Assembly (NCBI RefSeq): GCF_009363895.1
Contig: NZ_CP045434.1
Coordinates: 2,973,291-3,037,290, forward strand
Length of the DNA: 64,000 bases
Origin: Sphingomonas ginsengisoli An et al. 2013
GTDB taxonomy: Bacteria > Pseudomonadota > Alphaproteobacteria > Sphingomonadales > Sphingomonadaceae
Direction: 5' to 3'
Notes under the pieces: model-generated
Databases searched by the model: none
The model's input: the letters and a program-made list of their open reading frames with translations, nothing else
Told to the model about the DNA's origin: nothing
Translations under genes and position numbers: made by a program
Part shown: in pieces, positions 1 to 64,000 of the stretch
How positions within the stretch are numbered: position 1 is the first letter of the stretch
How the letters are laid out: every line of letters begins with the position of its first letter

Positions 1-1527
1 CTCAAGGACGCCGCCAAGAAATTGATGAGCGAGGCCGGTGTGCCGGTGACGCCTGGCTATCTCGGCGAGGACCAGTCGCCGGAGCGGCTCAAGGCCGAGG
101 CCGATGCGATCGGCTATCCGGTGCTGATCAAGGCGGTCGCCGGCGGGGGCGGCAAGGGGATGCGGCGGGTCGATGCGCCTGCGGACTTCGCCGACGCGCT
201 CGACAGCTGCAAGCGCGAGGCGACGTCGAGCTTCGGCAACGACATCGTCCTGCTCGAAAAATACATCCTCTCGCCGCGTCACATCGAGGTGCAAGTGTTC
301 GGCGACGCGCACGGCAATGTCGTCCACTTGTTCGAGCGCGACTGCTCGCTGCAGCGCCGCCACCAGAAGGTGATCGAGGAAGCACCTGCGCCCGGCATGG
401 ACGAGGAGACCCGCGCCGCCGTTTGCGGCGCTGCCGTCCGCGCGGCGCAGGCGGTGAATTACGAGGGCGCCGGGACGATCGAGTTTATCGCCGACGCATC
501 GGATGGCCTGCGCGCCGATCGCATCTGGTTCATGGAGATGAACACGCGGCTTCAGGTCGAGCATCCGGTCACCGAAGAGATCACCGGGCAGGACCTGGTC
601 GAATGGCAGCTCCGCGTCGCCGGCGGCGAGCCGCTGCCGCTAGCGCAGGACGAATTGGCGATCGACGGCCATGCGATCGAGGCGCGGCTCTATGCCGAGG
701 ATCCGGCGCGTGGCTTCCTCCCGAGCACCGGCCGCCTCGATCACTTCGACCTCGGCGAGGACGAACGGATCGAGACCGGGGTCGAGGAGGGCGACACTAT
801 CTCGCCCTTCTACGATCCGATGATCGCCAAGCTGATCGCCTGGGGCGAGGACCGCGACGAGGCGATCGACCGGCTGGCCGAGGTGATCGAGAGCGTCGAG
901 GTGTGGCCGGTCCGGACCAACGCCGGCTTCCTCGCCAATGCGCTGCTCGACGAGGATTTCATCGCCGCCGAGCTCGACACGGGGTTCATCGAGCGCAAGC
1001 TCGACGAGCTGGTTCCGACCGGCGAGGCCGACGACAGCCTCCGCGCTGCCGCGGCGGTGATCGCGCTGGCGCGCGACGAGGATGATGCGCCGTTGGGCGG
1101 CCTTGCCGGTTTCCGCCTCAATGCTGCGCCGCGCCTGCGGGTCGCGCTGGGTCAAAGCGGCAAGTTCGTCGAGGCCGATCCGGCCGGTGCGCCCGAGATG
1201 GTCTCGGGCTTCCGCGACGAGGAGCGGGTGGTCGTCTTCGCCGAGGGACAGGCGCACGAGTTCGCGCTCGTCGCGCGCGGCTCGGTCGGGGCGGCGGCAG
1301 GGTCGGGCGCGCTGGTTGCGCCGATGCCGGGCAAGGTCACTAGCGTCGAGGTCGCGGCCGGGGAGGCGGTGACCAAGGGCCAGCGGTTGCTGACGCTTGA
1401 GGCGATGAAGATGGAGCATGCGATGCTCGCGCCGTTTGACGGCACCGTTGCCGAGCTCAATGTGGCGGCAGGCCAGCAGGTGCAAGTCGACGCTGTACTG
1501 GCGAAGGTCGAGGCGGCGGCCAAGTAA
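1..1527 (+). CDS. Biotin-dependent acyl-CoA carboxylase, biotin carboxylase/BCCP subunit (5' partial)
   Basis: ATP-dependent carboxylation of enzyme-bound biotin for an acetyl-, propionyl- or methylcrotonyl-CoA carboxylase. The frame is open from base 1 and the first in-frame ATG (22) lies inside the conserved biotin carboxylase fold, so the N-terminus (roughly 110 residues) is outside the window. Seen: the glycine-rich ATP-grasp loop GGGGKGMR, the active-site stretch EMNTRLQVEHPVTE, a biotin carboxylase C-terminal domain (IEARLYAEDP), and a C-terminal biotinyl domain with EAMKMEH, whose lysine is encoded at 1408-1410. The fused biotinyl domain marks a catabolic acyl-CoA carboxylase alpha subunit rather than stand-alone AccC. 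The short-chain dehydrogenase downstream fits branched-chain amino acid or fatty acid breakdown. Which acyl-CoA is used cannot be told without the beta subunit. Confidence 0.93.
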   Translation, partial: LKDAAKKLMSEAGVPVTPGYLGEDQSPERLKAEADAIGYPVLIKAVAGGGGKGMRRVDAPADFADALDSCKREATSSFGNDIVLLEKYILSPRHIEVQVFGDAHGNVVHLFERDCSLQRRHQKVIEEAPAPGMDEETRAAVCGAAVRAAQAVNYEGAGTIEFIADASDGLRADRIWFMEMNTRLQVEHPVTEEITGQDLVEWQLRVAGGEPLPLAQDELAIDGHAIEARLYAEDPARGFLPSTGRLDHFDLGEDERIETGVEEGDTISPFYDPMIAKLIAWGEDRDEAIDRLAEVIESVEVWPVRTNAGFLANALLDEDFIAAELDTGFIERKLDELVPTGEADDSLRAAAAVIALARDEDDAPLGGLAGFRLNAAPRLRVALGQSGKFVEADPAGAPEMVSGFRDEERVVVFAEGQAHEFALVARGSVGAAAGSGALVAPMPGKVTSVEVAAGEAVTKGQRLLTLEAMKMEHAMLAPFDGTVAELNVAAGQQVQVDAVLAKVEAAAK

Positions 1528-1529
1528 CC

Positions 1530-1614
1530 GTCACCCCGGCCTTGATCCGGGGTCCCGCTTCTCCCTAAGCGGCGGCAGAACGTAGCGGGATGCCGGATCA
1601 AGTCCGGCATGACG
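1530..1614. repeat. Dispersed inverted repeat, type A, copy 1
   Basis: An intergenic GC-rich element beginning GTCACCCCGGCCTTGATCC and ending GCCGGATCAAGTCCGGCATGACG-like, so its two ends are imperfect inverted copies (GTCA...TGAC outermost). A near-identical element lies at 43718-43806. An in-frame ATG inside it (1590) would lengthen the next gene artificially. Confidence 0.8.
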
Positions 1615-1625
1615 AGGAGAGAGAC

Positions 1626-2405
1626 ATGAACATCAACGGCATTGCGGCAGTGGTCACCGGCGGCGCGTCGGGGCTGGGCGAGGCGACGGCGCGGGCGCTG
1701 GCGGCCAAGGGCGCCAAGGTCGCCATCTTCGACCGCAATGCCGAGCAAGGCGAGAAGGTCGCCGCCGAGCTGGGCGGCATTTTCTGCGAGGTCGACGTCA
1801 CCAACGACGATACCGTAGCCGCCGGCTTCGAGAAGGCGCGCGCCGCGCACGGGCAAGAGCGGGTGCTGGTCAATTGCGCGGGTGTCGCCAATGCGGTGAA
1901 GACCGTCGGCCGCGACCGTGAGACCAAGGCAGTGAAGAAATATCCGCTTCACCAGTTCGAGCTGGTGATCGGGATCAACCTGATCGGCACCTTCCGCTGC
2001 ATCGCTCACTCGGCCGCGGGCATGGTCGATGCCGAGCCGGGCGAGGATGGCGAGAAGGGCGTGATCATCAACACCGCCTCGGTCGCCGCCGAGGACGGCC
2101 AGATCGGGCAGGCGGCCTACTCGGCGTCCAAGGGCGGGGTGCTGGCGATGACCCTGCCGATCGCGCGCGACCTGATGAACGAGGGCGTGCGGGTGAACAC
2201 GATCCTGCCGGGCGTGTTCAAGACCCCGATGGTAGCGATGATGCCGCCGCAGGTGCAGGATGCGCTCGGCGCTCAGGTGCCCTTCCCCAAGCGGCTCGGC
2301 CGGCCCGAGGAATATGCCCAGCTCGCGGTGTTCATGATCGAGAGTGGCTACATGAATGCCGAGCACGTCCGCCTCGATGGCGGCATCCGTATGGCGCCCA
2401 AGTAA
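1626..2405 (+). CDS. SDR-family NAD(P)-dependent oxidoreductase (3-hydroxyacyl-CoA dehydrogenase type II-like)
   Basis: A 259-residue classical short-chain dehydrogenase. Seen: the N-terminal Rossmann motif TGGASGLGEA, the NCAG structural motif, the catalytic set N-S-Y-K with YSASKGG, and the C-terminal LDGGIRMAPK. The insert and length resemble 3-hydroxyacyl-CoA dehydrogenase type II (17beta-HSD10-like) enzymes, which oxidise 3-hydroxyacyl-CoA, including 2-methyl-3-hydroxybutyryl-CoA in isoleucine breakdown. The neighbouring carboxylase subunit supports a catabolic acyl-CoA role, but the substrate is inferred. I chose the ATG at 1626, which follows GAGGAGAGAG, over 1590, which lies inside a dispersed repeat. 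Confidence 0.88.
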   Translation: MNINGIAAVVTGGASGLGEATARALAAKGAKVAIFDRNAEQGEKVAAELGGIFCEVDVTNDDTVAAGFEKARAAHGQERVLVNCAGVANAVKTVGRDRETKAVKKYPLHQFELVIGINLIGTFRCIAHSAAGMVDAEPGEDGEKGVIINTASVAAEDGQIGQAAYSASKGGVLAMTLPIARDLMNEGVRVNTILPGVFKTPMVAMMPPQVQDALGAQVPFPKRLGRPEEYAQLAVFMIESGYMNAEHVRLDGGIRMAPK

Positions 2406-3233
2406 GTGGAAGCCGGCGCCCTGCTCGAGGCGCTGTGCGCGTGCGTCTGGGAGGCGGGCGACGCCATCCGTGAGGTCCGTAGGCGCGGGTTCGAAGTGGC
2501 GCACAAGGGCGACGCCTCGCCCGTCACCGAGGCCGATCATGCCGCCGAACGGATCATCCTTGCGGCGCTCGCCCGCTGCGCGCCGGGGGTGCCGGTGATC
2601 GCCGAGGAAGAGGTCGCTGCGGGGCGGATTCCGGCGCACGACGATCAGTATTTCCTCGTCGACCCGCTCGACGGGACCAAGGAATATGTTCGTGGCGGCG
2701 ACGACTATACGGTCAACATCGGGCTGATCCGGGGTGGCGAGCCGGCGCTGGGGATCGTCCTGGCACCCGAGCAGGAGCGACTGTTCGGCGGCGTCGTCGG
2801 GCAGGGCGCCTGGGTCCAGCGGCGAGGCGGCGAGCGCGAGGCTATCCGCGTACGCGCGGCGCCCGAGCGCTTGGTGGCAGTCGCCTCCAAATCTCATTTC
2901 ACGCAGAATACCGCCGACTATCTCGCCAGCCTCGACCGCGACTTCGACCAGGTCTCGGTCGGATCGAGCCTTAAATTCTGCATCGTCGCCGAGGGTCAGG
3001 CCGACATCTATCCCCGGCTGTCCCCGACCAGCGAATGGGATACGGCCGCGGGCCACGCGATCCTGGTCGCGGCTGGGGGACGGGTCGACGCTCCGGAAGG
3101 CGGTCCCCTGCGGTACGGCAAGCCGGCTTTCCTGAACCGCGGCTTCCTGGCGTTGGGTGGGACCGTTGCGCCGCCACTTGCGCCGTTCATGGCTGACTTC
3201 GCGGGCGGGGGCGACCTGCCGCAGGGCGTTTGA
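2406..3233 (+). CDS. cysQ: 3'(2'),5'-bisphosphate nucleotidase CysQ (inositol monophosphatase family)
   Basis: Mg-dependent phosphatase expected to hydrolyse PAP to AMP, clearing the by-product of sulfate assimilation. Seen: the metal-binding motifs EADH, EEE and DPLDGTKEY, and the C-terminal SEWDTAAGHAIL motif of the family. The 275-residue length is normal. The GTG start lies immediately after the TAA of the upstream dehydrogenase, so the two are probably co-transcribed. The TKEY variant after DPLDG is typical of CysQ rather than inositol monophosphatase (SuhB). Confidence 0.9.
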   Translation: MEAGALLEALCACVWEAGDAIREVRRRGFEVAHKGDASPVTEADHAAERIILAALARCAPGVPVIAEEEVAAGRIPAHDDQYFLVDPLDGTKEYVRGGDDYTVNIGLIRGGEPALGIVLAPEQERLFGGVVGQGAWVQRRGGEREAIRVRAAPERLVAVASKSHFTQNTADYLASLDRDFDQVSVGSSLKFCIVAEGQADIYPRLSPTSEWDTAAGHAILVAAGGRVDAPEGGPLRYGKPAFLNRGFLALGGTVAPPLAPFMADFAGGGDLPQGV

Positions 3234-3442
3234 ACGACCGCGGCGGACCTGCCGGCACGGTCAAATGCTCGGTGCCGGCGACCACCGCGCTGCGCTGGAT
3301 CAAGACGATGACCGGCAATGGGATGCTGCGCCGCCGCGAGGATCCGCACGATGCGCGACGGGTGTTCATCGAGCTGGCCCCGCCGATGAGCGCTTCGATC
3401 CGTCGCTACTTCGACAAGGTCGGTGCGCCCGTCGTCGTGTGA
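3230..3442 (+). pseudogene. Fragment of a MarR-type winged-helix regulator
   Basis: Only about 55 residues resemble a protein: VPATTALRWIKTMTG, then RREDPHDARRVFIEL, which reads as the recognition helix and wing of a MarR-family DNA-binding domain. The intact regulator at 47085-47552 has the parallel stretches VPPTTGLRWAKLL and RRNDPLDSRRVHLSL. The N-terminal dimerisation helices are missing, and the upstream sequence is cysQ in another frame. The only start available is a TTG overlapping the cysQ stop. I read this as a decayed remnant; a translated 70-residue peptide cannot be excluded. Confidence 0.6.
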
Positions 3443-3487
3443 GTGGCGGCTTGCCCGCACCGGCGGAAGCTGGCAGCAGGCGGGCGC

Positions 3488-3563
3488 GGGCGCTTAGCTC
3501 AGTTGGTAGAGCGCTTCCTTTACACGGAAGATGTCGGCGGTTCGAGCCCGTCAGCGCCCACCA
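3488..3563 (+). tRNA. tRNA-Val (anticodon TAC)
   Basis: A complete cloverleaf: acceptor GGGCGCT pairs with AGCGCCC, D-arm GCTC...GAGC, anticodon stem CTTCC/GGAAG enclosing TTTACAC with anticodon TAC, and a T-arm with GGTTCGAGCCC-type loop. The 3' CCA is encoded. The gene ends 7 bases before the stop codon of the convergent XRE regulator. Confidence 0.95.
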
Positions 3564-3570
3564 GATTTTG

Positions 3571-4146
3571 TCACAGCGAGCGGATCAGTCGGACCGGCAG
3601 CGCTGCCCAGGCGGGGTCAGCGACGACCGACTGCCGGGCACCGAAGCCGAGCGGCAGCAGGTGCAATTTGCCGTCTTCGCGCGCGAGCAGGCGGCCGAAG
3701 ATGAAGCGGCCGGCGGGGCGGGGCACCAGCACGTCGCGGTTGAGTGCGCGGCCAAATTCGTCGGGCGAGAGCCGATCGCACCATAGTTCATCGCCCGACC
3801 GATAATCGCCGACGGTGGCGGTCACCACGATCGCGACCTGGCTCCCAGTCGGAGTGGGCGGGACGACCTGCGCCTGGCGGCGCGGCGAGGTGGCACCGTC
3901 GACCGACAGATGCGCGAGCACCTCAAGCTCGGCGCGGTCGGGATGGTCGACGAGGTCCGCGGCAGTGACCCCGAGCGCGGTCGCGATCCGGTTGAGCCAG
4001 CCGATCGAGACGGTCCGCGTACCGGTCTCCAGCCTGCCGATGGTTTGCGGGGTCGTCGGCGGCACACATGCCCGGGCAACGTCCTCGAGCGTCATCCGCT
4101 TCGCCTTCCGCACCTGCCGTATGCGCGTGATCATCGCCGCCCCCAT
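3571..4146 (-). CDS. XRE-family transcriptional regulator with C-terminal sensor/peptidase-like domain
   Basis: A 191-residue protein. Residues about 5-65 form a Cro/CI-type helix-turn-helix (RIRQVRKAKRMTLEDVAR, then IGRLETGTRTVSIGWLNRIATALGV). The C-terminal half (DYRSGDELWCDRLSPDEFGRAL...GRFIFGRLL) resembles the LexA/CI-like beta domain found in short repressors, but I see no clear Ser-Lys catalytic pair. Starts at 4146 or 4134 are both possible; the second ATG is preceded by GGGGGCGGCG. It sits back to back with the DUF6456 gene and may regulate it or itself from the shared region 4147-4238. Confidence 0.8.
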   Translation of the reverse strand: MGAAMITRIRQVRKAKRMTLEDVARACVPPTTPQTIGRLETGTRTVSIGWLNRIATALGVTAADLVDHPDRAELEVLAHLSVDGATSPRRQAQVVPPTPTGSQVAIVVTATVGDYRSGDELWCDRLSPDEFGRALNRDVLVPRPAGRFIFGRLLAREDGKLHLLPLGFGARQSVVADPAWAALPVRLIRSL

Positions 4147-4238
4147 TAGTTGTAATCGAACCCTATCGGTTCGCTGCTGTCCTACAGATTAGCGCTTGTG
4201 GCAAGTAGCGGCGACTCGAGCACGGAAGGGCAGGTTCA

Positions 4239-4718
4239 ATGGCGGCGCGGTTGATGAAGGAAGTTTCGGTGCCCGGCGACGCGCGAGACGCCCGGGGCAA
4301 GCGACCCGTGCGAACCGTGACGGTCAACATGGTCGAATCGCCGCTCGGCTGGTTGCGCTCACGCGGCCACCTGACGGCGCGCCAATATGATGCTGGCGAG
4401 CAGTTGCGGCTCGACTGGGAGGCGGCGCAGATGGCCCCGCGCGTGACCATGCGCTGGGATCCCGCGCCGATCGGCTCGGGGCGGGCCGGCGGGTCGCAGC
4501 CGCTCGAACCTGCCGAGCAGCAGCTCAAGGCGAAGGAGCGGTTCGACGCGGCAATCGGCGCCGCCGGGGCCGGGCTGTCGGATATTCTCTGGCGGGTGGT
4601 GTGCGCGGGCGAGGGGATGCGCGAGGCCGAGACGGCGCTGGGATGGCCCGCGCGGGCCGGCAAGCTGGTGCTGACCCTCGCGCTCGACCGGGTGGCCGAC
4701 TTCTATCGGCTACGTTGA
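4239..4718 (+). CDS. DUF6456 domain-containing protein
   Basis: A 159-residue basic protein with the alphaproteobacterial DUF6456 signature: an N-terminal block VNMVESPLGWLRSRG...LTARQYDAGEQLRLDW and a C-terminal block FDAAIGAAGAGLSDILWRVVC...ETALGWPARAGKLVL. The C-terminal part looks like a small helical DNA-binding fold, and the family is often linked to chromosome or replication-associated regulators, but its role is unknown. The ATG at 4239 follows GGAAGGGCAGG. Divergent from the XRE regulator. Confidence 0.75.
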   Translation: MAARLMKEVSVPGDARDARGKRPVRTVTVNMVESPLGWLRSRGHLTARQYDAGEQLRLDWEAAQMAPRVTMRWDPAPIGSGRAGGSQPLEPAEQQLKAKERFDAAIGAAGAGLSDILWRVVCAGEGMREAETALGWPARAGKLVLTLALDRVADFYRLR

Positions 4719-4728
4719 GGATTGACGA

Positions 4729-4763
4729 AACGGCGGCGCCCCTGCCGGGACAGGCGCGCCGCC
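4729..4763. terminator. GC-rich intergenic hairpin between convergent genes
   Basis: GGCGGCGCCCCTG and CAGGCGCGCCGCC pair with one mismatch around a short loop, between the convergent DUF6456 and low-complexity genes. There is no clear T-run on either strand, so termination is only a guess. Confidence 0.35.
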
Positions 4764-4786
4764 GGAATGTGAGTGCGGTTGACGGC

Positions 4787-5281
4787 CTAGATCTGGCTGT
4801 TGTCGTCAGCCGCTTGGTCACGCTTCATCGACTTCTCGTCGAGCGCGCCCTGACCCTGGGCGGGGAAGTCCTGCTCGTCCGAGCCGTCCTGCTGCTCGAG
4901 CGACGAGGTCAGGCTGGTGTCCGATGAGCTAAGTTCGTCATTTTTGAGCGACGATGAGCCCATGTCGTTGCCGCTCACGCCCGAACCGATGAACCCGCTC
5001 GACGAACCGTCGTCGCTCGAGCGATCGGTGGTCGCGCTGTCCTGCTGCTGCATGGTGTCGGTCTGGCCACTGTTGCCATAGGAGGCCTGGCCGGTATCGG
5101 CGGCGTCGCCGGTCGAGCTGCCGCTCGACATCGTCGTGCCGGTGCCGCCACCGCTGTCGTTGCCGCCGATCGGCTGCGCATTGCGCTCCTGCGCCTCGGG
5201 CTGCTGCTGGTTCTGCGAGCGGGTGTTGTCGTCGCTCTGCTCGAAGCCCTGCTGTCCCGTCTGCTGGTTATTGTCGTCCAT
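4787..5281 (-). CDS. Low-complexity Gln/Ser/Asp/Gly-rich hypothetical protein
   Basis: A 164-residue, strongly acidic and polar protein built almost entirely of N, Q, S, D, G, E and T (DDNNQQTGQQGFEQ at the N-terminus, then many SS, DD and QQ pairs). No signal peptide, membrane segment or globular domain is visible, so it is probably intrinsically disordered. The start at 5281 is set by GGAGGAAGCT just upstream; a longer reading to 5389 adds a sequence with different composition and is unlikely. I do not recognise a family. Such proteins in sphingomonads are often stress-related, but nothing here proves it. Confidence 0.65.
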   Translation of the reverse strand: MDDNNQQTGQQGFEQSDDNTRSQNQQQPEAQERNAQPIGGNDSGGGTGTTMSSGSSTGDAADTGQASYGNSGQTDTMQQQDSATTDRSSDDGSSSGFIGSGVSGNDMGSSSLKNDELSSSDTSLTSSLEQQDGSDEQDFPAQGQGALDEKSMKRDQAADDNSQI

Positions 5282-5389
5282 AGCTTCCTCCATCTGTCGG
5301 AGGATCAACCACGAAGCCGAGCCGGCGTTCCGGGTCCGAAAGACCGTATGCGACAACACGTGGGGGGATTGCCGACGACCGGCCGACAT

Positions 5390-5422
5390 AAAGAAAAAGC
5401 CGCCGGACCTGCGCCCGGCGGC
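5390..5422 (-). terminator. Rho-independent terminator of the rpsF-rpsR-rplI operon
   Basis: On the minus strand GCCGCCGG (5422-5415) and CCGGCGGC (5406-5399) form a perfect 8-bp stem with an 8-base loop, followed by TTTTTC. It lies 25 bases after the rplI stop codon. Confidence 0.85.
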
Positions 5423-5447
5423 TTCTATTTGTCAGCGTCGGGCCGGA

Positions 5448-6050
5448 TCAGCCTTCGGCGGTGTCGGCCGCCGGCTCGTCCCCGCTCACCTCGGCGGTGG
5501 CGCCGGGCTCGGCATTCGGATCATAGTCCTCGGTGAAGCCCGCATTGTCGCGTTCGAACATCTGCGCCATCACGTCGACGCCCTGCGCCTGCAAGTCGGC
5601 CTCTTCCGGCGAACGGGCGACGTTGACCTTGACGGTGACGTTGACCTCCGGGTGAAGCGAGACGCGCACTTCGTGCATCCCGATCGACTTGATCGGACGA
5701 TCGAGCACGATCTGGCTCTTGCTCACCTTGGCGCCATCGGCGTCGAGCGCATCGATGATGTCGCGCGCGCTGACCGAGCCGTAGAGCTGGCCGGTGTTCG
5801 ACGCCTGGCGGATCAGCTGAACCGTCTTGCCGTCGATGCCCTTCGAAGCGGCCTCGGCACCGGTGCGGCGCTCGGCATTCTCGGACTCGATGCGGGCGCG
5901 GTTCGCCTCGAACACCTTGCGGTTGGCGTCATTGGCGCGAAGCGCCTTCTTGCGCGGGAGAAGGTAGTTACGGGCGAACCCGTTCTTAACCGTGACGACA
6001 TCGCCGATGCCGCCGAGCTTCTCGACACGCTCGAGCAGGATAACTTCCAT
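5448..6050 (-). CDS. rplI: 50S ribosomal protein L9
   Basis: Binds 23S rRNA and helps keep reading frame. Seen: MEVILLERVEKLGGIGDVV followed by VKNGFARNYLLPRKKA, the N-terminal L9 domain, a connecting helix rich in R/E/A, and the C-terminal domain. At 200 residues it is longer than the roughly 150 of many bacteria. The extra length is an acidic C-terminal tail (DPNAEPGATAEVSGDEPAAD), a pattern common in alphaproteobacterial L9. Third gene of the S6-S18-L9 operon. Confidence 0.97.
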   Translation of the reverse strand: MEVILLERVEKLGGIGDVVTVKNGFARNYLLPRKKALRANDANRKVFEANRARIESENAERRTGAEAASKGIDGKTVQLIRQASNTGQLYGSVSARDIIDALDADGAKVSKSQIVLDRPIKSIGMHEVRVSLHPEVNVTVKVNVARSPEEADLQAQGVDVMAQMFERDNAGFTEDYDPNAEPGATAEVSGDEPAADTAEG

Positions 6051-6062
6051 CGCTCGCGCTCC

Positions 6063-6287
6063 TTACTTAACGACGTAGGGCAGCAGGCCGAGATGGCGGG
6101 CGCGCTTGATCGCCTTGGCCAGCTCACGCTGCTTCTTGGTGCTCACCGCAGTGATGCGGCTCGGGACGATCTTGCCACGCTCGGAGACGAAGCCCTGGAG
6201 CAAGCGGACGTCCTTGTAATCGATCCGCGGGGCGTCCTTGCCCGAGAAGGGGCACGACTTGCGGCGGCGGAAAAAGGCACGGGCCAT
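6063..6287 (-). CDS. rpsR: 30S ribosomal protein S18
   Basis: A 74-residue S18 that binds S6 and 16S rRNA in the platform of the small subunit. Seen: [30 protein letters not shown] and the conserved [22 protein letters not shown]. Separated by 3 bases from rpsF and 12 from rplI, so the three form one operon. Confidence 0.98.
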
Positions 6288-6290
6288 GGC

Positions 6291-6719
6291 TTAAGCTCCC
6301 ATCTCTTCGCGAGCGCGCTCGGGACGATCGCCACGCGGGCCGCGATCGCCACGGTCACCGCGATCACCACGGTCGCTGCCGCGTTCACGGTCACGCTCCG
6401 AACGACGCATCATCGCCGACGGGCCGGCCTCATGCTCGTCGACGCGGACGGTCATGAAGCGGATGACGTCTTCGTTGAGGCCGGTCTGGCGCTCGAGCTC
6501 GGCGACCGCCGCGGCGGGGGCGTCGACGTCGAGCAGCACATAATGCGCCTTGCGGTTCTTCGCGATGCGATAGGCGAGGCCGCGCAGGCCCCAGGTCTCG
6601 GTCTTGACGACCGAACCACCATTGTCCGTCAGAATCTTGGTTGCGTTCTCCGCGAGGGCATCGACCTGGGCTTGCGCCAGGTCCTGCCGCGCGAGAAACA
6701 CATGCTCGTAAAGCGGCAT
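6291..6719 (-). CDS. rpsF: 30S ribosomal protein S6
   Basis: A 142-residue S6. Residues 1-95 are the conserved domain ([45 protein letters not shown]). The C-terminal tail of about 40 residues is highly charged, with repeated DRG units ([14 protein letters not shown]). S6 tails in many bacteria are glutamylated by RimK, but this one ends EEMGA rather than in a run of glutamate. The start at 6719 is fixed by homology; the open frame extends far upstream but does not read as S6. First gene of the operon. Confidence 0.97.
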
Positions 6720-7029
6720 GTCAAACTCACATGTTGGCCGATCGCTGACGGGCGCCCCATGCGCACCGCCCCTCCGGCTGTCTTCGGTAGGCGAGGATCG
6801 GCGCGGGGACTTGCCCCACTCCGGTCCGCGGCGCCTATGGCCGAAGGGGGCGGCAAAGGCAAGTGCGCGGCGGTCAGCCAGCAGGATGGTAAGTATTACG
6901 AACCTCAATGGTTCAAAACGCTTGACATCGTCACGCTCATCTGGCAAAGATATGGACACTGGGCGAATCACCCACTGAGCCGGTCGGACCGGTTCGCGGG
7001 CCCCCGCCGCCTCACATATTGGAACCCAG
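6720..7029. promoter_or_regulatory. Divergent intergenic region between rpsF and the phage-like module
   Basis: 310 bases with no gene. On the plus strand TTGACA at 6922-6927 is followed 18 bases later by AAAGAT (6946-6951), a plausible sigma-70 promoter reading towards the portal gene at 7030. The ribosomal protein promoter must lie on the other strand nearer 6720-6900, but I cannot pick a convincing pair of boxes. A start reading frame in the opposite direction through this region does not look like a protein. Confidence 0.35.
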
Positions 7030-8145
7030 ATGAACTGGTTTGGTCGTAAGTCGGCGCCTGCGCCGGCCGCGCTTCCGACGTGGTCGACGCTTGCCGGCAC
7101 GAATGACGATGTCGGTCCCCGGAGCTATCAGGCCCGGATCAACGAAGTGTTCCTGAGCAATCCGGTCGGCCAGCGCTCGGTGCGGCTGGTCGCGGGGACG
7201 GTCGCGGCGTTGCCGATCGACCAGATCGAGGGGGATGAACAGGCCGCCAAGGTCGGGCTTCGGCCGCGCCTGCTGGAAACGGTGGCGACGCAGCTGCTGC
7301 TGCACGGCAATGCCTACCTCTATTGCGTGGCGACCGAGCGCGGGCTGAGCGAGCTGGTCCCGCTTCGGCCCGAAAAAGTGTCGGTGACGCTCGACGAGCG
7401 CGGGTGGCCGTCTGGCTATGTCTACCGCAGCGGTCCCAATCGCACCGCGCGTTATGCCGCGCGCGACGCGCTGGCGCGGCCGCAGGTCCTGCATCTGCGG
7501 GCGCTCAACCCGACTGATGATCATGTCGGGCTGGGTTGCATGGACGCGGCGATCAGCGCCGCATGCCTTCACAATCGGGCGACCCGCTGGAATCGCTCGC
7601 TGCTCGACAATGCCGCGCGGCCGTCGGGCGCGATGGTCTACGATCCCGGCGACGGCTCGAGCCTGACCGGCGAGCAGCTGACCCGGCTGCGCGAGCAGAT
7701 CGACCAGCATTTCGCCGGTGGGATCAACGCCGGGCGACCCTTGTTGCTGGAGGGCGGCTTAAAGTGGCAGGCCCTCGGACTGTCGCCCAACGACATGGAC
7801 TTCGTGTCGCTCAAGGAAGCGGCGGTCCGCGACATCGCCCTGGCGTTCGGGGTGCCGCCAGTCCTGCTCGGCCTGCCTGGCGACACGGCTTACGCCAATC
7901 TGCGCGAGGCCGGACGGGCACTTTACCGGCAGACCGTGCTCCCCTTGTCGGAGCGCATTCTCGAGACGCTCACCGAAGGGCTGAGCGCCTGGTTTGGGCC
8001 GGTCGGCTTCGCGATCGACCTCGACCGGGTCAGCGAACTGACCGAGGACCGCGAGAGGCTATGGCAGCGAATTGAGGCGGCGAGTTTCCTGTCACGGGCG
8101 GAGAAGCGGGAACAATTGGGCTTCAGCGCGGAGCCCGTGGCATGA
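7030..8145 (+). CDS. HK97-family phage portal protein (GTA-like)
   Basis: The portal forms the dodecameric ring through which DNA enters a capsid. The 371-residue protein shows the family blocks: [53 protein letters not shown], and [21 protein letters not shown]. The last is the signature of the HK97/RcGTA portal branch. It looks intact. No terminase precedes it: the upstream neighbour is rpsF on the other strand, whereas RcGTA-type clusters begin with terminase genes. It overlaps the next gene by 4 bases (ATGA). Confidence 0.9.
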
Positions 8146-8474
8146 GCCCCGTCGGCGCGACGGGTGATATTCTCCTTGGCCAATTGCTGGCGCAGACCGA
8201 AGGCCGGTCGCTCGACATCGTGACCATCAGGGCGCTGGTCGAGGAAGCGAGCCAGTCTGGCGCGCAGCGCGCACTCGCCAGCCTCGGGCTCGATGATGCG
8301 CAGGCCCGGCGCGACATGGGTGAGCTGCGCGAGTTGCTGAGCGCCTGGCGGGACGCCAAGCGAAGCGCTTGGCAGGCGATGGTGACGTGGATCGTCCGGG
8401 TCTGCCTGGCCGGCCTGCTGATCAGCATCGCCTTCCGGTTGGGCTTGTCCGAGCTGGTCCATGCCGGTTCGTGA
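8142..8474 (+). CDS. DUF6127-family protein of the GTA/prophage head module
   Basis: A 110-residue protein with a soluble N-terminal part (GDILLGQLLAQ, LRALVEEASQ-like) and one C-terminal membrane segment at about residues 82-102 (VTWIVRVCLAGLLISIAF). This architecture and its position between portal and protease match DUF6127 proteins of sphingomonad GTA-like clusters. Function unknown; a membrane anchor or lysis-related role can be imagined but not shown. Its start overlaps the portal stop and its end overlaps the protease start by 14 bases, indicating translational coupling. Confidence 0.7.
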   Translation: MSPVGATGDILLGQLLAQTEGRSLDIVTIRALVEEASQSGAQRALASLGLDDAQARRDMGELRELLSAWRDAKRSAWQAMVTWIVRVCLAGLLISIAFRLGLSELVHAGS

Positions 8475-8889
8475 TCGCCGCGGCGGTTCGGTGCGCTTTG
8501 CCGGCTATGCCGCGGTGTTCGACGCGCTCGATCAGGGTGGCGACATCGTCAAGGCAGGGGCGTTCAGGCGCACGCTGGCGAGCCTGCCGTCGATCCCCTT
8601 GCTGTGGCAGCATCGGGCGGGCCGCGTGATCGGCACGATCGAGCGGGTCGAAGAAGATCAGCGAGGATTGCGCGTGATCGGGTCGCTCAACGGCAGCGAG
8701 AGCGGGACGACCGCGGCTCGCCTGATCGGTTCGCGCCAGATCGACGGCCTGAGCTTCGGCTATCGCGTGCGGACATCCGAGCAAGCGGGCGACGCCCGCG
8801 TGCTGACCGACGTCGACCTGCTCGAGGTGAGTGTGGTCGCGCGACCGATGCAGCTCAAGGCCAGGATCCACGCGGTCCAATCGGGCTGA
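8461..8889 (+). CDS. HK97-family prohead protease
   Basis: A 142-residue serine protease expected to cleave the capsid scaffold during head maturation. Seen: RFAGYAAVFDALDQGGD, LLWQHRAGRVIG (with the catalytic His in a WQH context), GLSFGYRV (with the catalytic Ser in ...DGLSFG) and LLEVSVVARPM. These are the conserved blocks of the U35 protease family. Length is slightly short but complete. It precedes the capsid gene, as in HK97 and RcGTA. Confidence 0.87.
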   Translation: MPVRDRRGGSVRFAGYAAVFDALDQGGDIVKAGAFRRTLASLPSIPLLWQHRAGRVIGTIERVEEDQRGLRVIGSLNGSESGTTAARLIGSRQIDGLSFGYRVRTSEQAGDARVLTDVDLLEVSVVARPMQLKARIHAVQSG

Positions 8890-8975
8890 CCGGTCGGTCA
8901 GCCAAACCGAACAAGTTCAATTCATGACCACGGTTCACCGCGTCGGTGAGCCGCCTGTCTTTGTGGGAGCCCGAC

Positions 8976-10037
8976 ATGGAAGTGAAGGCCGATGCGCTCG
9001 AACAGTCGTTCGACGACGTGAATTTCGAAGAGATTGGAATCTCGCTCAAGGAGGAACTCGAACTGCTCAAGAATCGCCTGGCCGACAGCCAGAACGCCGC
9101 CCTTCGCCCCGCCCTCGACGGGGTGAAGTCCGCCGAGAATTCGGCATTTGTCGAGCGCTTCCTGCGGCGCGGGATCGATAGCGATCTGGAAGCCAAGTCG
9201 GCCGACAATTCGTCGGGCGGCGCAGGCGGTTACGCCATTCCCCGCGATATCGACGAACAGATCGACCGCACGCTGGTGACGCTGTCGCCGATCCGCGCCA
9301 TCGCCAACGTCGTCAAGGTCGGCAGCTCCAACTATCGCAAGCTGATCACCACCGGCGGCGCGCCGTCTGGCTGGGTCGGATTCGAGGCGGCGCGACCCGA
9401 GACGGGAACGCCGACCTTCACCGAAGTGGTCCCGGCGAGCGGCGATCTCTACGCCAATCCGGCCGCGTCGCAGCACATGCTCGACGATGCCATGTTCGAT
9501 GTCGAAGCTTGGCTGGCGAACGAGATCGCGGTTGAATTCGCTCGGGGGGAGGGCGCGGCGTTCATCAAGGGCACCGGCGTCAACCAGCCGCTCGGCTTCC
9601 TGTCGTCGCCGACCGCAACGACCGCCGACGGGGCCCGCCCGATGGGCACGCTGCAGACGATCGGGACGGGGGTCGCCGGTGGCTTCCCGGCAAGCTCGCC
9701 AGCCGACAAACTGATCGACCTCGTTCAGAGCTTGCGTCAGCCGTATCGCCAGGGCGCGGTGTTCGTGATGAACAGTGCGACCGCGGCGACGATCCGCAAG
9801 TTCAAGACCGCGGACGGCGCGTTTATCTGGCAGCCCGGCATGGTCGCCGGCCAGCCCTCGAGCCTGCTGGGTTACCCGGTGATCGAAGCCGAAGACATGC
9901 CCGACGTGTCGGCCAACAGCCTGTCGGTCGCGTTCGGCAACTTCAAGGCGGGCTACATCATCGCCGAGCGCAGCGAGACGAGCATCCTGCGCGATCCCTA
10001 CACCAAGAAGCCCTATGTTTATTTCTACGCGACCTAG
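8976..10037 (+). CDS. HK97-family phage major capsid protein (C-terminally truncated)
   Basis: A 353-residue major capsid protein. An N-terminal coiled-coil-like delta domain (SLKEELELLKNRLAD) is followed by the HK97 fold: SGGAGGYAIPRDID, IRAIANVVKVGSSNYRKLI, MLDDAMFDVEAWLANEIA, FIKGTGVNQPLGFL and LGYPVIEAEDMPD. GTG/GGGAG ahead of the ATG at 8976 supports that start over 8946. The protein stops at KPYVYFYAT, whereas GTA-type capsids as I remember them continue for about 15 more residues (a KRVGGGV-like end). The stop codon is followed, in the same frame, by DUF2793 sequence, so the gene end appears to be a deletion junction. Confidence 0.88.
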   Translation: MEVKADALEQSFDDVNFEEIGISLKEELELLKNRLADSQNAALRPALDGVKSAENSAFVERFLRRGIDSDLEAKSADNSSGGAGGYAIPRDIDEQIDRTLVTLSPIRAIANVVKVGSSNYRKLITTGGAPSGWVGFEAARPETGTPTFTEVVPASGDLYANPAASQHMLDDAMFDVEAWLANEIAVEFARGEGAAFIKGTGVNQPLGFLSSPTATTADGARPMGTLQTIGTGVAGGFPASSPADKLIDLVQSLRQPYRQGAVFVMNSATAATIRKFKTADGAFIWQPGMVAGQPSSLLGYPVIEAEDMPDVSANSLSVAFGNFKAGYIIAERSETSILRDPYTKKPYVYFYAT

Positions 10038-10451
10038 GCGCTCGAAAACAACATCCAGCCGGTGGTAGCGGGCGCGCCTGTCGATAGCCCGCCGCCGTCC
10101 CCAAGCGTTGGCGACCAATATCTTGTGGGCGACACACCGGAGGACGCCTTTGCCGAACACGCGCAGAATCTCGCCACTTGGACTGAGGCTGGCTGGCTGT
10201 TCACGCCACCGCGCGAGATGATGTCGGTGGTGGACGGTCGCAGCGGCCAGGCCTGGTTCTACCGTGGAGGCGAATGGCTTTTGGGGATGATCGAGGCAGC
10301 GGAAGGCCGCGTCGATGGTCAGAAGGTGCTCGGGTCTCGGCAGTCCGCAATTCCGGTGCCGACGGGCGGCACTGTTGTCGATCAGGAGAGCCGAGCCGCA
10401 CTGGCCGCGATGCTTTCCGCGCTTCGGCAGCATGGCTTAATTGCCACGTGA
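10038..10451 (+). pseudogene. N-terminally deleted DUF2793 protein (GTA tail-end gene)
   Basis: The frame from 10038 reads ALENNIQPVVAGAPVDSPP then VGDQYLVGDTPEDAF, WTEAGWLFTPP and AWFYRGGEWL, the conserved DUF2793 pattern of the last gene in sphingomonad GTA/prophage tail clusters. It begins in the middle of the domain, immediately after and in phase with the capsid TAG, with no proper start (first candidate GTG at 10062) and no ribosome site. All head-tail adaptor, tail tube, tape-measure and host-recognition genes expected between capsid and DUF2793 are absent. It may be untranslated, or produced by read-through as a capsid fusion. Confidence 0.7.
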
Positions 10452-10553
10452 CGACCTTCATTTCGGCACACTCGCTTATATCCTTTCCGGATCGATGGCA
10501 GCGCACTAAGGTCGCGAGGCGCGTCCCGCGCAGGTCACACGGAAAGGGTTTCC

Positions 10554-11411
10554 ATGCGGAAGCTGGCAAGTGCCGCCCTTTTGCTCGCAACGATGGTCGC
10601 ACCGGCTTGGGCGAGCGAAGGTACATGGTATGCGGGGGTAGAGGGCGGCGCTCTCAAGGCCCGCAACGCTCACCTCGATTACTCGCGCGGAAGCATCCGC
10701 CAGAACAACGTCATCAACATCGACTACAAGACCGGCTTGGATGTCGATGGCCTGATCGGCTATGATTTCGGTCCATTGCGGGCCGAAGCCGAGTTTGGGT
10801 ACAAGCGCGCTAGCGCGGACTCGGTGGCGGTTAACCTGAGTGGTCCGGTCGTCATTCCGCCGAGCAGTGTGAATTACTCGGGTCGGACGCGCGTCCTTTC
10901 CAGTATGTTCAACCTGCTCGGTGATGTCGGCGGCAGTCAGTTCAGCGTTTATGGCGGCGGCGGCGTTGGTCTCGCTCGCACCAAGGTGCGAGCCGATCTC
11001 TCGCCATTGACCTTTTCGGGACAGCTCGACTCGGTCAACGGGACCGATCGCAAATTTGCGTGGCAGCTCATCGCCGGCCTAAGAGCGGCGGTCAGTGAGC
11101 ACGTCGATGTCGGAATCAAATACCGCTACTTCCGGACGAAGTACCGCTTCGACGATCTCGCCGCGAACCTAGTGCCGGAGCAGATCGATGGTCGTTTCCG
11201 TTCGCACTCGTTGCTCGCGAGCCTGATTGTGAATTTCGGCAAGGCAGCGCCCCCACCGCCGCCGCCGCCGCCTCCACCGCCTCCGCCTCCGCCTCCGCCG
11301 CCTCCGGCGACGCAGAGTTGTCCGGATGGGTCAGTCATTCTGGCGACCGATCAGTGTCCGGCGCCGCCGCCACCTCCACCCCCGCCGCCGCCGGCGCCAG
11401 AGCGCGGCTGA
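10554..11411 (+). CDS. Outer-membrane beta-barrel protein with proline-rich C-terminal tail
   Basis: A 285-residue protein with a signal peptide (MRKLASAALLLATMVAPAWA, cleavage about residue 20) and an eight-stranded OmpA/OmpW-like barrel: GTWYAGVEGGALKA, LIGYDFGPLRAEAEFGY, FSVYGGGGVGLAR, HVDVGIKYRYFRTKY and SLLASLIVNFG at about residues 20-228. A run of 19 prolines (11250-11306), a Cys-flanked CPDGS...DQC segment and a second run of 10 prolines follow, then APERG. OmpA relatives often carry a peptidoglycan-binding domain after such a linker; here none follows. Start supported by GGAAAGGG at 10541-10549. Confidence 0.82.
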   Translation: MRKLASAALLLATMVAPAWASEGTWYAGVEGGALKARNAHLDYSRGSIRQNNVINIDYKTGLDVDGLIGYDFGPLRAEAEFGYKRASADSVAVNLSGPVVIPPSSVNYSGRTRVLSSMFNLLGDVGGSQFSVYGGGGVGLARTKVRADLSPLTFSGQLDSVNGTDRKFAWQLIAGLRAAVSEHVDVGIKYRYFRTKYRFDDLAANLVPEQIDGRFRSHSLLASLIVNFGKAAPPPPPPPPPPPPPPPPPPPATQSCPDGSVILATDQCPAPPPPPPPPPPAPERG

Positions 11412-11416
11412 TTGAT

Positions 11417-11445
11417 AAGGCCGGCACCAAGGTGCCGGCCTTTTC
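11417..11445 (+). terminator. Rho-independent terminator after the beta-barrel gene
   Basis: AAGGCCGGCACC and GGTGCCGGCCTT form a perfect stem around AA, followed by TTTCTTT. It ends the outer-membrane protein transcript before alr. Confidence 0.88.
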
Positions 11446-11502
11446 TTTCGGCGTGTCCCGGCAACGCTCGACCTTGATAGGGTCGAGCAGTAAGCGGACG
11501 CG

Positions 11503-12531
11503 ATGCATTTCCCGCTGAAACTTCGCTGCAGCCGTGACGCGCTCAGCGCCAATTACCGCTGGTTACAGGGCCGAACGCGAGCCTCGGTAGGTGCTGCAGT
11601 CAAGGCCAATGGCTATGGGCTGGGGGCAAGGGATGCGCTCGAGACGCTCGCCAACCAAGGTTGTCGCGACTTCTTCGTCTCAACCTATTCGGAGGCGATC
11701 GAACTCGAGCCCGCGGCCGGATCTTGTTCCGTCATGGTGCTTCACGGCGTTGGGCCGGACGATCTGGCTGCTGCCCTCGCGTCGAAGGCCCGGCCGGTAC
11801 TGAACACCGCGGCGCAGGTGGCAAGGTGGAAGGCGGCTGCGCCGGACCGACCGTGTGATCTGATGGTCGACACGGGCATGAACCGGCTGGGCCTGCGTCC
11901 AGAAGACCTTGGCGTCGCCAGCGGCCTTGCGCTCGACACGGTCCACAGCCATCTCGCCTGTGCCGACGAAGATCATCCGTTGAACGAACGCCAGCGGCAG
12001 CGCTTCGCCGAGATCGCCGCCAGCCTGCCCGCCAAGCGCCACAGCTTGGCCAACAGCGCAGGCATCTTGCTCGGGCCCGACTTTCACTTTGGCCTCGTTC
12101 GGCCAGGGTTGGCACTATATGGCGGCATTCCCCGCGCTGAAGCCCGCGGCAAGATCAACCAAGTGGCCTTTCTCCAGGCCGAGGTCATCCAGCGACGGCT
12201 GATCAAGGCGGGCGAAAGCTGCGGCTATTCAGCGACCTTCGTCGCCAAGCACGATACCCCGGCAGCAGTGATCAACATCGGTTATGCCGACGGCTATTGG
12301 CGCGGCTTTTCCTCTTCTGGAGCGGCGAGCGTTGGCGGCGAGCGACTACCGGTGCTCGGCAGGGTCTCGATGGACCTTGTCATCCTGGATTGCAGCGCAG
12401 CGCCATTGCTCAGCGAGGGCGATTGGGTCGACATCGACTTCGAACTGGCAAGCGCCGCCGAACAGTCCGGCATGTCGCAATACGAGTTACTGACCGGCCT
12501 CGGCGATCGCTTCGAGCGTAGCTGGTTCTGA
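11503..12531 (+). CDS. alr: Alanine racemase
   Basis: PLP enzyme interconverting L- and D-alanine for peptidoglycan. Seen: the PLP lysine K34 in AAVKANGYGLG, the conserved DTGMNRLG, FGLVRPGLALYGG, the catalytic-tyrosine region INIGYADGYWRG, and GRVSMDL. The 342-residue length is slightly short but complete. Its 3' end overlaps the convergent nth gene by 45 bases. Confidence 0.95.
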   Translation: MHFPLKLRCSRDALSANYRWLQGRTRASVGAAVKANGYGLGARDALETLANQGCRDFFVSTYSEAIELEPAAGSCSVMVLHGVGPDDLAAALASKARPVLNTAAQVARWKAAAPDRPCDLMVDTGMNRLGLRPEDLGVASGLALDTVHSHLACADEDHPLNERQRQRFAEIAASLPAKRHSLANSAGILLGPDFHFGLVRPGLALYGGIPRAEARGKINQVAFLQAEVIQRRLIKAGESCGYSATFVAKHDTPAAVINIGYADGYWRGFSSSGAASVGGERLPVLGRVSMDLVILDCSAAPLLSEGDWVDIDFELASAAEQSGMSQYELLTGLGDRFERSWF

Positions 12532-13173
12532 CCCTTTCGGCGGCGGCGACTTGGGCCGATATCGGCACAAATCCGCCACCGGACACCGCCAGCACTCCGG
12601 ACGCCGCGCCTTGCAGATGTAGCGCCCGTGCAGGATGAGCCAGTGGTGGGCGTGGAGCCGGAATGTCGCTGGCGTGACCTTTTCGAGCTTCAACTCGACG
12701 TCCAGCGGGGTTTTGCCGGGTGCTAGACCGGTGCGATTGCCAACGCGAAAAATGTGGGTGTCGACCGCGATGAGCGGCTGGCCGAACGCGATGTTCAGTA
12801 CGACGTTGGCGGTCTTGCGCCCGACGCCGGCCAGTTTCTCCAGTGCAGCGCGATCGGCTGGAACCTCCCCGCCATGATCGTCGATGAGCTGCCGCGCCAT
12901 GGCGATGACGTTCTTGGCCTTGGTATTGAACAGGCCGATCGTCTTGATCTGCTCGCGCACCCCATCTTCACCGAGCGCGAGCATCTCCGTTGGCGTATCG
13001 GCTAGCGCGAACAGCTTGCGGGTCGCGAGGTTGACGCTGACGTCGGTCGCCTGCGCCGAGAGCGCGACGGCGACCAGCAGCGTATAGGGGTTGGACCATT
13101 CGAGCTCGCCTTCGGGCTCGGGATTGAGCTCGGCCAGTCGGCGATAGAATTCGAATACCTGCGCCTTGTTCAT
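12487..13173 (-). CDS. nth: Endonuclease III (DNA glycosylase/AP lyase)
   Basis: Removes oxidised pyrimidines in base-excision repair. Seen: the helix-hairpin-helix LAGVGRKTANVVLN with catalytic Lys, VDTHIFRVGNRTGL with catalytic Asp, and the [4Fe-4S] cluster loop C-x6-C-x2-C-x5-C in CKARRPECWRCPVADLC. A 25-residue basic tail follows the cluster. The start overlaps the dapB stop (ATG/TGA), so dapB-nth form one unit. Confidence 0.96.
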   Translation of the reverse strand: MNKAQVFEFYRRLAELNPEPEGELEWSNPYTLLVAVALSAQATDVSVNLATRKLFALADTPTEMLALGEDGVREQIKTIGLFNTKAKNVIAMARQLIDDHGGEVPADRAALEKLAGVGRKTANVVLNIAFGQPLIAVDTHIFRVGNRTGLAPGKTPLDVELKLEKVTPATFRLHAHHWLILHGRYICKARRPECWRCPVADLCRYRPKSPPPKGSEPATLEAIAEAGQ

Positions 13174-13877
13174 CGCGCGCGGATGACGTCGGCCATCGAA
13201 TAAAGCCCGGGCGCCCGGCCGACGAGGTATCGCGCCGCCGCCAGCGCGCCGCGCGCGAAGATGCGCCGATCTTCCGCGCGATGCGAAATAATGACGCGCT
13301 CCTCTACCCCTAGAAACATCACGTCATGGTCGCCGACCACAGTCCCGCCGCGCACCGCGGCGAAGCCGACCTCGCCAGAGCGACGGGTCAGCTGGGTTCC
13401 GGCGCGGGCTGTGTCGGCTGTCAGTGGCACGCCGCGGCCGCGCGCCACCGCCTGACCCAGCGCCAGCGCCGTCCCCGATGGTGCATCGGCCTTGCGGCGA
13501 TGGTGAAGTTCGAGAATTTCGGCATCCCACCCGTCGCCCAGCACGGCTGCGGCGCGCTCGACCAACTCGCTCAGCAAGGCCACCCCCAAGCTGGTATTCG
13601 CGGCGACGACTATTGCGATCTCGCGGGCAGCCTCCGTCAGAAGCCGATGTGCTTCGTCGTCGAGCCCGGTCGTCCCCACCAAGACCGGCACGTCGGCTTC
13701 TCGAGCGCGATCCAGCGTCGCCAGCAAGGCCGAAGGCGCTGAAAAATCCACCAGCACGTCGCCCCGGTTCTGGTCGATGGTAAAGTCGGGATCGTCGGCG
13801 ACGAGCGCGGCGATGGCCTGGCCCATGCGCCCATTCGGGGCGATCAGCGTCAGGCGGATGGGAGTGTCAGGCCGCAT
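13170..13877 (-). CDS. dapB: 4-hydroxy-tetrahydrodipicolinate reductase
   Basis: NAD(P)H-dependent step of lysine and meso-diaminopimelate synthesis. Seen: a nucleotide-binding APNGRMGQAI motif, the conserved ELHHRRKADAPSGTAL containing the catalytic HH and Lys, and GTVVGDHDVMFLG. The start at 13877 (MRPDTPIRLT) aligns with the family; a longer reading to 13895 is possible. About 235 residues, a little shorter than the E. coli enzyme. Confidence 0.95.
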   Translation of the reverse strand: MRPDTPIRLTLIAPNGRMGQAIAALVADDPDFTIDQNRGDVLVDFSAPSALLATLDRAREADVPVLVGTTGLDDEAHRLLTEAAREIAIVVAANTSLGVALLSELVERAAAVLGDGWDAEILELHHRRKADAPSGTALALGQAVARGRGVPLTADTARAGTQLTRRSGEVGFAAVRGGTVVGDHDVMFLGVEERVIISHRAEDRRIFARGALAAARYLVGRAPGLYSMADVIRAR

Positions 13878-13898
13878 CCGCCGGTGATGGCGCAAGGG

Positions 13899-14660
13899 TC
13901 ACGGCCGTGCAATGCCGAGCAGGTCCTGCAGGTCCAGCGCAGCCTGCGGCGCCCGAACCTTCGCTCCGTTTATCATGAAGACATAGGCGTCCTTGCCCGC
14001 CGTGGCCTGCGCCCTCGCGCGGCTGGCGAAGTCCGCCAACCGGTCGGCGGGATAGCCCGTCGGGCATTCCTCGCGCATCCGCTGCAGCCGGGCGTAGGTG
14101 AAGTTCGCCGTGTCCATGTCGATGCACGGAAATTCGTCATCGTCACCGAACACCACGGCGACGTCATGATCGCGGGCCAGTTGCTCGAATCGTGCGTCGC
14201 GGAAGCTCTCGTGGCGCGGCTCGAGCGCGTGGCGTAGCGGCAAGCCATCCAACGAACGCGGCAGCAACTCGAAAAACCGCGCGATGTCCTCGGCGTCGAA
14301 CGATCGCCGCGCGGCCAACATCCAGAGGATCGGTCCGAGCTTGGGCCCGAGCGCCGCCAACCCCTGGTCGAGGAAGTTGTGCACACCTTCGCCGGCGTCG
14401 GCCAATTTTGGACGCGTCACGCAGAAGCGGCTGCCTTTGACTGCGAACTGGAAACCTTCGGGGACGGCGGCCGCCCACTTCTCCCAGCTCGCCGGACTTT
14501 GCCGGCCGTAGAAAGTGGCGTTGATCTCGATCGCGCCCACTGCCGCCGCGGCGAACGGAAGTTCGCGGCTGTGCGGTAGTCCCGCAGGATAGAAGTCACC
14601 GCGCCACGGCGGATAGGTCCAGCCGCCGATCCCGACCCGGATCTGGCCGCGCGTACTCAC
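13899..14660 (-). CDS. DUF72 domain-containing protein (YecE-like)
   Basis: A 253-residue TIM-barrel-like protein of the DUF72 family. Seen: VGIGGWTYPPWRGDFYP, AIEINATFYGRQSPASWEKWA, FAVKGSRFCVTRPKL, LEPRHESF and ANFTYARLQRMRE. Family function is unknown; some members sit near DNA-repair or metabolism genes. It lies between dapB and a thioesterase gene, overlapping the latter's stop by 4 bases, so the minus-strand run from 15055 to 12487 may be one transcript. Confidence 0.88.
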   Translation of the reverse strand: MSTRGQIRVGIGGWTYPPWRGDFYPAGLPHSRELPFAAAAVGAIEINATFYGRQSPASWEKWAAAVPEGFQFAVKGSRFCVTRPKLADAGEGVHNFLDQGLAALGPKLGPILWMLAARRSFDAEDIARFFELLPRSLDGLPLRHALEPRHESFRDARFEQLARDHDVAVVFGDDDEFPCIDMDTANFTYARLQRMREECPTGYPADRLADFASRARAQATAGKDAYVFMINGAKVRAPQAALDLQDLLGIARP

Positions 14661-15055
14661 GCGGGGGGCATGAACCGACTGACGATGTCCTTGGCCAGCC
14701 GCGCCGGACGGAGCGAGGCGGCATCAAGGCAGCACCAGATGCTCTTCACTTCGGCCAGCACCGTTTCGCCGCGCCGGATCACCGTGGTGAAAAAGGCGCG
14801 CGCGCCCTGCATCTGGTCGGCGATGACGTCCGCCACGACCTGATCCTCGAGGAAGGTCGGCCTCCGAAACTCGATTTCGTGCTTCAATGCGACCCACAAG
14901 TGGCTGGTGACCGCCTCAGTCGGCGCGACCTTCTCCCAATAGCGAACCACCGCCTCCTGGACCCACTTCAGGTACACGCTGTTGTTGACGTGCCCCATAT
15001 GGTCGATGTCGGCGGGAAGTATCCCGATGGAGTGGCGGTACATCATAGGTCCCAT
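14657..15055 (-). CDS. Acyl-CoA thioesterase (hotdog fold, 4HBT/YbgC type)
   Basis: Single hotdog domain of about 130 residues. Seen: the active-site segment PADIDHMGHVNNSVYLKWVQEA with the typical Asp, followed by a central beta sheet (LWVALKHEIEFRRPTF, QVVADVIADQMQG). Hydrolyses acyl- or hydroxybenzoyl-CoA type thioesters; the substrate is unknown. A longer frame to 15118 would overlap the divergent sirtuin start, so I prefer the ATG pair at 15055/15046. Confidence 0.83.
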   Translation of the reverse strand: MGPMMYRHSIGILPADIDHMGHVNNSVYLKWVQEAVVRYWEKVAPTEAVTSHLWVALKHEIEFRRPTFLEDQVVADVIADQMQGARAFFTTVIRRGETVLAEVKSIWCCLDAASLRPARLAKDIVSRFMPPA

Positions 15056-15075
15056 GTCGGCAGCGTGAGCGCTGC

Positions 15076-15089
15076 TGACAATAGTGTCA
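15076..15089. promoter_or_regulatory. Short palindrome in a divergent promoter region
   Basis: TGACA-ATAG-TGTCA lies between the divergent thioesterase and sirtuin genes. It also creates a TTGACA-like -35 box on the minus strand. It could be an operator, but with 5-bp arms chance is a fair explanation. Confidence 0.25.
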
Positions 15090-15105
15090 ACAAACAGGTT
15101 ACCCG

Positions 15106-15825
15106 ATGGTTGCTGCAACTGGACGAAACGGAGCCAATCTTCTGATCCTGACCGGCGCCGGGATCAGCGCGGACAGCGGCGTCCCGACCTTTCGCGCCGC
15201 CGATGGCCTGTGGGAGGGTCACCGGGTCGAGGACGTCGCTACGCCCGAGGCGTTCGAGCGCAATCCGGGGCTGGTTCACAGCTTCTACGACGCGCGTCGC
15301 GCTCATCTCGACGCCGTCGTGCCGAACGCCGCGCATCGGGCGCTGGCCAGGCTCGATGCCGAATGGCCCGGCGAGCTGCTGATCGTGACCCAGAATGTCG
15401 ACGATCTCCACGAGCGGGCAGGAGCCAAACGCCTGCTCCATATGCACGGCGAGCTGAAGAGCGGCTGGTGCCGCGCCTGCGATGCCCGCTTCGTCTGGAC
15501 CGGCGACATGGGCGAGGAAGCCCACTGTGCTGCCTGCGCCGTGGTCGGCGACGTCCGCCCCGACATCGTCTGGTTCGGCGAGATGCCCTACGATATGGAC
15601 CGGATCGAGCGCGCGCAGCACGACTGCGACCTGTTCGTCTCGATCGGCACTTCGGGCGCGGTCTATCCCGCGGCGGGCTTCGTCCAGACCGCGCGCTATC
15701 GCGGCGCCCGCTGCCTCGAGCTCAACCTCGAGCCGAGCGCGGGGAGCATCTTTTTCGACGAAACCCGCATCGGGCGCGCGGCCGACCTCGTGCCGGCCTG
15801 GGTCGACGAATTGCTCGCCGGCTAG
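15106..15825 (+). CDS. cobB: NAD-dependent protein deacylase (sirtuin, CobB-like)
   Basis: NAD-dependent lysine deacylase of 239 residues. Seen: GAGISADSGVPTFR (NAD binding), TQNVDDLHERAG, the catalytic histidine in HMHGEL, and a zinc ribbon CRAC...CAAC. Tyr61 and Arg64 in FYDARR match the Y-x-x-R pair that in SIRT5 and E. coli CobB recognises succinyl or malonyl lysine, so desuccinylase activity is likely (family knowledge). Convergent with era, 4-base overlap at the 3' end. Confidence 0.93.
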   Translation: MVAATGRNGANLLILTGAGISADSGVPTFRAADGLWEGHRVEDVATPEAFERNPGLVHSFYDARRAHLDAVVPNAAHRALARLDAEWPGELLIVTQNVDDLHERAGAKRLLHMHGELKSGWCRACDARFVWTGDMGEEAHCAACAVVGDVRPDIVWFGEMPYDMDRIERAQHDCDLFVSIGTSGAVYPAAGFVQTARYRGARCLELNLEPSAGSIFFDETRIGRAADLVPAWVDELLAG

Positions 15826-16715
15826 TCGGCCCAGTCGAGCCCGATCTCGCGGTAAAGGCCGCGATCCTCGTCCCAGCGCGGATTGACTTTCACGTGCAGG
15901 AATAGGTGGACCTTGCGACCGAGGTGCTCGCCGATCGCCGCGCGAGCCGCCTCGCCGATCGCCTTGAGGCGAGAGCCTCCCTTGCCGACGATGATCGCCT
16001 TCTGGCTGTCGCGCTCGACCAGGATCTGCTGGTGGATGACCGACGAGCCGTCCTTGCGATCCTCCCACTTCTCCGTCTCGACCGCGGACGAATAGGGCAG
16101 CTCGGCGTGGAGCTGCAGGTAGAGTTGCTCGCGCGTCAGTTCGGCCGCGACCATCCGGTCGGTGGCGTCGGACAATTGATCCTCGGGATAGTGCCACGGG
16201 CCCGCCGACATCGCCTCGGCGAGGTGCCGGCGCAGATCGTCGACGCCATCGCCGTTGGTCGCCGAGATCATGAACACGGCTTCGGTCTTCAGCCGATCGG
16301 ACAGCTGCGCCGCGAGGCCAAGTAACTCCTCCTTGCGCGCCAGGTCGACCTTATTGAGCACCAGCACCTTGGGCTCGGGCCGCTGCTCGACCCCTTCGAG
16401 CACCTGCTCGACCCGCGCGCCGACCTTGGCCGCGCTGTCGACCACCAGCAGCACGCGGTCGGCATGTTCGGCACCTTCCCAGGCCGCCTTTACCATCGCC
16501 CGGTCGAGCCGCCGCCGCGGTGCAAAAATGCCGGGCGTATCGACCAGTAGGATCTGGCTTTGGCCGGCGATCGCGATCCCCATCAGCCGGGTCCGCGTCG
16601 TCTGCGCCTTGGGGCTGACGATCGCCACCTTCTGGCCGACCAGCGCATTGACCAGCGTCGACTTGCCGGCGTTAGGCGCCCCCAGCACGGCGACGAGTCC
16701 ACAGCGTTGGGTCAC
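15822..16715 (-). CDS. era: GTPase Era
   Basis: Ribosome-associated GTPase needed for 30S maturation; binds the 3' end of 16S rRNA. Seen: G1 GAPNAGKST (residues 12-20), G3 DTPGI, G4 NKVD, and a C-terminal KH domain with IIVGKGGSRLKAIGEAAR. 297 residues, normal. It overlaps the rnc stop by 4 bases, giving the usual lepB-rnc-era order. Confidence 0.97.
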   Translation of the reverse strand: MTQRCGLVAVLGAPNAGKSTLVNALVGQKVAIVSPKAQTTRTRLMGIAIAGQSQILLVDTPGIFAPRRRLDRAMVKAAWEGAEHADRVLLVVDSAAKVGARVEQVLEGVEQRPEPKVLVLNKVDLARKEELLGLAAQLSDRLKTEAVFMISATNGDGVDDLRRHLAEAMSAGPWHYPEDQLSDATDRMVAAELTREQLYLQLHAELPYSSAVETEKWEDRKDGSSVIHQQILVERDSQKAIIVGKGGSRLKAIGEAARAAIGEHLGRKVHLFLHVKVNPRWDEDRGLYREIGLDWAD

Positions 16716-17377
16716 GAATATTTCTCCATCAGCGCCGCCGCCGCGGCGGTCTCCGCTTCCTGCTTGCTGGCACCGCCGGCTTCGGCCTCGCCGAGCCCGT
16801 TGACCATGACCTTGACCGTGAAGGTCGGCGCATGGTGCGGTCCTGAGCGGCCGACCAGTTCATAGGTTGGCGGGCGGTGTCCTTTGGCCGCGGCGAATTC
16901 CTGCAGCCGCGACTTGGGATGCTGCGGCGCGCGCTTCTGGCTGTCGAGGAACGGCGCCCACTGCCGCCGGATGAAGGCGTCGGCCGCGGCCAGACCGCCG
17001 TCGAGCAGCAACGCCCCGAGCAGAGCCTCGACCACGTCGCCCACCACATTGTCACTACCGATCGCGCCATCCTCGCGCGCCTGCTTGCCGAGCCGGATCT
17101 GCTTCGGGATCCCGATGTCGCGTCCAATCTCCGCGCAGGTCTCGCGCGCGACCAGCACGTTGTAGCGCCGGCTCATCTGCCCCTCGGGCTCGGCCGGGAA
17201 GCGCTCGTAGAGCCAGCGGGCGATGGTCAGTCCGAGCACCCGGTCGCCGAGGAATTCGAGCCGTTCGTAGCTCTCGCGCGCCGCGCTGCCGTGGGTGAGC
17301 GCGCGCTCGAACAGCGTCATGTCGGTCGGCGTGTAGCCCAGCGCCTGCTCGAGCCAACCGGCGAGGTCGCCGCTCAA
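16712..17377 (-). CDS. rnc: Ribonuclease III
   Basis: Double-strand-specific endonuclease processing rRNA and mRNA. Seen: the signature ERLEFLGDRVLGL, the second acidic site GDVVEALLGALLLDGG, and a C-terminal double-stranded RNA-binding domain (KSRLQEFAAAKGHRPPTYELV...GGASKQEAETAAAAALM). The best start is a TTG at 17377, whose TTGA overlaps the lepB stop, giving 221 residues and translational coupling. The open frame runs on upstream, but only because it overlaps lepB. Confidence 0.94.
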   Translation of the reverse strand: MSGDLAGWLEQALGYTPTDMTLFERALTHGSAARESYERLEFLGDRVLGLTIARWLYERFPAEPEGQMSRRYNVLVARETCAEIGRDIGIPKQIRLGKQAREDGAIGSDNVVGDVVEALLGALLLDGGLAAADAFIRRQWAPFLDSQKRAPQHPKSRLQEFAAAKGHRPPTYELVGRSGPHHAPTFTVKVMVNGLGEAEAGGASKQEAETAAAAALMEKYS

Positions 17378-18177
17378 TGGACTTGGCCGATGCGGTGCGC
17401 CCGCAGCGCGGTGAACCAAGTCCACGGCTTGAGCCATTCGGCGCTGCCATCGGTCGACCAGAAGGTCACCAACGCCCGGCCGACGAGATGCTCGAGGGGC
17501 ACGAATCCCATCCCGCCGCTCGCCGGCGAGAAGCGGCTGTCGGCACTGTCGTCGCGATTGTCGCCCATCATGAAGACGGTGCCCGCGGGCACTTCGACCG
17601 GCCCGAACTCGTCCGCCAGCGGATTGTCGACCTGGTCGAGGACGACATAGCTCGGGCCGCCCGGCAGCGTCTCGCGATAGGCGGTGAAGTGGCAGTCCTG
17701 GCCCGGCGGCGGCGCCATGGTGACGCCTTGCGGAGTGATCTGTCGGCAAGGCGTGTTCGCCGACACCGGCAGCTTGAGGTCGGGCAGGCGGACCCGCTCG
17801 ACCGGCTTGCCGTCGAGGATCAGCACCCCGCCGCGGGTCGCGATCGTGTCCCCGGGCAGGCCGATCACGCGCTTGATGATATCGTCGCCCTGCGGGCCCT
17901 GGAATACGGCCACATCGCCCCGCTTCGGCAACCTTGAAAGAATCTTGCCGCGCATCGGCGGGAAGCCGAACAGGAAGCTCGCCCGGCTGTAGCCGTAGGG
18001 CCATTTGGCGACGATCAGATAGTCGCCGATGTACAGCCCCGGCAGCATCGAGCCCGAGGGAATACTGAACGGCGCGACGATCAGGCTGCGTAGCAGCCAG
18101 GCGAACAGCGCCAGCCACAGTAGGCTGCGCCAATTGCCCTGCTTCTTGGCGGGCGGTTCGGTCGCGGTCTCGTTCAC
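17374..18177 (-). CDS. lepB: Signal peptidase I
   Basis: Membrane serine protease removing signal peptides. Seen: an N-terminal membrane helix (SLLWLALFAWLLRSLIVAPF, about residues 18-37), nucleophile Ser43 in IPSGSMLPGL, general base Lys102 in DDIIKRVIGLPGD, and the late box MGDNRDDSADSR. One transmembrane helix, 267 residues. A GTG at 18177 preceded by GAAAGAAG fits family length; the open frame continues to 18249 with an unlike-family arginine-rich extension. Confidence 0.93.
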   Translation of the reverse strand: MNETATEPPAKKQGNWRSLLWLALFAWLLRSLIVAPFSIPSGSMLPGLYIGDYLIVAKWPYGYSRASFLFGFPPMRGKILSRLPKRGDVAVFQGPQGDDIIKRVIGLPGDTIATRGGVLILDGKPVERVRLPDLKLPVSANTPCRQITPQGVTMAPPPGQDCHFTAYRETLPGGPSYVVLDQVDNPLADEFGPVEVPAGTVFMMGDNRDDSADSRFSPASGGMGFVPLEHLVGRALVTFWSTDGSAEWLKPWTWFTALRAHRIGQVH

Positions 18178-18278
18178 CGGGCGCTTCTTTCGGGCCCGTG
18201 GTGGAAGGTCAAGCGCCCGCGTGCGGCGGCGCCCGCGCAAGGGTGGCATTCTCGCCCGCGCAAACTATGAGGCGGGGC

Positions 18279-19757
18279 ATGTCCCAGTCCGCTCCGCTCC
18301 CGGTCCTCAGTCAGCTGTTTGCGGCCGACCCCCAGCGTGTCGAGAACTTCTCCTGGGCGCTCGCCGGGATGACCTTCGACTGGTCGAAGCTCCACCTCAC
18401 GCCCGAATGGCGGGCCGGACTTGCCGAGCGCGCTGCTCAGGCCGGCTTCCCCGCTGCGCTCGAACGCCTGTTCGCCGGCGAGATCGTCAACCCGACCGAG
18501 GGCCGCGCGGCCGAACATCTCGCCGAGCGTGGGTTCGGCTCGGCCGATTCCGTCGCGCTGGCGACCGCCCGCCGCCGCCGCATGTTCGGGCTGGTCGACG
18601 CGATCGAGGCCGGGGCGTTCGGCGACGTCACCGGCATCCTCCACCTCGGCATCGGCGGCTCTGCGCTCGGCCCCGACCTGCTGGTCGACGCGCTCGCCCG
18701 GCGCGAGCGGCGCTACAAGGTGCGGGTGGTCTCGAATATCGACGGGCAGGCGCTCGACGAGGCGCTCGCCGATCTCGACCCCGGCACCACTCTGGTCGCG
18801 ATCGCGTCGAAGACCTTCACGACCGCCGAAACCCTGCGCAACGCCGAGTCCGCGATCGCCTGGCTCAACGAAAACGGCGTCGAAGACCCCTACGGTAAGC
18901 TGATCGCACTGACCGCTGCGCCCGAAAAAGCGGTCGATTTCGGCATCGACGAAACCCGCGTGCTTCCCTTCGCCGAGAGCGTCGGCGGCCGTTATTCCCT
19001 GTGGTCGAGCATCGGTTTCCCGGCCGCCCTCGCCCTCGGCACCGAGGCCTTCACCCAATTGCTCGAGGGCGCGGCGCTGGTCGACGCCCACGTCCGCGAC
19101 ATCGCGCCCGAGGCAAGCCTGCCGTTCATCGCCGCCGCCGCCGATCGCTTCTACGCCGAGCAGGCCGGCGCCGAGACCCGCGGCATCTTCGCTTATGACG
19201 AGCGCCTCCGCCTGCTCGTCTCCTACCTCCAGCAGCTGGTAATGGAATCGAACGGCAAATCGGTCGATCTCGCCGGCAATGCCGTCCCGATCCCGACCTC
19301 GGCAATCCTGTGGGGCGGGACCGGGACCGACGCCCAGCACGCCGTCTTCCAATTGCTCCACCAGGGCACGCACCTCATCCCGGTCGAATTCATCGCCGTC
19401 GCCGAAGCCGACGACGACCAGGACCCGGCCCACCACCGCGCGCTGCTGCTCAACGCCTTTGCCCAAGGGGCGGCGCTGATGGCGGGCAAGGGCAGTGACG
19501 ACCCCCATCGCCGCTATTCTGGCAACCGCCCGTCGGCGACGATCCTGCTCGACCGGCTCGACCCGCGCACGCTTGGGGCCTTGATTGCCTTCTATGAGCA
19601 CCGCACCTTTGCCGAAGCGGTGTTGATGGGGATCAATCCCTTCGACCAGTTTGGGGTGGAGCTCGGCAAGGCGATGGCCAATGCGATCGACGATCCGGCC
19701 GGGCGCGCCGACTTCGACCCCTCGACGCGGGCATTGATCGAGAAGGCGGGACTGTGA
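18279..19757 (+). CDS. pgi: Glucose-6-phosphate isomerase
   Basis: Interconverts glucose-6-phosphate and fructose-6-phosphate. Seen: LHLGIGGSALGPDLLVDAL, IASKTFTTAETLRN, GGRYSLWSSIGFPAAL, the catalytic ESNGKSV region, WGGTGTDAQHAVFQLLHQGT, and the C-terminal NPFDQFGVELGK. 492 residues. The ATG at 18279 sits behind GAGGCGGGG; 18198 and 18267 are weaker starts. Confidence 0.96.
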   Translation: MSQSAPLPVLSQLFAADPQRVENFSWALAGMTFDWSKLHLTPEWRAGLAERAAQAGFPAALERLFAGEIVNPTEGRAAEHLAERGFGSADSVALATARRRRMFGLVDAIEAGAFGDVTGILHLGIGGSALGPDLLVDALARRERRYKVRVVSNIDGQALDEALADLDPGTTLVAIASKTFTTAETLRNAESAIAWLNENGVEDPYGKLIALTAAPEKAVDFGIDETRVLPFAESVGGRYSLWSSIGFPAALALGTEAFTQLLEGAALVDAHVRDIAPEASLPFIAAAADRFYAEQAGAETRGIFAYDERLRLLVSYLQQLVMESNGKSVDLAGNAVPIPTSAILWGGTGTDAQHAVFQLLHQGTHLIPVEFIAVAEADDDQDPAHHRALLLNAFAQGAALMAGKGSDDPHRRYSGNRPSATILLDRLDPRTLGALIAFYEHRTFAEAVLMGINPFDQFGVELGKAMANAIDDPAGRADFDPSTRALIEKAGL

Positions 19758-21100
19758 GCGACTTCGACTACGACCTGTTCATCATCGGCGCCGGTTCGGG
19801 CGGCGTCCGCGCCGGCCGCATCGCCGCCGCGCACGGCGCCCAGGTGGCCGTCGCCGAGGAGCATCGGATCGGCGGTACCTGCGTCATCCGCGGCTGCGTC
19901 CCCAAAAAGCTGCTCGTCTACGGCGCCCACTTCGCCGAGGACCTCGACGACGCCGCCATGTTCGGCTGGGACGTGCCGCACAAGCGGTTCGACTGGCCGG
20001 TGCTGCGCGACAATGTGCTCGCCGAAGTCACCCGGCTCGAGGGCGCTTACGGCGAAACCCTCGGCAGCCACGGCGTCTCGCTCATCAAGGAACGCGCCAC
20101 CGTCACCGGGCCCCATGAGGTGCGCACAGCCAGCGGCCGGACCATTACCGCGGGAAAGATCCTCATCGCCGTCGGCGCGCGCCCCGCGCTGCCCGAGGTC
20201 GCCGGGATCGAGCACGCGATCACCTCGAACGAGGTGTTCCATCTCGAGCGGATGCCCAAGCGGATCGTCATCGCCGGCGGCGGCTACATCGCCAACGAAT
20301 TCGCCGGCATCTTCCACCAGTTCGGCGCCCACGTGACGCTGGTCAACCGCTCCGACACCATCCTGCGCGGCTATGACGAGCAGGTCGTCGACCGGCTGGT
20401 CAAGATCAGCATCGCCAAAGGCATCGACATGCGTTTCAAATCCTCCTTCTCGGCGATCGAGAAGCAGGACGACGGCAGCCTCGTCTGCCGGATGAACGGC
20501 TGCGAGGACATCGCCGCCGACGAGGTGCTGTTCGCCATAGGCCGCACTCCCAATACCGAAGGCCTCGGCCTCGAAGAGGTGGGCGTGAAGCTGTCCGAGC
20601 GCGGGGCAGTCATCGTCGACGACGACTATCGCTCGTCGGTGCCGTCGATTTTCGCGGTCGGCGACGTCACCGACCGCATCCAGCTCACTCCCGTCGCCAT
20701 CCGTGAGGGCCAGGCCTTCGCCGACACCCAGTTTGGCGGCAAGCAGGTCAGCGTCGACTATAGCTGCGTTCCGTCGAGCGTCTTCTCGCACCCGCCGATC
20801 GCCGCGGTCGGGCTGACCGAGGGCCAGGCCAAGAACCGTCTCGGTTCCATCCGCACCTTCACTTCGGACTTCCGCCCGATGAAGAACGTGCTGGCCGGAC
20901 GCAACGAACGCTCGCTCTACAAATTGGTGGTCGACGACAGCTCGGACGAGGTGGTCGGCGTCCACCTGATCGGTCCGGACGCCCCGGAGATCATGCAGGC
21001 TGCCGCGATCGCGGTGAAGGCGCGCTTGAAGAAGGCCGATTTCGACGCCACGGTCGCGCTGCATCCGACCATGGCCGAAGAACTGGTGCTGATGCGCTAG
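19754..21100 (+). CDS. gor: Glutathione-disulfide reductase
   Basis: FAD enzyme reducing GSSG with NADPH. Seen: FAD-binding GAGSGGVRAGR, redox-active disulfide C43-x4-C48 in GGTCVIRGCVPKK, NADPH-binding GGGYIANEFAGIF, GRTPNTEG, and the C-terminal active-site HPTMAEE. 448 residues. The GTG start overlaps the pgi stop (GTGA), so it is co-translated with pgi. gshB at 33.4 kb supplies the same glutathione pool. Confidence 0.95.
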   Translation: MSDFDYDLFIIGAGSGGVRAGRIAAAHGAQVAVAEEHRIGGTCVIRGCVPKKLLVYGAHFAEDLDDAAMFGWDVPHKRFDWPVLRDNVLAEVTRLEGAYGETLGSHGVSLIKERATVTGPHEVRTASGRTITAGKILIAVGARPALPEVAGIEHAITSNEVFHLERMPKRIVIAGGGYIANEFAGIFHQFGAHVTLVNRSDTILRGYDEQVVDRLVKISIAKGIDMRFKSSFSAIEKQDDGSLVCRMNGCEDIAADEVLFAIGRTPNTEGLGLEEVGVKLSERGAVIVDDDYRSSVPSIFAVGDVTDRIQLTPVAIREGQAFADTQFGGKQVSVDYSCVPSSVFSHPPIAAVGLTEGQAKNRLGSIRTFTSDFRPMKNVLAGRNERSLYKLVVDDSSDEVVGVHLIGPDAPEIMQAAAIAVKARLKKADFDATVALHPTMAEELVLMR

Positions 21101-21129
21101 ACGCCGACAGGCGTCCGCCGGGAGGGGCA

Positions 21130-22728
21130 GTGAGTTACGACGCGATCATCATCGGGGCCGGGCACAACGGCCTCGTCTGCAGCTATTATCTGGCGCGCAA
21201 GGGGCTCAAGGTCGCCATCCTTGAGGCGCAGGGCACGGTCGGCGGCGCCGCCGTCACCGACGAGTTCCTGCCCGGCTTCCGCAATTCGGCCGCCAGCTAC
21301 ACTGTAAGCCTGCTCCAGCCCAAGGTCATTAAGGACATGGCGCTCGAGCGGCACGGCCTGAAGGTCGTTCTCCGCAAGATCGACAACTTCCTGCCCGGCG
21401 ACGGCAATTATCTGCTTGGCGGCCGCAATGGGCTGACCCGGCGCGAACTGGTCCGCCACCATCCCGAGGATGGCGAGGCCTACGACCGCTACCTCGCCGA
21501 GCTCGAGACGGTGGTCCCGCTGATCCAGCGCTGGCTCTTAAAAGCGCCGCCCGAAGCGGGTGGGGGCCTCAGCGCGCTGCCGTCGATGCTCAGCCTCGCC
21601 AAGGATCTGCGCGGGCTCAGTACCGAGCAAGTCCGCACGGTCCACGAATATTCCACCAAGTCGGCCGGCGACATCCTCGACCGCCACTTCAAGGGCAACC
21701 TTGGCAAGGCGCTGTTCGGCTTCGACGGCGTGGTCGGCAACTTCGCATCGCCCTACACGCCCGGCACCGCCTACGTCCTCCTCCACCATTTGTTCGGCGA
21801 GGCGGCCGGCGTCCCCGGCGCGTGGGGTCACGCGATCGGCGGGATGGGCGCGATCACCCAGGCGATGGCCAAGGCCGCGCGCGAGGCCGGGGTCGACATC
21901 CTCCTCAACACCCCCGCCGAGGAGATCATCGTCGAGCGCGGGCAGGCGGTCGGCGTCGTCGCCGGCGGCAAAGCGTGGCGCAGCGGGACCGTGATCGCCG
22001 GCGTCAACCCGAAGCTGCTGTTCGACAAGCTCGTGCCCACCGGCGCGGTCCCGGCACCGGTCGAGCGCCACATGACAAACTGGTCGTGCGAGAGCGCCAC
22101 TTTCCGGATGAACGTCGCGCTGTCCGAGCTGCCGCGCTTCACCGTGCTGCCCAAGCCCGGCGATCATCTCACCGCCGGGATCATCATGGCGCCGAGCCTC
22201 GATTACATGGACCGCGCCTTTACCGACGCCAAGCGCGACGGCTGGTCGAAGCAGCCGATCATCGAGATGCTCATCCCCTCGACGCTCGATCCCACCCTCG
22301 CTCCCAAGGGCAAGCATGTCGCCAGCCTGTTCTGCCAGCATTTCCGCTACGCGCTGCCGGGCGGGAGAAGCTGGGACAAGGCCAAGGACAAGGTCGCTGA
22401 CCAGATCATCGCCACCGTCGATGCCCATGCCCCCGGCTTCGCCGCCTCGGTCATCGGCCGCCAGATCCATTCGCCGCTCGATCTCGAGCGCCGGTTCGGG
22501 CTGGTCGGCGGCGACATCTTCCACGGCAAGATGGGGCTCGACCAATTGTTCAGCGCTCGGCCGATGATCGGCGCCGCCAACTACCGCCTGCCGCTGCCCG
22601 GCCTCTACCTTTGCGGTTCGGGCGCGCATCCGGGCGGAGGTGTGACGGGCGCACCAGGGCATAACGCCGCGAAGGCCGTGCTCAGCGACCGCAAGAGCCT
22701 GCTCGGCCGCCTCCGTCGCCGAGCATGA
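21130..22728 (+). CDS. FAD-dependent oxidoreductase, phytoene dehydrogenase/PYROXD2-like
   Basis: A 532-residue amine-oxidase-fold flavoprotein. Seen: N-terminal dinucleotide-binding IIGAGHNGLVCSYYLARKG, then EAQGTVGGAAVTDEF, a long central substrate domain, YTPGTAYVLLHHLFGE, GGMGAITQAMAKAARE, and the C-terminal FAD motif GLYLCGSGAHPGGGVTGAPGHNAA. This is the NAD(P)/FAD protein family related to PYROXD2 rather than a true carotenoid desaturase; no carotenoid genes are nearby. GTG start preceded by GGGAGGGG. The substrate is unknown. Confidence 0.85.
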   Translation: MSYDAIIIGAGHNGLVCSYYLARKGLKVAILEAQGTVGGAAVTDEFLPGFRNSAASYTVSLLQPKVIKDMALERHGLKVVLRKIDNFLPGDGNYLLGGRNGLTRRELVRHHPEDGEAYDRYLAELETVVPLIQRWLLKAPPEAGGGLSALPSMLSLAKDLRGLSTEQVRTVHEYSTKSAGDILDRHFKGNLGKALFGFDGVVGNFASPYTPGTAYVLLHHLFGEAAGVPGAWGHAIGGMGAITQAMAKAAREAGVDILLNTPAEEIIVERGQAVGVVAGGKAWRSGTVIAGVNPKLLFDKLVPTGAVPAPVERHMTNWSCESATFRMNVALSELPRFTVLPKPGDHLTAGIIMAPSLDYMDRAFTDAKRDGWSKQPIIEMLIPSTLDPTLAPKGKHVASLFCQHFRYALPGGRSWDKAKDKVADQIIATVDAHAPGFAASVIGRQIHSPLDLERRFGLVGGDIFHGKMGLDQLFSARPMIGAANYRLPLPGLYLCGSGAHPGGGVTGAPGHNAAKAVLSDRKSLLGRLRRRA

Positions 22729-23921
22729 AGCCGCTCGAAGGAATTCGCGTCCTCGATCTGTCGCGGGTGCTGGCCGGACCCTGGTGCACCCAGCTCCTCG
22801 CCGACATGGGCGCCGACGTCATCAAGATCGAGCGTCCGGGCGAAGGTGACGACACCCGCCACTGGGGCCCGCCCTGGGCCGGCGAAGGCGACGGTGAGGT
22901 CGCGGCCTACTTCCTTGCCGCCAACCGCGGCAAGCGCTCCGCCGCGATCGACTTCGCCAAGCCCGAGGGCGCCGCGCTGGTCCGTGCGCTCGCCGCCAAG
23001 GCCGACGTGGTGGTCGAGAACTTCAAGGTCGGCGGCCTCGCCAAGTTCGGCCTCGACGCCGCCACGCTGCGCGCCGCCCATCCGCGTTTGATCGTCGCCT
23101 CGATCACCGGCTTCGGCCAGGACGGCCCCTATGCCGCGCGGGCCGGCTACGACTATATCATCCAGGGGATGAGCGGCTTCATGAGCATCACCGGCCGCCC
23201 CGACGGGGAGCCCGGCGGTGGCCCGATGCGCGCCGGCGTGGCGGTGGTCGACCTGTTCACCGGCCTCGTCACCGCCAACGCCATCCTCGCCGCGCTGGTC
23301 CGCCGCTCGGTAAGCGGGGAGGGGGCGCATATCGACAGCGCACTGTTCGACACCAGCCTCGCCCTCCTCGCCAACCAGGCCAGCAACTATCTCGCCAGCG
23401 GGCGCGAGCCCGGGCGGCAGGGTGTCGGTCACCCCAATCTCGTCCCCTACCAGCCGTTCGAAACCGCCGACCGCCCACTGATCATCGCGGTCGGCAACGA
23501 TCGCCAGTTCGCCCGCCTGGCCGACTTGCTCGGCGCGCCCGAATGGGCCGGCGATGCGCGTTTCGCGACCAACCCCGCGCGGGTTGCCCACCGCACTACG
23601 CTGGTTCCGCTGATCGAGGAGCGGCTTCGCCAGCGGTCGGCGCTCGAGTGGTCGGCGCTGCTCGATGCCGCCGGCATCCCCGCCGGGCCTATCAACGGCA
23701 TCGCCCAGGCGCTCGCCGACCCGCAGGCAGTCCATCGCGGCATGGTTGCCGAGTTGGGCGGCTATCGGATGCCGGCCTCGCCGGTGCGGATGGACGAGGA
23801 GCGACTCCAGTCCACCCTGCCGCCACCGCGCCTCGGCGAGCACACCGAGGCGGTGCTGGCCGATTTGGGAACGGATGCGGAGGAGATCGCTGCCCTCCGC
23901 CAAAGCGGCGTGATCGGCTGA
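22725..23921 (+). CDS. CaiB/BaiF family (class III) CoA-transferase
   Basis: Moves CoA between organic acids. A 398-residue protein with LDLSRVLAGPWCTQLLADMGADVIKIERP, ENFKVGGLAKFGLD, ITGFGQDGPYAARAGYDY and the probable catalytic Asp176 in AGVAVVDLFTGL. Overlaps the preceding flavoprotein gene by 4 bases (ATGA), so both may act on one acyl-CoA pathway, but the acid is not identifiable from sequence. Confidence 0.9.
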   Translation: MKPLEGIRVLDLSRVLAGPWCTQLLADMGADVIKIERPGEGDDTRHWGPPWAGEGDGEVAAYFLAANRGKRSAAIDFAKPEGAALVRALAAKADVVVENFKVGGLAKFGLDAATLRAAHPRLIVASITGFGQDGPYAARAGYDYIIQGMSGFMSITGRPDGEPGGGPMRAGVAVVDLFTGLVTANAILAALVRRSVSGEGAHIDSALFDTSLALLANQASNYLASGREPGRQGVGHPNLVPYQPFETADRPLIIAVGNDRQFARLADLLGAPEWAGDARFATNPARVAHRTTLVPLIEERLRQRSALEWSALLDAAGIPAGPINGIAQALADPQAVHRGMVAELGGYRMPASPVRMDEERLQSTLPPPRLGEHTEAVLADLGTDAEEIAALRQSGVIG

Positions 23922-24015
23922 GCGTAGTTCAGCCCCGCGCAACCCGGCCGCTGGCAAGGCGTTCGCACACCACTGTATTCCATCGGGAGTGCGCCGTCAC
24001 CGCGGCGCAGAGCAT

Positions 24016-25299
24016 GTGAAACGACTGCTGATTGCGACATTTGTCGTTTTTTTTGCGACAAATGCCATCCCCGCGACCGCGCAGATCGCGCCGCGCGGCG
24101 ACGAACCGGTCGCGGTGCCGCGCGCGATCAAGCAGGGCATCGACTTCGTCTATGTCGACCCGCAGATGAGCACGGTCGCGCGCCGCAAGCAGCGGCCGCA
24201 GAACTGGCTGTCGCGGATGTTCAATCCCGCCGCCAGCCGCGGCGCCCAGCCCAACCCTTTGTTCCTCGAGCTGGCGCGCGGGCTCCAGCAATATCAGCAG
24301 ACTTGGGGCAGCCTGCCGCAGGACAAGATCCCGACCGGTGCCCCGCTCAAGCCCGGCGCGACCGGGGCCCGGGTCAATGCGCTGCGCCATCGCCTCGGGC
24401 TGGCGCCGGGCAACTATGACCAGTCGCTGACCGACGCGGTCGCCAATTATCAGCGCGTCCACGGCCTCGGCAAACCCGACGGTCTTGCCGGCCGCGCGAC
24501 GGTCGCCTCGCTCAACCGCGGCGCCACCTATTACACCCGCCTCATCGCGATCAACATGGAGCGGGCCTACCGCCTGCCGACCACCCGCACCTTCGACCGC
24601 TATGTGGTGGTCGACAGCGGCGGGGCGGAGGCGCTGCTGTTCGATCGCGACCGGGTCGCCGACGGGATGCGGGTGGTGGTCGGTAGCCCCCAGACCAAGA
24701 CCCCGATGATGGCGGTGCTGATGCGCGACGCAAAGGCCAACCCCTATTGGCACGTGCCGCCGGAATTGCTCCGCAGCCTGACCGCCAAGAAGGTCAAGGA
24801 GCAAGGGCTCTCCTACTTCCAGAACTTCCATTACCAGGTGCTCAGTGACTGGGGTCCCAACGCCCAGGTGGTCGACCCCAAGACGATCAACTGGAAACAG
24901 GTCGGGGCCGGCAAGCTGACCCCGATGGTGCGGCAGATGCCCGGACCGTGGAACAGCATGGGAGCAATGAAGTTCGAGATGCCCAACGACTTCGGCATCT
25001 ATCTTCACGACACGCCACACAAGGAGCTGTTCGCCGCCGACGAGCGCCACCTCTCCAACGGCTGCGTCCGGCTGCAGGACTATCGCCGCTTCGCGACCTG
25101 GGTGTTCGGTGAGGTGCCGCAGGGCAGCCAGCCCGAGCAGGTCATCCCGCTGGAGCGACCGGTGCCGGTCTACATGACCTATCTGACCGTCGCGCCCGGC
25201 CCCAACGGCGTCACCTTCCGCCCCGATCCCTACGGGTTCGACGCGCTCGCCATGCCGCAGATGTTCGGACCGGGGCAGCAACTCGCCTCGGCGCAGTAG
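24016..25299 (+). CDS. L,D-transpeptidase with peptidoglycan-binding domain (YcbB/YkuD type)
   Basis: Periplasmic enzyme forming 3-3 peptidoglycan cross-links or attaching proteins. Signal peptide KRLLIATFVVFFATNAIPATA, a PG_binding_1 domain around residues 105-155 (VNALRHRLGL...LTDAVANYQRVHGLGKPDGLAGRATVASLN), then a YkuD catalytic domain with YLHDTPHKELF and the active-site SNGCVRL cysteine near residue 350. Resembles the YcbB (LdtD) group but is shorter, 427 residues. The GTG at 24016 places the signal peptide correctly; there is no strong ribosome site. Confidence 0.87.
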   Translation: MKRLLIATFVVFFATNAIPATAQIAPRGDEPVAVPRAIKQGIDFVYVDPQMSTVARRKQRPQNWLSRMFNPAASRGAQPNPLFLELARGLQQYQQTWGSLPQDKIPTGAPLKPGATGARVNALRHRLGLAPGNYDQSLTDAVANYQRVHGLGKPDGLAGRATVASLNRGATYYTRLIAINMERAYRLPTTRTFDRYVVVDSGGAEALLFDRDRVADGMRVVVGSPQTKTPMMAVLMRDAKANPYWHVPPELLRSLTAKKVKEQGLSYFQNFHYQVLSDWGPNAQVVDPKTINWKQVGAGKLTPMVRQMPGPWNSMGAMKFEMPNDFGIYLHDTPHKELFAADERHLSNGCVRLQDYRRFATWVFGEVPQGSQPEQVIPLERPVPVYMTYLTVAPGPNGVTFRPDPYGFDALAMPQMFGPGQQLASAQ

Positions 25300-25307
25300 C
25301 GCCGGGG

Positions 25308-26048
25308 TCAGCTCGCCGGCGGCAGGTCGGTCGGCTGGCCGTAGCGGGACTGGATGAAGCGGTCCTGGGTGGCGAAGGCGTCGCGGTCGCGCTGCGCCAA
25401 TCTTTCGCTGATCTCTCCCAGCGCCGCGCGGCTCGCCTCGAGGCTCTCGACAAGGCGCTGGTCGACGGTCTTGCCCTCGGCATCGGCCTCGCCGCGATAA
25501 GCGGGCGGGACGTTGGCATAGCGTTCGAGCAGGCCGGGCAGGTGGACGCTCATCAGCCGCCGCGCGTCCTGCGCATCGGGATCGACCGCGTCGAGCCGCT
25601 CGAGCGTCGTCTTGAGCGTGCCGAGCCCGCCGCTGATCGAATCGGTCACCGCCTGCGCCGGCGCGGGCAGCAGGCGCCGCGACTTGTAGAGGAAGGAGTC
25701 GAACCGCTGCACCATCTCGCCGTTGGAGACGTCCGTTGGCACGGTCGCGATCTCGGCGCCGCTCAAGTCGTTGACGAGCACCAGCCCGGCGATACCCAGC
25801 GCCAGCGCCACGGCGGCGAGAAAGCCGAAGATTCCGATCGGGGTCAGCAGCCCGACCCCGATGGTCAGCGCGCTGACTACCAGCACCGCCATGGCCGCCT
25901 TGGACAGCGCGCGGCCGTAGCGATCGAGCGTCCGCGTCCGTTCGCGCCGGGCCTGGCTCGCGACCGGCCCGCGCTTCTCGTCGACCACCGCGATGACCCG
26001 GTCGAACCGGGCCAGCGCGCGATCGACCTTGTCGTCGAGTTCGCTCAC
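25308..26048 (-). CDS. XpaC-like membrane protein (TelA partner)
   Basis: A 246-residue protein with two membrane segments at about 49-67 (AAMAVLVVSALTIGVGLL) and 70-92, framed by helical cytoplasmic parts. The C-terminal helices (MSVHLPGLLERYANVPPAYRG, RLVESLEASRAALGEISERL) match the XpaC family, annotated as 5-bromo-4-chloroindolyl phosphate hydrolysis protein. Such proteins are nearly always beside telA, as here: it starts inside the telA stop (ATGA). The role is probably in an envelope-stress or toxic-anion response; the enzymatic name is historical. Confidence 0.72.
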   Translation of the reverse strand: MSELDDKVDRALARFDRVIAVVDEKRGPVASQARRERTRTLDRYGRALSKAAMAVLVVSALTIGVGLLTPIGIFGFLAAVALALGIAGLVLVNDLSGAEIATVPTDVSNGEMVQRFDSFLYKSRRLLPAPAQAVTDSISGGLGTLKTTLERLDAVDPDAQDARRLMSVHLPGLLERYANVPPAYRGEADAEGKTVDQRLVESLEASRAALGEISERLAQRDRDAFATQDRFIQSRYGQPTDLPPAS

Positions 26049-27259
26049 TTAAGCTCGAGCGGACTGAGCGGCGAGGGGCCCTCGAGCCGCGCCTGACCGG
26101 CGCCTTCGGCGCGGGCGATGTAGCCGCGCGACTTCTCGACCTCGTTGCCGAGGGTATTCACCGTCTGCTTCATGTTCTCGAGCGCCTTCAATTTGAACGC
26201 GTCGATCGAATCCATCGTGTCGTAGATGTTCTGGAAGGCGCGCTGCAGCGTCTCGAGCGGAATGGTCGAGCTCGCCGCCTGTTCGTGGATCGCCGCCGAC
26301 TGGGTTCGCAGCATCTCGCCGGTGGTGTCGATCATGCTCGCAGTGGTCGAGTTCAAGGCGCCGATCTGTTCGAGCACCAGCTTCTGGCTGGTCAACGCCG
26401 ACGCCACCGTCACCGCAGTCCGCAGCGCCGAGACGGTGGTGGTCGAGGCGCGGTCGACGCCCTTCACCAGCTCGACATTGTTCTTCTTGACGAGGTCCAG
26501 GGCGAGATAGCCCTGCACCGTCACCGCCATCTGCGTCAGCAGGTCGGTGGTCCGCTGGCGGGTGTAGAACAGCGCGGTCTCACGGATCGCCTTGGCCTTG
26601 GCGGGATCGGTCGCGTCGAGCGAGTTGGCGGTCTCTTCAAGCTTGGCGTCGAGCGCCTTCGAGATGTGGATCATCTGCTCGAGCCGATGCATCGTCTTCC
26701 ACAGATTAGCGCGCTCGGTGTCGATCGCGGCATTGTCCATCAAGAGCTCGTCCTTGCCGTTGGCGAGGCTGCCGAGGATCTGCTGGATGTGGGTCTGCGA
26801 GCTGCGATACTTGTCGAAATAGCGGTCGACGCGGTTGCCGAAGGGGATGATGCCGAGCAGCTTCTTGGGCTTGCTCGCGCCCTTGGGGTCGAGCGATTCC
26901 ACCGTCCGGCGCAGTTCGGTCAGGTCGGCGCCGATCCCGCTGTCGCGGTCGATCGCCTTGACCGGGCGGTCGAGGAAGCGGTTGGAGGCGCCGGCGGCGT
27001 CGGCGATCTCCTTGCGGCCCATCGCGGTCAGCTGGTCGACCTTCTTGCCGAACTCGGGACTGTTGGAGTCGAGCGCGACGAGCTCGCCCACGAACTGGTC
27101 GACCTTGTCGTCGAGCTGGCTGCGCTCGGAATCCTTGAGCGGGACCAGCCCGGCGGCGTCCTGCGGGACCACCGGCTGGAGCACCTCGGGCGGATCGAGC
27201 TTGAGCGCGGTCGGCGCCGCGGTCGCGGTGGGAGTGGCCGTCTCGGGGGTCGTCGCCAT
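26045..27259 (-). CDS. telA: TelA-family toxic anion resistance protein
   Basis: A 404-residue, almost wholly helical cytoplasmic protein. The TelA domain runs from about residue 60 to the end: LDRPVKAIDRDSGIGADLTELRRTV, GIIPFGNRVDRYFDKYRSSQTHIQQIL, and a long coiled-coil with KALDAKLEETANSLD and LVLEQIGALNSTTASMIDTTGEML. TelA proteins are linked to tellurite and other stress resistance and to phage or colicin tolerance in some operons. The ATG at 27259 follows GGACGAGACGA. The frame upstream of it lacks family similarity. Confidence 0.85.
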   Translation of the reverse strand: MATTPETATPTATAAPTALKLDPPEVLQPVVPQDAAGLVPLKDSERSQLDDKVDQFVGELVALDSNSPEFGKKVDQLTAMGRKEIADAAGASNRFLDRPVKAIDRDSGIGADLTELRRTVESLDPKGASKPKKLLGIIPFGNRVDRYFDKYRSSQTHIQQILGSLANGKDELLMDNAAIDTERANLWKTMHRLEQMIHISKALDAKLEETANSLDATDPAKAKAIRETALFYTRQRTTDLLTQMAVTVQGYLALDLVKKNNVELVKGVDRASTTTVSALRTAVTVASALTSQKLVLEQIGALNSTTASMIDTTGEMLRTQSAAIHEQAASSTIPLETLQRAFQNIYDTMDSIDAFKLKALENMKQTVNTLGNEVEKSRGYIARAEGAGQARLEGPSPLSPLELK

Positions 27260-27488
27260 TCGTCTCGTCCTTCTCGCTGCCGCACCAGCATGGCCGCAAG
27301 CCGCCCGCCGGTGCAAGGCGTTGAGGTGTATTGTAAGGCTCACACACCTTGCTCGCAAGTCCCACCGCGGGATGCGCTTAGTGCCGCGTTAACCACATAC
27401 TTGAGGCAATTACTCACCCTGTTCGCGCTAGTCGCCCTTCCCAAGAGTGCGCGTGGAACCGCGAAAGGGAGAGGGGGCAAGCCTTCCG

Positions 27489-28805
27489 ATGATGAGCTTC
27501 TTCAGAAAGCTGATGCGCAATGAGAGTGGCAACACGCTCATCCTGACCGCGTTGTGCATGCCGTTGCTAATCGGCTCGGCGGGCCTTGCCACCGACACCG
27601 TCGAGTGGGCGTTGTGGAAGCGCCAGCTGCAGAAAGCCGCCGATTCGGCGGCGATCGCCGCGGTCTATGCGCGGATGGCCGGGCAGGACGTCACCAAGGC
27701 GGTCTGCTACGACGTCGACCCGACGACGATCCCGAGCGCGGTCCGTCCGACCGGCTGCTCGGCGACCGCCAACACCAGCGCGCCCAACAACAACCGCACC
27801 GGGCTGATGCTGCTCAAAGCGCCGTTGATCGACACCGCCGCGGCGACCCCGGCCGGCTGCACCGGCTGCGACCATACCGTATCGGTCCAGCTCCAGGTCC
27901 AGAAGGCGCTGCCGTTCAGCTCGATGTTCATGACGTCGACGCCGATCATCACCGCCAACGCCACGGCGGCGGCGGTGAACTCGGGCAATTACTGCGTGGT
28001 CAGCCTTGAGAACACGAATACGACGGGGATTACCGCGGGCGGTAACACCAGCGTCGACTTCGGCTGCGGCATGATCACCAATTCGACCTCGCTCGACGCC
28101 GCGGTGGCGTTCGGCAGCTCGTCGGTGCGGGCGACGCCGGTCGCCGCGGTCGGTGGACTCGACACGACCGACAACTGGGCATCGGGCACCACCCTGCTGC
28201 CTTACACGGTGGCGCAGCCAGACCCGTTCGCCAACGTCAATCCGCCGGCGATCCCGGCGTCCTGCACCAATGTCAATCTGGGTCCGCAGCAATCGGCGAC
28301 CTACGGGTCCGCCACTTCGGGCACCGTCACCTGCTTCTCGAGCCTGAGTGTGCGCGGCACGCTGACCCTGCAGCCCGGAACCTATGTCGTCACCGGCGAT
28401 GTCAATTTCGGATCGCAGGCCACGGTCAACTGTAGCGGCTGCACGATCATCATGACCAACTCCACGCCGGCCAATACCGGGTCGTTGACGATCAACGGCG
28501 GCGCGCAGGTCAACATGACCGCGCCGACCAGCGGCGACTATCACGGCATCCTGTTCTATCAGGATCGCAATGCCACCATGTCGACAACCAAGATCAACGG
28601 CAACAGCTCGAGCAACTACTCGGGCGCCTTCTACTTTCCGGCAACCAGCGTCGAATATACGGGCACTGCCGGCCTCACTTTCGATTGCGTCAAGCTGGTC
28701 ATCCGCCGCGTGACCTTCATCGGCAACTCGAAACTCAATAACAATTGTCCTGCGGGTTATTACGGTGACGAGTTCACCGGCAACCACGTCCGGTTGGTGT
28801 CCTAG
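27489..28805 (+). CDS. TadG-like Flp pilus-assembly protein
   Basis: A 438-residue exported protein. The N-terminal segment NESGNTLILTALCMPLLIGSAGLATDTVEW is the Tad-type prepilin-like hydrophobic helix, followed by the TadG-like QLQKAADSAAIAAVYA pattern. The remainder (about 150-438) is rich in T, S, N and G with repeated short hydrophobic turns, suggesting a secreted beta-helix-like domain with paired cysteines. ATG at 27489 or 27492, behind GAGAGGGGG. First of three tad-type genes. Confidence 0.8.
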   Translation: MMSFFRKLMRNESGNTLILTALCMPLLIGSAGLATDTVEWALWKRQLQKAADSAAIAAVYARMAGQDVTKAVCYDVDPTTIPSAVRPTGCSATANTSAPNNNRTGLMLLKAPLIDTAAATPAGCTGCDHTVSVQLQVQKALPFSSMFMTSTPIITANATAAAVNSGNYCVVSLENTNTTGITAGGNTSVDFGCGMITNSTSLDAAVAFGSSSVRATPVAAVGGLDTTDNWASGTTLLPYTVAQPDPFANVNPPAIPASCTNVNLGPQQSATYGSATSGTVTCFSSLSVRGTLTLQPGTYVVTGDVNFGSQATVNCSGCTIIMTNSTPANTGSLTINGGAQVNMTAPTSGDYHGILFYQDRNATMSTTKINGNSSSNYSGAFYFPATSVEYTGTAGLTFDCVKLVIRRVTFIGNSKLNNNCPAGYYGDEFTGNHVRLVS

Positions 28806-28807
28806 TC

Positions 28808-29290
28808 ATGGCGCGCCTTATCTCCGCGCTCCGTCGCAGCGAGCAGGGCACCGCGGTGCTCGAGCTCGGCCTCGCCATCCCGCTGGTGTTCGTGCTGCTG
28901 CTCGGCATGATCGACATCGGTAAGGGTTTCTCGATGAAGCTCCAGCTCGAACAGGTCGCGCAGCGGTCGGTCGAAAAAGTCATGAACGGGCAGGCCGACC
29001 GGAGCCAGCTGGCGGCCATCAAGACCGAGGCGGCGACTGCCGCGGGGGTCGACCCGACCGCGGTGACCACCTCGGCCTGGCTCGAATGCTCGCCGTCGAG
29101 CGGCGGCACGGTGACGTTCAACTATTACCCCAATGACGCCGGACCCTGCGCCAACGGCCAAATCTCGCGGCGCTATCTGGCGGTGTCGATCAACAAGAGC
29201 TTTTCGCCGATGTTCAAGTTCAGCTGGGCCGGGGTCGACTCCAACGGCAACTACAATTTGACCGGCGCGACTTCGGTGAGGACGCAATGA
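28808..29290 (+). CDS. TadE-like minor pilin protein
   Basis: A 160-residue protein with an N-terminal class-III-like signal: SEQGTAVLELGLAIPLVFVLLLGMIDIGKGF, residues about 11-42, in which the Glu at +5-like position follows the membrane-entry Gly. The rest is a small exported domain with two cysteines. Two bases separate it from the TadG-like stop. TadE-type proteins are minor pseudopilins of tight-adherence pili, processed by the TadV peptidase. Confidence 0.82.
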   Translation: MARLISALRRSEQGTAVLELGLAIPLVFVLLLGMIDIGKGFSMKLQLEQVAQRSVEKVMNGQADRSQLAAIKTEAATAAGVDPTAVTTSAWLECSPSSGGTVTFNYYPNDAGPCANGQISRRYLAVSINKSFSPMFKFSWAGVDSNGNYNLTGATSVRTQ

Positions 29291-29733
29291 TGGTTCGCTT
29301 GATCCGTCGACGCCGCTCGCTCCGCCGCAACCAGGATGGCGCGGCGGTGGTCGAGTTCGCCTTCGCGCTGCCGGTGCTGATCATGTTCATCTGGGGCATC
29401 GCCCAGTTCGGCATGGTGATGGCCGCGGACGCAGGCATCCAGAACGCGCTCGGCGAAGGCGCGCGGATGGCGACGCTGTTCCCCCGGCCAGCTTCGGCCG
29501 ACGTCAAGACGCGGATGCAGAACAGCCTGTTTGGACAGTTCCTGGGCAGCTACACGATCGACGATCCGGTCGTGCAGAATAACACCGTCACCAATACGAC
29601 CACCAACTCGACGACGACGATCGGGCAGACGATGGATCTCAAGATCACCTACACGGTGACCCCCGATTTCCTCTTCTTCAAAGGTCCGCAGATCGTGATG
29701 CCGCGCTCGAAGCGGGTCTATCTGACGACCTGA
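29287..29733 (+). CDS. TadE-like minor pilin protein
   Basis: A 148-residue second TadE-family protein with NQDGAAVVEFAFALPVLIMFIWGIAQFG at residues about 15-42 and a short exported C-terminal domain rich in T and N. It overlaps the previous gene by 4 bases (ATGA). With the two upstream genes it forms a tadG-tadE-tadE operon. No tadA/tadB/tadC, rcpA or flp genes lie in the window. Confidence 0.82.
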   Translation: MMVRLIRRRRSLRRNQDGAAVVEFAFALPVLIMFIWGIAQFGMVMAADAGIQNALGEGARMATLFPRPASADVKTRMQNSLFGQFLGSYTIDDPVVQNNTVTNTTTNSTTTIGQTMDLKITYTVTPDFLFFKGPQIVMPRSKRVYLTT

Positions 29734-30498
29734 TCAGCCCTTTGCCGCGCGGGCGGCGAAGAAGCGGGTGATGGCGTCGCGGACCTCGTGAGAGGTGAGC
29801 CGCTCGGAGAAGTGGCCGTTCTCCCACTCCATCCGCTCGAGCACGGCGCCATGCTCGCGCCCGCGCAGCAGCGACTGGGTCAGGCGCAGCGCCTGCGGAG
29901 GCTTGGACAGCAGGTTGGCGACCACCGCCTCCAGCCTTTCGTCGAGACCACTCGCGCTCGCACGGTGGCTGACGAGGCCATAGCGCTCGGCCTCCTCGAC
30001 CGTGAACGGCTCGCCCAGCAGCAGGTGCCGCGCCGCGACCCGCCGCCCGGCCATGCCCGGTAGCAGCAGCGAACTCGCCGCCTCGGGGACCAGGCCGAGG
30101 TCGGTGAACGGCATCAGGAAGCGCGTGCCTTCCTCGGCAATCACCAAATCGCAGTGGAACAGCATGGTGGTGCCGATGCCAACCGCATTGCCGTGCACCG
30201 CGGCGACCAGCGGGACCATGTTGGTCGCCAGCGCGCGCAGCAGTCGCCAGACGGGCACGTCGGTCTGCCCATCCTGGGGCAGCTCGTTCATGAAGTCGGC
30301 AAGGTCGTTGCCCGCGGTAAAGTCGACCCCGCGGCCCTCGAGCGTGATCACCCGCACGTCCGGATCGCCCGCCGCCGCCTCGATCGCGTCGGCCAGCGCC
30401 GCATACATGGCGACGGTGATCGCATTGCGCCGCTCGGGCCGGTTGAGGATCAGCGCGAGGCGTTCGCCGCGGTGCTCGACGAGGACATGGTCGGTCAT
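29734..30498 (-). CDS. Enoyl-CoA hydratase/isomerase family protein
   Basis: A 254-residue crotonase-fold enzyme. Seen: NRPERRNAI, the oxyanion-hole block AAVHGNAVGIGTTML, and LVPEAASSLLLP, where the single conserved acidic residue is the later one. The residue that acts as the second acid in hydratases (GGG-C-E position) is not Glu here, so an isomerase-like (ECI/PaaG-like) activity is more likely than hydration (inference). Convergent with the TadE gene and adjacent to its stop. Confidence 0.87.
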   Translation of the reverse strand: MTDHVLVEHRGERLALILNRPERRNAITVAMYAALADAIEAAAGDPDVRVITLEGRGVDFTAGNDLADFMNELPQDGQTDVPVWRLLRALATNMVPLVAAVHGNAVGIGTTMLFHCDLVIAEEGTRFLMPFTDLGLVPEAASSLLLPGMAGRRVAARHLLLGEPFTVEEAERYGLVSHRASASGLDERLEAVVANLLSKPPQALRLTQSLLRGREHGAVLERMEWENGHFSERLTSHEVRDAITRFFAARAAKG

Positions 30499-30569
30499 GG
30501 ACGCTGTTGTGACGGGCGGCTAAGCGACGTGCAACCTTTGCACCCCGCCATTTCCGGAGCGCCAGCAAC

Positions 30570-31223
30570 ATGAAGTTCTTCGCCGACACCGCCGACGTCA
30601 ACGAGATCCGCGAGCTGGCGGAGACGGGCCTCCTCGACGGCGTCACCACCAACCCGTCGCTGGTCCACAAGGCCGGGCGCAACTTCCTCGAATCGGTCAA
30701 GGAGATCGCCGCGCTGGTGCCGGGCCCGGTCAGCGCCGAGGTGGTCGCTCCCGATTACGACGGGATGATGCGCGAGGCCGAGGTGTTGCGCCGGATCGCC
30801 GACAATGTCGCGATCAAGGTGCCGCTGACCCCCGCCGGCCTCAAGGCGTGCAAGGCGATCACTGGCGACGGCACGATGGTCAACGTGACGTTGTGCTTCT
30901 CGTCCGCGCAGGCGCTGCTCGCCGCCAAGGCGGGGGCGACCTTCATTTCGCCCTTCGTCGGGCGCCACGACGATGTCGGTTTCTCGGGGATGGAGCTGAT
31001 CGCCGACATCCGCCTCATCTACGACAATTACGACTTTCCGACCCAGATCCTGGTCGCCTCGGTGCGCTCGCCGATGCACGTGGTCGACGCCGCCAAGATC
31101 GGCGCCGACGTGATGACCGCGCCGCCCAAGATCATCATGCAATTGTTCAACCATCCGCTGACCGACCTCGGCCTCGCCAGCTTCACCAAGGACTGGGCGG
31201 CGACGGGCCAGACCATCGCCTGA
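30570..31223 (+). CDS. Transaldolase / fructose-6-phosphate aldolase (TalC/FSA type)
   Basis: A 217-residue small transaldolase. Seen: [20 protein letters not shown], Schiff-base lysine in [43 protein letters not shown] and [15 protein letters not shown]. This short single-domain form could act as transaldolase in the pentose-phosphate pathway or as fructose-6-phosphate aldolase. It is divergent from the enoyl-CoA hydratase gene. Confidence 0.92.
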
Positions 31224-31294
31224 CGGTCGCCCGACGGCCCCACTCGTCGCGGGGGCCACTGGAAATTAACCCTTGGCTGCGACACACTGACGCC

Positions 31295-31852
31295 ATGGCC
31301 AGGGTCATCCAGTTCGAAGATCATGCGTTGCGGCGTTTGCGCGCGCGGGTCGCCGCCGCCGAAGAGGCCAACCAGGATCTGATCGCCTTCGCGCGCGGTC
31401 ATTCGGGCGCGGTGACCTCGATCCATTCGGCGGTACTCGCGGCGATGGAGGCCGACAGCCTTGAAGGCCTGCTCCACGTCGTGGTGCAGGAGTGGCCGCT
31501 GATCCTCGGTTTGGACGCGGTCGCGCTCGCGCTGATCGCCGGCGACAAGGGCTTCCGCGTCGATTCGAGCGGCATCCAGCTGGTCGACCCGGCGATGCTC
31601 CAGCGCTCGTTGACTCAAGTCGACAGTGTCGTCCTGCGCACCGTCGACCGCGGGCATCCGCTGTTCGGCCCGGCCTGCGACCTCATCCGCGCCGAGGCGC
31701 TGATCCGGCTCGAAGGTGACAGTCCCGCCGGCCTGATCGCGCTCGGCCAGCGGACCGAGCAGTCGCTCGACGGCCGCCACGGCAGCGAGCTGCTGCTATT
31801 CCTCGGCCGCAGCCTGTCGGCTATGATCCAGCGGTGGATCAACGAGATCTAG
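31295..31852 (+). CDS. DUF484 family protein
   Basis: A 185-residue protein with an N-terminal coiled helix (LRRLRARVAAAEEANQDLIAFA) and a GAF-like core (DSLEGLLHVVVQEWPLILGLDAVALALI, then PAGLIALGQRTEQS). DUF484 proteins commonly precede xerC, as here. The function is unknown. The ATG at 31295 starts the region matching the family; a longer open frame upstream reads through unrelated sequence. Its end overlaps xerC by 19 bases. Confidence 0.84.
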   Translation: MARVIQFEDHALRRLRARVAAAEEANQDLIAFARGHSGAVTSIHSAVLAAMEADSLEGLLHVVVQEWPLILGLDAVALALIAGDKGFRVDSSGIQLVDPAMLQRSLTQVDSVVLRTVDRGHPLFGPACDLIRAEALIRLEGDSPAGLIALGQRTEQSLDGRHGSELLLFLGRSLSAMIQRWINEI

Positions 31853-32757
31853 CCGCGGAGCCGACCGAGCTCGCCGTTCGCTTCGGCGCCTTCCTCACCC
31901 ATGACCGCCGGCGCAGCGCCCATACGGTGCGCGCCTATCAGGCGACCGCGCACCGCTTCATCGGCTTCATGAACGGCTATCGCGGCGAGCAGATCGGTCG
32001 CTACGCGCTGCTGACCGTCCAGCCGACCGACCTGCGCTCCTTCCTTGCCCAGCGGCGCGGGGAGGGGCTCGGACCGTCGTCGGCGGCGCGCGAATTGTCG
32101 GCGGTGCGCGCCTTCCTCAAGTTCGTCGCTGAGGACATGGGCGAGCAGCCGCAGCTTCCCCGCACCCGCGCGCCGAAGCGGCCGCGGACGCTGCCGCGGC
32201 CGGCCTCGCCGACCGATGCCGTCGCGCTCGCCGAGGATGCCGGCGCCGCCGCGCTGCAGCCGTGGGTCGGTGCGCGCGACCTTGCCATCCTGCTGCTGCT
32301 CTACGGCTCGGGCCTGCGCATTTCCGAGGCGCTCCGGCTAACCGGCCGCGCGCTTCCGCTCGGCCATACGCTCCGCGTCACCGGCAAGCGCAACAAGACG
32401 CGCGTCGTCCCGCTCGTCCCCGCCGTCCGCGACGCGATGCAGGAGTATCTGGCGCAGGTGCCGTGGCCGGTCAGCGGCGACCTGCCGCTGTTCGTTGGGG
32501 TGCGCGGCGGTCCGCTCAACCCCGACCTCGTCCGCCGCGCGGTGCAGGCGGCGCGGCGGCGGCTAGGACTGCCCGACAGCCTGACCCCGCACGCGTTGCG
32601 TCACAGCTTCGCGACGCATCTGCTCGCGCGCGGCGCCGACCTGCGCTCGCTGCAGGAATTGCTCGGCCACGCCAGCCTGTCGTCGACGCAGATCTATACC
32701 GGGGTCGACGCGGCGCATTTGCTCGACGTTTACCGCCACGCGCATCCGCGCGCCTAG
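31834..32757 (+). CDS. xerC: Tyrosine recombinase XerC
   Basis: Site-specific recombinase resolving chromosome dimers at dif with XerD. Two domains: an N-terminal SAM-like core-binding domain (about 10-110) and a catalytic domain carrying R162 (GSGLRISEAL), K185, H253 and R256 (HALRHSFATHLL), H279 (LLGHASLSSTQ) and the nucleophile Y288. All catalytic residues are present in 307 residues. A GTG start overlaps DUF484 by 19 bases. Confidence 0.93.
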   Translation: MDQRDLAAEPTELAVRFGAFLTHDRRRSAHTVRAYQATAHRFIGFMNGYRGEQIGRYALLTVQPTDLRSFLAQRRGEGLGPSSAARELSAVRAFLKFVAEDMGEQPQLPRTRAPKRPRTLPRPASPTDAVALAEDAGAAALQPWVGARDLAILLLLYGSGLRISEALRLTGRALPLGHTLRVTGKRNKTRVVPLVPAVRDAMQEYLAQVPWPVSGDLPLFVGVRGGPLNPDLVRRAVQAARRRLGLPDSLTPHALRHSFATHLLARGADLRSLQELLGHASLSSTQIYTGVDAAHLLDVYRHAHPRA

Positions 32758-33359
32758 CGCGGGCCTTCCGCCTTGAAGGTGAGCAGCCGCCACAGATAGC
32801 CGAGCGCCAGCGCCGCCAAGATGGTGTTGCTGACCGGGCCGAGCCAGGCGTCGACCTCGGTGAACCGCTCGCGCAGCTTGTAGCCGGCGATCGCCAACAG
32901 CGCGGTCCAGCCGAGCGTGCCGACGGTCGAGAAGAGGACGAAGCTGCCGAACGGCATCTTGAGCAGCCCGGCCGGGACCGAGACCAGGCTGCGCACCGTC
33001 GGCAGCAGCCGGCCGAGCATCACGAAGAAGCTGCCGTGGCGGTCGAACCAGCGCTGCCCGCGCTCGACCTCGCGCCAGCTGAGCGTGAGCCAGCGGCCGT
33101 GGCGGTCGATCAGCGGGCGCAACCGCTCGATCCCGAGGGTGCGCGCGGCGAGATACCAGAAGATGTTGCCGAGCATGGCGCCGGCGGTCCCGCTGGCGAT
33201 CACCGCGCCGAGCTGCATCTGGCCCTCGGCGGCCGCCACCCCCGCGACCGACATGATGATCTCCGACGGGATCGGCGGAAAGACCGTCTCCAAGAACATC
33301 AGGAAGGCGACGCCGAGATAGCCCGCCTGCTCGATCAGCCGAATGACCCAGTCCGACAT
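32754..33359 (-). CDS. DedA family membrane protein (first copy)
   Basis: A 201-residue polytopic inner-membrane protein. Seen: LEQAGYLGVAFLMFLETVFPPIPSEIIM, the DedA-typical E-x-FPPIPSE entrance motif, then GTAGAMLGNIFWYLAAR and FGRLLPTVRSLVSVPAGLLKMPFGSFVLF. DedA proteins are proposed flippases for undecaprenyl phosphate or phospholipid and support membrane homeostasis. The start overlaps the gshB stop (TGATG). A second DedA relative lies at 55.7 kb. Confidence 0.88.
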   Translation of the reverse strand: MSDWVIRLIEQAGYLGVAFLMFLETVFPPIPSEIIMSVAGVAAAEGQMQLGAVIASGTAGAMLGNIFWYLAARTLGIERLRPLIDRHGRWLTLSWREVERGQRWFDRHGSFFVMLGRLLPTVRSLVSVPAGLLKMPFGSFVLFSTVGTLGWTALLAIAGYKLRERFTEVDAWLGPVSNTILAALALGYLWRLLTFKAEGPR

Positions 33360-34303
33360 CAGGCGCCCAGCTTGCGCTCGATCGCGTCCCAGATGAGTCC
33401 CGCGCTGTTGATCCCGTCGAAGCGGTCGAGCGCGACCAGCCCGGTCGGCGAGGTGACGTTGATCTCGGTCAGGTAGCCGCCGATGACGTCGATCCCGACG
33501 AACAGCAGCCCGCGCTCGCGCAAGTGGGGGCCGAGCGCGGCGCAGATCTCGCGCTCGCGTGGGCTCAGCTCGGTCTTCACCGCGGTGCCGCCGGCGGCGA
33601 GGTTGGAGCGGATCTCGCCCGCGCCGGGAACCCGGTTGATCGCGCCGACCGGCTCGCCGTCGACCAGGATGATGCGCTTGTCGCCCTCGCTCACCGCCGG
33701 CAGGAACGCCTGCGCGATATAGGGCTCCTTCCACACCTCACCGAACAGTTCGGCGAGCGCGCGCAGATTGGCGCCGTCGCGACCGATGCGGAACACCGCA
33801 GCCCCGGCGTTGCCGTGGAGTGGCTTCATCACGATCTCGCCGTGCTTGGCGTGGAAGGCTTTGAGTTCGTCGATGCTGCGGGTGATCAGCGTCGCCGGCA
33901 TGAACTGGGCGAAGTCGAGCACGAACAATTTCTCGGGCGCGTCGCGGACCGAGCGCGGGTCGTTGATGACCAGCGTCGTGCCGCGCAGCCGCTCGAGCAA
34001 ATGGGCGGCGGTGATGTAGGCGATGTCGAACGGCGGGTCCTGCCGCATCAGCACCACGTCGACCTGCGCGAGGTCGAGCGGGGCAGGGGCTTGCGCGGTG
34101 AAATGGTCGCCCTCGACCCGCTGCACCGTCACTTCTCGCGCGAGGGCACGAACCTGGCCGTCCTCATAGGTCAGCGCGTCGGCGGCATAGTGGAACAGGC
34201 GGTGCCCGCGGGCCTGCGCCTCGAGCATCAGCGCGAAGGTGGAATCGCCGGCGATGGCGATGCTCTCGAGCGGGTCCATCTGGACGGCGACGGTCAGCGG
34301 CAT
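33359..34303 (-). CDS. gshB: Glutathione synthetase
   Basis: ATP-grasp ligase joining gamma-glutamylcysteine and glycine. Seen: MRQDPPFDIAYITAAHLLE, NDPRSVRDAPEKLFVLDF, IVMKPLHGNAGAAVFRI (ATP lid), DGEPVGAINRVPGAGEIRSNL, and FVGIDVIGGYLTEINVTSPTG. 314 residues with a start at 34303; 34330 is a second possible start. Together with gor in this window it makes and recycles glutathione. gshA is not in the window. Confidence 0.95.
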   Translation of the reverse strand: MPLTVAVQMDPLESIAIAGDSTFALMLEAQARGHRLFHYAADALTYEDGQVRALAREVTVQRVEGDHFTAQAPAPLDLAQVDVVLMRQDPPFDIAYITAAHLLERLRGTTLVINDPRSVRDAPEKLFVLDFAQFMPATLITRSIDELKAFHAKHGEIVMKPLHGNAGAAVFRIGRDGANLRALAELFGEVWKEPYIAQAFLPAVSEGDKRIILVDGEPVGAINRVPGAGEIRSNLAAGGTAVKTELSPREREICAALGPHLRERGLLFVGIDVIGGYLTEINVTSPTGLVALDRFDGINSAGLIWDAIERKLGA

Positions 34304-34335
34304 GGGATTGCGCCTAGGGGAGGCGGCCATGCTTG

Positions 34336-34689
34336 TCACCCGCTCCAGACGTCGGGGACGTGGCGGGGCCAGCGGCCGGGAACGATGAAGATGGCGTCGA
34401 TCCGGATGGTGCTGCAGCCGCGCCCGTAACGCGGGGCCAGCCGCTCGGCGGCGACCGCCACCCGCTTCAATCGGCTGCGGTCGAGGGCGAGGTCGGCGCT
34501 TTGCTGGTCGCGCCGCTTCTTGACCTCGACGAATGCGAGCGTGCCGCCGCGCCGTGCGACCAAGTCGACCTCGCCGCCCGGCACCCGCGCGCGCTGGGCC
34601 AGGATCCGCCAACCTTGCAGCCGGAGCCACCAGGCGGCGATCGTCTCGGCCCGGCGCCCCTGCCGTTCGGCGACCGCGCGACGGTTCAG
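34336..34689 (-). CDS. YraN-family endonuclease-like protein (UPF0102), CTG start likely
   Basis: A 117-residue protein of the UPF0102/YraN family: AERQGRRAETIAAWWLRLQGWRIL, then the PD-(D/E)xK-like core RVPGGEVDLVARRGGTLAFVEVKKR with D, E and K in place. The family is a predicted Holliday-junction-resolvase-like nuclease of unknown role. There is no ATG, GTG or TTG in frame near the expected N-terminus. A CTG at 34689 overlapping the rsmI stop (CTGA) is the only well-placed start. The order rsmI-yraN-gshB is widespread. Confidence 0.8.
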   Translation of the reverse strand: MNRRAVAERQGRRAETIAAWWLRLQGWRILAQRARVPGGEVDLVARRGGTLAFVEVKKRRDQQSADLALDRSRLKRVAVAAERLAPRYGRGCSTIRIDAIFIVPGRWPRHVPDVWSG

Positions 34690-35522
34690 CGCGCGAGCTC
34701 CAGCGCCCGGGCATAGGCGCGCTTGCGCGGCACGCCGAGCGCCTGCGCCACCTCGGCCGCGGCGCGCGAGGGGCTCGCCTGCGCCAGCGCTGCGCGTAGC
34801 GCCGCGTCGAGCTCGTCCTCGCTCGCCGGCGCGCGATCGGCGGGCGGGCCGATCACGATCACGATCTCGCCGCGCGGCGGTTGCGCCTCGACCCGCGCGA
34901 CAAGTTCGCCGAGCGTCCCCGTCAGGCATTCCTCGTGGAGCTTGCTGATCTCGCGCACCACCGCGCCCGCGCGCTCGCCCAGTCCGGCGTGGAGCGCCGC
35001 CAGGCACTCCGCCACCCGGCTGCCGCCCTCATAGAAGACCAAGGTCGCGCGCAGAGCGGCCAGCTCGGCGATGGCATCGGCGCGCGCCTTGGCCTTGGCG
35101 GGCAGGAAGCCGCCGAACAGGAAGCGGTCGGTCGGCAGCCCCGCCAGCGTCAGCGCGGCGATCACCGCCGAGGGACCGGGCAGCGTATGCACCGCCAGCC
35201 CCGCCTCGCGCGCTGCCCGAACGAGCTTGTAGCCGGGATCGGAGATGAGCGGCGTCCCCGCGTCGCTGACCAGCGCCACCGCTTGATGGGCCAGCCGGGC
35301 GAGCACCGCGGCGCGGTCGGCCTCGCTCGAATGGTCGTGGTAATTCTGCATCCGCGCGGTGGCGCCGATGTGGGCGAGCAGCTTGGCGGTGACGCGCTTG
35401 TCCTCGGCGAGGATGAGGTCGGCGCCGCGCAGCACCTCGGCCGCGCGCGCAGTCAGGTCGCCCAGATTGCCGATCGGGGTCGCAACGATATAGAGGCCGG
35501 GCGAAAGCGTTGACGTGTCCAT
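34686..35522 (-). CDS. rsmI: 16S rRNA (cytidine(1402)-2'-O)-methyltransferase
   Basis: Methylates the ribose of C1402 in the decoding centre of 16S rRNA. Seen: GLYIVATPIGNLGDLTARAAEVL, AEDKRVTAKLLAHIG, the NYHDH motif, SDAGTPLISDPGYKLVRAA and TLPGPSAVIAALTLAGLPTDRFLFGGFLP. 278 residues from the ATG at 35522. Divergent from the LpoA-like gene, a common bacterial arrangement; only 15 bases separate the starts, so both promoters lie in each other's 5' ends. Confidence 0.94.
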   Translation of the reverse strand: MDTSTLSPGLYIVATPIGNLGDLTARAAEVLRGADLILAEDKRVTAKLLAHIGATARMQNYHDHSSEADRAAVLARLAHQAVALVSDAGTPLISDPGYKLVRAAREAGLAVHTLPGPSAVIAALTLAGLPTDRFLFGGFLPAKAKARADAIAELAALRATLVFYEGGSRVAECLAALHAGLGERAGAVVREISKLHEECLTGTLGELVARVEAQPPRGEIVIVIGPPADRAPASEDELDAALRAALAQASPSRAAAEVAQALGVPRKRAYARALELAR

Positions 35523-35537
35523 AAGGAAGCTCGCCTG

Positions 35538-36650
35538 ATGACACCCTCCAGCCCACGGCGGCAAGCCCGCCGCGCCGTCCTAACCGCCTCGTTCGCCGCG
35601 CTGCTGCTCGCCGGCTGTTCGGGCGGGCCAGGCTTGCGTCCGGAAGGTCCCGGTCCCGGCGGGGCCCGTAATCGGGTCGCGGTGCTAGTTCCGACCAGCG
35701 GCCCCGACGCCGCGGTCGGGCAGGGGATCGCCAATGCGGCGCGCCTCGCGCTGGCCGACAGCGGCGGCGACGCGCTCGACCTCACCGTCTACAACACCGC
35801 CGAAGCCGGGGCGTCGGCCGCCGCGCAGCGTGCTCTGGCGAGCGGCGCCGGGCTCATCCTCGGCCCGCTGCTCGGCGACCAGGTGCGGACCGTCGCCCCG
35901 CTCGCCGGGCGGGCGGGGGTGCCGGTGCTCGCCTTCAGCAACGACGAGCGGGCGGCGGGGAACGGAACCTTCATCCTCGGCGTCGTCCCCGGCCAGGCGG
36001 TGGCGCGCGTGATCGGCGAAGCGCGCCGGCAGGGCGTCAGCCGCTTCGCCGCGCTGGTCCCGCAAACCACCTATGGCGAGCGCGCCAGCGAGGGGCTCGA
36101 CCGCGCCGTCGGGCAGAGCGGCGGGCGCCTGACCGGCCTCGCCCGCTACGCCACGCTGGCGGAAGCGCGCGCTGGGCTGCGTCGCCTCAACGCCGCCGGC
36201 TATGACGCGCTGCTGATCGTCGACGATGGCCGCACCGCCGCGGCGCTCGCTCCGGCAGTCGCCCCGGGGGCGCGCATCCTCGGGCCCGACCTGTGGGCCG
36301 GCGAGCGCGCGCTCGGTCGCGTGCCGCGCCTCCGCGGCGCGCTGTTCGCGGCGCCCTTGGATAGCCGCTTCGGCCAGTTCGCCAGCCGCTACAAGGCGCG
36401 CTTCGGCGCGGTCCCGCCGCGGCTTGCCAGCCTCGGCTACGATAGCGTGCTGCTGACCGTCCGCGCCGCGCGCCAGTGGGCGCCCGGTCGTCGCTTCCCG
36501 CTGCGCAGCCTGACCGACGACGAAGGCTTCGTCGGGGTCGACGGCGTGTTCCGCTTCACCCGCTCAGGAGTCGCCGAGCGCGGCCTCGAGGTGCGCCAGG
36601 TCACCGCCACCGGCAGCCAGCTCGTCTCGCCGGCCCCCGGTCACTTCTAG
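35538..36650 (+). CDS. Penicillin-binding protein activator LpoA-like lipoprotein
   Basis: A 370-residue lipoprotein: signal peptide with lipobox LLLAGC (lipidated Cys27), then a periplasmic type-1 binding fold (RVAVLVPTSGPDAAVGQGIANAARLALAD, GAGLILGPLLGDQVRTVAPLAGRAGVPVLAFSN, FAALVPQTTYGERASEG). The Peripla_BP_6 domain and its position opposite rsmI match the LpoA/penicillin-binding protein activator family, which stimulates PBP1a. It lacks the N-terminal TPR domain of E. coli LpoA, which is usual in alphaproteobacteria. Confidence 0.85.
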   Translation: MTPSSPRRQARRAVLTASFAALLLAGCSGGPGLRPEGPGPGGARNRVAVLVPTSGPDAAVGQGIANAARLALADSGGDALDLTVYNTAEAGASAAAQRALASGAGLILGPLLGDQVRTVAPLAGRAGVPVLAFSNDERAAGNGTFILGVVPGQAVARVIGEARRQGVSRFAALVPQTTYGERASEGLDRAVGQSGGRLTGLARYATLAEARAGLRRLNAAGYDALLIVDDGRTAAALAPAVAPGARILGPDLWAGERALGRVPRLRGALFAAPLDSRFGQFASRYKARFGAVPPRLASLGYDSVLLTVRAARQWAPGRRFPLRSLTDDEGFVGVDGVFRFTRSGVAERGLEVRQVTATGSQLVSPAPGHF

Positions 36651-37180
36651 TCCGCGCCCACCTCGAGCACGGTTTCGTAGCGCGCGCCGGCGCGGGTCAG
36701 GTGGCTCTCGAACAGGGTGACGCGGTCGGCAGTCCACGACGAGCTGGCGAAGGCGGCGTGGCGTTCGAGCCATGCCACGACCGCCGGCGGCTCGGCGCCG
36801 CTCCAGCGGGCGAGTGTGAGGTGAGGGTGGTAGGCGCGGTGCTCGGGAGTGAGGCCGACGCCCTGGCACAGCCGGTCGAGGCGGGCGGCGAGGGCGGCCA
36901 GCGGCTCCTTCGGCGCGACTCCGGCCCATAGCGCGCCGCCCCGCCGCCTGGCGAAACGACCGACCCCGGCCAACGCGATCTCGAACGCCGCGAAGCGGAA
37001 AGCCGCCAGTGCGGCGGCCAGATCCTCGGCCATCGGCCGTTCGACCTCGCCGATGAAGCGCAGGGTAAGGTGGAGCTGGTCCTCCTCCTGCCAACGGACC
37101 GGCAGCCCGTCGTCCATCAGGTCGAGCGCGGCGTCGCGGATCGCTGCCGGCGGTCGCACGGCAAGGAACAGACGGTGCAT
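36647..37180 (-). CDS. thpR: RNA 2',3'-cyclic phosphodiesterase (2H family)
   Basis: A 177-residue 2H phosphoesterase. Two catalytic motifs, HLTLRF at about 37-42 and HLTLAR at about 120-125, mark the family, plus FLAVRPP at the N-terminus. Opens 2',3'-cyclic phosphate ends on RNA, with ligase activity noted for archaeal and E. coli relatives. It overlaps the 3' end of the LpoA-like gene by 4 bases, convergent. Confidence 0.9.
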   Translation of the reverse strand: MHRLFLAVRPPAAIRDAALDLMDDGLPVRWQEEDQLHLTLRFIGEVERPMAEDLAAALAAFRFAAFEIALAGVGRFARRRGGALWAGVAPKEPLAALAARLDRLCQGVGLTPEHRAYHPHLTLARWSGAEPPAVVAWLERHAAFASSSWTADRVTLFESHLTRAGARYETVLEVGAD

Positions 37181-37303
37181 GGCCTCTTCTTAACAAGCTG
37201 TTCCGGAGCGGGTCATCACTTTCGCTTGAAGAGGCTCAAGCAAAGCCCGATATAGGTGTCTGCTCGGGGAGTGTCGTCGAGGCCCCCCGGAAAAGGAGAG
37301 ACA

Positions 37304-38041
37304 ATGTCGAACTGGTCTGACCCGCGCACGACGACCGCCGCGCAACCCGCCGCCACGGTGGGTGTCCCGCGTGCCGCCCGCGACGTGGGCCTGCGGTCCT
37401 ACATGCTGAGCGTTTACAATTACATGGCGTCGGGTGTGCTGCTGACCGGCATCGTCGCCTATGCGCTGGCCGCGAGCGGCTTCGCGCAAGCCATCTTCTT
37501 CAACGGCGGCATCCTCCGCTGGGTGTTCATCTTCGCCCCGCTGATCATGATCATGATCATGGGCGCAAGCATCCAGCGCATGTCGACCGGCGCGACCCAG
37601 GCGTTCTACTGGGCGTTCGCGGCGGTGATGGGCGTGTCGATGTCGGTCATCCCGCTGATCTACAGCGGCACCAGCATCGCCCAGACCTTCTTCGCCACCG
37701 CGGCGGCGTTCCTCGGGCTGTCGCTGTGGGGCTATTCGACCAAGAAGGACCTGTCGGGTTTCGGCACCTTCCTGATCATGGGTGTGGTCGGGCTGATCGT
37801 GGTCATGCTGCTTAACCTGTTCATCCGTTCGGATGCGTTGAGCATGGTGATCAGCGCGGTCGGCGTGCTGCTGTTCGCGGGCCTCACCGCCTACGACACG
37901 CAGAAGATCAAGAGCATCTACGCCCAGGTCGCGGGTAGCGACATGGTCGGCAAGTCGGCCGTGCTGGGCGCGCTGACGCTCTACCTGGACTTCATCAACA
38001 TGTTCCAGTTCCTGCTGAGCTTCATGGGCGACCGCCGCTAA
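37304..38041 (+). CDS. Bax inhibitor-1/YccA family membrane protein
   Basis: A 245-residue integral membrane protein with seven hydrophobic helices (for example YMASGVLLTGIVAYALAASG, WVFIFAPLIMIMIMG, AFYWAFAAVMGVSMSVIPLI, LTAYDTQKIKSIY near the C-terminus). The D-T-Q-K-I and the paired acidic/basic loop are the BI-1 signature; relatives form proton-regulated calcium leak channels or interact with FtsH. ATG at 37304 set by AAGGAGAG. A terminator follows. Confidence 0.92.
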   Translation: MSNWSDPRTTTAAQPAATVGVPRAARDVGLRSYMLSVYNYMASGVLLTGIVAYALAASGFAQAIFFNGGILRWVFIFAPLIMIMIMGASIQRMSTGATQAFYWAFAAVMGVSMSVIPLIYSGTSIAQTFFATAAAFLGLSLWGYSTKKDLSGFGTFLIMGVVGLIVVMLLNLFIRSDALSMVISAVGVLLFAGLTAYDTQKIKSIYAQVAGSDMVGKSAVLGALTLYLDFINMFQFLLSFMGDRR

Positions 38042-38070
38042 GGCATCGCCCCGGATTTCGGACGGCAACG

Positions 38071-38104
38071 AGGGCCCGGCGGAGCGATCCGCCGGGCCCT
38101 TTTG
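38071..38104 (+). terminator. Rho-independent terminator after the BI-1 family gene
   Basis: AGGGCCCGGCGGA and TCCGCCGGGCCCT form a perfect 13-bp stem with a GCGA loop followed by TTT. It ends transcription of the BI-1 gene. Confidence 0.9.
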
Positions 38105-38185
38105 CGTGGGCGCGACCGGAGCCATCCACAGCTTTTCGTCCGACTCCATGTTCCTGTTATGTTCCAGGCGCGTTATGCCCGCGTC

Positions 38186-38401
38186 ATGTCCGCCAAGCAC
38201 ATCCGCACCACTGCCGACCTCGTCCGCTTCAACGCCGCGATCCGGATCGATTGCCCGCATTGCGCGGCGGCGCGAACGCTCGGCGGGGCACAGGTCGTGC
38301 AACTGCTTGGCGTCTGCGGGTTCGAGGCGGCGGAGGCGCGGCTGCGCTGCGGCCGCTGCCGGGGCAAGGGGGCGCGGGTGACGGTGCTGCCGCCGGTCTA
38401 G
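38186..38401 (+). CDS. Small conserved hypothetical protein with two CxxC pairs
   Basis: A 71-residue protein beginning [23 protein letters not shown]. Cysteine pairs CPHC and CGRC, about 45 residues apart, suggest a zinc ribbon. No other domain is visible. Starts at 38186 or 38159 fit; the frame opens at 38102. The short basic, zinc-binding form suggests a nucleic-acid or regulatory role, but nothing supports a specific one. Confidence 0.6.
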
Positions 38402-38472
38402 CGGTAGGCGCCTAAGTCGCTCGCTCGCCTTGCCTTTCGGCGTGCAATGCCCATTTCGTCGCTTCACTCGCG

Positions 38473-38501
38473 CGCCCGCTCGTCCCGAGCGGCGTCGAGG
38501 G
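38473..38501. repeat. Partial copy of dispersed repeat C
   Basis: CCGCTCGTCCCGAGCGG followed by CGTCGAGGGA matches one arm of the inverted repeat at 63653-63742. It lies just upstream of uvrA, and the apparent N-terminal extension of the uvrA reading frame from 38430 runs through it, so that extension is not protein coding. Confidence 0.5.
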
Positions 38502-38537
38502 ATTGCCTCCGGAACGAATTGGGAACAAACTCACTTC

Positions 38538-41576
<3,039 letters not shown>

Positions 41577-41660
41577 GGAAGGGTGTTGGATCAGCAAACT
41601 CGCTTACGTTATCGCCCCTATTGAGCGGCTAGCGCATTTGTATACCGTGCAGCCGCCGAG

Positions 41661-42188
41661 ATGGGGGTGTGTTTGTCCGTTGTCACTACTGCCGAGACCG
41701 ACATCAAGGAGCGGCTCTCGTTAGGTGTGGTTACTTTGGTCGCAGCGAGAGCGGGGTGCGAGGTCTGCGAAATCAAGGTCGATAGAACATCGCGAGATGT
41801 TAGCATCAGCCCCATAGACGGTGAGATCGTGCAAATCGATGCTCAGCTGAAATCCACAATAAATTTGATCGATGCTGGAGATAAATTCAAATTCGATCTT
41901 CCCGTGAACAATTATAATAGACTTCGCGCCACCAATGTGGGCAACGCTCAGATCTTAATTGTTTTAGATCTACCGAGATCGTCTGTCGATTGGCTATCGG
42001 TTTCAGCTGCTCAAGTAGTGCTTAAAAGGTGTGCGTACTGGGCCAGCTTGTACGGCGCTCCAGAAAGGGAAAGTGGCTCGACGGTGCGTATCGAGTTTCC
42101 AAAGTCGCAGGTTTTTACCCCCGAGGCTTTGATAGATATCATGACCCGACGTTTCGAACGTATCAAACAACATCACGGAGGCTTCTGA
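41661..42188 (+). CDS. DUF4365 domain-containing protein
   Basis: A 175-residue protein. Its order of conserved parts follows DUF4365: an N-terminal helix (IKERLSLGVVTLVAARAGCEV), a D-x-Q-x-K core (IDAQLKST at about 51-58), NYNRLRATN, ILIVLDLP, LKRCAYWASLYGAPE, STVRIEFPKSQVFTPEAL. I recall DUF4365 as part of the PD-(D/E)xK nuclease-like superfamily; the core fits that, but this is recollection and the usual D/E-x-K is a Q-x-K. Overlaps the next gene by one base (TGATG). Low GC and likely transferred. Confidence 0.7.
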   Translation: MGVCLSVVTTAETDIKERLSLGVVTLVAARAGCEVCEIKVDRTSRDVSISPIDGEIVQIDAQLKSTINLIDAGDKFKFDLPVNNYNRLRATNVGNAQILIVLDLPRSSVDWLSVSAAQVVLKRCAYWASLYGAPERESGSTVRIEFPKSQVFTPEALIDIMTRRFERIKQHHGGF

Positions 42189-43318
42189 TGGAACGCCTCA
42201 ATAGAGACATCAGCGCAAACACGGACATCTCGCTTAGTTCGCTCAAAGCCTACTTGGAGAACTCGGGGTACAAGCGTCGCGAGCAATGGGGCAGCTTTCT
42301 CGAAAGGTTCTCAAGGAAGCGTGCTGGGCGTGAAGACAATGTCCTTTTGCCGACGCAAAGTGAGCTGGTCGATTATGAAAAGCGAGTTTCAGACCTAGTC
42401 GACGCCCTCTCTCGTCAGCTTAAATTGCCCACGCCACTTTTGCTTAAGCAAATAGCAAACGCTGGATACGAGGTAGTTCGTATCATCGCCAATGAGGGTG
42501 AGACGCAGAGTACTCTCGCGTACGACGCGGCGATAGATTTGCTTCGTGGCGGCTACGCCTTAATTGACTCATCAGCCGTGGTGGCAATCTCTAGCAATGA
42601 CCTCCGCACGATACGTGGTCGCAGGCCTGACATTGTTCGTCGTTATCTAGATGGGGTGCGCGTCGGACAGACGGAAGTCGGCAGCTTCGTCATGACACTT
42701 TTGATGCCAGTTGCCGCCGATGGAGTGGCACTGGACTTACCCCCAACGGTCGCAGACCGCTTCGGTACAAAGGTCGCGGAGCGAATGTCGTCGGCATTGG
42801 GAGGTACGCATTCTGCTGTTCGATCAGGAGAAATGACAATCGCCGAGCTTACAGCGAAGGGAATAACTGCGAATTTCAGTGCGGGCTTAGCAAGGATGGT
42901 TGAAGCAGTAGGCGACGTAACCTTAAGTATTGCTCCCACACTCCGAGACAACAAACAATTGAGGCCCACGCTTAGCACTTTTCACTATGACGATGTGAAG
43001 AGGCTCCGTCAGATTGAACATCAGTTAACACCCCCAGAACACCAGCGAGAAATGTCACTGAGTGGAACAGTTATTAACATCAGCGAGCCGCGGGGCAAAG
43101 TGAGCGGCGTGATTGTCCTCAAGTCCGAAGTTTTTGGCGAGGAAAGACCAGTCAGAATTAAATATGATCGCTCGGATCGTTCGACAATAATGGAAGCCAT
43201 GGCGAGAAAGTCTGACGTGTATCTGGCGGTAGATGGATCACTTACTTCTCGTGGTGGGCACTATCGACTGGACGAGCCGCATGACTTCAGAATTGTAGGT
43301 CGCGGCTCGCTGGCTTGA
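42188..43318 (+). CDS. Hypothetical protein, partner of the DUF4365 gene
   Basis: A 376-residue protein I do not recognise by name. Visible parts: an N-terminal block SSLKAYLENSGYKRREQWGSFLERF with charged residues and VLLPTQSELVDYEKRVSDLV (about 15-75); a middle helical region (about 80-260); and a C-terminal small beta-barrel-like domain (SLSGTVINIS, GVIVLKS, RPVRIKY, DVYLAVDGSL, DFRIVGRG; about 290-376). No signal peptide or membrane helix. Start ATG at 42188 overlaps the DUF4365 stop, so the two are translationally coupled. It has the low GC and rare codons of the island. Confidence 0.6.
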   Translation: MERLNRDISANTDISLSSLKAYLENSGYKRREQWGSFLERFSRKRAGREDNVLLPTQSELVDYEKRVSDLVDALSRQLKLPTPLLLKQIANAGYEVVRIIANEGETQSTLAYDAAIDLLRGGYALIDSSAVVAISSNDLRTIRGRRPDIVRRYLDGVRVGQTEVGSFVMTLLMPVAADGVALDLPPTVADRFGTKVAERMSSALGGTHSAVRSGEMTIAELTAKGITANFSAGLARMVEAVGDVTLSIAPTLRDNKQLRPTLSTFHYDDVKRLRQIEHQLTPPEHQREMSLSGTVINISEPRGKVSGVIVLKSEVFGEERPVRIKYDRSDRSTIMEAMARKSDVYLAVDGSLTSRGGHYRLDEPHDFRIVGRGSLA

Positions 43319-43461
43319 ACAAACTTTCACGCGATGCAAATCGGATTTCAGCTCGGACGGTAGATTCGGCCGCAGCGATGAGAGATGGCCCGATGGCCTT
43401 CAAGCCACACCGCCCAAAGTCCCACCGGGAACGCGCCGCCCCCGCCACCCGTTCTTCACCC

Positions 43462-43701
43462 ATGGCCTTTACCCAGCTCGATCCGCCCGTGCCCGTCCAT
43501 GTCCTCGACCGCGGGAGCGGGATGGCGTTTGCGGTGATCGACTATGGGCCAGAGTTCGACCTCCTCTGGGTCACCGGCATGGACGAGGGCGGCGAGGTGT
43601 GGTGCGTCCCCAATCCGCAGGTCCGGCTCCAGGCCAACTGGTCGATGGGCCGCAAGAAAGCCGCCGGCAAAGTCCCCAACCTCGCCGCCATCGCCGGCTA
43701 G
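43462..43701 (+). CDS. Small hypothetical protein
   Basis: A 79-residue protein beginning MAFTQLDPPVPVHVLDRGSG and continuing GMAFAVIDYGPEFDLLWVTGMDEGGEVWCVPNPQVRLQ. GC-rich and core-like, so it lies outside the low-GC island. The frame runs back to 43315 and includes a similar MAF start at 43393; the later start fits better, and the intervening residues look unlike protein. No function is visible. Confidence 0.6.
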   Translation: MAFTQLDPPVPVHVLDRGSGMAFAVIDYGPEFDLLWVTGMDEGGEVWCVPNPQVRLQANWSMGRKKAAGKVPNLAAIAG

Positions 43702-43717
43702 CCGCCGCTTACTGGGC

Positions 43718-43806
43718 GTCACCCCGGACTTGATCCGGGGTCCCGCTTCTTGCCTTTTCACCTTCCCAAAAAAGAAGCGGGATGCCGGATCAGGTCCGGC
43801 ATGACG
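43718..43806. repeat. Dispersed inverted repeat, type A, copy 2
   Basis: GTCACCCCGGACTTGATCC...GAAGCGGGATGCCGGATC...GCATGACG, nearly identical at both ends to the element at 1530-1614, with a different centre. The arms pair imperfectly (GGGGTCCCGCTTC with GAAGCGGGAT). Confidence 0.8.
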
Positions 43807-43833
43807 AATTGGGACTTCGCGTCGAAGGAGGCC

Positions 43834-43854
43834 GTCACGGAGTAAATCCGTGAC
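43834..43854. other. Perfect 8-bp palindrome in the intergenic region
   Basis: GTCACGGA-GTAAA-TCCGTGAC, immediately downstream of the type-A repeat. The rest of 43707-43991 has no supported gene: reading frames here give arginine-rich text without family similarity. The palindrome might be a terminator stem or a mobile-element end. There is no T-run after it. Confidence 0.5.
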
Positions 43855-43991
43855 GTCGATCAGGTTGGGCTGACGCCCACCTGTCGGCCGGTTCGCGGCC
43901 TCTCTTCGCGCTACTGTGCGTGCCGCTGCGCGCCATGCTCGTTGCGCTCGGGGCCTTGAACAATAGGATTTCGCCTGCTCCACCCTGGTCG

Positions 43992-44888
43992 ATGCGATAC
44001 CTCGACAAGGAACCCGGCACCGCCTGGTGGGACCAGAAGCGCGGCTGCCACATGCAGGTCCAGCCCGACGGCAGCCTCGCGCCGTGGGAGCCCAAGCCCT
44101 CCCGCCACACCGTGGAAAATCTCCTCGCCGAAATCGCCGAGGCGGAGAATTGGCGCCCCGACGGGCCCGAGGAGAATAAGCGCCCGACCATCTGCGACCG
44201 CGAGGACCAGCTCTTCCCCAAGCTAATGGACCGCGACGACGAGGAGCGCGCCCTGCTCCGCGCCGAGGTGCCCGATGACCAGCGCGAGGACGGCTGGACG
44301 CTCGCCCGCCGCACCCTCTTCCTCGAACGGCTCGCCGACACCTGCTCGGTGCTCGAAGCCGCCGCCTCGGTCGGCCTCTCCCGTCAGTCGGCGCGCAAGC
44401 TCTACCGCCGCGCGCCCGCTTTCCGCGCCGCTTGGGACGCGGCGCTCGCGCAGTCGGTCGCGGTGCTCGCCGAGACCGCCTTCCATCGCGCCCGCTTCGG
44501 CACCGAGACCGAGGTCTATTGGAACGGCCACGTCGTCGGCCACCGCACGGTCCACCACGACCGGCTGCTGATGTACCTGCTGCGCGTCCGCGATCCGTTC
44601 AACTATGCTCCGATCGACGAGGTCGACCGCTGGCAGCGCCAGCGCGGCTTGGCGGCGACGGCGCGCCCGCTCGACCTCGCCTCCGCCTCGCCGCCCGCGT
44701 TGGCGCAGCCGGCGGCGGACCACCCCCCGCACCAGGGAAACTTGGAAACTTCGTGTCTCCCTGCGGCACAGTTTGCGGCCAACGCACCCCCGAACCAGGG
44801 AAACTTGGAAACTTCGCCGGCCATCCGCTGGACCGGCGGGGCCTTCGGCTTCGCCCGCCGCGCGGTCGCTCGGCCAGCGGCGGGCTAG
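43992..44888 (+). CDS. HTH-containing hypothetical protein with a tandem repeat at the C-terminus
   Basis: A 298-residue protein. Residues about 1-70 carry a conserved-looking block (EPGTAWWDQKRGCHMQV, PDGSLAPWEPKPSRHTVENLL). A helix-turn-helix follows around 125-160 (TCSVLEAAASVGLSRQSARKLYRRAPAFRAAW), resembling terminase-small-subunit or resolvase-type HTHs. The C-terminal 60 residues contain two copies of QGNLETS encoded by a 23-base DNA repeat. Start uncertain between 43920 and 43992. A DNA-binding function is inferred only from the HTH. Confidence 0.6.
   Translation: MRYLDKEPGTAWWDQKRGCHMQVQPDGSLAPWEPKPSRHTVENLLAEIAEAENWRPDGPEENKRPTICDREDQLFPKLMDRDDEERALLRAEVPDDQREDGWTLARRTLFLERLADTCSVLEAAASVGLSRQSARKLYRRAPAFRAAWDAALAQSVAVLAETAFHRARFGTETEVYWNGHVVGHRTVHHDRLLMYLLRVRDPFNYAPIDEVDRWQRQRGLAATARPLDLASASPPALAQPAADHPPHQGNLETSCLPAAQFAANAPPNQGNLETSPAIRWTGGAFGFARRAVARPAAG
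44731..44816 (+). repeat. Two 23-base direct repeats inside the HTH gene
   Basis: ACCAGGGAAACTTGGAAACTTCG-type copies begin at 44731 and 44794, 63 bases (21 codons) apart, so the repeat keeps the reading frame (QGNLETS twice). Intervening sequence differs. Each copy itself contains the half-repeat GAAACTT twice. Confidence 0.8.
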
Positions 44889-44930
44889 CCCCCGCCGCCT
44901 CTTTTCAAAGCAAACGATAAGAGTCATTCT

Positions 44931-44957
44931 CTCCCCGAAACGGGAGGAGAAAAGCTG
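44931..44957 (+). promoter_or_regulatory. Ribosome-binding site partly inside a hairpin
   Basis: CTCCC (44931-44935) can pair with GGGAG (44942-44946) around CGAAAC, and the second arm is part of the GGGAGGAG ribosome-binding site of the next gene. Five base pairs is weak; it could modestly dampen initiation. Confidence 0.35.
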
Positions 44958-45281
44958 ATGATTTCGCTGTTTCTGCTTGCTTTCGCAGGGGCCCCGGCGG
45001 CGGCCCCAAGTCCCGCGGTGATGGACCGCAACCGCGCGGCCTATCGCGCCTGCCTGGCGACCGCTTCGGCCAGCGCCAAGCCGCCCGCGGTCACCGCCGA
45101 CAAGTTCGCGGCCTACATCCACGCCCAGTGCGCCGCGCAGGAAGCGGCGCTGACCGACGCGATGGTCAGCTGGGACATGCGCAACGGCGCCTCGCGCAAG
45201 TCGGCCGCCGACGGCGCGTCGATGGCGGTGCAGGACTTCCTCGAGACCGCCAAGAGCAACTGGTCCGCCCGCAACCCGTAA
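44958..45281 (+). CDS. Secreted hypothetical protein
   Basis: A 107-residue protein with a signal peptide (MISLFLLAFAGAPAAAPS, cleavage about 15-17) and a helical mature part with two cysteines (YRACLATASASA and HAQCAAQEAALTD), which may form a disulfide. Strong ribosome site GGGAGGAG. Convergent with hemW, 7 bases apart. No family recognised. Confidence 0.7.
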   Translation: MISLFLLAFAGAPAAAPSPAVMDRNRAAYRACLATASASAKPPAVTADKFAAYIHAQCAAQEAALTDAMVSWDMRNGASRKSAADGASMAVQDFLETAKSNWSARNP

Positions 45282-45288
45282 GGCTAAG

Positions 45289-46473
45289 TCAGGCGGCGAG
45301 CTCGGCGAGGATGCGGTCGAGCAGCAGGCGGCCGGCGGGGGTGACCCGCAGGCGGTCGCGGCTTCGCTCGACCAGCCCGAGCCGGGCCAGCCGCTCGACC
45401 GCCGCCGGCTCGACCAGCGCGCGCCCGAACCGCCGCTCGAGCGCGGCGACGTCGATCCCCTCGGCGAGACGCAGGCCCATCACCAGCGCCTCGTGCGCGG
45501 CCTCCTGCGGCGCCAGCGCCTCTTCCTCGCTGAGGCCGTGCCCGTTGCGGGCGAGCGCGGCGAGGAAGTTCTCGGGCTTCTTGTGGCGGACAGTGCGCAA
45601 GCCCCCCCGCCGCCCGTGCGCGCCGGGGCCGACGCCCGCATAGTCGCCATAGCGCCAGTAGGTGAGGTTGTGGCGGCTCTCTTGGCCCGCCGCGGCGTGG
45701 TTGCTGATCTCATAGGCGGGGCGGCCCGCGGCCTCGGTCATCGCGGCGGTGAGCTCGAACAGGTCGGCCGCCGCGTCCTCGCCGAGCGGGGTGAAGCGCC
45801 CGGCGGCGTGGAGCGCGGCGAACTTGGTGCCCGGCTCGATCGTCAGCTGGTAGAGCGAGAGGTGGCCGGTACCGAAGCTGAGCGCCCGGTTTAGCATCGC
45901 TTCCCACTGCGCGGGCGCCTGCTCGGGCAGCGCATAGATGAGATCGATGCTGACCCGATCGAATTGCGCCTGCGCGGTGTCGAGCGCGGCGAGCGCCTCG
46001 GCACTCGAATGGGCGCGGCCGAGGAAAGCGAGGGCGCGGTCGTCGAGCGACTGGAGCCCGAGGCTGACCCGGTTGACCCCGGCGGCGGCAAGGTCGGCGA
46101 AGTTGGCGGCCTCGACCGAACTCGGGTTGGCTTCGAGCGTGACCTCGAGGTCGTCGGCGACGGGCCAGTGGCGCTGCGCGGCGTCGATCAGCGCGGCGAC
46201 CGTCGCCGGGTCCATCAGCGAGGGCGTGCCGCCGCCAAAGAAGATGCTGCCCAAGCGTCGGCCGGGGAGAAGCGAAGCCTCGTAAGCGAGGTCAGCGAGC
46301 AGCGCCTCCCGCCACGCCTGCTGGTCGATCCCGGACCGGACATGGCTGTTGAAGTCGCAATAGGGGCATTTGGAAACGCAGAACGGCCAGTGGATGTAGA
46401 GCGCGAGCGGGGCCGCGCCGGGGGCTGCCGGTGAGGATTCGTTAACCGATTGGGGGGAGAGTGGCGGGGTCAT
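45289..46473 (-). CDS. hemW: Radical SAM heme chaperone HemW
   Basis: Radical SAM protein delivering heme to respiratory enzymes (family knowledge; formerly called coproporphyrinogen III oxidase-like). Seen: C32-x3-C36-x2-C39 in FCVSKCPYCDFNSH, FGGGTPSLM, VTLEANPSSV, RVSLGLQSLDDRALAFLGR, and HNLTYWRYGDYAGVGPGAHG. 394 residues. The start at 46473 overlaps by two bases the start of the divergent CAP gene. Part of the hrcA/rph/rdgB/hemW neighbourhood. Confidence 0.94.
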   Translation of the reverse strand: MTPPLSPQSVNESSPAAPGAAPLALYIHWPFCVSKCPYCDFNSHVRSGIDQQAWREALLADLAYEASLLPGRRLGSIFFGGGTPSLMDPATVAALIDAAQRHWPVADDLEVTLEANPSSVEAANFADLAAAGVNRVSLGLQSLDDRALAFLGRAHSSAEALAALDTAQAQFDRVSIDLIYALPEQAPAQWEAMLNRALSFGTGHLSLYQLTIEPGTKFAALHAAGRFTPLGEDAAADLFELTAAMTEAAGRPAYEISNHAAAGQESRHNLTYWRYGDYAGVGPGAHGRRGGLRTVRHKKPENFLAALARNGHGLSEEEALAPQEAAHEALVMGLRLAEGIDVAALERRFGRALVEPAAVERLARLGLVERSRDRLRVTPAGRLLLDRILAELAA

Positions 46474-47071
46474 GATCCGCGCCGCGCTTAGCCTCCTGTT
46501 CCTTCCCGCGCCATGCACGGCGTCGGCCGCGACCTGGGTGCCGGTCACGCCGGCGCGGCCGAGCGCCAACTGGCCGGCGGCCGCCCCGCGCGGGGATGCG
46601 CTGCTGCGGGCGACCGCGCTGGCGCTCCACAACCGCGCCCGCGCCGACTTCGGGGTCGCGCCGGTGACCTGGAACGAGGGGCTGGCGACCGCGACGCGGA
46701 CCTATGCCGAGCAGATGGCGGCGACCGGGCTCTACCGCCACGATCCGACGCCCGGCCGGCGCAAGCTGATGGGCGAGAATCTGTGGCGCGGGACCCGCGG
46801 GGCGTTCGATTATCAGGTGATGATCGGGGTGATGGTCGACGAGCGCGCGCTGTTCCGGCCGGGCGTCTTCCCCAACGTCAGCGCGACGGGCGACTGGGAA
46901 GCGGTCGCGCACTGGACTCAGATCGTGTGGCCCAAGACGACCGAGATCGGCTGCGCGGTCGCCTCGAGCGCGACCACCGATTACCTCGTCTGCCGCTATG
47001 CACCGACCGGCAACAAGGACGGGCTGGCGATGGGACCGGACGGGCCGGTGCAGCTGGCGAGCGGGCGCTAG
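46472..47071 (+). CDS. CAP-domain (SCP/PR-1) secreted protein
   Basis: A 199-residue exported protein. Signal peptide MIRAALSLLFLPAPCTASA; then the CAP fold: LHNRARADFGVAPVTWNEGLATATRTYAEQMA, GENLWRG, VAHWTQIVWPKTTEIGCAVA and DYLVCRYAP. Conserved His, Glu and Cys are present. CAP proteins are extracellular with unknown bacterial roles. Strong ribosome site GGGGAGAG. Its start codon overlaps that of hemW on the other strand (CATG at 46471-46474). Confidence 0.88.
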   Translation: MIRAALSLLFLPAPCTASAATWVPVTPARPSANWPAAAPRGDALLRATALALHNRARADFGVAPVTWNEGLATATRTYAEQMAATGLYRHDPTPGRRKLMGENLWRGTRGAFDYQVMIGVMVDERALFRPGVFPNVSATGDWEAVAHWTQIVWPKTTEIGCAVASSATTDYLVCRYAPTGNKDGLAMGPDGPVQLASGR

Positions 47072-47084
47072 TTTAGCGCGCGGG

Positions 47085-47552
47085 TCAGGTCACGCCGGCG
47101 AGGCGGTGCTCCATCAGGATGCGCATCTTGGTGAACGCCTCCTCGGTCAGCGAGAGATGGACCCGGCGGCTGTCGAGCGGATCGTTGCGGCGTTTGATGA
47201 GGCCGCGCTTCTCGAGCAGCTTGGCCCAGCGTAGCCCGGTGGTCGGCGGAACGCGGCCGCCGGCGCAGGCCGCAGACACCGAGATACGCTGCTGGGTAAG
47301 GTCGCACAGGAAGATTTCGAGAAGCATGTCCCAGGCGGGATCGGCGAACAGCTGCGCGTCGAACACCTCGATCCTGAGGTCGCGGAACTTGAGGATGCGC
47401 TTCACCGTGCTCGCAATCTCCAGCGTCGATTTGCTCAGCGCGCTATTGGGTCCGTCGAGGGGTTCGCCGCGTAGCCGTTCGTCGAGCAGGCGGTCGACCG
47501 TGTCCCTGATGCGGCGCAATTCGGATGCGTAGACGTCCAGCTCCATATTCAT
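47085..47552 (-). CDS. MarR-family transcriptional regulator
   Basis: A 155-residue winged-helix regulator. N-terminal helices (ELRRIRDTVDRLLDERL and TVKRILKFRDLRIEVF) and a C-terminal DNA-binding part: FLCDLTQQRISVSAACAGGRVPPTTGLRWAKLLEKRGLIKRRNDPLDSRRVHLSL. The fragment at 3230 matches this same region. Start 47552 or 47546; a longer frame to 47597 reads poorly. Target unknown; the CAP gene and hemW are divergent or convergent neighbours. Confidence 0.8.
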   Translation of the reverse strand: MNMELDVYASELRRIRDTVDRLLDERLRGEPLDGPNSALSKSTLEIASTVKRILKFRDLRIEVFDAQLFADPAWDMLLEIFLCDLTQQRISVSAACAGGRVPPTTGLRWAKLLEKRGLIKRRNDPLDSRRVHLSLTEEAFTKMRILMEHRLAGVT

Positions 47553-47597
47553 ATTCGTTGTCCCGACCGAGCAAGGTCTCCTGACGCGCATCCCCAT

Positions 47598-47799
47598 ACG
47601 AAAGGAAAAATGCGTGCCGTTATTGCTAAAGGTTGCAACGCGCGCCTCAAAGGCGCGTAAGGGGACGATCGGGTCCGATTTGGACCGACATTTGGTTATC
47701 GAAGCCTTGCAGTTTCGCGGTTTTGCGGCTGCGCTGGCCGGTGAGTGAAACCGAAATGGCCGCCATCGCGGATGGGCCGAAGCAGTGAGGGCGACTTAG
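47598..47799. other. Intergenic region without a gene
   Basis: About 200 bases with no supported coding sequence. It contains short inverted fragments and is AT-richer near 47600-47640 (CGAAAGGAAAAATGCGTGCC), consistent with promoter sequence for the MarR-like gene, but I cannot define boxes. Confidence 0.4.
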
Positions 47800-47982
47800 G
47801 TGAGCGCAGCCGACCACCAACTCGATCCGCACCGGCGGGCCCGCGACCTGATGCGGCAGGCATTGGCGATTATCGACGAAGAAATCGGCGACGACATTCT
47901 CGCCGCACGGCTCAATGACTGTATCGAATTGCTCGAGGCCACCACGCCGAAGAAGGCCAAGATCCCGCGCCAGCCGGCCTAG
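47800..47982 (+). CDS. Small hypothetical protein
   Basis: A 60-residue acidic-to-basic helical protein (DPHRRARDLMRQALAIIDEEIGDDILAARLNDCIELLE, then KKAKIPRQP). GTG start at 47800 after TTAGGTGAGC. Similar short helical proteins are common in sphingomonads, but I cannot name a family. Probably real: the amino acid composition is balanced and the helix amphipathic. Confidence 0.5.
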   Translation: MSAADHQLDPHRRARDLMRQALAIIDEEIGDDILAARLNDCIELLEATTPKKAKIPRQPA

Positions 47983-48136
47983 CGGGGCCAGATCACGGAA
48001 GAAGGTGCGGGCCACGCTCGCACCTGCGAGATCGGCACCGACTTTCTACCAAAATGGAGTAGGTCTTCGCGGCCTGAGCGCGCCCAACGGCGCGACCATC
48101 GCTCCGCGATGGCCGCGACTCGGCACCGAGGGCCGC

Positions 48137-48742
48137 TTAGCCGAGCGCGGCGACGAGCTTGCGGAAGGCCTCGGCGCGGTGGCTGATGGCGTGCTTGGCG
48201 GCCGGGTCCATCTCGCCGAAGGTCTGTTCGCCGCCGACCGGCAGGAACATGGCGTCATAGCCAAAGCCGTTCGTTCCGCGCGGCGGCCAGACGAGCGTGC
48301 CGTGAACCTTGCCCTCGAAGCTCTCAACGTCGCCGTCGGGCCAGGCGAGCGAGAGGACGCAAGTGAAGTGGGCGTCGCGCCCGGCGTCGGGCTCACCAGC
48401 CTCGAGCGCGGCTTCGACTTTCTCCATTGCGCGGGAGAAATCGCGGTTGCCGGCGTCGTCCTCGGCCCAGCGGGCGGAGTGGATGCCGGGCTCGCCGTGC
48501 AGCGCGTCGACGCTCAGCCCGCTGTCGTCGGCGAGCGCGGGGAGCCCGGTTAGGTCGGCGCTGGCGCGGGCCTTCAGTTCGGCATTGTCGACGAAGGTGA
48601 CGCCGGTCTCTTCGGGCTCGGGCAGGTCGAGCTCGGCCGCACCGACGCACTCGATGCCGTGGGGGGCCAGCAGCTCGCGGATTTCGCGCAGCTTGCCGCT
48701 GTTGTGGGTCGCGATGACCAGCTTGGGACCGATCGCCTTCAC
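48137..48742 (-). CDS. rdgB: XTP/dITP pyrophosphatase
   Basis: Removes non-canonical purine nucleoside triphosphates (ITP, XTP). Seen: [65 protein letters not shown], and [26 protein letters not shown] with [14 protein letters not shown]. 201 residues. Overlaps the rph stop by 4 bases. Confidence 0.96.
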
Positions 48743-49449
48743 CGGCCGACCGCCTTTAATTGCGCGGCGAAGATGTCGTTGCAGCCGATGCGGGCGAGGC
48801 GGAGCAAGCGGAGCAAGCCCTCCTCGTCGAACAGCGCGCCCTCGGCGGTGAGCTGGGCCTCGACGATGTTTCCGTCGCCAGTCAGGACGAAGTTGCCGTC
48901 GCTATGCGCGTTCGAATCCTCGATATAGTCGAGGTCGAGCACCGGGGTGCCCTGATGGATGCCGCAGCTCACCGCCGCGACCTGGGTGGTGATGGGGTCA
49001 CCCGAGAGTTGGCCCATGATCCCGTCGACCGCGAGGCGCAGAGCGACCCACGCGCCCGAGATCGAGGCCGTGCGGGTGCCGCCGTCGGCCTGGATGACGT
49101 CGCAATCGAGGACGATCTGACGCTCGCCGAGCAGCTTGAGGTCGGTGACGGCGCGCAAGGAGCGGCCGATCAGGCGCTGGATCTCCTGCGTGCGGCCCGA
49201 TTGCTTGCCCTTGGCCGCCTCGCGCGCGCCGCGGGTGTGGGTGGCGCGGGGAAGCATGCCATATTCGGCAGTGACCCAACCCTGCCCCTTGCCGCGGAGG
49301 AAGGGCGGGACCTTCTCCTCGAGGCTGGCGGTGACCAGCACGCGGGTCTCGCCAAAGCTGACCAGGCAGGAGCCTTCGGCATGCTTGGTGAAGCCGGGCT
49401 CGAACCGCAGTTCGCGCATCTGGTCGGGGGCGCGGCCGCTGGGGCGCAT
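48739..49449 (-). CDS. rph: Ribonuclease PH
   Basis: Phosphorolytic 3'-5' exonuclease trimming tRNA 3' ends. Seen: [64 protein letters not shown] and [20 protein letters not shown]. 237 residues. The second of two ATGs (49449) has AAGGAG at the better distance (6 bases) than 49452. First gene of the rph-rdgB unit, divergent from the hrcA region. Confidence 0.96.
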
Positions 49450-49628
49450 CATATTCTCCTTCACGTGTTCGGCTCGCCCTTAGCGGCGTGGTCCCGTCAT
49501 TGCGAGCATGGTGAGCGGGCTTGCGGCCGTGCGTCGGATTACGCCGATGTAACGGAACGGGCTTCCTCACTGCGGGGTTCGCTAGGGTGGTGGAGCCGGT
49601 CGCGGCTCGACGCTATTCGGAGGATGTC

Positions 49629-49886
49629 ATGAAGAAGCTCATGGGTGTTGCGCTGGCCGCCGTCGGCGTGATGACGATGGCGTCGGGCGCTCAGGCGGCT
49701 CAGGGCTGCGGCCCCGGTGGTCACCGTGGACCTTACGGCCATTGCCGGCCGAATCGCGGGCCGATGATGCGACCCGGCGCGCCGGTGCTCGTCGTCGGCA
49801 ATTTCTATCGCGGGCACGGCTATTGGGATGGCCGGCGCTATTGGCAGCATCGTGACCGCTGGCATGGCGGCTGGCGCTATCGCTAG
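49629..49886 (+). CDS. Small secreted protein with GCG...CRPN motif
   Basis: An 85-residue protein: signal peptide MKKLMGVALAAVGVMTMASGAQAA, then QGCGPGGHRGPYGHCRPNRG, which fits the pattern I remember as the GCG_CRPN prefix-to-repeats domain, then a His/Arg/Tyr/Trp-rich tail (YRGHGYWDGRRYWQHRDRWHGGWRYR). GGAGG precedes the ATG at 49629. Often found as small secreted proteins near metal or envelope genes; role unknown. It lies between rph and hrcA. Confidence 0.72.
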   Translation: MKKLMGVALAAVGVMTMASGAQAAQGCGPGGHRGPYGHCRPNRGPMMRPGAPVLVVGNFYRGHGYWDGRRYWQHRDRWHGGWRYR

Positions 49887-49978
49887 GGGTTGGTAAGGGC
49901 AGGCCCCGAGCGGCCCGCCCGCCATTTCGCGCCGTCGCGGCGCTCGCAATAAGCGGAGATTGCTCCTACCTTTCGGGC

Positions 49979-51010
49979 ATGTCGCTGCCCATCACCGAAC
50001 TGACCGACCGCATGCGCTCGATCTTCGGGCTGGTGGTCGAGGCCTATCTAGAACGCGGGCAGCCGATCGGGTCCAAGGTTCTGGCCGGGACGGTCAATCT
50101 ATCGCCGGCATCGATCCGCTCGGTCCTGGCAGAGCTCGAAGAACGGGGTCTGCTGACCCATCCCCATACCAGCGCCGGTCGCGTGCCGACCGAGACGGGC
50201 CTTCGGCTGTTCGTCGACGGGATCATGCAGTCGCACCTGCCCGGGCGCGATGAGCGCGCGGCGATCGAGGCGCAGCTGCGCGACCGCCCGATCGCGGAAG
50301 CCCTGGCGAATGCGACCGCGGCGCTGTCGGGGCTGTCGGCCTGCGCCGGGGTGGTGGTCGCCCCCAAGCTCGAGCCACGGCTGAAGCAATTGTCGTTCGT
50401 CCCGCTCGGTCGGTCGCAGGCGCTGGCGGTCTTGGTCGGGACCGACGGGAGCGTCGAGAACCGGGTGATCGACCTGCCGCCGGGTACGAGCGCGATGGCG
50501 CTGGCCGAGGTCGGCAATTTCGTCTCGGCGCGGCTGTCCGGGCTGACGCTCGGCGAGGCCGAGGGCCGGCTGCGGCAGGAAGTGGCCGAGCGCCGCGCGG
50601 CGATCGACGCGGCGGCGGCCGAGTTGGTCGCGACCGGGCTGGCCGAATGGCGCGAGGACGGCGCGCGGCGGCCGGTGTTGATCGTGCGCGGACAGGCACG
50701 GCTGATCGACGAGGGCACGGCCGCCGACCTCGACCGGGTCCGGCGGCTGCTCGAGGAACTCGAGGACCGGCAGGAGATCGTTCGTCTGCTCGAGAGCGCG
50801 CGCGAGGGGCAGGGCTGCCGGATCTTCATCGGCTCCGAAAACCGGATGTTCGCGTTGTCGGGGTCGAGCGTGATCGCCGCGCCCTACCGCGACATGGCCG
50901 GCGAAGTGGTCGGAGTCGTGGGCGTGATCGGACCGACGCGGTTGAACTATGCGCGCGTGGTGCCCATGGTGGATTACACGGCACAAGCACTCACGAGATT
51001 GATGGGATGA
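49979..51010 (+). CDS. hrcA: Heat-inducible transcriptional repressor HrcA
   Basis: Represses chaperone operons by binding CIRCE. Seen: N-terminal winged helix (LVVEAYLERGQPIGSKVLAGTVNLSPASIRSVLAELEERGLLTHPHTSAGRVPTETGLRLFVD) and a GAF-like C-terminal domain (IFIGSENRMF, GEVVGVVGVIGPTRLNYARVVPMVDYTAQAL). 343 residues. ATG at 49979. No TTAGCACTC/GAGTGCTAA inverted repeat lies in 49887-49978, so HrcA does not appear to regulate itself through CIRCE here. Confidence 0.95.
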   Translation: MSLPITELTDRMRSIFGLVVEAYLERGQPIGSKVLAGTVNLSPASIRSVLAELEERGLLTHPHTSAGRVPTETGLRLFVDGIMQSHLPGRDERAAIEAQLRDRPIAEALANATAALSGLSACAGVVVAPKLEPRLKQLSFVPLGRSQALAVLVGTDGSVENRVIDLPPGTSAMALAEVGNFVSARLSGLTLGEAEGRLRQEVAERRAAIDAAAAELVATGLAEWREDGARRPVLIVRGQARLIDEGTAADLDRVRRLLEELEDRQEIVRLLESAREGQGCRIFIGSENRMFALSGSSVIAAPYRDMAGEVVGVVGVIGPTRLNYARVVPMVDYTAQALTRLMG

Positions 51011-51537
51011 TGGACGACAAGCTTCACCAAGAGGCCGAGGAACTGCGCGCGGACACGGCCGCCGACGCCCCCGAACTGCAGGAGCATGACCGGGTCGCCG
51101 AGCTCGAGGCGCAGCTCGAGGAGGCCAAGAACAAGGCGCTCTATGCCGCCGCCGAGGTGCAGAACGTGCGCCGCCGGCTGGAGGGCGAGCGCGACAATGC
51201 CGCGGCATATGCCTCGACCGGCTTCGCCCGCGACATGCTCGCGGTGCGCGACCACCTCGATCGCGCGCTGGCGCATGTGCCCGTCGGGACCGACGAAAAT
51301 TTCGTCCAGGGCATCCAGGCGACGCTGCGCGAGCTCGACACGGTGTTCGGCCGCCACGGCATCGTGAAGGTCGAGAGCAAGGGCCAGCCGCTCGATCCGA
51401 ACAAGCATCAGGCGATGGTCGAAATCCCCACCGCCGACGCCGCGCCGGGCACGATCGTCGAGGAAATGCAGGCGGGCTACATGCTTAAGGACCGGCTGCT
51501 TCGTCCCGCGCTGGTGGCGGTGGCCAAGGCGGGCTGA
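51007..51537 (+). CDS. grpE: Nucleotide exchange factor GrpE
   Basis: Exchanges ADP for ATP on DnaK. Seen: acidic N-terminal tail, long coiled-coil (HDRVAELEAQLEEAKNKALYAAAEVQNVRRRLEGERDNA), and the C-terminal beta domain (GIVKVESKGQPLDPNKHQAMVEIPT, GTIVEEMQAGYMLKDRLLRPALV). Overlaps hrcA by 4 bases (ATGATG), so they are co-translated. dnaK does not follow. Confidence 0.96.
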   Translation: MMDDKLHQEAEELRADTAADAPELQEHDRVAELEAQLEEAKNKALYAAAEVQNVRRRLEGERDNAAAYASTGFARDMLAVRDHLDRALAHVPVGTDENFVQGIQATLRELDTVFGRHGIVKVESKGQPLDPNKHQAMVEIPTADAAPGTIVEEMQAGYMLKDRLLRPALVAVAKAG

Positions 51538-51596
51538 GCGTTCGCTGCGCTGGCGAGCGGTTGCACCCGTTGGGCACGGCCCTACATAGTCCAGTG

Positions 51597-51956
51597 ATGG
51601 ACGCGCACGGCGAGCAGATCCGGCAGAACAGGGCGGCGGCGACGTCGGCGATGTTGCTGTCGATGCTGTTCTCGCTGTGGCTGGCGATCGGCGGGGTCGG
51701 GGCCGGGACCAATCCGGTCACCCCCGAATATCGCGGGTCGAGCGCGCCCAAGGCGGTGGTGCTCCAGGCCGGAAGCGGCAAGCAGGTTCAGCAGCCGCGC
51801 CAACCCGAGCCGACGGCCGCGCTGCCGGGTGCGAGCGCACCCCTTCTCACCGAACGACTGACCTATCCGGCGGGCGCGCAGCCGCTCGCCCTTGCCGCGC
51901 CGCGCGCGTTTGCCGGCGCCGCCGACTATCAGGCCCGCGCGCCACCAGCGCGCTGA
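51597..51956 (+). CDS. Single-pass membrane hypothetical protein
   Basis: A 119-residue protein with one membrane segment at about residues 14-35 (ATSAMLLSMLFSLWLAIGGVG) and a Pro/Ala-rich external part with no cysteines. ATG at 51597 fits; 51561 is an alternative. No family recognised. The low-complexity tail reduces confidence that this is a real gene. Confidence 0.45.
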   Translation: MDAHGEQIRQNRAAATSAMLLSMLFSLWLAIGGVGAGTNPVTPEYRGSSAPKAVVLQAGSGKQVQQPRQPEPTAALPGASAPLLTERLTYPAGAQPLALAAPRAFAGAADYQARAPPAR

Positions 51957-52023
51957 TCGAACCCGTATCTTTCGATCAATCGACGCGTCGCGGCCGTGCG
52001 CCCGCGCGTCCTGGAGACCTGTC

Positions 52024-52185
52024 ATGTCGACCCGTACCTACCAGCTGACCGCTCTTCGCTATGGCGTGGAACAGAAGATCCATGCCGAGCTGCTGCGCCG
52101 GATTCCGGACGCGGTGAAGCTGCTGCGCCTGCGCCGCCTGAGCGGATTGCTGCGCCGCCGGCTGACCCGGCACGCCTGGGCATAG
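52024..52185 (+). CDS. Small DUF465/YdcH-like helical protein
   Basis: A 53-residue basic protein: TYQLTALRYGVEQKIHAELLRRIPDAVKLLRLRRLSGLLRRRLTRHAW. Two amphipathic helices and an arginine-rich end resemble the DUF465 (YdcH) pattern, but the match is not close and I claim only a resemblance. GGAGA precedes the ATG at 52024. Probably co-transcribed with the next gene. Confidence 0.5.
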   Translation: MSTRTYQLTALRYGVEQKIHAELLRRIPDAVKLLRLRRLSGLLRRRLTRHAWA

Positions 52186-52251
52186 CCGCAAGGAGGCGGC
52201 GGTCTGCCGACACGGCGGCCGCCGCCGATCCCAGCGAAGGAAAAACCATCA

Positions 52252-52566
52252 ATGACGATTGAAAACCCGCGCCACCGGCTGGTGGCGGACGGGCACCGGC
52301 TCGACCATGTCGAGGCGTTGCTCGAACGATATCCCGACACCAGCGCCGACGAGCGTGACGAGATCGGCATCTTCCTCAAGGAAGCCAGTCCGCTCGAAGT
52401 CGGGCTGCTGTCCTCGAATGCCGCGGCCTGGACCAAGGCCGAGCAGTATAAGATCGACCACCCCGAGCGTTTCCGAACGTCCACGAGGACCTGGGCGATG
52501 CTGATCGGGATCGGGCTGGCCGCGGCTGCGACCCTGGTCCTGATCTGGGATGTCGCCGCACATTGA
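52252..52566 (+). CDS. Small membrane-anchored hypothetical protein
   Basis: A 104-residue protein. The N-terminal part (RHRLVADGHRLDHVEALLERYPDTSADERDEIGIFLKEASPLEVGLL) is helical with a repeated acidic pattern, and one transmembrane segment ends the protein (MLIGIGLAAAATLVLIWDVAA, about 82-102), so it is tail-anchored with the bulk in the cytoplasm. Similar short proteins are common beside DUF465-like genes in sphingomonads. Function unknown. Confidence 0.6.
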   Translation: MTIENPRHRLVADGHRLDHVEALLERYPDTSADERDEIGIFLKEASPLEVGLLSSNAAAWTKAEQYKIDHPERFRTSTRTWAMLIGIGLAAAATLVLIWDVAAH

Positions 52567-52640
52567 GCGGGGCCGGCGGCGGGGCGTTTCCCCGCCGCCG
52601 TAAACCGCTAAGGTCGGCCGGTTCACAGGGAGAGCGGCGG

Positions 52641-53717
52641 ATGGACCGGATCACACGCATCGGCAGCCTCGCCCTCCCCGCCGCGGGCTGGCTGGTGCTG
52701 CTCGCTTATTATGTAGCGCACCTTGGCTCGCCGCTGATGACCGCCATCGTGCTGGTGGGCGTGGTGCTGGCGGCGGTGCACCATGCCGAGCTGGTCGCGC
52801 ACCGCGTCGGTGAGCCGTTCGGGACGCTGATCCTGGCGATCGCGGTGACGGTGATCGAGGTCGGGTTGATCGTCAGCCTGATGCTGGCCAATCGCGCCGG
52901 CGCCTCGACGCTGGCTCGCGACACAGTGGTCGCGGCGGCGATGATCATCGTCAACCTGCTTCTCGGGCTGTGCCTGGTGGCGGCGGCCAAGCACCAGCGC
53001 GAGGCGCGCTTCACCCGCACCGGCGCGACCGCCGCGCTGGCGACGCTGGCGACGCTGATGGTGCTAACGCTGGTGCTGCCCAATTTCACCACCACGATCA
53101 GCGGGCCGATCTACAGCCCGGTCCAGCTGGCGTTCGTCGCGAGCTTTTCGCTCATCCTCTATCTGACCTTCGTCTTCGTGCAGACGGTCGGCAACCGCGA
53201 TTACTTCCTGCCAAAAGGTCCGCTGGCGGCCGTCGCCGACAGTCACGCCGAGCCACCGACCTATCGCGCGGCGTGGATCAGCTTCGCTGTGTTGGTGTCG
53301 AGCCTTGGCGCGGTGGTGTTGATGGCCAAGTCGCTGTCGGGACCACTCGAAGAGCTGGTCGCCGCCGCCAATGCCCCGCGGGCGCTGGTGGGCGTGGCGA
53401 TCGCCGGGATCGTGCTGCTGCCCGAAAGCGTCGCGGCGGTCCGGGCGGCGCGCGCCAACCGGCTGCAGACAAGCCTCAACCTGGCCTTCGGATCGGCGCT
53501 GGCGACGATCGGGCTGACCATTCCGGCGGTGACCGCGACGAGCTTCGTGCTCGGGCTGCCGCTGGTGCTCGGGCTCGATGCCAAGGGGATGGTGCTGCTC
53601 GCGCTGTCGCTGTTCATCGCCGCGCTGTCGGTGGCGCGGGGGCGGACGACCGTGCTGCATGGCGCGGTGCATTTGGTGATCTTCGCCGCCTATCTGTTGA
53701 TTACGATCCTGCCATGA
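52641..53717 (+). CDS. Calcium:proton antiporter-like (CaCA/ChaA family) membrane protein
   Basis: A 358-residue polytopic protein with about ten hydrophobic segments. Two acidic motifs characteristic of the cation:proton antiporters are visible in inverted order (TVIEVGLIVSLML and LLPESVAAVRAARANRLQTSLNLAFGSALATIGL, including the PES motif). Expected to exchange Ca2+ (or Na+/K+) for protons. ATG at 52641 follows GGGAGAGCGGCGG. Overlaps the downstream exporter by 4 bases (ATGA). Confidence 0.82.
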   Translation: MDRITRIGSLALPAAGWLVLLAYYVAHLGSPLMTAIVLVGVVLAAVHHAELVAHRVGEPFGTLILAIAVTVIEVGLIVSLMLANRAGASTLARDTVVAAAMIIVNLLLGLCLVAAAKHQREARFTRTGATAALATLATLMVLTLVLPNFTTTISGPIYSPVQLAFVASFSLILYLTFVFVQTVGNRDYFLPKGPLAAVADSHAEPPTYRAAWISFAVLVSSLGAVVLMAKSLSGPLEELVAAANAPRALVGVAIAGIVLLPESVAAVRAARANRLQTSLNLAFGSALATIGLTIPAVTATSFVLGLPLVLGLDAKGMVLLALSLFIAALSVARGRTTVLHGAVHLVIFAAYLLITILP

Positions 53718-55174
53718 GGGAACGGCGGCGCGGCTCGCCGATTGGACGCAAAGTGAATGTCGCGGCGCCCGCTCCCGAACCTGCCACCACTCCAGCGCAT
53801 GAGGACGGCCTCCCGGTCCCGCTGCGCTATTGGGCGGCGGCGGCGATCTGGCTCGCGCTGGCGATGGCGGTGCTCGACGGGTCGATCGCCAATGTCGCGC
53901 TGCCGACCATCGCCGGCGAGATCGGGGCGAGCCCGGCGACCTCGGTGTGGGTCGTCAACGCCTATCAGCTGACCATCACCATGCTGCTGCTGCCGCTCGC
54001 CGCGCTGGGCGACGCGATCGGCTACCGCCGCGTCTATCTGCCCGGGCTGGTGCTGTTCGTGCTCGGCTCGCTCGGCTGCGCAATGGCGCACGGGCTGACC
54101 GGGCTGATCTGCGCGCGCGTGTTCCAGGGCGTGGGCGCGGCGTGCATCATGAGCATGAACGCGGCGCTGGTGAGGTCGATCTACCCGACCAGCATGCTCG
54201 GTCGCGGGATCGGGTACAATGCGATGGTGCTGTCGGTGTCGGCCGCGGCCGGGCCGACGCTGGCGGCCTTCATCCTCGAGGTCGCGCGGTGGCCGTGGCT
54301 GTTCCTGATCAACCTGCCGATCGGCATTGCCGCCGTCACGCTGGGGCTCAAGGCACTGCCGCAGGCCGGCGGGCGCGGGCGGAAGGTCGAGTGGCTGTCG
54401 GCCGCCTTGAGCGCGCTGATGATGGGCGGGGTGGTGTTCGGGGCCGAGACGCTGGCGCGGACCGGTAGCCCAAGCGGGATCGCGCTGATCGCCGGCGGGA
54501 TCGTGGCCGGCGTGCTGCTGGTCCGGCGCGAGTGGGGACAGCCGGCACCGTTATTCCCGATCGACTTGCTGCGGAACCGCATCTTCGGAATGTCGATCGC
54601 CACCTCGACCGTCAGCTTTGCGGCGCAGATGCTGGCCTATGTGACGCTGCCTTTCCTGTTTCAGATGGTGCTGGGGCGCAGCGCGTTCGAAACGGGGCTG
54701 CTGATGACCCCTTGGCCGCTGGCGCTCGGCGTGGTCGCGCCGATTGCCGGCCGGCTCGCCGACAAGGTGCGGGCGGGGCTGCTGGGTGGGATCGGGTTGG
54801 CGGTGTTCGCGGTCGGGCTGTTCAGCCTGTCGCGGCTCGGCCCGCATCCCGAGACGTGGGACATCGCCTGGCGGATGGCGCTGTGCGGCGCGGGCTTCGG
54901 CCTGTTCCAGAGCCCGAACAACCGCACCATCGTCAGCTCGGCCCCGCGCGAGCGGTCGGGCGCGGCTGGCGGCATGCTGGCGACGGCGCGGCTGCTCGGC
55001 CAGACCACCGGCGCTGTAACGGTCGGCGCGGCCTTTCATCTCGCGGGGGTGCGCGCCGGGCCTGGATTGCTGCTGGCGGCGAGCATCGCCGCGCTGGTGG
55101 CGGCGGCGCTCAGCCTGCTGCGACTGCGCAACCCGCGGACGCCCCATCGCTTGCCCGAAGCGGCGCTGGATTAA
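53714..55174 (+). CDS. MFS transporter, DHA2 (EmrB/QacA) drug:H+ antiporter type
   Basis: A 486-residue protein with 14 predicted membrane helices. Seen: motif D1-like LDGSIANVALPTIAGEIGASPATSVWVVNAYQLT, motif A region GDAIGYRRVYLPG, motif C-like GLFQSPNNRTIVSSAPRERSGAAGGMLATAR and GQTTGAVTVG. N-terminal tail about 35 residues is Pro/Ala-rich. Likely exports toxic organic compounds with the proton gradient; no MFP/outer-membrane partner is nearby. Co-translated with the antiporter. Confidence 0.88.
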   Translation: MRERRRGSPIGRKVNVAAPAPEPATTPAHEDGLPVPLRYWAAAAIWLALAMAVLDGSIANVALPTIAGEIGASPATSVWVVNAYQLTITMLLLPLAALGDAIGYRRVYLPGLVLFVLGSLGCAMAHGLTGLICARVFQGVGAACIMSMNAALVRSIYPTSMLGRGIGYNAMVLSVSAAAGPTLAAFILEVARWPWLFLINLPIGIAAVTLGLKALPQAGGRGRKVEWLSAALSALMMGGVVFGAETLARTGSPSGIALIAGGIVAGVLLVRREWGQPAPLFPIDLLRNRIFGMSIATSTVSFAAQMLAYVTLPFLFQMVLGRSAFETGLLMTPWPLALGVVAPIAGRLADKVRAGLLGGIGLAVFAVGLFSLSRLGPHPETWDIAWRMALCGAGFGLFQSPNNRTIVSSAPRERSGAAGGMLATARLLGQTTGAVTVGAAFHLAGVRAGPGLLLAASIAALVAAALSLLRLRNPRTPHRLPEAALD

Positions 55175-55674
55175 CGCCGCTCGCCTAGTCGGCCGGCGGC
55201 GAGCGCGAGCAGGCGGCGGGTGATGGCAGCGGTGTCGGCGGGAAGGTCGGCCGGGTCGAACTCGGCCACCGCCTTGATCTCGAGCGACCAGCGCGGGCGG
55301 TAACGGACGCCGCGAACGATGAACAAGGTCGCTTCGCCGTGGCGGAAATCAGGGCGGTGTTCGAACTCGCAGATGGGCTCGATGGTCGTGTGCGAAATGA
55401 GGCCGATTTCCTCGCCGAGCTCGCGCAACATCGCCGTGGCGGGGTCTTCGTTCGGCTTGAGCCCGCCGCCGGGCAGGCGCCAGCCTTTGGCGTAGCTCAG
55501 CGTCACCAGCACCAGCCGCCCGTCGGGGGTGAGCGGAATGCCGTGGACTCCCTTGGTGTGGGGCCGCGCGACGAACCAAAAGCTTCGCCGGAGTATCTGG
55601 AAGGCGTTGACGCCGAAGTGGAGGAGGCGAGTGAGCAAGGCGCCGGCTGTGCGCCCCACCAAGGGCCTGTGCAA
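55171..55674 (-). CDS. NUDIX hydrolase
   Basis: A 167-residue protein with the NUDIX box GGGLKPNEDPATAMLRELGEEIGL (G-x5-E-x7-RE-L-x-EE-x-G). The N-terminal part (LLTRLLHFGVNAFQILRRSFWFVARPHTKGVHGIPL) precedes it. Hydrolyses a nucleoside diphosphate linked to another group; the substrate is unknown. Convergent with the exporter gene, overlapping its stop by 4 bases. Confidence 0.88.
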   Translation of the reverse strand: MHRPLVGRTAGALLTRLLHFGVNAFQILRRSFWFVARPHTKGVHGIPLTPDGRLVLVTLSYAKGWRLPGGGLKPNEDPATAMLRELGEEIGLISHTTIEPICEFEHRPDFRHGEATLFIVRGVRYRPRWSLEIKAVAEFDPADLPADTAAITRRLLALAAGRLGERR

Positions 55675-55742
55675 GCGGCGCTTCGCCCTTGGCCTACAGC
55701 AGCTTGCGCGCTGTTCAGTTGCCCCGTCGGCGCGGCGCGGGC

Positions 55743-56363
55743 ATGACCATGTTCATGCACCACCACCATGTCGGGCACCTGATCGAACAATATGGCGTGC
55801 TCGGCGTGTTCCTCGCGGCCTTCGTCGAGGGCGAGCTGGGCGTGGTGGTCGGCGGCGCGATGGCGCATCTGGGCAAGTTGAACTCGCTCTACGTGGTCCT
55901 CGCGGCGTGGAGCGCGGCGGCGATGTCGGGGCAGTTGTTCTTCTTCCTCGGCCGCTCGCAGCGTGAGGCCAAGTGGGTCCACAAGGTCACCGACAAGAAG
56001 GCGTTCGCGCTGGCGATCAAGTGGATCGACCTCCACCCGACGTTGTTCTGTCTCGGCTATCGCTTCATCTACGGGATGCGGGTGGTCGGGCCGGTGGCGA
56101 TCAGCCTCAGCCACATGCCGGCGCGGACCTTCCTGCTGTTCAACCTCGGCACGGCCTTCGTCTGGGCCTGTGCCGGCACCGGGCTCGGCTGGTATTTCGG
56201 GCCGGGGCTGGCGCACCTCGTCCACCACTGGTTCACCTGGAAGCGCTTCGCCGTCGCCAGCCTGGTCGCCGCGGCGCTGTTCATCGCCTTCGTCGCGTGG
56301 CGGGCGCGGCGCTCGGCGCAGCGCAAGGCCGACGAACTCGGCGTCGCCGAGATGCTCGACTGA
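55743..56363 (+). CDS. DedA family membrane protein (second copy)
   Basis: A 206-residue membrane protein. Seen: MFMHHHHVGHLIEQYGVLGVFLAAFVEGELGVVVGGAMAHLG, then QLFFFLGRSQREAKWVHKV, LHPTLFCLGYRFIYGMRVVGPVAISLSHMPARTFLLFNLGTAFVWAC. The EGELGVVVGGAMA and R-x-IPG-like/GYRFIYGMR pattern fit the DedA superfamily. An N-terminal four-histidine stretch is unusual. Start at 55743 chosen because earlier reading is Arg-rich. Divergent from the NUDIX gene. Confidence 0.82.
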   Translation: MTMFMHHHHVGHLIEQYGVLGVFLAAFVEGELGVVVGGAMAHLGKLNSLYVVLAAWSAAAMSGQLFFFLGRSQREAKWVHKVTDKKAFALAIKWIDLHPTLFCLGYRFIYGMRVVGPVAISLSHMPARTFLLFNLGTAFVWACAGTGLGWYFGPGLAHLVHHWFTWKRFAVASLVAAALFIAFVAWRARRSAQRKADELGVAEMLD

Positions 56364-56367
56364 GCGT

Positions 56368-56829
56368 CTAGCGCGGGTTGACGATGCTGATCCGCGAGAC
56401 CTGGCGGACCGAGCGCGCCGGGCGGGTGTCGCCGGGGACGAGCAGGCGAAGCGGGCCGGCGGTGGCGTCGAGCGGCTGGCCGTCGCAACTGCTGGCGAGC
56501 ACCGCCTCGACCTTGCCGAGCGAGCCGTCGAGCTCCCCGAGGCTGAACAGCACGCGATAGCCGTCACGCGCCCGGACCATGACCCCGCTGGCGAGCGCCG
56601 CGCCGCGCAACGCCTCGCCCTGAGGCTGGCCGACGCGGGCGAGGAGCGCGGTCAGCGGAATGCCGGTGCAGCGCAGCGCCTTGCCATGGTCGGTGCGGCT
56701 GACGGTGACCTGCGGCAGCTTCGCCAGCGCCGCCGCGTCCAGGGTGAGCGGGGTGCGGCCCGGCGCGTCGATCGTCAGCGACGAGGGCGTCGCGGCCGCG
56801 GCGGCGGCGAGGAGCAGGGCGATCATCAT
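56368..56829 (-). CDS. Periplasmic molybdopterin-binding-domain-like protein
   Basis: A 153-residue exported protein (signal peptide MMIALLLAAAAAATPS). The pattern LTLDAAALAKLPQVTV, then CTGIPLTALLARVGQPQGEAL, GYRVLFSLGELDGSLG, DGQPLDATAGPLRLLVPGDTRPARSVRQVSRI resembles the small stand-alone oxidoreductase molybdopterin-binding domain. I see no clear molybdenum-ligating cysteine in the usual context, so cofactor binding is uncertain. Overlaps the next gene by 4 bases, so it is third in the operon beginning at 59014. Confidence 0.68.
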   Translation of the reverse strand: MMIALLLAAAAAATPSSLTIDAPGRTPLTLDAAALAKLPQVTVSRTDHGKALRCTGIPLTALLARVGQPQGEALRGAALASGVMVRARDGYRVLFSLGELDGSLGKVEAVLASSCDGQPLDATAGPLRLLVPGDTRPARSVRQVSRISIVNPR

Positions 56830-57167
56830 CGCACCGGCGCCGGACAGGTGACGCTGTTCTTGGCGAGGGTGCAGGCGAGGTAGCGACCGGATTTGGGATC
56901 GAGACGACTGATGCCGACCGGCTTGCGGGCGACGCGGAAATGTTCACGCACGACCTCGACGTCGTCCTCTCCGCCGCATTTATAGTCGTGGACCTCACGG
57001 ACGACGAGGTCGATGCGGGTGGGCGTCGACTTCTCGGGATCGAAGGCGAGGCAGACGATGGGAGTGGTCGGATCGATCGACTTCATCGCCTGCTGGGCAA
57101 GCGCGACGGCGCGGGCGGGGGTAGCCGCCGGGGTGGCGCCGGCCAGGGCGAGGAGCATGGCGATCAT
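56826..57167 (-). CDS. Secreted hypothetical protein
   Basis: A 113-residue protein with a signal peptide (MIAMLLALAGATPAATPA) and a mature part with four cysteines (CLAF, YKCGG, LACT, VTCPAPVR), suggesting disulfides in the periplasm. Lies between and overlaps by 4 bases the DUF885 peptidase and the molybdopterin-like gene, so all three are co-translated. Function unknown. Confidence 0.65.
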   Translation of the reverse strand: MIAMLLALAGATPAATPARAVALAQQAMKSIDPTTPIVCLAFDPEKSTPTRIDLVVREVHDYKCGGEDDVEVVREHFRVARKPVGISRLDPKSGRYLACTLAKNSVTCPAPVR

Positions 57168-59014
57168 GCGCCACGGGTCCGGCGGATGTAGTCGTCGACG
57201 TTGAGCGCCAGCACGTCCATCGGGACGTTGCCGCCGAGGACCACGGCGTCGTCGAAGTCGCGCAGGTCGTACTTGGGCCCAAGCGCCGCCTTGGCTTTGT
57301 CGCGCTGGCGGTCGATTTCCTGGTGGCCGACCTCATAGCCGCAGGCCTGGCCGGGCCAGCTGCAGTAACGGTCGACTTCCGAGGCGACTTCGAGCGGGTT
57401 GGAGCCGTTGCGCTCGACGAAGAATTGCACGCCTTGTTCGCGGGTCCAGCGCTTGGCGTGGATGCCGCTGTCGACCACCAGCCGGCAGGCGCGGAAGGCG
57501 ATCGACTGGAGGTAGCCGAGACGCCCGACCGGGAAATGGTCGTAGACCCCGAGTTCGTCGGCGAGCTGCTCGGCGTAGAGCGCCCAGCCTTCGGAATAGG
57601 CGTTGAAGGCGAGCAAGGTGCGGATCATCGGCAGGTGGAAGGTATATTCGCCCTGCCAGACGTGACCGGGGATCGACTCGTGGTGGGCGAGGTCGGGGAG
57701 GCTGTACTTGCTGTGCAGCTCGGTGGTGCGGAGGTTGATCCAGAACTTGCCGGGGATCTTGCCGTCGGGCGAGCCGGGGCCGCCATAAGCGGCGGGGGCG
57801 CCGGGCTCCTCCTCGGGGGGCAGGCGCTTCACCTCGAGGTTGCCCTTGACCAAGGTGCGGAAGGCGCGGGGAAGTTGGGCGCGGATGATCCGTAGCCGCT
57901 CCTGGATGAAGGCCATGATCTCGGCGCGGCCCGGGTCGCCTTCGGCAAACTTGTAGGCGGGGTCCTTGGCGAGCGCCTGCATCCGCTGGCCGACGGTTCC
58001 CTGCGTGTAGCCGAGCGAACGGAGGATCGGGTCCATCCGGCCGTGGAGTGTGTCGAGCGTGTGGAGGCCGAGCTGGTGGATCTCCTCGGGGCTGAGGCCG
58101 GTGGTGGTGCTCGCGCGCAGTGCGTAGTTGTAATAGGCCTGGCCGTGAGGCCGCGACCAGATACCCGCGACGTCGGTGGCCGAGCGGCGCTGACGCTGCA
58201 GTTCCTCGATCTGGCGGGTCAGCGCCGGGGCGGCCTTGCCGACCGCAATGGCGCGGGCGCGGCGTTCCCAGTCGCCGGGGATGCCATGCTCGCGGGTGCG
58301 GGTGACGAGGCTGCTGACGAGGCCGCCGCCTTTGGCCGCGTCGTCGCGGCTGCGGGTAAGCTGGGCGAGCGTCTTGTCGATCAGGAAGCCGGGCGGAATC
58401 AGTCCGACCGAGGCAGCGTGCTTCATCCGGCCGAGTTCGCCATCGAGCTGCGCCGGATATTCGGCGAGGCGGGCGAGATAGGCTTCGGCGTCGGGCGCGG
58501 TCTCGACCAAATGGTCGGTGTCGAGGAATTTGGGGGTGTCGAGATAGGCGCCGACGTTCTGGATCACGACGTAAGGCGTGTTGCGATAACCGCCGACCGC
58601 GACGTCGCCATAGGGCAGGGCGTAGCCCTTGAGGCCGGTGCGGTAGGCGCTTTTGATCACCTCGAGCGTGGTGCGGGTCGAGTGGGTGAGCTTGGAAAGG
58701 TCGTAACCGTCGAGCTGGGCGAGGTCGCTGCGGATGGTGGCGGCGAAGCGGTCCTGGCCGGCCTGGCTGCGGTCCGACAGGCGGCGGCGCAAGGGGGCGT
58801 AGGCGCCCTTGTCGATATTGTTGCTAGTGGCGCTTTCGGGGGTCAGCGCGAGCAAATGGTCGGTGACCGTCTGGATGAGGCGCTTGGCCCCGGCCTCGTC
58901 GAGCGGGCGCAAGGTCGCGGCAGCAGCGCTTGTCGGCGCGGTGACGGCAGGCGCGGCCGCGGTGGCGGCGAGCGCGCCGAGGGTCTGGCGGCGGGTGAGG
59001 CTGGTGGGGGTCAA
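57164..59014 (-). CDS. DUF885 family peptidase-like protein (Tat exported)
   Basis: A 616-residue protein. Twin-arginine signal SLTRRQTLGALAATAAAPAV, then a helical metallopeptidase-like body with HHESIPGH (zinc motif HE-x3-H-like) near residue 430 and YSEGWALYAE further on. DUF885 proteins resemble M32-type zinc carboxypeptidases; the glutamate after the HES motif suggests catalysis. Probably periplasmic. The first gene of a three-gene unit with a secreted four-Cys protein and a molybdopterin-like protein; why they go together is not clear. Confidence 0.85.
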   Translation of the reverse strand: MTPTSLTRRQTLGALAATAAAPAVTAPTSAAAATLRPLDEAGAKRLIQTVTDHLLALTPESATSNNIDKGAYAPLRRRLSDRSQAGQDRFAATIRSDLAQLDGYDLSKLTHSTRTTLEVIKSAYRTGLKGYALPYGDVAVGGYRNTPYVVIQNVGAYLDTPKFLDTDHLVETAPDAEAYLARLAEYPAQLDGELGRMKHAASVGLIPPGFLIDKTLAQLTRSRDDAAKGGGLVSSLVTRTREHGIPGDWERRARAIAVGKAAPALTRQIEELQRQRRSATDVAGIWSRPHGQAYYNYALRASTTTGLSPEEIHQLGLHTLDTLHGRMDPILRSLGYTQGTVGQRMQALAKDPAYKFAEGDPGRAEIMAFIQERLRIIRAQLPRAFRTLVKGNLEVKRLPPEEEPGAPAAYGGPGSPDGKIPGKFWINLRTTELHSKYSLPDLAHHESIPGHVWQGEYTFHLPMIRTLLAFNAYSEGWALYAEQLADELGVYDHFPVGRLGYLQSIAFRACRLVVDSGIHAKRWTREQGVQFFVERNGSNPLEVASEVDRYCSWPGQACGYEVGHQEIDRQRDKAKAALGPKYDLRDFDDAVVLGGNVPMDVLALNVDDYIRRTRGA

Positions 59015-59034
59015 ACGATACTCCGAGGCTTCGG

Positions 59035-59490
59035 TCAGGCGGGCGGCAGGCTGCGCTCGATTTCGACGCGCAGGCAGTTGCCGTCAACGCCCGTGATGCG
59101 GACCTGCTCCCCCGCCTGGGCGGGACCGCCGCGCGCGCTCCACTCGCTGTCGCCGACGCGGACGCGGCCGTGGCTGTGGTCGATTGCCGTCGCCGCGGTG
59201 ACGACGCGGCCGATCAGTCGGGCGCCGCGGTCGTTGAGCAAGGGGTCTGGACTGTCGACCGCGCGGTTGGCGTAGACCTTGCGGCCGACCATCACGGCGA
59301 CCGCGGTGTATAGCGCGAACAGGATCAGCGCCGGCGCGAGGCCAAGCCCGAACAGCAGCACGAACAGGCCAGTCGCCATCGCCGCAGCGCCGACGAACAG
59401 CAGGAAAACGCCGGGCGCGATCAGCTCGGCGATGAGCAAAAGGAGTCCGCCGATCAGCCACCACCAGCCGGGCGCAATGCCGTCGAGCAT
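59035..59490 (-). CDS. NfeD family membrane protein
   Basis: A 151-residue protein with four transmembrane segments in the N-terminal half (WWWLIGGLLLLIAELIAPGVFLLFVGAAAMATGLFVLLFG...LILFALYTAVAVMVG) and a C-terminal OB-like soluble domain (GRVRVGDSEWSARGG, GEQVRITGVDGNCLRVE). NfeD proteins act with stomatin-like SPFH proteins, here the next gene upstream (59497). Confidence 0.9.
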   Translation of the reverse strand: MLDGIAPGWWWLIGGLLLLIAELIAPGVFLLFVGAAAMATGLFVLLFGLGLAPALILFALYTAVAVMVGRKVYANRAVDSPDPLLNDRGARLIGRVVTAATAIDHSHGRVRVGDSEWSARGGPAQAGEQVRITGVDGNCLRVEIERSLPPA

Positions 59491-59496
59491 CGCGGC

Positions 59497-60492
59497 CTAG
59501 CCCGGCAGCCGCGGCGTCGGCGGGACCGACGGCGCGCCGCGCTCGACGCGCGCCGGCGGCTTCGGCGCGGACGACGGCTTGTCGTCGCCGCCGAACACTT
59601 CCTTGGCGAGTTCGCCGATGCCGCCGAGCGTCCCGATCAGCTGGGTCGCCTCGATCGGGAAGAGGATGGTCTTGGCGTTGGGCGAGGTGGCGAAGCCGCT
59701 GATCGCCTCGACATACTTCTGGGCGATGAAATAGTTGATCGCCTGGCTGCTGCCGCCCTCGATCGCGTCGCTGACCGCCTTGGTCGCCGCGGCCTCGGCC
59801 TGGGCGGCGCGTTCGCGCGCCTCGGCCTCGCGGAAGGCGGCTTCCTTGAGACCCTCGGCCTGAAGGATCTTGGCCTGCTTCTCACCCTCGGCGCGGAGGA
59901 TTTCGGAGGCGCGCAGGCCCTCGCTTTCGAGGATGTTGGCGCGCTTCTCGCGCTCGGCCTTCATCTGGCGGGTCATCGCGTTGACGATGTCCGACGGCGG
60001 CCGGATGTCCTTGAGCTCGACGCGGGTGATCTTTACGCCCCACGCCTCGGTCGCGTGATCGACCACCTGGAGCAGGCGAACGTTGATTTCGTCGCGCTTG
60101 GAGAGGGTCTCGTCGAGGTCCATCGAGCCCATCACCGTGCGCAGATTGGTGGTCGATAGCTGCATGATCGCGGTGTAGAGGTCGGAAACCTCGTAGGCGG
60201 CCTTGGCGGCGTCGAGGACCTGGAAGAAGACCACCCCGTCGACCGCCACCATGGCATTGTCCTTGGTGATGATCTCCTGCCCCGGGATGTCGAGCACCTG
60301 CTCCATCATGTTGATACGGCGGCCGACTCGGTAGAAGAAGGCGGGGAGGAAGTTGAAGCCGGGCTCGGCGACGCGGACGAAGCGGCCGAAATGTTCGATC
60401 GTGAAGCGGAAACCCTGGTGCACGATCTTGATGCTCATCATGGCATAGAGCACGACCAGCGCGGCGACCAACAAGGTGACTATCGTGAGCAT
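59497..60492 (-). CDS. SPFH/band-7 membrane protease-associated protein (stomatin/QmcA-like)
   Basis: A 331-residue protein with an N-terminal membrane segment (MLTIVTLLVAALVVLYAMMSI), the band-7 domain (FRFTIEHFGRFVRVAEPG, EQVLDIPGQEIITKDNAMVAVDGVVFFQV), GVKITRVELKDIRPPSDIVNAMTRQM, and a coiled-coil with repeating AEGEKQAKILQAEG. Scaffolds membrane microdomains and works with NfeD. ATG at 60492 follows GGGGGAATCG. Divergent start region to the 2OG-like gene. Confidence 0.92.
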   Translation of the reverse strand: MLTIVTLLVAALVVLYAMMSIKIVHQGFRFTIEHFGRFVRVAEPGFNFLPAFFYRVGRRINMMEQVLDIPGQEIITKDNAMVAVDGVVFFQVLDAAKAAYEVSDLYTAIMQLSTTNLRTVMGSMDLDETLSKRDEINVRLLQVVDHATEAWGVKITRVELKDIRPPSDIVNAMTRQMKAEREKRANILESEGLRASEILRAEGEKQAKILQAEGLKEAAFREAEARERAAQAEAAATKAVSDAIEGGSSQAINYFIAQKYVEAISGFATSPNAKTILFPIEATQLIGTLGGIGELAKEVFGGDDKPSSAPKPPARVERGAPSVPPTPRLPG

Positions 60493-60520
60493 CGATTCCC
60501 CCAATTCTTCGGCCGGCGTT

Positions 60521-61225
60521 ATGGAACCGGAAGCGGCCGCTGGCCAAGGGTCATTCGGCGAAGCGACAGGCGACCTGGCCCGCGCCGGGACGGCCTATCG
60601 CCGCGACGGCTATGCGCTGCTGGGTGGGCTTTATCCCAGGCAAGTAACGACCGCGATCTACAACCGGCTGGCGGCCGACCTCGATCTGGCGAGGACGGCG
60701 CAACGCTACACGGTCCAAGGTGCGTTGCTGCGCAAGCCGGCGATCGAAGTGTATAGCCATATCTACGCGCCGCTGGCGACGCTGCTGTGGGGGCTGACGC
60801 CGGTGGCGGCGACGCTGGCGGGCAAGCGGCTGCTGCCGACCTATGCTTATTTCCGCGCCTACCAGCAGGGCGACGTGTGCCGCGTGCATGGCGACCGGCT
60901 GGCGTGCGAGCACAGCATGTCGCTGACCCTGCTGCTCGGCGACGAGAAGCCGTGGGCGCTGACGGTCGAGCGCGAGCGGCGCAAGGGGCCGATCCGCGAT
61001 GTTACCGAAGATTACGGAAGCGGCGACTTTGCCGAGCTGCCGCTGGGGAGCGGGGACGCGGTGATGTATCAGGGCGTCCACCATCGCCACGGACGGCTGC
61101 AGCCCAATCCAAACAGCTGGTCGGCCCACCTCTTCCTCCATTGGGTCGACGCGGACGGGCCGCATGCGGACGAGGCGTTCGACCGGCCGGCGCTCGCCGC
61201 CAACGGCATCGCGGGGCAGGGATGA
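60521..61225 (+). CDS. 2-oxoglutarate/Fe(II) oxygenase-like protein
   Basis: A 234-residue protein. A beta-sandwich-like stretch contains HGD in CRVHGDRLACEHSMSLTLL, followed by GDAVMYQGVHHRHGR and SAHLFLHWVDADG. The H-x-D plus a distal H near an R fits the iron-binding 2OG oxygenase pattern; this is an inference, and no assigned family name is certain. Starts at 60476 and 60521 are possible; I chose the latter because 60476 overlaps the stomatin start. Overlaps the lyase gene by 4 bases (ATGA). Confidence 0.55.
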   Translation: MEPEAAAGQGSFGEATGDLARAGTAYRRDGYALLGGLYPRQVTTAIYNRLAADLDLARTAQRYTVQGALLRKPAIEVYSHIYAPLATLLWGLTPVAATLAGKRLLPTYAYFRAYQQGDVCRVHGDRLACEHSMSLTLLLGDEKPWALTVERERRKGPIRDVTEDYGSGDFAELPLGSGDAVMYQGVHHRHGRLQPNPNSWSAHLFLHWVDADGPHADEAFDRPALAANGIAGQG

Positions 61226-62016
61226 GCTTGGAACTGTTCGGGCGCCGCTCGGCGCTGTTCCTGCCGGCGAGCAATCCGCGGGCAATCGCCAAGGCGCGGG
61301 GCGCCGGGGCGGATCTCGTCATCCTCGATCTCGAGGACGCAGTCCGGCCCGACGACAAGGACAGCGCCAGAACCGCGGCGGTAGCGGCGGTCGCGGAAAA
61401 GTGGCCGTGCCCGGTCGCGATCCGGGTCAACGGCTTTGCCAGCGATTGGCACGGCGCGGACGTCGAGGCGGTGGCGGGGGCGGCGTGCGACCTGGTCGTG
61501 GTGCCGCGGGTCGAGGGCGCGGCGGTGGTGCAGGAGGTGATGACGCTCACCGGCAAGCCGGTCGCGGCGATGGTCGAGACCGCGCTCGGCGTGCAGCGCG
61601 CGGTCGAGATTGCCGGCAGCGCGGCCGCGCTGATCGCCGGGACCAACGACCTCGCCAACGACCTACGGCTTCCCGAGGGCGAGCGGCGCGAGGCGTTGCA
61701 GACGGCACTGCAGTGGATCGTGCTGGCGGCGCGGGCGGCGGGAAAGCCCTGTTTTGACGGCGTGTTCAACAAGCTCGACGATGCCGACGGCTTGGCGGCA
61801 GAGGCGGCGCAGGGGCGGCGCTGGGGGTTTGACGGCAAGACGCTCATCCATCCCGCGCAGATCGCCGCCTGCCATGCCGCCTTCGCGCCGAGCGAGGCTG
61901 AGTTCGCGCGGGCCGAGCGGCTGGTTGCGGCGGCGAAGGGCGGGGCGCAACGGTTCGAGGGGGAGATGATCGAGCGGATGCACGTCGAGGCGGCGGAGCG
62001 GTTGTTGGGGCGGTAG
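61222..62016 (+). CDS. HpcH/HpaI aldolase / citrate lyase beta-like (CitE-like) protein
   Basis: A 264-residue TIM-barrel lyase. Seen: RSALFLPASNPRAIAKARGAGADLVILDLEDAVRPDDK, PVAIRVNGFASDWHGAD, VVVPRVEGAAVV, AMVETALGVQRAVEIA and GKTLIHPAQIAACHAAFAPS. These are the CitE/citramalyl- or malyl-CoA lyase marks. The substrate could be citramalyl-, malyl- or beta-methylmalyl-CoA. Coupled to the upstream oxygenase-like gene. It is a lone CitE-like protein without a CitF partner. Confidence 0.88.
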   Translation: MSLELFGRRSALFLPASNPRAIAKARGAGADLVILDLEDAVRPDDKDSARTAAVAAVAEKWPCPVAIRVNGFASDWHGADVEAVAGAACDLVVVPRVEGAAVVQEVMTLTGKPVAAMVETALGVQRAVEIAGSAAALIAGTNDLANDLRLPEGERREALQTALQWIVLAARAAGKPCFDGVFNKLDDADGLAAEAAQGRRWGFDGKTLIHPAQIAACHAAFAPSEAEFARAERLVAAAKGGAQRFEGEMIERMHVEAAERLLGR

Positions 62017-62019
62017 GGC

Positions 62020-63629
<1,610 letters not shown>

Positions 63630-63652
63630 AGCGTTCTCGATGCAAACCTGCT

Positions 63653-63742
63653 CGCTCGTCCTGAGCGCAGCCCGCAGGGCGCAGTCGAGGGGCGTTTCGC
63701 GAGGCGCCCCTCGACTTCGCTGCGCTCCGCTCGGGACGAGCG
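63653..63742. repeat. Dispersed inverted repeat, type C
   Basis: CGCTCGTCCTGAGCGCAGCC...GTCGAGGGGC and GCCCCTCGACTTCGC...GGGACGAGCG are inverted arms between guaB and the last gene. A partial copy lies upstream of uvrA at 38473-38501. Confidence 0.75.
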
Positions 63743-63767
63743 GGACCGTCATTCGGGCGAAAACGTT

Positions 63768-64000
63768 ATGACTCCCGCCGCGCGGGTCCAGGCCGCGATC
63801 GAGATCGTCGACCAGGTGATAGCGTCGGCCCGTGACAACGGGCCGCCAGCCGACGCGCTGGTGAGCGCTTACTTCAAGACGCGCCGATATGCCGGTTCGA
63901 AGGACCGCCGGGCGGTCCGCGAGCTGGTGTTTCAGGCGATCCGCCATTCTGCCGAGGTTCCGGGGAGCGGCCGTGCGGCCCTGCTGGCGACCAGCGCAGA
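63768..64000 (+). CDS. RsmB/NOP-family rRNA cytosine-C5-methyltransferase (3' partial)
   Basis: The first 77 residues of a protein cut by the window end: MTPAARVQAAIEIVDQVIASARD, then ADALVSAYFKTRRYAGSKDRRAVRELVFQAIR. This resembles the N-terminal NusB-like RNA-binding domain and SKDRR/RAVREL motif of RsmB-type SAM-dependent 16S rRNA m5C methyltransferases. No catalytic motif is in the window. The ATG at 63768 has a weak ribosome site. The repeat just upstream marks the end of the guaB region. Confidence 0.72.
   Translation, partial: MTPAARVQAAIEIVDQVIASARDNGPPADALVSAYFKTRRYAGSKDRRAVRELVFQAIRHSAEVPGSGRAALLATSA

Follow-up and report, generated by a model that had tools for sequence, protein, structure and literature searches.

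A PDC-M02 candidate defence gene pair encoding a predicted DREN nuclease lies in a family-wide slot downstream of uvrA

Introduction

In Sphingomonas ginsengisoli, two genes of strikingly low G+C content are located directly downstream of the repair gene uvrA, raising the question of what this gene pair does and how it came to lie there. A preliminary description, made from the sequence, regarded the pair as a horizontally acquired defence module. Here, both proteins, A and B, their relatives and the site itself were analyzed computationally, using a 64-kb stretch of DNA (the window) and genomes of the same genus, family, class and order.

A coupled low-G+C gene pair follows uvrA

The features discussed below are collected in Table 1. 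The preliminary description had placed the pair at 41577..43390 and noted a one-base gene overlap; two genes do follow uvrA and the TGA of A and ATG of B have one base in common, but the pair ends at 43318. Reading A from ATG 41661 gives an ORF of 175 aa (41661-42188). TTG 41673 appears to be the more plausible start, because the N-termini of relatives align there, the database copy (P0024) is 171 aa long and a GGGGGTG stretch is found just before it. The G+C content of A and B is 0.492 and 0.523, respectively, compared with 0.678 for the whole window. A 1658-nt scan of the window reached its minimum of 0.511 at A-B, the pair itself having 0.514 and the lowest value elsewhere being 0.627, and GC3 is 0.53 in both genes versus 0.92 in uvrA. 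This bears out the sharp composition change already reported after uvrA, and a hand count agrees with the 26 G+C in 60 positions given for 41821-41880. Repeats and promoter-like or terminator-like sites were uninformative, with counts of 3 versus 1.3 ± 0.9 and 3 versus 2.3 ± 2.1 in shuffles. A 28-nt inverted repeat with 89% complementary arms and a 20-nt spacer is located 3' of the 81-aa gene (window 43724-43799).

Table 1. Coordinates in the window of uvrA, the gene pair and its right flank.
Feature	Position	Strand	Remark
uvrA	38430..41576	+	1048-aa ORF; left flank of insertion slot
A: DUF4365/DREN nuclease (predicted), PDC-M02A	41673..42188	+	alternative start ATG 41661
B: 376-aa partner, PDC-M02B	42188..43318	+	coupled to A, one-base TGATG overlap
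B motif G160-Q-T-E-V-G-S-F167, codons	42665..42688	+	from alignment of B relatives
B C-terminal OB-fold, codons (residues 284-376)	43037..43315	+	predicted structure
81-aa conserved gene	43456..43701	+	right slot flank here and in closest relative G464

Both proteins match the candidate defence system PDC-M02

Searches against PADLOC-DB v2 matched A to PDC-M02A (PDLC04278, E 2e-51; 24 PDC-M02A models among the matches listed) and B, over its full length, to PDC-M02B (PDLC04314, E 2.9e-216, residues 1-376 on 1-377 of 377). As the genes are also adjacent on the same strand and no tested feature sets A-B apart, the pair is, judged by sequence similarity, a member of PDC-M02, a candidate defence system in PADLOC-DB v2. 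The preliminary description was right in recognizing a two-gene defence layout, but its further claims of an undescribed system and an unrecognized partner have to be abandoned, as the database already lists PDC-M02 and B matches PDC-M02B. PDC systems were reportedly nominated in a 2024 preprint by the PADLOC authors. PDC is spelled out as 'phage defence candidate' in PMC11514479. In the literature text searched, neither the name PDC-M02 nor an activity test of PDC-M02 was found, and another study describes two other PDC candidates as inactive in one native host (PMC12409345), which weakens an easy defence claim for A-B. As far as our literature search goes, PDC-M02 was known as a database candidate; the mechanism proposed below is sharper than that available from the database.

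Protein A is a predicted DREN nuclease

A contains a DUF4365 domain (PF14280, 55.9 bits, curated cut-off 24.3) spanning residues 17-162, with no second Pfam domain, and the IDAQLKS core, both of which had been read from the sequence before. The predicted structure has a DREN fold that keeps the nuclease residues, with D46, Q62 and K64 found in 51/51 alignment rows; catalytic roles of this D/Q/K set are described in work on a DREN nuclease (PMC12205087). The model therefore agrees with the earlier proposal of a nuclease-like effector and predicts its active site to be complete. The PD-(D/E)xK core of A is also common to EcoRV-type restriction endonucleases and archaeal Hjc resolvases, and restriction enzymes and Holliday-junction resolvases are among its structural matches. 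The best of these matches are, however, collateral SPARDA nucleases, ranking ahead of restriction enzymes. A resembles SPARDA in its DREN fold and catalytic set and in having a separate partner protein encoded beside the nuclease. It differs in being a lone 175-aa domain, whereas the SPARDA nuclease is fused to APAZ; without APAZ, membership in SPARDA was rejected.

Protein B ends in a predicted OB-fold

B was matched by no Pfam family even when E values as high as 10 were allowed, gave nothing over any NCBIfam cut-off and had no significant match in a profile search of PDB sequences. The AF2 model (pLDDT 84.3) resolves the C-terminal part as an OB-fold resembling DNA binders, which corresponds to the small beta-barrel anticipated at the end of the 376-residue partner. 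Foldseek with B returned mainly OB-fold proteins (best E 0.02). In SPARDA the partner is a short Argonaute; no Argonaute is among the 50 structural matches listed for predicted B. G160, Q161, T162, E163, G165, S166 and F167 are present in 36/36 alignment rows; in a 43-row set including more distant copies, Q161, E163, S166 and F167 drop to 90% or more. A search of annotated phages gave no match at 1e-5, and none was confirmed in a first scan of genome contigs with B alone.

On balance, we lean towards the interpretation that PDC-M02 is a horizontally acquired anti-phage module in a family-wide uvrA slot, with B as sensor and activator of a latent nuclease A. We hypothesize that A would be a latent DREN nuclease at rest, held by the front part of B with its conserved GQTExGSF, and that the OB-fold of B would bind phage-derived or single-stranded nucleic acid. 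On this trigger, B would assemble A subunits, or release A, activated A would cut DNA, and the infected cell would die or stop, protecting the population. The intact residues and the SPARDA match argue for the nuclease step; sensing and assembly by B are suggested by analogy, and we infer an abortive outcome. A more specific reading, which we put forward tentatively and rate at a little under an even chance, is that PDC-M02 represents a 'SPARDA without Argonaute', that is, a DREN collateral nuclease whose activity is gated by a protein sensor of a new class (an OB-fold plus an otherwise unplaced alpha/beta module carrying GQTExGSF), and one cargo of an unreported family-wide defence-swapping slot at the uvrA 3' end. 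A database candidate would thereby gain a concrete, testable mechanism consisting of a DREN nuclease and a new kind of trigger.

The same structural evidence bears on a type IV-like restriction scheme, in which B would read a feature of invader DNA (modification or structure) and A would cut that DNA only, leaving the host unharmed. The PD-(D/E)xK fold of A, whose matches include restriction enzymes and resolvases, the likeness of the OB-fold to DNA binders and a PDC-M02 pair adjoining three DUF262 genes on Entomospira culicis plasmid p28 (L026) are consistent with this scheme. It is nonetheless improbable, given that the top structural matches are collateral SPARDA nucleases and that B lacks any Pfam or NCBIfam domain. 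Further along p28, an Abi family gene, recombinases and toxin-antitoxin genes are found.

Pairing and distribution of A and B

Relatives of B were gathered independently of A, the set comprising 12 named genome loci, 3 viral contigs (two near-identical), 6 plasmid records (two alike), other genome loci and the window. A lies directly upstream of B on the same strand in 24/26 distinct loci, confirming the conserved adjacency of the DUF4365 gene and its partner, although within these 24 one B is a fragment (L006) and one runs off the contig (L019). The exceptions are L005, where B is 115 nt from the contig end, and a Pigmentibacter ruber plasmid (L024, 7600-9113), a natural B-only copy in which A is lost except for its last bases and B stays open. 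By eye, the fragment replacing A there resembles a nearby annotated IS6-family transposase. An A/B overlap of one or four bases is found in 14/24 paired loci; the other 10 comprise one 7-base overlap, one 15-base gap and eight in which the start of B is ambiguous from the ORF.

These overlaps are features that a toxin-antitoxin-like arrangement would share, in which the nuclease A would be active but inhibited by bound B until phage infection removes or titrates B and frees A; the plasmid copy with most of A gone and B open is likewise what would be expected if A were the dangerous partner. We consider this arrangement unlikely all the same. B has no match to an antitoxin family in Pfam, and it is large for an antitoxin. 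Moreover, the DREN of NbaSPARDA is inactive in isolation (PMC12205087), which would make an inhibitor unnecessary.

PDC-M02 occurs in hosts that we take, from record titles and the presumed phyla of the 12 named genome loci, to be Alphaproteobacteria, Gammaproteobacteria, Myxococcota, Actinomycetota and Spirochaetota. Counting the present genome, B is found in 4/397 family genomes, 4/385 class genomes and 1/61 genomes of a further set (the present one). It is missing from 36/36 other genus members of that set, so that these relatives do not carry the pair with matched composition, and together with the low G+C this supports the horizontal acquisition proposed earlier. Such a patchy distribution is typical of mobile defence genes. 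A Sphingomonas MAG (BIN22; L007, 6269-11098) contains a second PDC-M02 pair directly 3' of uvrA (uvrA stop 9385, A from 9450). As its proteins have diverged from the present pair (A 50%, B 36% identical), PDC-M02 probably entered the uvrA site more than once.

The neighborhood of uvrA, together with the known occurrence of OB-folds and resolvase-like folds in repair proteins, could also suggest a non-defence role, with a repair or plasmid-maintenance pair located near uvrA by chance. We regard this as very improbable: B is missing from 36/36 other genus genomes and from 393/397 family genomes, the three other family copies (L233-L235) have no uvrA within their 1.5-kb flanks, and in relatives this slot is occupied by defence genes, CBASS and DRT among them. 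A conserved repair partner of uvrA was rejected as well, the pair being missing from relatives.

A family-wide slot for foreign-composition DNA

With the C-terminal 358 aa of uvrA as anchor, 99/99 order genomes matched at 1e-150 or better, as did 56/71 genus genomes at 1e-140 or better, the remaining 15 giving partial or distant matches only. In the closest relative, G464, uvrA is 94% identical and the 81-aa gene, 96% identical, has the same place after uvrA. These two flanks enclose an unrelated low-G+C pair in G464 (L052 3197-4880), namely a methyltransferase-like 230-aa gene and a 338-aa protein without matches. The 81-aa gene, which had no match in Pfam, was found in 24/61 genus genomes. 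Among 20 seven-kb neighborhoods of it, only that of G464 contains uvrA; by their coordinates, G015, G030 and G465 have it on the strand opposite to uvrA, downstream of that gene by about 4 kb or less.

DNA following uvrA was sampled from 20 + 20 further genus members, 40 other family members and 20 members of other families of the order. A site was scored positive if an 800-nt stretch no more than 1.5 kb from the uvrA stop was >0.10 below the G+C of the genome's hemW. This was the case in 23/30 family genomes outside the genus, compared with 0/60 hemW flanks (Fisher p 1.3e-15) and 2/60 regions flanking another conserved gene (window 37298-38038). With the threshold set at 0.08 or 0.12, positives numbered 24/30 and 20/30, respectively, versus 4/120 and 0/120 control flanks. 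Taking the uvrA tail as reference, counts were 27/40 in the family, 16/40 in the genus (L192, at a contig end, left out) and 4/20 in other families. For 29 slots selected by low G+C close to uvrA, the G+C of the 300 nt following the stop was compared with that of the final 300 nt of the gene; it was >0.08 lower in 25/29, and no shared boundary motif followed the stop (best 8-mer in 3/29). The region after uvrA (window 41577-43455, and downstream of uvrA in L052, L102-L110, L122-L161 and L183-L201) thus serves as a slot for DNA of foreign composition throughout the family. No mention of a uvrA-adjacent defence site was found among the literature matches listed, and as far as that search goes the slot is unreported.

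Defence genes are frequent cargo of the uvrA slot

Slot loci were defined by an ORF of G+C < 0.575 starting ≤2.6 kb from the uvrA stop (48 loci), with L109 added by eye to give 49. A joint PADLOC scan of all 79 low-G+C ORFs gave a listing limited to the 25 most frequent families, every one of ATPase type, and slot proteins were therefore scanned singly. Single scans covered one or two proteins, mostly the longest, in 40/49 slots (dropped: L129, L140, L142, L146, L157, L160, L184, L189 and L195); in L143, L155 and L196 a longer ORF is present outside these scans. Known or candidate defence families were matched at 1e-10 or better in 21/40 scanned slots, several of the 21 matches being generic OLD/AAA ATPases. 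Eleven slots gave a match at 1e-60 or better; the families found in them include a CBASS cyclase with a 2TM effector (L103), PDC-M31 (L108), HEC-07 (L109), PDC-S06 (L124), a dCTPase (L128), HEC-06 (L138), the reverse-transcriptase systems UG13a, Drt8, Drt9 and UG20 (L145, L147, L199 and L201) and AbiLi (L150). L107 encodes an AriA-like ATPase and a weakly DUF4435-like partner. Contact with uvrA is not universal, as the CBASS pair of L103 starts 1.2 kb past the end of uvrA, from which it is separated by a 346-aa ORF with ordinary G+C, and other cargo starts 0.5-1.8 kb past the uvrA stop. For comparison, 101 hemW-flanking ORFs taken from the 30 family genomes scored above (mean 257 aa, some cut by the locus end) gave 0 matches at 1e-10; being ordinary neighbors, these ORFs do not set the slot against foreign DNA elsewhere. 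The site after uvrA is a defence hotspot, and this slot beside a universal repair gene can be mined for defence systems.

The other 19/40 slots gave no PADLOC match at 1e-10 for those foreign-composition proteins that were scanned, which makes them candidates for undescribed defence systems. Six large slot proteins of 513-817 aa without a match at this cut-off are candidate products of undescribed defence genes, located at L106 674-2455, L110 504-2144, L122 3112-4650, L151 716-2407, L183 486-2936 and L194 2128-4551. By eye, the L194 protein has a SIR2-like start.
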